In this document: piece by piece, positions 1 through 24,050 of the stretch | Numbering within the stretch: position 1 is the stretch's first letter | Layout of the letters: each line of letters begins with the position of its first letter | DNA from: a virus | Reading direction: 5' to 3' (one strand) | Length of the DNA: 24,050 bases | IMG/VR virus record: IMGVR_UViG_3300007345_000274 | Location: 1-24,050 of that record | Position numbers and translations under genes: made by a program | Notes under the pieces: generated by a model | Seen by the model: the letters and a program-made list of their open reading frames with translations, nothing else | Told to the model about the DNA's origin: nothing | Databases searched by the model: none

Positions 1-273
1 GAGTTGTTCGACGTGCCGGCCGGACCGATTGACCACGCCGTCAAGAAGCTGCTCTGTGCGGGCAATCGTGGCCACAAGGATCTTGATCGGGACATTCAAG
101 ACGCCATCGACAGCCTTGTGCGCTGGCAGGCAATGCGGGCAGAGGACGCGAAAGCTGAGTTCGGCCAGCAGAACACCCTGGACTACCGCGACCCCCGCAC
201 CGTTGCCGGCGTAGACGTGTCGTTCGAGACAGAGAAGCACATGAACTTCGCGCCGGAGGTGGCTGGTGAATGA
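1..273 (+). CDS. Partial phage protein of unknown function (5' end outside window)
   Basis: The reading frame is already open at base 1 and stops at 271-273. The first possible in-window start is a TTG at 4, but the gene probably begins upstream, so at most the last 90 residues are visible. The protein is charged and looks helical (AVKKLLCAGNRGHKDLDRDI) with a short acidic end. I see no catalytic motif, membrane segment or signal peptide and do not recognise the family. Its TGA overlaps the ATG of the next ORF (ATGA at 270-273), which suggests translational coupling with the early/middle genes that follow. A long minus-strand ORF over the same bases is a GC-rich shadow. Confidence 0.6.
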   Translation, partial: ELFDVPAGPIDHAVKKLLCAGNRGHKDLDRDIQDAIDSLVRWQAMRAEDAKAEFGQQNTLDYRDPRTVAGVDVSFETEKHMNFAPEVAGE

Positions 274-491
274 CTTCCTCTGCGGCGAATGCTGGATCGA
301 ACTTGGCGGAATTGACTGCCGATGCTCGGGCGCTGATCGAAGCGGACAAGCAAGCCTGCCTGATCCGGCACAAGGTGCGCGACCTCAAGGGGCCGGAGAA
401 GGATCGGCAGGGTCGCGTTCTGCTGGCGGCTGTTCCGGAGAGTGCGCGTCCTGCGGTTGTGGCGGCGCTGAAGGCGAGGGGGAGTAGATGA
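270..491 (+). CDS. Small phage protein, unknown function (73 aa)
   Basis: A 73-residue, Ala/Arg-rich protein without recognisable domain. It contains an amphipathic helix-like stretch (LAELTADARALIEADKQACL) and a basic end. Two overlapping frames compete here. The one from ATG 270 has the usual third-position GC preference and a normal residue mix, and it overlaps both neighbours by ATGA. The other, from GTG 266 to 487, is better spaced from GGAGG (255-259) but becomes Gly/Ser/Cys-rich and low in complexity after about 30 residues. I prefer 270-491. The first 20 residues of the alternative frame (CGEC...CRC) look less random than the rest, so an ancestral frameshift cannot be excluded. Confidence 0.55.
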   Translation: MTSSAANAGSNLAELTADARALIEADKQACLIRHKVRDLKGPEKDRQGRVLLAAVPESARPAVVAALKARGSR

Positions 492-838
492 CCGCAGCCA
501 GACGCATGCAAGCCCTCGGGCGCCTCCCGGTCGGCCAGCTCAACAAGACCGAGGAGGCATACCGCCAACACCTCGAGGCCCGCAAGTTCGCCGGCGAGAT
601 CGCCTGGTACCGCTTCGAGGGCATCAAGCTGCGCCTGGCAGACAAGACTTTTTACACGCCGGATTTCGCGGTGATGTTGGAAAGCGGAGAGCTGCAGCTG
701 CACGAAGTGAAAGGGTTCTGGACCGATGACGCCCGAGTGAAAACCAAAGTCGCGGCAGATCAGTACCCGATCCAGATTATCGCCGTAACCGCCAAGACCA
801 AAAAGGCGGGCGGTGGCTGGGCAATTGAAGAATTCTGA
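488..838 (+). CDS. DUF1064 family PD-(D/E)XK nuclease-like protein
   Basis: This 116-aa protein matches the phage DUF1064 pattern, a small restriction-endonuclease-fold family thought to resemble Holliday-junction resolvases. Visible candidate active-site residues are E22 in the NKTEEAY helix, D59 in FYTPDF, and E73/K75 in HEVKG, which form the D-(X)n-E-X-K core. The length is normal for the family. The ATG at 488 is preceded by a purine-rich GGGGGAG and overlaps the previous stop (ATGA). A role in processing recombination or replication intermediates before packaging is inferred from the family; the substrate has not been shown for this sequence. Confidence 0.8.
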   Translation: MTAARRMQALGRLPVGQLNKTEEAYRQHLEARKFAGEIAWYRFEGIKLRLADKTFYTPDFAVMLESGELQLHEVKGFWTDDARVKTKVAADQYPIQIIAVTAKTKKAGGGWAIEEF

Positions 839-851
839 GGGGGAGACACCA

Positions 852-2420
852 ATGGCCGCACGTGACGATCGTTTGCTCGAATTCGCAACAGAGCGCCAGG
901 CTCAGTATCTGGAAGCCATCTGGCAAGAGGGCAGCATTCGGGCGGCGGCTCGCCAGCTTGGCGTGAACTTCAACGCTGTGCACAAGGGCTATCAGGCTGT
1001 GCTGCGCAAGGCTGGCTCGCCGGCTGAAGTGGTGCCAGTCGAGGCGAACGCGCAGACCTACGTCATAACGTCGGCCGTTAATGCCACGAAGGCACATGCC
1101 GGGTTTCTCCGCACGCTGCAGCTCTATTGCTCCCTGCGTGGCGCCAGGCTGATGGTCATTCCGCTCCGGTACCAGAACCCGACCAACCGCGACGCAAAGC
1201 GAGATAACGAGTGGTGGGATTCTCGACTGGTGCCTTACCTCGTTAGCGAGCGGACAAAGATCGCCCGCGACCTGATCGTGCTGGCAGACATCAAGACTCA
1301 GCCGACCGCCGTCAATCCGCTGCAGAAGTGGCAGACGGTGACCGGTACCGCTTCGGCCATCATTGGGCACCCGAAGATCGCACTGAAGACCGTAGCCACG
1401 AACCCTGGTGTGCCGGCCAAGCTGGTGATGAGCACCGGCGCGTGCACCGTCGAGAACTACAGCGACACCAACGCGGGCGCCTCGGGCAAGTTCCATCACA
1501 CGCTTGGCGCGGTAGTGGTCGAAGTGGATGGCCCGCGCACGCACATACGCCATATCTGCCCGATGCGTGATGGCAGCTTCATTGACCTGGCCACCAAGTA
1601 CACCGTGAAGGGCGCTGAGCCTGCTCCACGTGCTGATGGGCTGACCATGGGCGACATCCATGCAGAGCTGGCTTCTCCGATTGTTACGCAGGCCACCAAG
1701 GAGCTTGCCGAACTGATCCGCCCTAAGGTGCTCGTTCTGCATGACGTGCTGAACTTTGGGTCCGCCAGCCATCACGCGAAGTTCTTCGAGAAGTTTCGCC
1801 GGCACGTGAGCGGTACCAGCGGCGTGCTGCATGAGCTGAAAGTCACCGCCCGCCATATCGACCTACTGTCCGGGCTTGCCGATAAGACGGTGATGGTCAA
1901 CTCGAACCACCACGACCACTTCACGCAATGGCTCGAGAAGGCAGAGCACGCCCTCGACATGGAAAACACTCTGGTCTTTCACGAGACCAAGGCCGCCATG
2001 CTCCGGGCTATTCATGAGGGCAGCTACTGCGACCCGTTCCAATACTGGATGGACAAGCTGATGAAGCACGGCGACCGCCTGCTGTGGCTGAAGCCGGGCG
2101 AGTCGTTCATGCGTCACGGTATAGAGCATGGTTGGCACGGCCACAAAGGGCCTAATGGGGTCCGCGGATCAACCAAGAGTTTCGCCACCATCGGCGCCAA
2201 GGTCGTGAAAGGCCATTCCCACGGCGCAGAGATCATCGACGGGGCGCGCTCAGTCGGTACCAGTTCACTTATGGACATGGGCTACAACACCGACAGCCCG
2301 AGCGGATGGACCTGGACCCACGACATCACTTACGCCAACGGCAAGCAGACGCTCATTCATTGCGTCGGCGGCCGGTTCTTTCGCAGCGATGCAGCTATGA
2401 CCAAGGAGTTCGCAGCATGA
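852..2420 (+). CDS. HTH plus calcineurin-like metallophosphoesterase, T5 A1-like
   Basis: This 522-aa protein is assigned the ATG at 852, which sits just behind GGGGGAGA; an upstream in-frame start at 813 lies inside the previous gene. Residues about 8-55 form a helix-turn-helix (ATERQAQYLEAIWQEG, then AAARQLGVNFNAVHKGYQAV) like those in terminase small subunits. The rest carries metallophosphoesterase metal motifs in order: D268-I-H270, H297-D298, N352-H353 within VNSNHHDHF, and G454-H-S-H457. Overall it resembles phage proteins annotated as A1-like, after the T5 first-step-transfer protein A1. The likely activity is metal-dependent phosphodiesterase or DNase, with the HTH giving DNA binding. 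Its role in this phage is not known. The stop overlaps the next ATG (ATGA). Confidence 0.8.
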   Translation: MAARDDRLLEFATERQAQYLEAIWQEGSIRAAARQLGVNFNAVHKGYQAVLRKAGSPAEVVPVEANAQTYVITSAVNATKAHAGFLRTLQLYCSLRGARLMVIPLRYQNPTNRDAKRDNEWWDSRLVPYLVSERTKIARDLIVLADIKTQPTAVNPLQKWQTVTGTASAIIGHPKIALKTVATNPGVPAKLVMSTGACTVENYSDTNAGASGKFHHTLGAVVVEVDGPRTHIRHICPMRDGSFIDLATKYTVKGAEPAPRADGLTMGDIHAELASPIVTQATKELAELIRPKVLVLHDVLNFGSASHHAKFFEKFRRHVSGTSGVLHELKVTARHIDLLSGLADKTVMVNSNHHDHFTQWLEKAEHALDMENTLVFHETKAAMLRAIHEGSYCDPFQYWMDKLMKHGDRLLWLKPGESFMRHGIEHGWHGHKGPNGVRGSTKSFATIGAKVVKGHSHGAEIIDGARSVGTSSLMDMGYNTDSPSGWTWTHDITYANGKQTLIHCVGGRFFRSDAAMTKEFAA

Positions 2421-2959
2421 CCTACCCATCAGTTGTATCAGCAGTAGTCCGGGCTCTGGCTGCGGAGACGATCAACTCGGCTGGTGGCTGTGACTTCCAA
2501 CCAAAGGTGCAGGCCGCCCGGGTGCCTGGCGCTATCTGCGGCAAGGAAGAAGCCTTCTTGACCGACTGTTGGGTCCATGGCCGTCTCCACAAGGCGCTGC
2601 CGGTTGGTCTGTGGCTGGCTTTGGTAGCCAAGTACAGCACCCACTTGGAGCGCAAGCATGACGCGATGATGGCGCTGGCTTGTTCGGTGAAGTCGCCAGC
2701 ACCGGAGCGGTTCGTCATGGCCGCAACCGCCACATGGGCATTCCCCAAGCTGCCGGGCGTGGAGGGGAAGCGCAGCACGAGTGTTCTGCCTGCCGCATGG
2801 TATGACATTAACCGCTGGGACGATGGCGGCAAGCCAGACTCCACGCTATACCGTTGGCGCTCAGCGATCCGCCGGAGCCTAGAAGATCAGGTGAATGAGG
2901 CGCTAATGCACGCTCAAGAAGTGCTCGATCGTGAAGGCCTGATTCGCTGCGCTGCGTAA
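2417..2959 (+). CDS. Conserved-looking phage protein of unknown function, last gene before the first cassette
   Basis: A 180-aa protein starting at the ATG that overlaps the previous stop (2417-2420). It is Trp-, Cys- and Arg-rich with a well-ordered composition (CWVHGRLHKALP, ATWAFPKLPG, YRWRSAIRRSLEDQVNEAL). The helical, charged C-terminus could bind nucleic acid. There is no membrane segment and no clear catalytic motif. It resembles a protein type I have seen at the early/late junction of Pseudomonas phages, but I cannot name the family. Its place, just before the late block and with terminators downstream, is where a Q-type antiterminator often lies; that is a positional guess only. Confidence 0.7.
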   Translation: MTYPSVVSAVVRALAAETINSAGGCDFQPKVQAARVPGAICGKEEAFLTDCWVHGRLHKALPVGLWLALVAKYSTHLERKHDAMMALACSVKSPAPERFVMAATATWAFPKLPGVEGKRSTSVLPAAWYDINRWDDGGKPDSTLYRWRSAIRRSLEDQVNEALMHAQEVLDREGLIRCAA

Positions 2960-2967
2960 GGTATAAT
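2939..2967 (+). promoter_or_regulatory. Candidate promoter for the HNH cassette
   Basis: A perfect -10 hexamer TATAAT lies at 2962-2967, directly after the preceding gene's stop. The best -35 at 17-bp spacing is the weak CTGATT (2939-2944). A start site 7 bases beyond the -10 would fall at 2974, next to the first base of stem P1 of the leader RNA (2975). That agreement supports the call. The second cassette shows the same arrangement. Confidence 0.55.
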
Positions 2968-2974
2968 CGCCATG

Positions 2975-3060
2975 CGTGGCTAGGCTTAGCGGCTGAAAAG
3001 GAGTTGTCTCACTCCCTGCCACGTCCTCACCTGAGACGCATCGAATAGGAGACGTTCGAT
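2975..3060 (+). promoter_or_regulatory. Candidate cis-regulatory leader RNA, copy A (three-way junction plus SD hairpin)
   Basis: Folding by eye gives P1 2975-2980/3018-3023 (CGUGGC/GCCACG), P2 2983-2985/2992-2994 and P3 3000-3004/3011-3015 (GGAGU/ACUCC, loop UGUCUC). The joints are UA, GAAAA and CU. A separate hairpin, 3040-3045/3055-3060 (AUCGAA/UUCGAU), ends directly at the ATG and holds AGGAG in its loop. The P3 loop (3005-3010) is complementary to SD-loop bases 3049-3054 (GAGACG, with one G-U pair). A second GAGACG lies at 3033-3038. The same architecture with compensatory changes recurs at 12418-12499, so the structure is supported by covariation rather than by folding alone. Expected function: control of translation start of the HNH gene. 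Confidence 0.75.
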
Positions 3061-3585
3061 ATGCTCACTCAAGAGCGACTGAAAGAAGTTCTGCACTACA
3101 ACAAGCACGTTGGCGTTTTCACGTGGCGGGACAAGTCCAATCCCAGGACATACGGCAAAACTGCCGGTGTTGTGAATCGTGGGCGTGGATACATTACGAT
3201 CGGCATCGATTACGAGCACTACACCGCACACCATCTCGTCTGGCTTTGGCATCACGGCTATATGCCTGCAGGACAGATCGACCACATAGATGGTGACCGC
3301 TCAAACAACCTGCTGAGCAACCTGCGCGAAGTGTCGCAGGAGCAGAACTCAATGAATATGAAGCGCAACGCACTCAACACCAGCGGAGTGAAGGGCGTCC
3401 ATTGGGACAATCAGAGGAAGCGCTGGGTTGCGGTGATAAAGAACAAGGAGCAGTACCTGTTCCGCAAGGCCTTCAAAAATCTTGAGGACGCAGAGCGAGA
3501 GATAAAGGCCGCTCGTGAAGCCTTGCATGGAGAGTTCACGAATCATGGCGTGCATCGGTACGAACTCGAAGAAGCGCTTGACTAG
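3061..3585 (+). CDS. Free-standing HNH homing endonuclease with C-terminal AP2-like domain
   Basis: A 174-aa protein. The N-terminal half carries an HNH_3-type nuclease: H57/H58 (AHHLVW), then D74-H75 (QIDHIDGD), N82/N83 and N87 (NNLLSNLREV). The C-terminal part (about 108-150, SGVKGVHWDNQRKRWVA) is an AP2/ERF-like DNA-binding domain, the usual partner in phage homing endonucleases. It probably cuts a cognate intron-less or HNH-less site in related phages and spreads by repair. The ATG at 3061 follows the SD hairpin directly, 9 bases after AGGAG. With its own promoter, leader and terminator it is a moron-like insertion between the early/middle genes and the late block. Confidence 0.9.
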   Translation: MLTQERLKEVLHYNKHVGVFTWRDKSNPRTYGKTAGVVNRGRGYITIGIDYEHYTAHHLVWLWHHGYMPAGQIDHIDGDRSNNLLSNLREVSQEQNSMNMKRNALNTSGVKGVHWDNQRKRWVAVIKNKEQYLFRKAFKNLEDAEREIKAAREALHGEFTNHGVHRYELEEALD

Positions 3586-3708
3586 AGTAATAAAGTGATA
3601 GAAGATACGGCTATCTTGGTCATTTCACGCGTTGAGATGGACGGGAGCTAAATACTCCGCTCAGAGTACGCAGCAATAGCTTCGGGAATTCTCACCCTGG
3701 GGCACCAG

Positions 3709-3736
3709 AAACCCGGCCTAACCGCTGGGTTTTTTT
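3709..3736 (+). terminator. Intrinsic terminator after the HNH cassette
   Basis: AAACCC (3709-3714) pairs with GGGTTT (3727-3732), with a further GC/GC pairing inside, followed by an uninterrupted T-run to 3736. This is a canonical rho-independent terminator that closes the HNH transcript. Confidence 0.85.
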
Positions 3737-3839
3737 ATGCGCGAACGGTTCGACAAGGGCTCACCTACCCAGCGCACCAATTCAACACATCCGCCATGCC
3801 TCTGCCTGCATGCACAAATCGCGCGGATTTTCATTACAA

Positions 3840-3862
3840 GCCTCGCCTTTGCGGGGCTTTTT
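3840..3862 (+). terminator. Intrinsic terminator directly upstream of the methyltransferase
   Basis: GCCTCGC (3840-3846) pairs with GCGGGGC (3851-3857) around loop CTTT and is followed by five T. GCATTCTGGAG and the ATG follow at once, so the terminator lies in the leader of the next gene. The same 43-base module, with 38 identities, recurs at 12822-12864. Confidence 0.8.
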
Positions 3863-3879
3863 GCATTCTGGAGTTCCGT

Positions 3880-4623
3880 ATGTACGACCTCCGCCTGGGT
3901 GATTGCCTTGAGGTGATGGCGGAAATTCCAGATGGCAGCGTGGATCTGGTGCTATGCGATCTGCCTTACGGGACAACTCAATGCGCGTGGGATAGCGTTA
4001 TCCCTTTCGAGCCGCTGTGGGATGAATATCGCCGCATCGCTAAGCCAGCAGCTCCGATCGTTCTGACCGCCAGCCAACCGTTCACAACCGCGCTGGTTGC
4101 TTCAAACATGCGCGATTTCAAATACTGCTGGGCGTGGAACAAGGTTCTGCCGCGAGGGCACCTGAACGCCAAGCGCCAGCCTCTTCGCGTATATGAGGAC
4201 GTGGCTGTTTTCTATCGCGCACAGCCGACATACAACCCGCAGAAAACTTGCGGCCACAAGCGCAAGGTTGCACACACGAAGTACGAACGCGCAGGAGAAG
4301 GTGAACAGGTATATGGTGCGGAGAAGCGCGACACGCACTATGACAGCACCGAACGTTATCCAACCAGCATCATCACGGTGAGCAACGCGGCGCAGGGCGG
4401 CAAGGTCCACCCAACCCAAAAGCCCGTCGCCCTGATGGAATACCTGATCCGCACCTACACGAACGAGGGCGAGACAGTCCTCGATAACTGCATGGGATCA
4501 GGCACTACCGGCGTCGCCTGCGCCAACACAGGCCGCTACTTCATCGGCATCGAGCGCGACCCCGGCTACTTCGAGATCGCCCGTTCGCGTATCGAGCAAG
4601 CACATCAGGCGCACGTCGCCTAA
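3880..4623 (+). CDS. DNA adenine-N6 or cytosine-N4 methyltransferase (beta-type order)
   Basis: A 247-aa site-specific DNA methyltransferase. The catalytic motif IV appears early as D-L-P-Y-G (LCDLPYGTTQCAWDS, about residues 24-38). HPTQKPVALMEYLIR follows, and the SAM-binding motif I lies near the C-terminus as DNCMGSGTTGVACA, then YFIGIERD. Catalytic region first and SAM region last is the beta-class order. No restriction endonuclease lies beside it, so it is an orphan enzyme that probably protects phage DNA from host restriction or affects gene control. The start at 3880 is chosen because TCTGGAG precedes it with good spacing and the protein begins in the family manner (MYDLRLGDCLEVM). The in-frame ATG at 3796 would be upstream of a terminator. 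Confidence 0.9.
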   Translation: MYDLRLGDCLEVMAEIPDGSVDLVLCDLPYGTTQCAWDSVIPFEPLWDEYRRIAKPAAPIVLTASQPFTTALVASNMRDFKYCWAWNKVLPRGHLNAKRQPLRVYEDVAVFYRAQPTYNPQKTCGHKRKVAHTKYERAGEGEQVYGAEKRDTHYDSTERYPTSIITVSNAAQGGKVHPTQKPVALMEYLIRTYTNEGETVLDNCMGSGTTGVACANTGRYFIGIERDPGYFEIARSRIEQAHQAHVA

Positions 4624-4730
4624 ACCCTTTCCGGCCCCATGACTTTGACTGCTTCCTAGCTCCGAGCGGATAGCGATAGGCATGTGAGGCCGGACCAAAC
4701 ACCAACTGCCCCATGCGGGATAACCGAGAT
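4624..4730 (+). promoter_or_regulatory. Structured leader upstream of the holin, with possible promoter
   Basis: A long-range inverted repeat TCCGGCC (4630-4636)/GGCCGGA (4688-4694) is extended inward by CATG (4638-4641)/CATG (4681-4684), so most of the leader could fold into one arm with a smaller CCTA/TAGG stem inside. TTGACT (4645-4650) resembles a -35 box, but no good -10 lies at normal spacing (GATAGC at 18 bp is poor). The region could be a 3' structure of the methyltransferase mRNA, a holin translation control element or a weak promoter. Confidence 0.35.
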
Positions 4731-5048
4731 ATGAAGATGCCAGACCGTCCCGAGACATGGGCAGTGGCCCTCGCATGGCTGCAGACAATCGCCCCTAGCC
4801 TGTATGCATTCGCCCTGTCAGTGACCATCGCTGTATTGCGCGTGGTGTATGGCGGCGGCAATAAGCGGCAGATGGTCCTTGAAGGCGCCCTGTGTGGCCT
4901 TGCCACGCTGACCCTTGTCCCGCTGCTCGAATACTTCGGCCTGCCTCAATCGATGGCCACCTTCGTTGGTGGATCTGTTGGATTCCTCGGCACTGAGAAG
5001 CTTCGCGACCTGGCTATCCGCTGGGGAGAGAAGAAGGCGGCTGTATGA
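4731..5048 (+). CDS. Phage holin, lambda S family
   Basis: A 105-aa inner-membrane holin that would form the lethal lesion timing lysis. Three membrane segments are visible, at about residues 20-41, 54-72 and 76-94. The C-terminal region (LLEYFGLPQSMATFVGG, GFLGTEKLRDLAIRWGEKKA) follows the lambda S pattern closely. The N-terminus reads MKMP, as in lambda S, with ATG codons at 4731 and 4737. This allows holin and antiholin forms differing by Met-Lys. An in-frame ATG at 4713 exists, but neither it nor 4731 has a strong SD; 4731 is chosen by family length and sequence. No endolysin or spanin gene is adjacent, which is unusual for a lysis module. Confidence 0.88.
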   Translation: MKMPDRPETWAVALAWLQTIAPSLYAFALSVTIAVLRVVYGGGNKRQMVLEGALCGLATLTLVPLLEYFGLPQSMATFVGGSVGFLGTEKLRDLAIRWGEKKAAV

Positions 5049-5161
5049 AGCGCATCGCCTGGCGAGTCGTCATCACCCTCTGCGTACTGAACCTATGCCT
5101 GATCGGCTGGGGAGTGGTTGAGGCTGTGCGGTGGGCTGGGTCGTTGGTTTCGTGTGTGTGA
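5045..5161 (+). CDS. 38-aa single-pass membrane peptide overlapping the holin stop
   Basis: The ATG at 5045 overlaps the holin stop (ATGA) and the frame ends at TGA 5159-5161. The peptide has a basic N-terminus (MKRIAWR), then one hydrophobic segment (VVITLCVLNLCLIGWGVV) and a short tail with W and C. The overlap and the membrane segment suggest a lysis-module accessory such as an antiholin or holin partner, but this is positional inference. It has three Cys and no catalytic motif. Small ORFs in this position are common in related phages, as I recall. Translation is unproven. Confidence 0.6.
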   Translation: MKRIAWRVVITLCVLNLCLIGWGVVEAVRWAGSLVSCV

Positions 5162-5182
5162 GAAAACATAGAGGTTCCTGAC

Positions 5183-5839
5183 ATGAGCTTGACCCCGAAA
5201 CAGGAGGCGTTCTGTCTGGCCTACCTGGAGACGGGTAATGCCAGCGAAGCCTATAGGCGCTCGTACAGCGCTGAGAACATGAAGCCGGCAAGCATCAACG
5301 TCGCAGCTTGCAAGTTACTGGGCGACCCTAAGGTGGCCCTAAGGCTGAAAGAGTTGAACGCTGCTGCCGTTACGTCGGCTGTGATGACCCGCCAGGAGGC
5401 CTTAGAGAGGCTTTCGACGTTTGCCCGTACCGATCTATCGGATCTGGTGGAGTTCGGCACGTATGAGGTCGGAGAGCAGGATGGGCAGCCGGTTATCCAG
5501 GCGGCGTGGAAGATTCGCGATTCCGTTCTTCAGGACCCGGCGAAGCTGGCAGCCATTGCCGAGCTGAGCGCCACGAAGGACGGAGTGAAGATCAAGACTC
5601 ACTCGCCGCTTCACGCTATCCAGCAACTCGCGAAGATGCAGGGGTGGGAGTCGGCAACGAAACATGAGCTGACCGGCAAAGACGGCGGCCCGATCCAGCA
5701 TCAGGACATCAGCGATGACCAGCTGAAAGAAAAGCTCGCCGCGCTGGGCTTTGGCCGTGAGGCAAACCAGCTCGCGGGCAAGGTGGTAGGCAATGTCGAA
5801 CCTAGCGATATTCGAGAAGCTGAAGCAGCAACGGATTGA
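5183..5839 (+). CDS. Terminase small subunit (Terminase_2 type)
   Basis: A 218-aa DNA-recognition subunit of the packaging motor. The N-terminus has the family signature (MSLTPKQEAFCLAYLETGNASEAYRRSY), a helix-turn-helix that binds the packaging site. It is followed by VALRLKELNA and a long helical oligomerisation region, and the C-terminus is charged. The start at 5183 is preceded by AGAGG. The gene overlaps the large subunit by 47 bases in a different frame, so the two are probably coupled. The packaging site is often within or near the small-subunit gene; I did not identify it. Confidence 0.9.
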   Translation: MSLTPKQEAFCLAYLETGNASEAYRRSYSAENMKPASINVAACKLLGDPKVALRLKELNAAAVTSAVMTRQEALERLSTFARTDLSDLVEFGTYEVGEQDGQPVIQAAWKIRDSVLQDPAKLAAIAELSATKDGVKIKTHSPLHAIQQLAKMQGWESATKHELTGKDGGPIQHQDISDDQLKEKLAALGFGREANQLAGKVVGNVEPSDIREAEAATD

Positions 5840-7313
5840 GCAGGCCCGGCAATCGCTGATGCCGTTTGTGCTGTACACCAAGCAGGACTATGAGTCGGGC
5901 TGGTTCAATGAGCTGCTATGCGCCGAGATGGATCAGTTCCTTCTCGACGTAGCGGCCGGCAAGTCACCGCGGCTGATGATCTTCGCTCCGCCTCGTTCGG
6001 GCAAGAGCGAGATCGCCTCGCGACGCTTCCCTGCATACGCACTGGGTCGTTTCCCGAGCTGGAACATCATTGCGTGCTCGTACTCGTCCGACCTTGCTAA
6101 CCGCATGTCGCGCGATACGCAGCGGGTGATAGATCAGCGTGAATATGCAGAGCTGTTCCCTGATACGGCGCTGTCCCAATCCCGCACCGGCTCCAGTGGC
6201 GCTATCCGCACCGCTGAGCTGTGGGAGACGGTCAAGGCTGATGGCGACCTAGCAGGCGGCTCGTATCGTGCTGCAGGCGTAAACGGCGGCATCACCGGCC
6301 AGGGCATGAACATCGGCATCATCGATGACCCGGCCAAGGACTACAAAACAGCAGCCAGCGCCGCGTATCAAGAAGCGGTGATGGACTGGTACGACACCAC
6401 ATTCTTTACCCGTCGCGATCCGAAGCTGAACGGCATTGTCATTATCCTGACCCGCTGGCATCAGCTTGACCTTGCCGGGCAGTTGCTTGCTCGCGCAGAG
6501 AAAGGAGGCGAACAGTGGCGTGTCGTTTCCTTCCCAATGGAAGCCGAGAAGACCGAGTTTCACGAACTGAACGGCCAGCGGCTAAAGCTGCGTGAGCCTG
6601 GCGACATCCTGTTCCCTGAGCGGATGCCGCGTGAGTTCGTGGAGGCGTGCAAGCGCTCCGGCTCGCTGTCGTGGAATGCTCTGTACCAGCAGCGGCCAAC
6701 GACAAAAGGCGGCGGCGTCATCAAGTCCGACTGGTTCGGCTATTACCGCGTCCTGCCTCGCATCAAGTGGCGGGCCATCTATGCCGACACGGCGCAGAAA
6801 ACGGCCAACCACAACGACTACAGCGTGTTCCAGCTCTGGGGCATGGGTGAGGACGGAAACGCCTACATGCTCGACCAGATCCGCGGCAAGTGGGAAGCCT
6901 GGGAGCTTGAGATTAAGGCGGCGGCGTTCTACCAGAAGCACAAGGCGTATGACCCGAAGCACCCGTCACCGATTCGCTACATGGCAATCGAGGACAAGGC
7001 TTCGGGTACTGGCCTGATCCAGAACATCCGCAAGAAGGCAGGCGCGCCCGTGAAGGCGATCCCGCGCGGCACTGACAAGGTAACGCGCGTGCTGGATGTG
7101 CAGGGTTTCATCGAGTCGGGATATGTCCGGCTCCCTGATCCATCCGCATCGCATTCGCACACAGCCGCCGAGTGGGTTAGCGACTTCATCATGGAGGCTG
7201 AGGCCTTCTCGCTGGAAATGTCGCACGCCCACGACGACCAGATAGACCCGATGTGTGACGCCATCAGCGACATGCTCGGCGGCACGAAATCAACCGGCTT
7301 CGATTGGCTATAG
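5793..7313 (+). CDS. Terminase large subunit
   Basis: A 506-aa ATPase-nuclease that pumps DNA into proheads and cuts it. The Walker A motif is A65-P-P-R-S-G-K71-S, and Walker B is in NIGIIDDP with D178/D179. A coupling motif follows as ILTRWH (about 219-223). The C-terminal RNase H-like nuclease shows D332 (YADTAQKTANHNDYS), E400-D401 (AIEDKASG) and a late acidic cluster, HAHDDQIDPMCDAISDM. Length and order are normal for a phage TerL of the Terminase_6 group. The start lies inside the small-subunit gene. Confidence 0.95.
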   Translation: MSNLAIFEKLKQQRIEQARQSLMPFVLYTKQDYESGWFNELLCAEMDQFLLDVAAGKSPRLMIFAPPRSGKSEIASRRFPAYALGRFPSWNIIACSYSSDLANRMSRDTQRVIDQREYAELFPDTALSQSRTGSSGAIRTAELWETVKADGDLAGGSYRAAGVNGGITGQGMNIGIIDDPAKDYKTAASAAYQEAVMDWYDTTFFTRRDPKLNGIVIILTRWHQLDLAGQLLARAEKGGEQWRVVSFPMEAEKTEFHELNGQRLKLREPGDILFPERMPREFVEACKRSGSLSWNALYQQRPTTKGGGVIKSDWFGYYRVLPRIKWRAIYADTAQKTANHNDYSVFQLWGMGEDGNAYMLDQIRGKWEAWELEIKAAAFYQKHKAYDPKHPSPIRYMAIEDKASGTGLIQNIRKKAGAPVKAIPRGTDKVTRVLDVQGFIESGYVRLPDPSASHSHTAAEWVSDFIMEAEAFSLEMSHAHDDQIDPMCDAISDMLGGTKSTGFDWL

Positions 7314-7321
7314 GAATCCCC

Positions 7322-8725
7322 ATGAGCGAAGACACAAAGCCGCGCCTTCGCTACTCCAGCGACGGAACGATGATCGCCAGCAATGACGGCCTGAAGAACG
7401 TTATATCTGGCATGGGCACCGAGCGGGACCGGCGCACGCATTCGCAGTTCAACTACGGGGCCGGCAACGACAGTGCCGAACTCGAAGCGGCGTATGCCAC
7501 CAACTGGATTGCCCGTCAGGTTATCGACGCTCCGGTAGACGATGCAACCCGCGAGTGGCGTGTCTTCTCGATTGATGAGGCCGCCGAGATCCGCAAGGCC
7601 GAGAACGCCATGAACCTGCAGGGCGTCACGCAGGAGGCGTTCAAGTGGGCGGGGCTATACGGCGGCGCGGGTGTGCTGCTCATCACCGACCAGCCGCTCG
7701 ACAAGCTGCTGGATCACAAGAAGATCAAGAAGGGCTCACTGAAGCGTTTGCTCGTTCTCGACCGGATGCTTATCACCGGCCAGGACTACAACGTCAGCGA
7801 TCCGATGGCAGCGAACTACATGCTGCCGAACTACTACATCGTCAACGGTGGGCGGCTTCCGATCCACCACAGCCACTTCGTTCGTGCGCCAGGGGCGAAA
7901 CTGCCGCTTCGTCTGCGAATGATCAACCAGGGCTGGGATGACTCGCAGCTCCGCCGCTGCATGGAAGACATCAAGGATGCGGTTTCGGCCAAGTCCGGCG
8001 TAGCGAGCCTGATTCAAGAGGCGAACGTCGACATCATCAGCAAGGACGGGTTGAGCGACATCCTGTCCAGTGGTGACATGGATACAGCTGTAGCCTCCCG
8101 CTACCAGATGTTCGGGATGATGAAGTCCATGTTCCGGCTCGGCCTGCTCGACTCCACCGAGGAATATAACCGCCACGCTGCCTCCTTTGGCGGCCTGGGC
8201 GAGATCCTGTCCACGCTGATGGAGTGGGTGTCGGGCGCTGCTGAAATCCCCATGACGCGCCTGTTCGGCGTCCAGTCAAAAGGCATGGGCGATTCTGGCA
8301 AAGGCGACATGAACAACTACTACAACGCGATCCGTGGCAAGCAGGAGAGCGATTACCGCCAGTTCCTCGAAGCGATCGACAAGGTCCTGATCCCGTCGGC
8401 GCTGGGTTCGATGCCTGATGACTGTGAGTTCGACTGGAATCCGCTGTCGCAGCCGTCCGATACCGAACTGGCTCAGCAGCAGCTGGCCTTTGCACAGTCC
8501 GATGACATCCGACTGGCTCAGGGCGTTGTGCGCCGCTCTCAAGTGGCCCGCAAGCTGGCAGAGCAGGGCGTTTATGCCATCGGTGACGACGACATAGACC
8601 AGATGGAAACCGACGAGAAGGCCGAGCGAGATGGAGAAGACTTTATCCCCCTTGCAGGCCTTGGCGGAGGCGAACCAGGCACTGCTGAAGAAGCGGGCAA
8701 GGTCAGCGAAACCGATTCAGCCTAA
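7322..8725 (+). CDS. Portal protein, DUF1073 family
   Basis: A 467-aa portal that forms the dodecameric DNA channel at the capsid vertex. Family features are the early ATNWIARQVIDAPVDDATREWR block, the GGAGVLLI strand, and the late TRLFGVQSKGMGDSGKGDMNNYY segment followed by long helices. The ATG at 7322 is used; an in-frame upstream start at 7304 overlaps the terminase end. The C-terminal 31 codons (8631 onward) are shared in another frame with the head morphogenesis gene. The DUF1073 name is shared with annotations mentioning anti-CBASS nucleases (Acb1), but those refer to an added enzymatic domain that I do not see here. Confidence 0.9.
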   Translation: MSEDTKPRLRYSSDGTMIASNDGLKNVISGMGTERDRRTHSQFNYGAGNDSAELEAAYATNWIARQVIDAPVDDATREWRVFSIDEAAEIRKAENAMNLQGVTQEAFKWAGLYGGAGVLLITDQPLDKLLDHKKIKKGSLKRLLVLDRMLITGQDYNVSDPMAANYMLPNYYIVNGGRLPIHHSHFVRAPGAKLPLRLRMINQGWDDSQLRRCMEDIKDAVSAKSGVASLIQEANVDIISKDGLSDILSSGDMDTAVASRYQMFGMMKSMFRLGLLDSTEEYNRHAASFGGLGEILSTLMEWVSGAAEIPMTRLFGVQSKGMGDSGKGDMNNYYNAIRGKQESDYRQFLEAIDKVLIPSALGSMPDDCEFDWNPLSQPSDTELAQQQLAFAQSDDIRLAQGVVRRSQVARKLAEQGVYAIGDDDIDQMETDEKAERDGEDFIPLAGLGGGEPGTAEEAGKVSETDSA

Positions 8726-9527
8726 AGACACCGCCGAGCGTTATTACCGGGGGCAACTCCGGGCGCTCGTGCGGGAGATGGCGAAGGCGGTCGATGCAGA
8801 GCTCACGCCGATCCTGAAAGCTGAGTACACCGCTGATTCACCTCTCGTTGACCGCATCATTGCGGCGCTGAACAGGATGGCGGCTCGCTTCACCGGCACA
8901 GTCTACGCCAATCAGGCACACCGGCTCGCTCAGTCAACGCTGAGCATGGCCGAGGCCGATAGCACGGCTGCGTTCGTGTCCTCTGTGAATCGCGCCGTTG
9001 GCGTCGACATGGGGCGGCTCATATCGAGCGAGGGGCTTCAGTCCTACCTTGATATGGCCGTTGCCGAGAACGTCGCGCTGATCAAGTCGCTCGGTTCCGA
9101 GTACTTCAGCAAAATCGAACAGGCTGTCCTGAGCGGAATGCGGGCCGGCGAATCGACTACGGTCATCGCCCGACGTATTCAGGAAGAAACAGGCAGTACC
9201 TACAAGCGCGCCAAACTGATCGCTCGCGACCAAATGGCCAAGGTCAATTCGGATGTTGTGCGCAGACGACAGCAGCAGGCCGGCATCGCCCGGTTCCGCT
9301 GGTCGACGTCGAAGGATGAGCGCGTGTCCGGCAACCCGGCCGGCAAGTACCCGAACGCCAAGGTGAAGTGCTACCAGATTGCCCGACAAGACATTGGATT
9401 TGGGCCTGGCGTCTACCTGATCGACAAGGGCGCTAAGTACGCCGGCGAAACGGGGCTGTTCCCCGGAAGGGCGCACATAAATTGCCGCTGCGTCGCGGTG
9501 AGTCTTATCGAAGGCGTCGACTACTAA
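8631..9527 (+). CDS. Phage Mu F-like minor head / head morphogenesis protein
   Basis: A 298-aa minor capsid protein. The C-terminal half has the Mu-F-like pattern: RAKLIARDQMAKVNSDVVRRRQ, RFRWSTSKDERVSGN, and the end motif GRAHINCRCVAVSL, which includes the conserved His-x-Asn-Cys-Arg-Cys. Such proteins bind the portal and help head assembly or DNA ejection. It starts at 8631 inside the portal gene, giving a 95-base overlap in a different frame. A more 3' start is unlikely because the N-terminal helix (LQALAEANQALLKKRAR) looks real. Confidence 0.88.
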   Translation: MEKTLSPLQALAEANQALLKKRARSAKPIQPKDTAERYYRGQLRALVREMAKAVDAELTPILKAEYTADSPLVDRIIAALNRMAARFTGTVYANQAHRLAQSTLSMAEADSTAAFVSSVNRAVGVDMGRLISSEGLQSYLDMAVAENVALIKSLGSEYFSKIEQAVLSGMRAGESTTVIARRIQEETGSTYKRAKLIARDQMAKVNSDVVRRRQQQAGIARFRWSTSKDERVSGNPAGKYPNAKVKCYQIARQDIGFGPGVYLIDKGAKYAGETGLFPGRAHINCRCVAVSLIEGVDY

Positions 9528-9538
9528 GGAACCACCGC

Positions 9539-10699
9539 ATGAAGATTCTGCTTCAGGATCGTGCGGCCATCCCTGTTCCATCCCATCGCGAATACTCAGA
9601 AAACGGCTACCTCAAGGTGCCGGGACGGGTCGCGCTCGCGGGGAATGTACAGCAGTACCTGGCTAGCGAGCTGGGGCTTACGGATCGGCCAGGCAATACC
9701 GTCGTTAACGTCTATCGGCCGCCTGAATCGGTATTCGATCCGGCATCGCTGGCGACCTACGACAACGCGGACGTGACCGTCGAGCATCCGACCGAGATGG
9801 TCGATGCAGGCACGTTCAAGCGCGTAGCGGTCGGTCACGCAATCAGCCCCGGCCGGCAAGAGGGCATCGCCGTCGTCGTCGATCTCCTGATCAAGGATGC
9901 CGAGGCGATCAAGGCCATCGAAGGCGGCAAGGCTGAGCTTTCCGCTGGCTACCTCGCGGAGTACGTCGAGCAGCCTGGCACGACCCCAGACGGCACCCCC
10001 TACGAATTCATCCAACGCGGCATCGCCGTGAACCATATCGCCTTGTGCGATCAAGCGCGTGCGGGCCGTCTCGCTCGCCTGTTTGACACCAAACCAGCCG
10101 AGGAGGCTGTCATGACTCATAAAGTAACGCTGGATTCTGGCGTCAAGATTGAGGTTGCTGACGAGGCATCCGCAGTCCTGCTCCAGTCCACCATCGACGG
10201 CCTCCGCAAAGCTGCGCGTGACGCCGAGGAAGCCAAGGCCAAAGCCGAAGCCGAGAAGGCCAAAGCCGAAGCCAAGGCCGACGCCCTGGACGAAGAGAAC
10301 GAGGAACTGAAAGAGAAGGCCTCGGAAGATTCGATCAGCAATCGCCTGGCTGATGTTCTGGCCGTCACCGATGCAGCCCGCAAGCTGGCCGGCACTGAAT
10401 TCACCTGCGACTCCGTGAGCCCGATCGAGATCAAGCGCGCCGCTCTGGCCGTTCGCAATCCGAAGCGCGCCTGGGCAGACAAGGCTGAAGCCTACGTGCT
10501 GGCCGCCTGGGACTCCGAAATGGAGAAGAAGGAAGCCGAGGACGAGGAAGACGAGAAGAACAAGGGCAGCACGGCTGATTCTCACCGCCAATTCGGCGCT
10601 GATCTGGCGAACGTGCCGACCGGTGACGCACAACCAACCATCGATGCAGCCTATCAGGCCCGCATGGAACGTACTGCCAACGCCTGGAAGGGGAACTAA
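9539..10699 (+). CDS. DUF2213 prohead protease fused to scaffold
   Basis: A 386-aa protein in the usual place between the Mu-F-like protein and capsid genes. Residues about 1-185 match DUF2213, a prohead-protease-like domain. H83 (VEHP), S135 (ELSAGY) and H166 (NHIAL) are the candidate catalytic residues. From about 192 the protein becomes a scaffold: an Ala/Lys/Glu coiled coil at 222-262, an acidic EKKEAEDEEDE stretch and a basic end. An in-frame ATG at codon 192 has its own AGGAGG. The start at 9539 follows TAAGGAACCACCGC. The probable role is shaping the prohead and cleaving itself and capsid parts. Confidence 0.85.
   Translation: MKILLQDRAAIPVPSHREYSENGYLKVPGRVALAGNVQQYLASELGLTDRPGNTVVNVYRPPESVFDPASLATYDNADVTVEHPTEMVDAGTFKRVAVGHAISPGRQEGIAVVVDLLIKDAEAIKAIEGGKAELSAGYLAEYVEQPGTTPDGTPYEFIQRGIAVNHIALCDQARAGRLARLFDTKPAEEAVMTHKVTLDSGVKIEVADEASAVLLQSTIDGLRKAARDAEEAKAKAEAEKAKAEAKADALDEENEELKEKASEDSISNRLADVLAVTDAARKLAGTEFTCDSVSPIEIKRAALAVRNPKRAWADKAEAYVLAAWDSEMEKKEAEDEEDEKNKGSTADSHRQFGADLANVPTGDAQPTIDAAYQARMERTANAWKGN
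10101..10114 (+). promoter_or_regulatory. Internal ribosome binding site within the protease-scaffold gene
   Basis: AGGAGG (10101-10106) stands 5 bases before an in-frame ATG (10112). This is the strongest SD in the window, and it lies exactly between the protease and scaffold parts. It argues for separate production of the scaffold, as lambda Nu3 is made inside gene C. Confidence 0.7.
10112..10699 (+). CDS. Predicted independent scaffold protein from an internal start
   Basis: The internal ATG would give a 195-aa protein (residues 192-386 of the full product) that starts MTHKVTLDSGVKIEV and holds the coiled coil, the acidic patch and the C-terminal capsid-binding tail without the protease domain. 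Free scaffold in excess over protease-scaffold fusion is the arrangement known from lambda C/Nu3. The SD is visible and the domain boundary fits. Actual use of the start is inferred. Confidence 0.6.
   Translation: MTHKVTLDSGVKIEVADEASAVLLQSTIDGLRKAARDAEEAKAKAEAEKAKAEAKADALDEENEELKEKASEDSISNRLADVLAVTDAARKLAGTEFTCDSVSPIEIKRAALAVRNPKRAWADKAEAYVLAAWDSEMEKKEAEDEEDEKNKGSTADSHRQFGADLANVPTGDAQPTIDAAYQARMERTANAWKGN
10231..10284 (+). repeat. Short degenerate tandem repeats coding for an Ala-Lys-Glu coiled coil
   Basis: Reiterated GCCAAGGCC and AAAGCCGAAGCC units encode alternating AKAEAEKAKAEAKA. They produce the heptad-like coiled coil of the scaffold. The unit count may vary between relatives by slippage in multiples of three. 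Confidence 0.6.
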
Positions 10700-10702
10700 T
10701 CC

Positions 10703-11155
10703 ATGTCCGTTACTCAAGATACTTTCAGCCAGTACTCCGGTATCGGCTTCCACGGCCAGCAGAACACCGACTTCCCGTCGTGGATCAGCTCGCAGCACGC
10801 CGAAGGCGGCGCGATCCCGTTCGGCGTAGCGGTCAGCTTCGGTACTGCCGACCATCAGGCTGTACTCGGCGGCGCTGCATCGGCTGATCTGATCGGCGTG
10901 ACCGTCCGCACTCAAGCGGTCGAGAACAACGCTGCCGGCGAATCCGTTTACGCCGAAGACAAGGCCATGTCCGTCATGGAGAAGGGCCGCATGTTCGTGA
11001 CCGTCTCCGATGGCGCTACTCGTGGCGCTGCGGTGTACGTGGTTCCGGCTACTGGTGAGCTGGTTTCCACCGTCGGCACCAACGTGGCCCTGACCGGCGC
11101 CCGCTTCCTGCGCAGCTGTGCTGCCGGCGAAGTCTCTGAAATCGAAATCAAGTAA
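10703..11155 (+). CDS. Capsid cement/decoration-like protein
   Basis: A 150-aa small, Ala/Gly/Val-rich beta protein placed just before the major capsid gene. The early FSQYSGIGFHGQQNTDFPSW and the later MEKGRMFVTVSDGATRGAAVYVVP block resemble phage structural cement proteins. It would trim and stabilise the expanded head at quasi-threefold axes. The ATG at 10703 follows AAGGGGA. Confidence in the class is moderate and rests on position, size and composition. Confidence 0.7.
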   Translation: MSVTQDTFSQYSGIGFHGQQNTDFPSWISSQHAEGGAIPFGVAVSFGTADHQAVLGGAASADLIGVTVRTQAVENNAAGESVYAEDKAMSVMEKGRMFVTVSDGATRGAAVYVVPATGELVSTVGTNVALTGARFLRSCAAGEVSEIEIK

Positions 11156-11166
11156 GGAGCGACACA

Positions 11167-12117
11167 ATGCGCCAGAACACCTTTGACGCCGGCCCAGCGG
11201 CCGCAATGTCGTTCCTGATCAGTCAGCGGACGCACATCGAGACCAAGGTCTACGAGACCAAGTACCCCGACGTTACCTATGCCGAGCTGATCCCGGTCGA
11301 CACCAGCGCTCCCGAGTGGGCGCCGATCGTTGCCGTTGCCTCGGTAGATGCTCGCGGCGAACTGGCCTTCGTTGGCCCGAACAGCAACGACATCAACCGC
11401 GCGGACGTTGGCTACAAGCTGGGTACTCACCCGGTGCAGACCGCTGCGCTCGGTTACGGCTACAGCCTGGAAGAGATCAACCAGGCTCGACTGATGAACA
11501 TGAATCTCAGCGCCGACAAGGCCGCTGCAGCCATGCGCATCGCCGAGCAAGGCCTGAACAAACTGGCATACCTCGGCAACGTCGAAGCCGGCTATGAAGG
11601 CCTGTTCAACACTGCAAGCGTTGGCGTTAGCGCTGCCGGTAGCACCATCGCCGCTCTGGTGGCTGGTGCGACTGACGTTGCGGGCGCTCAGGCCGTCGTG
11701 ACCTTCTTCCAGCAGTCGATTGATCAGGTCTACCTGACCAACACGAACACCACGTTCGCGCCGACCCACATCATCCTCCCGCCTGCCCAGCGCAATCTGT
11801 TGGCATCGGCCATCCTGCCGTTCGGCGGGAACATGACCCTGCTGCAGTACCTGGAGATGAATCTGGTATCGGGCCGCTCCGGCAAGGTCCAGTTCGTTCC
11901 GGACCTGAGCCTGAAGGGCGCGGGCGCTGGCGGCGTGGACCGCATGATGGTCTACACCCGCTCGGAAGAGACCGCCAAGTTCCATCTGCCGATGGGCTTC
12001 AACTTCCAGTCCCCGTATCAGGACACCGCTCTGTCGTGGTTCATCCCGGGCATCCTGCGTACTGGCGGCACTGAAATCCGCGTACCCAAAGCGCACCAGT
12101 ACCGCGACGGGGTGTAA
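11167..12117 (+). CDS. Major capsid protein, DUF2184 type
   Basis: A 316-aa protein with the HK97-fold DUF2184-type pattern: an early QRTHIETKVYETKYP, DTSAPEWAPIV, then TAALGYGYSLEEINQARLM, NKLAYLGN, and a late FIPGILRTGGTEIRVPKA. It forms the icosahedral shell. AAGGAG precedes the ATG, as expected for the most highly made phage protein. No separate protease-cleaved delta domain is visible at the N-terminus, in line with the scaffold being encoded by the DUF2213 gene. Confidence 0.9.
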   Translation: MRQNTFDAGPAAAMSFLISQRTHIETKVYETKYPDVTYAELIPVDTSAPEWAPIVAVASVDARGELAFVGPNSNDINRADVGYKLGTHPVQTAALGYGYSLEEINQARLMNMNLSADKAAAAMRIAEQGLNKLAYLGNVEAGYEGLFNTASVGVSAAGSTIAALVAGATDVAGAQAVVTFFQQSIDQVYLTNTNTTFAPTHIILPPAQRNLLASAILPFGGNMTLLQYLEMNLVSGRSGKVQFVPDLSLKGAGAGGVDRMMVYTRSEETAKFHLPMGFNFQSPYQDTALSWFIPGILRTGGTEIRVPKAHQYRDGV

Positions 12118-12119
12118 TC

Positions 12120-12347
12120 ATGACCACGCTCACCAACGTGTCAAAGCAGTTGGTGGCCGTGACCGATGCCGGGGTGATGAAAGATATTCGCCCCGGCGCA
12201 TCGGTCGACGTGGATGGTCGCCAGAACTGGAAAGATGACCTGTTCGTCAAGGCGGGATGGCTGAAGCTGTCCGAGCCTGAGCCGGTCAAAGCCGAACCTG
12301 AAAAGGTGGAGCCGCAAGAGACAAAGCCGACGCGCCGCAAGCGCTGA
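12120..12347 (+). CDS. Small head-associated protein with charged Pro-rich tail (75 aa)
   Basis: A 75-aa protein starting 2 bases after the capsid stop. Residues 1-50 have a small beta-domain look (LVAVTDAGVMKDIRPGASVDV, AGWLKL). The tail is Pro/Glu/Lys repeats (PEPVKAEPEKVEPQE) ending in basic TRRKR. It is the last gene before the second cassette. Position suggests a head completion or connector accessory, but I do not recognise a family. No SD is seen, so it is probably coupled to capsid translation. Confidence 0.65.
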   Translation: MTTLTNVSKQLVAVTDAGVMKDIRPGASVDVDGRQNWKDDLFVKAGWLKLSEPEPVKAEPEKVEPQETKPTRRKR

Positions 12348-12353
12348 CGCACC

Positions 12354-12371
12354 GCCCCGCTTCGGTGGGGC
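12354..12371 (+). terminator. Strong GC hairpin with UUCG loop after the capsid genes
   Basis: Seven paired positions (12354-12360 with 12365-12371), one of them G-U, close on a TTCG tetraloop with a C-G closing pair, which is very stable. No T-run follows, so it is a weak intrinsic terminator at best. It may instead protect the capsid mRNA 3' end or mark a processing site upstream of the second cassette. Confidence 0.5.
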
Positions 12372-12403
12372 ACCAATTCCAGCATGCGGGCCATGTGCCG
12401 GCA

Positions 12404-12412
12404 TGTTATGTT
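12404..12412 (+). promoter_or_regulatory. Candidate extended -10 promoter for the second cassette
   Basis: TGT at 12404-12406 and TATGTT at 12407-12412 form an extended -10 (TGnTATnnT). No -35 is evident, as is common for this promoter type. A start 6-7 bases on falls at 12418-12419, the first base of P1 of the leader RNA, matching the geometry at 2962. Confidence 0.45.
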
Positions 12413-12417
12413 TCGTT

Positions 12418-12499
12418 TGCGGCTAGGGTAGCTCCCGAAAAGCGATTACCTCATCGCCTGCCGCATCCTATATAGAGGCATCGAAGCGAGGTATTCGAT
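12418..12499 (+). promoter_or_regulatory. Candidate cis-regulatory leader RNA, copy B
   Basis: It has the same architecture as the leader at 2975. P1 is 12418-12423/12460-12465 (UGCGGC/GCCGCA), P2 is 12426-12428/12434-12436 (GGG/CCC, loop UAGCU) and P3 is 12442-12446/12453-12457 (GCGAU/AUCGC, loop UACCUC). The joints UA, GAAAA and CU are identical. The SD hairpin AUCGAA/UUCGAU (12480-12485/12494-12499) abuts the ATG. SD-loop bases GAGGUA (12488-12493) are perfectly complementary to the P3 loop (12447-12452). A near copy, GAGGCA, lies at 12475-12480. Against copy A, two P1 pairs, one P2 pair, three P3 pairs and three loop-loop pairs change while keeping pairing. Confidence 0.75.
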
Positions 12500-12769
12500 A
12501 TGAGCGACAAAATGCGAGAAGAGTTTGAGGCGGCATATCAAGCCGAGAGTGACGGCAGAGGGAAGTTTCAGCCGGCGCCGTTCACAACCTACCCGGATGG
12601 CGCCTATGCAATTCCGATGGTGGATATGGCTTGGTGGGCATGGCAAGCATCCCGCGCTGCGCTGCTGATTGAGCTGCCCCGTGATGACGTATATTGCGAC
12701 GATGAAGCCATAGCCGCACTGAACGACTGCCGCGAAGCCATCGAAACCGCAGGCGTGAAGTGCACCTAA
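12500..12769 (+). CDS. 89-aa accessory (moron) protein, unknown function
   Basis: A small acidic protein with an N-terminal MREEFEAAY helix and a WWAWQASRAALLIELP segment. This WxAWQASRAA pattern recurs in many small early/moron proteins of enterobacterial and Pseudomonas phages whose function is unknown. There is no signal peptide, membrane segment or metal motif; three Cys lie in the last third. It is carried in its own transcription unit within the head-tail genes. Unlike those genes it is unlikely to be structural; expression in the prophage state or early in infection is plausible. The start follows the SD hairpin directly. Confidence 0.75.
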   Translation: MSDKMREEFEAAYQAESDGRGKFQPAPFTTYPDGAYAIPMVDMAWWAWQASRAALLIELPRDDVYCDDEAIAALNDCREAIETAGVKCT

Positions 12770-12790
12770 CCTAAACAGCAAGACCCAAGA

Positions 12791-12811
12791 CCCAGCCAAG
12801 TGCTGGGTTTT
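12791..12811 (+). terminator. Intrinsic terminator after the 89-aa gene
   Basis: CCCAGC (12791-12796) pairs with GCTGGG (12802-12807) around a 5-base loop and is followed by TTTT and more T-rich sequence. This is a good rho-independent terminator for the cassette. Confidence 0.8.
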
Positions 12812-12821
12812 CACATTTTAG

Positions 12822-12844
12822 GCCTCGCATCTGCGGGGCTTTTT
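12822..12844 (+). terminator. Second intrinsic terminator, in the leader of the connector gene
   Basis: GCCTCGC (12822-12828) and GCGGGGC (12833-12839) form a 7-bp stem followed by five T. The sequence continues GCATTCTGGAG to the next ATG. It is nearly identical to the module at 3840-3882. Confidence 0.8.
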
Positions 12845-12861
12845 GCATTCTGGAGCGCCGC

Positions 12862-13278
12862 ATGGATATCACCGCTGACATTGTGCAGGCCTTCCGTGGC
12901 TACTACAGCGAGTTCGCCGACACAGCCGCTTGGCCTGACGCCGACGTGATCCGCGCGCTTGAAGAAGCCGACGACGAGACGGGCGCCCGCTGGGGTGCCT
13001 ACAAGCATCGCTCGATCAAGCTGCGGGGGATGTTCGCCTTTGCTGCGCATCGCCTCGCTATGGGCAGCCTGCGCCGATCTGTGGTCGAGAATGGTGGCAT
13101 GGCTTCGATGCCTTACGCCGTATCGAGCAAGTCGGTTGCTGATGAGTCGGTTTCCTACGCGGTGCCGAGCCCGACAGTGGCTGAGCAGATCGCAAACGGT
13201 GATTTGACGTTGACTATCTACGGGCTCGAGTTCCTGCGCCTGCGTAAGCGTGCCGGGGCCGGCGCCCTGATGGTGTAG
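12862..13278 (+). CDS. DUF4054-type head-tail connector protein
   Basis: A 138-aa helical protein. The N-terminal half (FRGYYSEFADTAAWPDADVIRALEEAD) and the tail (LTLTIYGLEFLRLRKRAGAGALMV) follow the DUF4054 pattern, an adaptor that docks under the portal. It is the first gene of the connector/neck set that continues into the tail genes. TCTGGAG precedes the start, and an intrinsic terminator lies only about 20 bases upstream, so its expression needs read-through or a start site in the short gap. Confidence 0.8.
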   Translation: MDITADIVQAFRGYYSEFADTAAWPDADVIRALEEADDETGARWGAYKHRSIKLRGMFAFAAHRLAMGSLRRSVVENGGMASMPYAVSSKSVADESVSYAVPSPTVAEQIANGDLTLTIYGLEFLRLRKRAGAGALMV

Positions 13279-13280
13279 CC

Positions 13281-13748
13281 GTGAAAATGCACACGTCCGT
13301 AGCGGGCGGCGACAGGCTCGGCACCAAACTCCGGCAGATCCGCGAGCGTCTGCAGAAGAACAGCGGCGTGCTCATTGGGTTGCCGGCCGGGACAGGCAGT
13401 TACGAAGACGGCGCACCCATTGCGGTGATTGCAGCGGTTCAGGAGTTTGGCTCGGCAGACGGGCGAATCCCTGAACGATCGTTCCTGCGTGTGCCGCTGC
13501 GGCAGAACGCTGAGACATTTCAAGCCATCTGGCGCGCTCAAGTCCCGAAGGTGGTAGACGGCGACATGACGATGCACCAGGTGATGAGCCAGCTAGGCGC
13601 CCGCGCGGTTGCGGTGAGCCAGGAGGCCATCTCTGAAGGCATTGCGCCGGAAAACGCCGAGTCGACCAAGAAGCGCAAGGGTTCCAGCAAGCCGCTGATC
13701 GATACCGGCGCGCTTCGGCAGTCAATTACTTTCATCGTCGAGGACTGA
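13281..13748 (+). CDS. HK97 gp10-like tail completion / neck protein
   Basis: A 155-aa protein with the family signature of an EFG segment (AVQEFGSADGRIPERSFLR) and a C-terminal PLIDTGALRQSITF. Proteins of this class join head and tail or terminate the tail tube. The start is GTG 13281, two bases after the previous stop, or ATG 13287 two codons later. There is no SD, so coupling is likely. Length and motif order are normal. Confidence 0.8.
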   Translation: MKMHTSVAGGDRLGTKLRQIRERLQKNSGVLIGLPAGTGSYEDGAPIAVIAAVQEFGSADGRIPERSFLRVPLRQNAETFQAIWRAQVPKVVDGDMTMHQVMSQLGARAVAVSQEAISEGIAPENAESTKKRKGSSKPLIDTGALRQSITFIVED

Positions 13749-13750
13749 TC

Positions 13751-14161
13751 ATGTTGAGCATGCAGGACCATATCGACGGCACGTTCAACAGCCCGGTCGA
13801 GGGTGGGGTGAAGCGGCTCAAGCCCGCAACTGGCGGCGGCTACACCGGCCCGGGCGGAACATGGCAAGACGGCGCTCCGGCTGAAGAGATCACGCTGACC
13901 CGCGTGAACATCCAGCCGGCCAGCCTGAAGACGATGCAGATCCTCGTCGCCCTGGGCGGAACGGCTAACCCGCAAGACGTTCGGCTCGTGCATATCAACG
14001 ACGGGGTGAACTACCTCTATCCCGACGACGACGGCAAGTTCGCGGACCTCCTTGAGTTCTCCGACGGCGTAGCGGTGCGTCAGTGGCGCGTCATCCAGTG
14101 TGATAACCGGCCCTGGCGGAACTTCTGCAAGGCCATCGTCGAACGATTCCGGGGGTCTTGA
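13751..14161 (+). CDS. Connector/neck region protein, unknown family (136 aa)
   Basis: A soluble, Gly-rich beta-type protein: GGGYTGPGGTWQDGAPAEE, then ITLTRVNIQPASLKTMQILV, and a basic Trp-containing end, RQWRVIQCDNRPWRNF. No enzymatic motif. Its place between the gp10-like and neck-terminator genes, in a block of connector proteins, suggests a neck or head-tail joining role. It starts 2 bases after the previous stop and its TGA overlaps the next ATG by one base. Confidence 0.7.
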   Translation: MLSMQDHIDGTFNSPVEGGVKRLKPATGGGYTGPGGTWQDGAPAEEITLTRVNIQPASLKTMQILVALGGTANPQDVRLVHINDGVNYLYPDDDGKFADLLEFSDGVAVRQWRVIQCDNRPWRNFCKAIVERFRGS

Positions 14162-14706
14162 TGGAAACCATCGAAGAGCTTCACCCGGTCTTTCAGCAGC
14201 TCGTTCAGCTCGCTACGGGTGTCGACACAGTGATTCTCGCCAACCAGGGCAAGCCAGCGCCGGCCGGGCTGTATGCGACCTATCTGCCTGTTCCGGTGCG
14301 CGCGTATGGGCACGTCAGGCGCGAGCGGACAGACGTACCAGCAACCGAGCCATTCGACCCGGAACTAGGCGAATGGACGGACTTCGACGAGAAGGCGTTG
14401 ACCTCGATGCAGTTCATCCTCTCGGTGAACATCCTCAACGAGGGCGCAGCCACGGCAGCGATGAAGCTGCATAACGCGAACTTCCGAGGGCCTATCTCGA
14501 AGTTCCTGTTCGAAAACAAAATCGCTTGGCGCTACGTCAGCGATACGCGAAACCTGACCGGGCTCATGCAGGCCGGTGTTCAACCGCGTTACCAATCGGA
14601 CATTCACCTCTTCATTGAGGCGTCTGTCTCCTACACCGTCCTGCGCGCTGCAGGATTCAGCCTTGAACTGTCCGACGAAACCGGCAACCCACTGAACGGA
14701 GCCTGA
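14161..14706 (+). CDS. Phage neck terminator-like protein (LIC_12616 type)
   Basis: A 181-aa protein that resembles neck/tail terminator proteins encoded just before DUF3383 sheaths. It has an N-terminal helix (IEELHPVFQQLVQLATG), a middle FILSVNILNEGAA strand region and a C-terminal DIHLFIEASVSYTV pattern. It would cap the tail tube and sheath at the head end. ATG 14161 overlaps the previous stop (TGATG); a TTG directly before it is an alternative. Family naming is from memory of gene order and pattern. Confidence 0.7.
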   Translation: METIEELHPVFQQLVQLATGVDTVILANQGKPAPAGLYATYLPVPVRAYGHVRRERTDVPATEPFDPELGEWTDFDEKALTSMQFILSVNILNEGAATAAMKLHNANFRGPISKFLFENKIAWRYVSDTRNLTGLMQAGVQPRYQSDIHLFIEASVSYTVLRAAGFSLELSDETGNPLNGA

Positions 14707-14707
14707 C

Positions 14708-15865
14708 ATGGCCTATCCTGTCGACAACATTATCCCCGTCAACGTCATCATCAGCCCGTCCGGCCTGGGTTATGCCAACTTCTCCAGCGCGTTCGTATTC
14801 GCTGATCAGGCTGACCTCGCCTCGCTGGTGACCTTCGACGCGAACACGTACCGCGACTATGCGACCACTTCCGAAGTCGCCGAAGACTTCGCTACTGACA
14901 GCGCGGTCTACCACATCGCGACCCGCTACTTCGCGCAGATCCCGAAGCCGCCGCAAATCAGCGTGTGGATGAAAGACCCGCTTGACACCGGCATCGTCGA
15001 CACGCTCAACAAGGCGGCCGACGAAGCCTGGCGCTATCACCAGTTCCTCAAGCTGTCCGACCTCACCGAAGCGAACGCGCTGGCGGTGGGCGACTGGGGC
15101 GATGCGAACAGCCGCGCTATCTGGGCAACCTTCAGCGCTGCCGGCATCCTCGATCCGCAGTCCGACACTGACATCATGTCTGTGCTGCAGGCCAAGGGTA
15201 ATCGCCATATGTTCGCCGGCTTCAAGTCGAGCGGCCAGGTAGCGACCGACCCGACCCAAGCCTATGCCATGTGCCAGCTTGCCGCGGCGTTCCACAAGTT
15301 CCGCCCCAACGGCCAGCGCACCGCCATTACCGGCGAGTTCCAGGTGCTGCCAGGCGTCATGGGCGATGACCTGTCGACCACGGCCTATAACGCGCTGACC
15401 GCCAAGAATGGCGTGTTCTTCACGCAGATCGAATTGGCAGGCCAGACCGACAACAGCCGAGTGATCAACTCCAAGTCAATGTCCAGCTTCGGCGAGTTCA
15501 TCGATGACGTGGTGAACCTTGATGTGCTGAAAAACTACCTGCAGGTCGATGGTTACAACTACATCGCAGGCGCTGGCACCAAGCGTCCTCTCGATCAGCG
15601 CGGCTATGCCGGCCTGCTGGATGTCCTGGGCGCTACCTGTAAGAAGTTCTTCGACAACGGCGTGCTGGGCACTGGCACTTACATCGACCCAATGGACGGC
15701 GTAACCAAAGTCGCAGATTACGGGTTCGTGATCATGTCGAAGCCGGAAGACGTGCTGAGCCTGTCCGTAGCCGACAAGCGCGCCCGCAAGTTCCCGCTCA
15801 CCACCATCTATGTCGTCCTGGCTCGCGCCGGCCACGTCGCAGAAATCAACGTCAACGTCGAATAA
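14708..15865 (+). CDS. Contractile tail sheath protein, DUF3383
   Basis: A 385-aa sheath subunit. Typical features are the early VNVIISPSGLGYANF, VYHIATRYFAQIPKPPQISVW in the domain that follows, DDLSTTAYNALTAKNGVFFT in the centre, and a C-terminal strand ending VAEINVNVE that would join neighbouring subunits. Its presence, with the tube gene directly after, shows that the phage has a contractile tail. The start is one base after the previous stop. Confidence 0.9.
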   Translation: MAYPVDNIIPVNVIISPSGLGYANFSSAFVFADQADLASLVTFDANTYRDYATTSEVAEDFATDSAVYHIATRYFAQIPKPPQISVWMKDPLDTGIVDTLNKAADEAWRYHQFLKLSDLTEANALAVGDWGDANSRAIWATFSAAGILDPQSDTDIMSVLQAKGNRHMFAGFKSSGQVATDPTQAYAMCQLAAAFHKFRPNGQRTAITGEFQVLPGVMGDDLSTTAYNALTAKNGVFFTQIELAGQTDNSRVINSKSMSSFGEFIDDVVNLDVLKNYLQVDGYNYIAGAGTKRPLDQRGYAGLLDVLGATCKKFFDNGVLGTGTYIDPMDGVTKVADYGFVIMSKPEDVLSLSVADKRARKFPLTTIYVVLARAGHVAEINVNVE

Positions 15866-15877
15866 GGATTCTGACCC

Positions 15878-16282
15878 ATGGCTATGTATCGCTACGGTGC
15901 CGACGGCGCCAACCTGACCGTGTTCGGCATCCCTATTTCTGAGTTTGGCGATTCCGACCCGGCTATCACCATCGAAGACATCGAGCAGCGTTCTACCCTG
16001 AAGCGCGGCATCGGCCGGACTTCGGTGCGTCTGGACAACCAGACCCGGCCCAAGCGGCTCACTATCAACCTGATGCCCGGCTCTGACGAAGTGCGCCAGA
16101 TCCTCGCCGCGGAGAAGTCCGGCGTCGACGCGACGTTCAGCTTCCGCCAGTCGGGCACCGTCGAGATGGTTGCTGGCTTCGATGGCGTGCTGGTTACCCG
16201 CGGCTCCATGGGGCGTGCTGGCAAGACTAGCGTTTCCGATGAGTCGTTCGTGTTCGAGTTCGCGGACAGCGAGGAAACCTAA
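15878..16282 (+). CDS. Tail tube protein, DUF3277
   Basis: A 134-aa all-beta inner tube protein that follows the sheath as in relatives. Markers are YGADGANLTVFGIPISEFGD, RSTLKRGIGRTSVR and the closing SVSDESFVFEFADSEE. Stacked hexamers form the channel for DNA. A modest AAGGA lies upstream. The last base of the stop overlaps the first base of the next ATG. Confidence 0.88.
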   Translation: MAMYRYGADGANLTVFGIPISEFGDSDPAITIEDIEQRSTLKRGIGRTSVRLDNQTRPKRLTINLMPGSDEVRQILAAEKSGVDATFSFRQSGTVEMVAGFDGVLVTRGSMGRAGKTSVSDESFVFEFADSEET

Positions 16283-16677
16283 TGGCTCGCTCATTCACCG
16301 TTGAAGCTGGAGGCGTCGAGTTCAAGGGCTCCACGGCCCCAGCTAAGGCGCAAATCGAGATGCTGCACATTGCGGGGCGGACGGGCTTGATCGTCTCCCT
16401 GCAGGAGAAAGCGTCCGATATGGCCCTTGTGGTCGCGCTGACGCAGATTCACCCGGACGACTTCACCGCACTGCGCAAGCTGTGTTTTGTGTCCGGCAAG
16501 GAAGATCTTGTAGTTCGCGCTGCGGACAACGTGCCGGTAGGTGAGAACCTGTTTCAGGACGCTCCGCAGGACTTCTACCTGCTGGTCGGCCGGGCGCTGG
16601 TGGAAAACCTCAGCCCTTTCTGGCAGCTCCGCAAAGCAACCGTCGAAGGCTCGGCGGAGCAGACAGCGAGCCACTAA
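16282..16677 (+). CDS. Tail assembly chaperone, short form
   Basis: A 131-aa protein between the tube and tape-measure genes, the position of the G-type chaperone in lambda and of paired chaperones in contractile phages. It is mixed alpha/beta (AKAQIEMLHIAGRTG, MALVVALTQIHPDDF) and ends KATVEGSAEQTASH. It would coat the tape measure and recruit tube subunits. The -1 frame after its stop encodes a second protein-like segment, and a slippery heptamer lies 18 codons before the stop, so a longer form is expected. Confidence 0.8.
   Translation: MARSFTVEAGGVEFKGSTAPAKAQIEMLHIAGRTGLIVSLQEKASDMALVVALTQIHPDDFTALRKLCFVSGKEDLVVRAADNVPVGENLFQDAPQDFYLLVGRALVENLSPFWQLRKATVEGSAEQTASH
16614..16620 (+). other. 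Candidate -1 ribosomal slippery heptamer
   Basis: CCCTTTC read as C CCT TTC in the chaperone frame is a perfect X-XXY-YYZ heptamer. From 16620 the -1 frame stays open to 16853. No obvious strong pseudoknot was checked downstream. Slippage just before the zero-frame stop is a possible alternative. Confidence 0.5.
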
Positions 16678-16853
16678 ACCCGTTTGTGGACTGGTTCCTC
16701 TGGCGTCCGTGCGCGGGCCTGGGGGCAACCTGTCCACCGCTGGCGAAGTGGTCGGACATGCTCGACGGAACCTACGATCTGGTTGACGTGCAAATGATGC
16801 ACTGCGTCATGGACGAGATTGAGCATCAGGTGGAGCGTGCTCTCAATAAGTGA
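16620..16853 (+). CDS. -1 frame extension of the tail assembly chaperone (T part)
   Basis: The -1 frame encodes, after a linker, NPFVDWFLWRPCAGLG, CPPLAKWSDMLDGTYDLVDV and MMHCVMDEIEHQVERALNK, which have a clear protein-like composition. The frameshift product would be 190 residues: 113 from the zero frame and 77 here. The only alternative start near the front is GTG 16686, which has no SD and would give a 55-aa protein. Frameshifted pairs of this type are conserved in tailed phages, so I favour frameshifting. The stop overlaps the next ATG (TGATG region). Confidence 0.7.
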   Translation: MAAPQSNRRRLGGADSEPLNPFVDWFLWRPCAGLGATCPPLAKWSDMLDGTYDLVDVQMMHCVMDEIEHQVERALNK

Positions 16854-17146
16854 TGGCGCTGCGCTATTCTGCGGTCATGAAGAAACTGCGCGTCAGCTAC
16901 GAGCTCGTCGACGACAAGGGCGAAATCATTTACAGCCGTGTCCACGAGATGCGGCCAAGTGATGGCGTGCCTGGTCGTCCGATGAAGCTCAAAGCAAACG
17001 GGTCAGGGCTGCAGATCGCCGTACATAACGAAGCTGTTGCCTTCTGGCGCGAGCTGGTCATGCTTGGGCATCTGGACGACTACGTGAGGTCGCAGCACAT
17101 GCCGATGCTGCTTCCGCCAATGGATGGGGATGAAGAATGCGAGTAG
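16853..17146 (+). CDS. Small protein before the tape measure, unknown function (97 aa)
   Basis: A soluble small protein: KKLRVSYELVDDKGEIIYSRVHEMRPSDG, a likely beta sheet, then a helix AVHNEAVAFWRELVMLGHLDDYV and a Met/Pro-rich tail with acidic end. Start choices are ATG 16853 coupled to the chaperone stop, or ATG 16877 (MKKLRV), which gives a cleaner N-terminus; neither has a strong SD. I do not recognise the family. It may be a third tail assembly factor or an accessory gene linked with the exported protein that follows, which it overlaps by 10 bases. Confidence 0.6.
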   Translation: MALRYSAVMKKLRVSYELVDDKGEIIYSRVHEMRPSDGVPGRPMKLKANGSGLQIAVHNEAVAFWRELVMLGHLDDYVRSQHMPMLLPPMDGDEECE

Positions 17147-17601
17147 TGGCGGCCCTGCTCTTGTTGCCCGCGCTGGTTTATGCCGTTGCGCCTGGCGAGA
17201 AGACCGATCAGCAGTTCATGGCTGACGCCGAGACGATCTGTCAGCACGACGCAACCGAGCGAGGCGAGACCGAGCCCCGACAGTTTGCTTACTGCATGGA
17301 AAGGCAGCGTGACGGGCTGGCTCGGGTAACCAGTCACAGCGCGCAGTACACCCAAATGTTCTACGCCGAAGTGTCGTACCCATATTGCTACGGCGAGTGG
17401 ACGAATCGCGATATCTCTAACGTCCGAATGATTGCTTACTGCCTAGATCAAGAGATCGAAGGCTTCAAGGATGTCCGCTATTACTCTGGCAAATTCGGCG
17501 AGGATCGCGTTCACGAAATCGTGATGCCGGTGCTCAATGACCTGCACTCTTGGCGGGCTGCCGGGAATGCCGTTAAGAGGCAGCTTGACCCTGCCCCATA
17601 G
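17137..17601 (+). CDS. Exported 4-Cys protein with a duplicated C-X17-C motif
   Basis: A 154-aa protein with a signal peptide (MRVVAALLLLPALVYA, likely cut before VAPG). Four cysteines at 35, 53, 84 and 102 form two pairs with the same spacing (C-X17-C). Each pair ends in AYC(M/L)xxQ, so the protein seems to be an internal duplication of a helical hairpin, with disulfides expected in the periplasm. Charged helices follow. A phage gene exporting such a protein from between the chaperone and tape-measure genes, closed by its own terminator, is probably an accessory factor. Exclusion of superinfecting phage or envelope modification are guesses. Confidence 0.7.
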   Translation: MRVVAALLLLPALVYAVAPGEKTDQQFMADAETICQHDATERGETEPRQFAYCMERQRDGLARVTSHSAQYTQMFYAEVSYPYCYGEWTNRDISNVRMIAYCLDQEIEGFKDVRYYSGKFGEDRVHEIVMPVLNDLHSWRAAGNAVKRQLDPAP

Positions 17602-17618
17602 CTACTCGGTAGAAACAG

Positions 17619-17639
17619 ACCCGCTTCGGCGGGTTTTTT
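17619..17639 (+). terminator. Intrinsic terminator before the tape-measure gene
   Basis: ACCCGC (17619-17624) pairs with GCGGGT (17629-17634) around a TTCG loop, followed by an unbroken T-run. This is a strong terminator lying in the middle of the tail operon. Confidence 0.85.
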
Positions 17640-17663
17640 ATTGCCCGAATTTAGGAGTTCACC

Positions 17664-19133
17664 ATGACCGAAGTCGTCGACGAGCTGCTGGTCAGGCTCG
17701 GCTTGGAGACCGATGCGAAAGGTTTCAAGGAGGCGAACAACCAGTTCGCCGGTATCCGCAGCGCCGCCTTGAAGCTTGGCGCCATCATCGGCGGCGGTGT
17801 CGGATTCCATGACCTGACCGTCGGCGTGGCTGCGGCGCGTGACGAGCTTGGCAAGTGGGCAAAGGACGCCGGAGTCAGCATTCAGTTTGCTGACAAGCTG
17901 CGTCATGCGATGGAGAAGTTCGGCGGCACAGAGGCTGACTCTCGCGGCCTGATCGATGTTGCCAACAACTTGCGGGAAGCCGCCAAGTGGGGCGAGCTGG
18001 CCGAAAGGTCGTTTACCTCAATGGGGTTCAACCCCCAACGCATCCAACAAGAGAACATGAGCGTCGAGGAGACGATTGATTTCATCTCCCGCGGGCTAAG
18101 CAACATAAGCGACCGCGACGAGCGGAACCGCATTGCTGAGTCGATGGGGATCAACAACCCATTCACGCGCAACATGCTTGCCGACTACAGCGGGATGCAG
18201 GCGGAGTTCAAGCGCGCCGAAGAGCTTGGCCTTGTAACCGAAGAGATCACCAAGAACGCCGCAGCATTCAACGATGCGATGACAGACGCCGGGCGGGTGG
18301 TCCGAAGCCTCAAGGACATGATCGCCAACGAGCTGCTACCGGGGATGGCGGACTGGGTAACAAGCGCGGCGGAGTGGACGGCACAGAATCGAGCACAGAT
18401 CCAGAAGGGGCTGGACATCGCCGGGAATCCTGGCGGCGCCTTGCTTTTGGAGTGGGCGAAAGACTCGTCAGCTGAAGACGAAGACGGGTTTCTCGACAAG
18501 CTGTGGAGCGGCCTGAAATCTGCCAACTCGCCCGGAATGGGGATGGAATTCGGGCTGCTGCGCAAGCTGCTCGGGCTGCCTTCCTCGCCGTCAGCATCGG
18601 CAGGCGGCTTTTCAAATGACGCCATTTTCGATGCCCTGATCCAGCAGGAGTCTGGCGGTCGCCACTACGGTGACGGCAGCTTGCTCCGCTCGGGCAAGGG
18701 CGCGCGCGGAATAACGCAGGTCATGCCAGCTACGGGCCGCAATCCTGGCTACGGCGTCTCGCCACTGGCGAACGACTCGAAAGAGGAATACCTGCGCTTC
18801 GGTCGGGAATACCTGGCCGCGATGATGAAGGAATTCGACGGAGATACTCAGAAGGCGCTTGCGGCTTACAACGCAGGCCCTGGTGCGGTGAAGAATGCCG
18901 TCGCAAGTCACGGCGCCAACTGGCTCTCCGCGATGCCGGGCGAAACCCAAGCCTATGTCCCGTCGATTATGGGTCGGGCGGGGGCGAGCGGAACAACCAA
19001 CTACTACAGCATCGACGCCAGGGGCTCGACCGATCCGGCGGCAACCGAGGCCGCGGTTCGTCGCGTCGTCGACGAGCGTATTCAGAACGCAGCCCAGATC
19101 AGCCGAGACGACTTCCCGAACAACGTCGAATAG
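17664..19133 (+). CDS. Tape measure protein with C-terminal lytic transglycosylase domain
   Basis: A 489-aa protein. Residues 1-300 are mostly helical with a hydrophobic patch near 37-58 and long charged helices, as in tape measures. Residues about 318-430 form an SLT (goose-lysozyme-like) domain: catalytic E329 in IQQESGG, GITQVMP (349-355) and AAYNAGPGAV (400-409). The enzyme would cut peptidoglycan locally as the tube crosses the wall, not cause lysis. The length is small for a contractile-tail tape measure, so the tail should be short. AGGAG precedes the ATG directly after the upstream terminator. Confidence 0.87.
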   Translation: MTEVVDELLVRLGLETDAKGFKEANNQFAGIRSAALKLGAIIGGGVGFHDLTVGVAAARDELGKWAKDAGVSIQFADKLRHAMEKFGGTEADSRGLIDVANNLREAAKWGELAERSFTSMGFNPQRIQQENMSVEETIDFISRGLSNISDRDERNRIAESMGINNPFTRNMLADYSGMQAEFKRAEELGLVTEEITKNAAAFNDAMTDAGRVVRSLKDMIANELLPGMADWVTSAAEWTAQNRAQIQKGLDIAGNPGGALLLEWAKDSSAEDEDGFLDKLWSGLKSANSPGMGMEFGLLRKLLGLPSSPSASAGGFSNDAIFDALIQQESGGRHYGDGSLLRSGKGARGITQVMPATGRNPGYGVSPLANDSKEEYLRFGREYLAAMMKEFDGDTQKALAAYNAGPGAVKNAVASHGANWLSAMPGETQAYVPSIMGRAGASGTTNYYSIDARGSTDPAATEAAVRRVVDERIQNAAQISRDDFPNNVE

Positions 19134-19142
19134 GAATCAACC

Positions 19143-19790
19143 ATGTCTCTAGTCGGCATATTCAGCAAGTCGCGCCCGGACATTGGCGGGCTGTTCTTCG
19201 ACGCACTGCTTGAGGAATCGAGCGAGCTCGTAACGGATGTCACGGAATACCCGATAGAGACGGGCGCGATCGGCAACGACCACGCCGTAGAACGCCCGCT
19301 GCGGCTGACCATGACGGTTGCGCTGTCTGACAATCCGGTGAAAGCGGCGCTGGCTGAGGCGACCGGCACCTTCGAGGGGATTGCCGGGCCTGTCGTCGGA
19401 ACGGCAGTGGGTGCTGTCATTGGCACTCTTGGAGGCACAGCGGCTGCTGTGGTGGGCGTTGCCGGCTCAATCCTGACCGAGCTGGCCGGAAGCGGTGAGC
19501 AGCGCTCAGGGAAGATGATCAAGGCCATCCGCACTTTGCAGAGCAGTCATCAGCTCATCACAGTCGTCGGCTCGAAAGGCGCCTATGACAACGTAATGAT
19601 CACGAACACCCGCGTTCAGGTCACCAAGCAGAACGAGGGCGGGCTCGAACTGGTGGTGGAGATGCGCCGGCTCGTCGTGGTGGATAACGCCGCGAACGCC
19701 GCGATCGTGAAACAGAACCTGCCGGCAAACGACACGGCAACGACTCAGGCGCAGCCGGAAAACAATATTGGCGAGGTGGGCTTGCAATGA
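19143..19790 (+). CDS. Baseplate Dit-like protein
   Basis: A 215-aa protein. The N-terminus (FDALLEESSELVTDVTEYPIETGAIGNDH) matches the Dit-like fold of small contractile baseplates, and the late KGAYDNVMITNTRVQVTK and LVVEMRRLVVVD are the matching strands. The middle holds an unusual Gly/Ala/Val stretch of about 35 residues (about 80-115, IAGPVVGTAVGAVIGTLGG) that looks membrane-active or like a flexible inserted loop. The protein would form the hub ring at the end of the tube. The stop overlaps the start of the next gene. Confidence 0.75.
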   Translation: MSLVGIFSKSRPDIGGLFFDALLEESSELVTDVTEYPIETGAIGNDHAVERPLRLTMTVALSDNPVKAALAEATGTFEGIAGPVVGTAVGAVIGTLGGTAAAVVGVAGSILTELAGSGEQRSGKMIKAIRTLQSSHQLITVVGSKGAYDNVMITNTRVQVTKQNEGGLELVVEMRRLVVVDNAANAAIVKQNLPANDTATTQAQPENNIGEVGLQ

Positions 19791-20077
19791 GAACGATCCC
19801 ACTCCGCGCGGGCGATGCCTTTCTGCGCTTTGGCGTCACGCTTGCCGGCACCTACGTTCAGTTCCGGCTGCGTTGGTCTACTCGTCACAGCTATTACACC
19901 GTCGACATGCGCCGAGACGATGGCACTGCTATCGCCCTTGGCCGGGGCCTTCACCCGAACATCAACCTGCTCGCCGGATTGAACCTCGCGCTTGGCCGGG
20001 TCGTGCTTGAAGGGGAGGCGCCGACCATCGCCAACCTGGGCATAACCAACAAGCTGCGGTGGTATCCAGATGAGTAA
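19787..20077 (+). CDS. Baseplate plug-like protein (96 aa)
   Basis: A small beta-rich protein (TLAGTYVQFRLRW, YYTVDMRRDDGTAIALGRGLHPNINLL, ITNKLRWYPDE) that fits the baseplate plug family located between Dit-like and hub genes. It overlaps both neighbours by a few bases (ATGA-type at the front, 8 bases at the end), so the three are probably translated together. It would close the tube end before contraction. Confidence 0.7.
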   Translation: MRTIPLRAGDAFLRFGVTLAGTYVQFRLRWSTRHSYYTVDMRRDDGTAIALGRGLHPNINLLAGLNLALGRVVLEGEAPTIANLGITNKLRWYPDE

Positions 20078-20948
20078 ACTTTTCGGACGAAACTACCGGC
20101 TGACCATCAAGAGTGGCGCGGATGAGCTGGTGTATGAGCCGCCGATGCAGGTCCGTTTCAGCATCGATATCTGGCCGGGCAACGCGGGCGGGGTTGCGGA
20201 AATCACCTTGTACGGCGCGTCACGCGATACGAGAAAGGCGATCTACGCCAAGTTCGACAGCATTGCACTCTCAGCAGGATACGGCGAGCGCGTCGGCCTA
20301 CTGTTCGCCGGCGACATCATCAATATCGAGATCGGCCGCGAAGGCGTCGACAAGTACATCAAGTTCTATGCGCGCCCGTCGGGGCAGGCGCAGGCGGGTG
20401 CGTTCATCAGCAAGTCATGGGGCGCCAACACGCCGCAGATCGACATCATCCGCGAGATTGCGGAATCGTTGCTGCTGCCGGTGGAGTTCATTGGCGACTT
20501 CTCCGACCTGCCGCGGGCGCTGAAAGGCCGGAGCATGTGCCGCTCTTCGATCGACTGCATGAACGAGATGGCCGAGCTTCACGGCTTCACCTGGTTCATG
20601 GGGGCAAACCGGCTGGTCATCATTCGGACCAAGGACGGGATTGCCGCAGAGACGAGGCAGGGCGAGCCGCATGTTATCTCAGCCGCAACGGGCATGGTCG
20701 GCTCTCCGCAGATCCTGATTCAAGGCGTCGATGTGAAAACCAAGCTGAACGCCTCGATTATTCCGGGCGACACGGTGGACATCCAGGCCGAGACGCGCCA
20801 GTTCGCGTTCTCTGGCGTCTATGAGTACCAGATGGATCGCGACCCCACGGGCGGCAACGGGCTCTACAGCGTCCTTGGCGTGAAGCACGAAGGCGACTTC
20901 TACGGCGACACCTGGGACACGTCAGTTAGCGGGGTGCGCAAGACATGA
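20070..20948 (+). CDS. Baseplate hub protein, gp27-like
   Basis: A 292-aa protein. Domain pattern: beta N-terminus with the sequence YRLTIKSGADELVYEPPMQVRF, a GERVGLLFAGDIINIEIGREG strand set, a central helix region (QIDIIREIAESLLLP), and a C-terminal barrel (LNASIIPGDTVDIQAETRQF, YSVLGVKHEGDFYGDTW). Trimeric hubs of this class connect the tube to the spike, whose gene follows with an ATGA overlap at 20945. No lysozyme domain is fused here; the muralytic activity sits in the tape measure instead. Confidence 0.82.
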   Translation: MSKLFGRNYRLTIKSGADELVYEPPMQVRFSIDIWPGNAGGVAEITLYGASRDTRKAIYAKFDSIALSAGYGERVGLLFAGDIINIEIGREGVDKYIKFYARPSGQAQAGAFISKSWGANTPQIDIIREIAESLLLPVEFIGDFSDLPRALKGRSMCRSSIDCMNEMAELHGFTWFMGANRLVIIRTKDGIAAETRQGEPHVISAATGMVGSPQILIQGVDVKTKLNASIIPGDTVDIQAETRQFAFSGVYEYQMDRDPTGGNGLYSVLGVKHEGDFYGDTWDTSVSGVRKT

Positions 20949-21601
20949 CCGAGCCAAGAGTGAACCCGTTAACGCCTCTCATAAAGGACGCCGTTAACAC
21001 ATCGCTGCGCAACCTGATGGTGTGCCTGCCTGGCAAGGTGGTTTCCTTCGACCCCGACACGCAGATGGCGCAGGTGGAGTGCGGGATTCAGAAGCGCATC
21101 AATGGTGTGTTCCGCACGATTCCGGTTATCGACAGCGTGCGCGTCCAGTTCTCCGGCGACAACGAATGGTACTTCTGGCACCAGATCAAGCCGGGCACGG
21201 AGGGGCTGATTCACTTCAGCCAACGCGCGGTCGACACATGGAACGATCAGGGCGGGCCAGTGGCTCCGCATGAACTGCGGATGTTCTCGCCCGAGGATGC
21301 CTACTTTGTGCCCGGCATTCGCTCAACGCCTCGCATCATCCCTGGCTTCGTCAATGAAGGCGTCGGCATGAGCAGTTACGACGGCGCGACCCGGATCCAT
21401 CTCTCGCCCGGCAAGATCAGCTTGAAGGCTGCCGTGATCGAGATGGATGCGGACAGCATCACGCAAACCGCCAGTACGCTTACGGTTCAGGCCGATACCG
21501 CAACAACCGGCGCACTGACAAACAACGGAAAGAACGTTGGCAGCACTCACGAGCACAGCGGCGTGCAGACCGGGCCGAGCAATACAGGAGCGCCGACGTG
21601 A
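20945..21601 (+). CDS. Gp138-family membrane-puncturing spike
   Basis: A 218-aa spike. The N-terminal OB-fold region (GKVVSFDPDTQMAQVECGIQ) fits Gp138_N. A triple-stranded beta helix follows (ISLKAAVIEMDADSITQTAS). The tip is Gly/Thr-rich with H202-E-H204 (GSTHEHSGVQTGPS), the known HxH that holds an iron ion at the apex. It would puncture the outer membrane on contraction. Length and order are typical. The stop overlaps the next GTG start. Confidence 0.88.
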   Translation: MTEPRVNPLTPLIKDAVNTSLRNLMVCLPGKVVSFDPDTQMAQVECGIQKRINGVFRTIPVIDSVRVQFSGDNEWYFWHQIKPGTEGLIHFSQRAVDTWNDQGGPVAPHELRMFSPEDAYFVPGIRSTPRIIPGFVNEGVGMSSYDGATRIHLSPGKISLKAAVIEMDADSITQTASTLTVQADTATTGALTNNGKNVGSTHEHSGVQTGPSNTGAPT

Positions 21602-21957
21602 TCAGAAACTTCGTAAACGGCGACATCGTGACCAGCGGCGAGCACTTCGCCAAAGGCAAAGAGGCAACCCGGCAAGGCGTCATTCGGCGCCTTCGTCTTT
21701 TCCTGGGCGAATATTTCCTTGATGCAACCGACGGGACGCCCTGGTTCAGCGGGATTCTCGGCAAGACCGATCAGGACTTCGCAGAGGCCACGCTCAAGCG
21801 CCGCATCATCACCACGCCGGGCATCATCGGCATCAGCTCGTTTTCTCTCACCATGGAGCAGAGGGAGCGCCGCATCACCGTTCAGGCCAGCGTCATCGAC
21901 GTGAACAACGAGCAGCTACTGATTGAGCTTTCGGGCGATCCGCTCTCGATGCTCTAG
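21598..21957 (+). CDS. Baseplate wedge protein (gp25/GP46-like)
   Basis: A 119-aa protein. The pattern EATRQGVIRRLRLFLGEYFLDATDGTPWF followed by ILGK, a TLKRRIITTPGI helix-strand unit and an end strand ITVQASVIDV matches the GP46/W-like wedge that nucleates the sheath baseplate. The start is GTG 21598, which overlaps the spike stop (GTGA). There is no clear SD. A terminator follows 20 bases after the stop. Confidence 0.78.
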   Translation: MIRNFVNGDIVTSGEHFAKGKEATRQGVIRRLRLFLGEYFLDATDGTPWFSGILGKTDQDFAEATLKRRIITTPGIIGISSFSLTMEQRERRITVQASVIDVNNEQLLIELSGDPLSML

Positions 21958-21975
21958 CCGAACAATGGAACACCC

Positions 21976-21998
21976 AGCCCGCCGCGTGCGGGCTTTTT
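21976..21998 (+). terminator. Intrinsic terminator before the J-like baseplate gene
   Basis: GCCCGC (21977-21982) pairs with GCGGGC (21988-21993) around CGCGT and is followed by TTTTT (21994-21998). The next gene's ATG lies only 18 bases on. Confidence 0.8.
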
Positions 21999-22016
21999 AT
22001 TGCCTGGGAGAAACTA

Positions 22017-23219
22017 ATGGCCGAAATCACAGCGTCAGGCGTTACGGGTACGTCGCTCAGCGAATACCTGGCGGCCATGCGGGCGCGTTATCTGGATATC
22101 GACGACGCCTGGAACATCAATCCGGAGTCGCCGGACGGCCTTCAGATCGCCGCATGGTGCGAGGCGCTGGCGAACCTCGATGAGCAAGTCACATTTGCTT
22201 ATCAATCCTGCGATCCGCAAAGCGCCATAGGCCAGCAACTTGACCGAATCGCGATGTTTGCCGGGCTGTCTCGGCAGGATGCGACCTTTTCCACGGCCAC
22301 CGTCTCGTTTACTGGCGTGGATGGCACAGTCATTCCGGTCGGTACGCAGATTCGCAATAAAGCCACAGACACGCTGTGGGCAACAGATGGTGTGGTCACG
22401 CTCTCGGGAGGCGTGGGCTCCGTCGGCGTGACCTGTACCGAAGCCGGGGCTGCTACTGCATCGCCTGGCGATCTTTCGATAATCGCGACCCCTGTTGGTG
22501 GCCTGCAGTCGGTCACGAACATTGCTGCCGCATCGCTAGGGCTGGACGAAGAGGCTGATGATGCCTTTCGGTCGCGGCGCAATGCCTCGGTTGCGTTGCC
22601 AGGCTCGAACCAGATCGACAACATTTACGCCGCGGTTGGCAACGTAGATGGCGTGAAGCAGGTGAAGGTCTTCGAGAACTCAGAAGACGCAACGGATGCT
22701 GACGGGGTAGCGGGACACTCGATGGCTATCTTCGTCGACGGCGGCAGCGATGAGGATGTGCTGAAGGCCATCGCCTCACGCAAAAACCCCGGCTGCGGAC
22801 TCAATCGCGACAGCGCCTTCCCCAACAAGATCACCGCCGACACGACCACACCGAAAGGGCAGCCGGTCAACATCACCTTCTTCAGGCCTGAACTGATCAC
22901 GGTCTACGTGCTCGTCCAGATCGCAAGCAGCACGCTATCTGAACAGGACAAAGTGCGGATCAAGGACGAAATGGTGGCCTACTCGCTGCTGGGCTTTCAG
23001 AGTCAGTCGGGCTTCAATCGCGAGGGATTCCGCATCGGCGAAAACGTAGCGGCTGGCCGCCTCTATACGCCGGTGAACTTCATCGTCGCGGGTAACGGCT
23101 ACGTCCAGTCGATCATGCTCGGCTTTGATCCGGGTACGATCGATAGCCAAGTTCTCGCCCTGGCATTCAACCAGCTTGGCGCGCTCGATGCGGCGAACAT
23201 CACGGTGGAGTATGTCTGA
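22017..23219 (+). CDS. Baseplate J-like protein
   Basis: A 400-aa protein. The pattern is clear: QQLDRIAMFAGLSRQDATFS followed by TVSFTGVDGTVIPVGTQIRN, GLDEEADDAFRSRRNAS, then VDGVKQVKVFENSED and a C-terminal domain. It forms the wedge that links baseplate hub and fibres. GGGAG stands before ATG 22017. The stop overlaps the next gene's start by one base. The length is normal for the family. Confidence 0.9.
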   Translation: MAEITASGVTGTSLSEYLAAMRARYLDIDDAWNINPESPDGLQIAAWCEALANLDEQVTFAYQSCDPQSAIGQQLDRIAMFAGLSRQDATFSTATVSFTGVDGTVIPVGTQIRNKATDTLWATDGVVTLSGGVGSVGVTCTEAGAATASPGDLSIIATPVGGLQSVTNIAAASLGLDEEADDAFRSRRNASVALPGSNQIDNIYAAVGNVDGVKQVKVFENSEDATDADGVAGHSMAIFVDGGSDEDVLKAIASRKNPGCGLNRDSAFPNKITADTTTPKGQPVNITFFRPELITVYVLVQIASSTLSEQDKVRIKDEMVAYSLLGFQSQSGFNREGFRIGENVAAGRLYTPVNFIVAGNGYVQSIMLGFDPGTIDSQVLALAFNQLGALDAANITVEYV

Positions 23220-23866
23220 TGGATCACGCCAAGAAAGCACTTTCGCGCGTCTATTGGCAGTACCGCAACGCGCCGAAAATGCGCGAGTGGCTGCAAATCC
23301 TGCCGAAGATGGCGCAGGCCGAAATCGAAGCATCGCTCGGCCAAATCGTTGACCTGCTCGACATCGACAGCGCATCGGGCCATCAGCTGGAAATCATCGG
23401 GCGTATTGCCGGCATCGACCGACCGCGCATCCGTTCCGACGCATTGCAGGTGTTCGCCTACAACGGAACGATCGGCGCTCAGCCCTACGACACGGCACCA
23501 TATCGCGAGCCTGGCACGGAGTTGCCGACAATCCTGCTGCCGGACTACCTATACCGCGTGCTGATCAAGGCAAAGATCATGCGCAACAACGGCGCGGCGA
23601 CATTGGATGATGTGAAGGCTGCTGTCGACTTCATCTTCGGCGTGGATAGCACCGTCATCGATGCCCAGGACATGAGCATGGCCACCGTCTGGCTGGAAGA
23701 GGGCGTGGTGGCAAACCTGCTCGTTCTCGTTCAGGAGTTCGACATCATCCCGCGCCCTCAAGGCGTGCGGATTCGCAAGATCGCAAAGAACGAATACCCC
23801 TTCGCCTACAAAGGCACTTTCTCAGCCCAGCCATACGGCGTGGGTAGTTACGTCACGCCCGCTTAA
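23219..23866 (+). CDS. DUF2612-type baseplate/tail protein
   Basis: A 215-aa protein typically following J in this phage type. N-terminal helices (MREWLQILPKMAQAEIEASL) lead into SGHQLEIIGRIAGIDRPR, a YLYRVLIKAKIMRNNGAATLDDV helix block and a C-terminal YAYKG-like end. YNGTIGAQPYDTAPY (in the middle) and YKGTFSAQPYGVGSY (end) are two similar segments, which suggests a short duplicated strand unit. It would correspond to the gp I-like linker between J and the fibre. The start follows the J stop by overlap. Confidence 0.8.
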   Translation: MDHAKKALSRVYWQYRNAPKMREWLQILPKMAQAEIEASLGQIVDLLDIDSASGHQLEIIGRIAGIDRPRIRSDALQVFAYNGTIGAQPYDTAPYREPGTELPTILLPDYLYRVLIKAKIMRNNGAATLDDVKAAVDFIFGVDSTVIDAQDMSMATVWLEEGVVANLLVLVQEFDIIPRPQGVRIRKIAKNEYPFAYKGTFSAQPYGVGSYVTPA

Positions 23867-23878
23867 GGAGCACTAGAG

Positions 23879-24050
23879 ATGGCGAGAAGCGATAGTTTCA
23901 CTAAGAAGTGGGCCAGCGTCCCTGCGCAGTTCGAGCGGCCAACTGATGCCCTCATAGATCGCGGCTGGGCGGGTGGCGCGGCAGAAGATCCACCAGAGGC
24001 CAAGTGGGAGAACTGGTGGCATAACCGGGTCGATGAGGCGCTGGCAGAGA
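23879..24050 (+). CDS. Tail fibre-like protein, N-terminal part (cut by window end)
   Basis: The ATG at 23879 follows AAGGAG (23865-23870). The visible 57 residues read MARSDSFTKKWASVPAQF, then DRGWAGGAAEDPPEAKWENW and WHNRVDEALAE. This is the pattern of N-terminal attachment domains of fibre or tail proteins in this phage type (FTKKWA...GWAGGA..PPEAKWENWW). The receptor-binding end is outside the window. The frame is open to the last base. Confidence 0.75.
   Translation, partial: MARSDSFTKKWASVPAQFERPTDALIDRGWAGGAAEDPPEAKWENWWHNRVDEALAE

Follow-up and report, generated by a model that had tools for sequence, protein, structure and literature searches.

Two leader elements in the viral sequence

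The window analysed here is a stretch of 24,050 nucleotides from a virus (IMG/VR record IMGVR_UViG_3300007345_000274, positions 1 to 24,050), in which two unrelated genes, one for a homing-type endonuclease and the other for a small phage protein of unassigned function, are each preceded by a structured leader (Table 1). In both leaders, a stem (P1) encloses two hairpins (P2 and P3) with the joints UA, GAAAA and CU, and this three-way junction is followed by an AUCGAA...UUCGAU hairpin ending at the ATG, an arrangement that the original prediction had described and that the sequence confirms. The terminal hairpin carries the SD. A Pfam search of the product of the second gene gave no match. Since each of the two genes precedes a terminator-like hairpin with a T run (3714–3736 and 12784–12812, + strand, recognised by eye), both units, consisting of promoter, leader, ORF and terminator, look like morons at the level of sequence.

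Table 1. Positions of the features of both leaders and of the genes behind them (coordinates of the window).
Feature	Position	Strand	Basis or remark
Copy 1, -10 box TATAAT (perfect)	2962–2967	+	Sequence; predicted transcription start, 5' end of P1
Copy 1, int-alpA three-way junction	2973–3026	+	RF02996, 36.5 bits; own model R1, 50.1 bits
Copy 1, stems	P1 2974–2980/3018–3024; P2 2983–2994; J23 GAAAA 2995–2999; P3 3000–3015	+	
Copy 1, P3 loop UUGUCUCA	3004–3011	+	Complementary to sites 1 and 2
Copy 1, site 1 UGAGACG	3032–3038	+	Duplex with P3 loop, -8.3 kcal/mol
Copy 1, SD hairpin AUCGAA/UUCGAU	3040–3060	+	Sequence
Copy 1, site 2 GAGACG	3049–3054	+	Overlaps SD AGGAG (3047–3051); duplex -7.9 kcal/mol
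Gene behind copy 1: HNH_3 + AP2 endonuclease, homing type	3061–3585	+	Pfam HNH_3 6.8e-16, AP2 3.5e-4
Copy 2, -10-like box TATGTT	12407–12412	+	Sequence
Copy 2, int-alpA three-way junction	12416–12468	+	RF02996, 44.9 bits; own model R1, 60.7 bits
Copy 2, stems	P1 12418–12423/12460–12465; P2 12426–12436; J23 12437–12441; P3 12442–12457	+	
Copy 2, P3 loop UUACCUCA	12446–12453	+	
Copy 2, site 1 GAGG	12475–12478	+	Duplex -6.3 kcal/mol
Copy 2, SD hairpin AUCGAA/UUCGAU	12480–12499	+	Site 2 GAGGUA (12488–12493), duplex -9.0 kcal/mol
Gene behind copy 2: 89-aa phage protein, phrog_343, function not assigned	12500–12769	+	phrog_343 8.5e-20 for the matching protein of locus L002

Assignment to the int-alpA family

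The original prediction had regarded the leaders as a new-looking RNA family in which no known one was recognised, and had proposed a comparison with Rfam. This comparison returned an existing family, int-alpA (RF02996), which in a scan of the window with lax filters matched 12416–12478 with 44.9 bits and 2973–3038 with 36.5 bits, both above the gathering score of 35.8 bits; a new family is thereby ruled out. The default fast Rfam run reports only the match at 12416–12478, copy 1 being dropped by the fast filters. Pseudomonas phage PS-1 has a counterpart of copy 1 located 5' of the same HNH gene, and this reaches 45.5 bits. Together with the enclosing P1, P2 and P3, the conserved CUAG, GAAAAG and CCUG by which an int-alpA RNA is recognised are present, and both leaders belong to this already catalogued family. 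Its name, which we take to come from a location between integrase and alpA-like genes, was not treated as defining the RNA, and neither window copy is placed between such genes.

The Rfam model has the same P1/P2/P3 arrangement and conserved junction as the window copies and stops about 14 nt past P1, so that it includes site 1 at most, and neither the SD hairpin nor site 2 (both sites are described below). Rfam types int-alpA as “sRNA”, whereas the window elements read as cis leaders. In the searchable full-text literature, no study of the function of an int-alpA RNA was found, only one paper mentioning its presence in genomes.

Conservation of the fold among relatives

Folded as single sequences, the window leaders are unremarkable, their stability not exceeding that of shuffled sequence (z -0.54 and -0.67); folding stability is thus uninformative here, and the structural case rests on comparison. 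The two-sided changes between the copies that had been proposed as evidence of an RNA structure hold on direct reading: U-A/C-G and C-G/U-A in P1, C-G/G-C in P2, and G-C/C-G, A-U/G-C and G-C/A-U in P3. For relatives, a search pattern was built from the conserved core, with no constraint on the loop, the sites or the downstream sequence. At least 120 stretches were matched in viral contigs, and likewise at least 120 with a variant of the pattern; bacterial genomes also gave at least 120, part of them by chance. Among 64 relatives, 86.7% of the pair cells pair, 211 pair cells are changed on both sides (75 in shuffles), and the covariation score is 0.504, against 0.124 for shuffled sequence and at most 0.11 for slid structures. 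Covariation in homologs, which the original prediction had set as a test, is therefore strong.

A covariance model built from the 64 cores (R1) finds both window copies (Table 1). Of 50 records searched over their full length, it recovers one copy in 38 and two in seven, 45 records in all. All 15 divergent loci tested exceed the Rfam cut-off for RF02996, including loci in assemblies of Chloroflexota, Nitrospirae, Hydrogenedentota and Brocadiia, although single assemblies may be bin-contaminated. One 6.3 kb contig labelled Brocadiia (L326) holds three int-alpA leaders, at 802, 3172 and 5612 on the minus strand. Two of them have an identical P3 loop and identical sites, one preceding a YhcG-type nuclease gene and the other an ORF that by eye resembles DUF1016.

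One loop complementary to two downstream sites

Two stretches upstream of the start codon are complementary to the P3 loop, a feature absent from the original prediction. The complementarity was evaluated with 132 distinct loops from phage, satellite and bacterial sequence, the null being obtained by swapping loops between leaders, which preserves composition and SD content. For the best site, loops paired with their own leaders gave 15.34 versus 10.86 (sd 0.20) after swapping (z 22.7), and for the second site 12.82 versus 8.61 (sd 0.18; z 23.7). The signal is found in either half of the leader taken alone (distal half, z 19.8), as well as in the last 19 nt alone (z 17.1), and it persists when the set is thinned to 27 dissimilar leaders (z 8.9 and 9.3 for the best and second sites). 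The negative controls were flat: the P2 loop against the leader (z 1.3), by which this loop is discarded as a second antisense loop, the region 5' of P1 as target (z -0.7) and the first 40 nt of the ORF as target (z 1.1). The loops differ strongly between loci, with 52 distinct 4-base cores, and both sites change along with them.

Of 130 leaders, 117 have two strong sites, and in 126 at least three loop bases are common to the two, so that pairing with one site precludes pairing with the other because the same bases are needed. The boundaries of the sites are approximate, since they were located by complementarity search, and the contacts span 5–8 bp. Site 1 starts 9–16 nt past the P1-closing triplet (5–95% range; median 12) and about 26 nt 5' of the start codon; the length of P3 and that of the linker are not correlated (0.09). 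Site 2 starts at about -12, inside the small SD hairpin, and shares bases with the SD in 112 of the 130 leaders. Across the relatives, the SD hairpins score 11.7 versus 9.3 (sd 0.19) in dinucleotide shuffles. The median energies, calculated for simple duplexes and thus excluding the cost of a pseudoknot or kissing geometry, are -8.1 and -7.8 kcal/mol for the two sites; in 79 of 130 leaders the two energies lie within 2 kcal/mol of each other. Site 1 is the stronger in 80 of 130 leaders and site 2 in 36. About 10% of the leaders have no convincing second site, and one group (L136) combines a strong site 1 with a weak site 2. What appears to be new for int-alpA is the presence of a second site, of an SD hairpin and of competition between the pairings.

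Genomic setting and exchange of the genes behind the leader

In numerous phages and satellites, the element is found directly 5' of genes that have little in common, its 3' end lying nearly always at the start codon, often with a -10-like box on its 5' side. TATAAT-like boxes are enriched at positions 12–19 nt 5' of the P1-closing triplet, where about 73 occur and about 18 are expected from background, consistent with a transcript starting at P1. Every parsed element with downstream sequence precedes a gene start, with the exception of two apparently spurious matches (an assessment made partly by eye). Behind 104 different elements, the commonest class of gene codes for HNH_3 endonucleases (16); the others include genes for phage integrases and DUF1376 replication-type proteins (five each), DUF6387 proteins (three), GIY-YIG proteins (two) and single defence candidates.

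In two sets of related elements, the leader is kept and the gene behind it exchanged: the sequences are homologous as far as the start codon, leader included, then diverge into an unrelated gene of about 0.7–1.1 kb, and are homologous again beyond it. Between the loci L136 and L149, it is the leader itself that is conserved, with unlike flanks. In E. coli satellites, the element lies between the integrase and a helix-turn-helix regulator, 5' of a variable gene. An apparent BREX operon behind a leader in E. coli Ec1120 was not counted, as this leader is interrupted after site 1 by IS-like sequence. The original proposal, that of a portable element controlling the translation of accessory genes, thus stands as regards portability, the nature of the element as a leader and its association with accessory genes; as to translational control, the site overlapping the SD is what suggests it at the sequence level.

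Relation to known leader RNAs

The nearest functional analogue of int-alpA is the C4 RNA (RF01695; c4 of phage P1 and CI RNA of phage P4), even though it constitutes another family. Like int-alpA, C4 is a leader RNA of phages and satellites with a stem enclosing two hairpins, and its variable loops are complementary to sites including a ribosome-binding site; in contrast, C4 employs two loops (a' and b'), and int-alpA one loop against two downstream sites. The C4 covariance model, which finds phages P1 and P4 at 68.8 and 74.9 bits, has no match in the window at E values up to 5. Membership in C4 was rejected on this basis, on the assignment to a different Rfam family and clan, and on the restriction of the complementarity to the P3 loop, as opposed to the two loops that define C4.

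Translation of ColIb-P9 repZ is set by the pairing of a leader hairpin loop with sequence just 5' of the SD. The position of the pairing is alike in int-alpA; however, the pseudoknot of the repZ leader is an activating one, the antisense RNA is a separate molecule, and we know of no second competing site in this leader. RNA structure also limits the translation of the phage homing endonuclease genes I-TevI and Aeh1 mobE (PMC3014915), a likeness to the reading of int-alpA proposed here, although the SD-sequestering structures described there are simple hairpins with neither a three-way junction nor a competing pairing.

A putative two-state switch and its alternatives

On these comparisons, we consider it fairly probable that int-alpA acts as a cis-acting translational switch, forming the 5' leader of the accessory phage gene that follows and adopting two exclusive states. 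Transcription would probably begin at the base of P1, and the conserved three-way junction would present the P3 loop, which could then form either a pseudoknot with site 1, in the spacer about 12 nt past P1, or a kissing pair with site 2, which the SD hairpin carries in its loop. Two exclusive states are predicted because both sites use the same loop bases with similar energies. Pairing of P3 with site 2 would block the SD and keep translation low, and its pairing with site 1 would release the SD hairpin and permit translation. This direction is suggested by the overlap of site 2 with the SD. The balance may be set by the order of folding, by processing of the RNA or by a ligand of the junction. 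The family, the fold, the two complementary sites with their common bases, the fixed spacing, the SD overlap and the place before gene starts are established by sequence statistics; that the states control translation, in which direction and upon which trigger, we infer.

The main rival is a processed RNA acting in trans in the manner of C4/CI, which we regard as unlikely. The junction would be cut or terminated off within the linker 3' of P1, and the freed P3 loop would repress the SD of its own and other copies, providing dosage control or immunity between related elements. The linker is indeed U-rich and G-poor (T 0.41, G 0.07), and processing or termination could take place there; the sRNA type given in Rfam and the strong variation of the P3 loops between loci also fit. 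In phages P1 and P4, C4 is an antisense RNA that derives from a leader and has targets near the ribosome-binding site (PMC5320573). A trans-acting RNA would, however, require neither site 1 nor its tight spacing from the junction, the contacts are short, and a gene start follows practically every element; this constant spacing and the regular presence of a gene start favour action in cis. In addition, a duplex between the copy 1 loop and the site 1 belonging to copy 2 is possible (-7.7 kcal/mol), so that the two copies are not cleanly separate. Separate pairing codes within a genome were unusable as evidence for trans action, given that only seven of 50 records have two copies, that the window copies could cross-pair at one site and that two of the L326 copies have the same loop; a loop common to copies is expected if specificity between copies is not needed.

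An improbable alternative takes the pairing of P3 with site 1 for an activating pseudoknot beside the 30S site, as in ColIb-P9 repZ, with the likeness of site 2 being a by-product or of minor importance. The fixed distance of site 1 from the start codon and its being more often the stronger of the two agree with such an enhancer, but site 2 is independently supported by the last 19 nt of the leader and lies in a conserved hairpin. Very improbable is a role at the DNA level, in which the loop and both sites would be operator or recombination sites with no RNA contacts: three related short repeats at regular spacing and the end of gene exchange at the leader would fit, yet the stems covary as RNA, the repeats comprise just 5–8 bases that differ between related genes, and it is always the P3 loop, part of a conserved RNA fold, that contains the complement.

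Under the favoured cis switch, the int-alpA family gains a concrete and falsifiable mechanism, namely one loop with two 6-base sites, which suggests how phages and satellites may swap accessory genes, those for endonucleases among them, while promoter and leader stay fixed and expression does not run out of control. A broader generalisation is put forward tentatively: int-alpA may be a widespread two-state leader of mobile accessory genes, in which the one loop presented by a conserved three-way junction pairs either with a decoy in the spacer or with the ribosome-binding site by a freely changing pairing code, within a fixed expression cassette with swapped cargo, possibly driven by a junction ligand. 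The element is also offered as a marker for accessory-gene slots in unannotated phages.

Further observations

At one locus (L411, about 931–986, minus strand), an int-alpA leader lies 5' of an ORF starting MLKAFKFRLYPTKAQA, which by eye resembles the start of TnpB. At another (L022, 1883–2892, plus strand), the leader and a NUMOD4-HNH gene are directly followed by a match to a group I intron (RF00028, 73.1 bits). Finally, an element resembling abiF RNA is present in the window (3790–3828, + strand), in phage PS-1 (NC_029066, 21019–21057) and in a further record (G017:C1:16584–16622), with 30.6–31.0 bits to RF03085, below the cut-off of 37, and E values of about 1e-5 per record. In none of four records searched was an Abi_2 gene found, and the element may be an orphan or may serve as a decoy for a host AbiF system.
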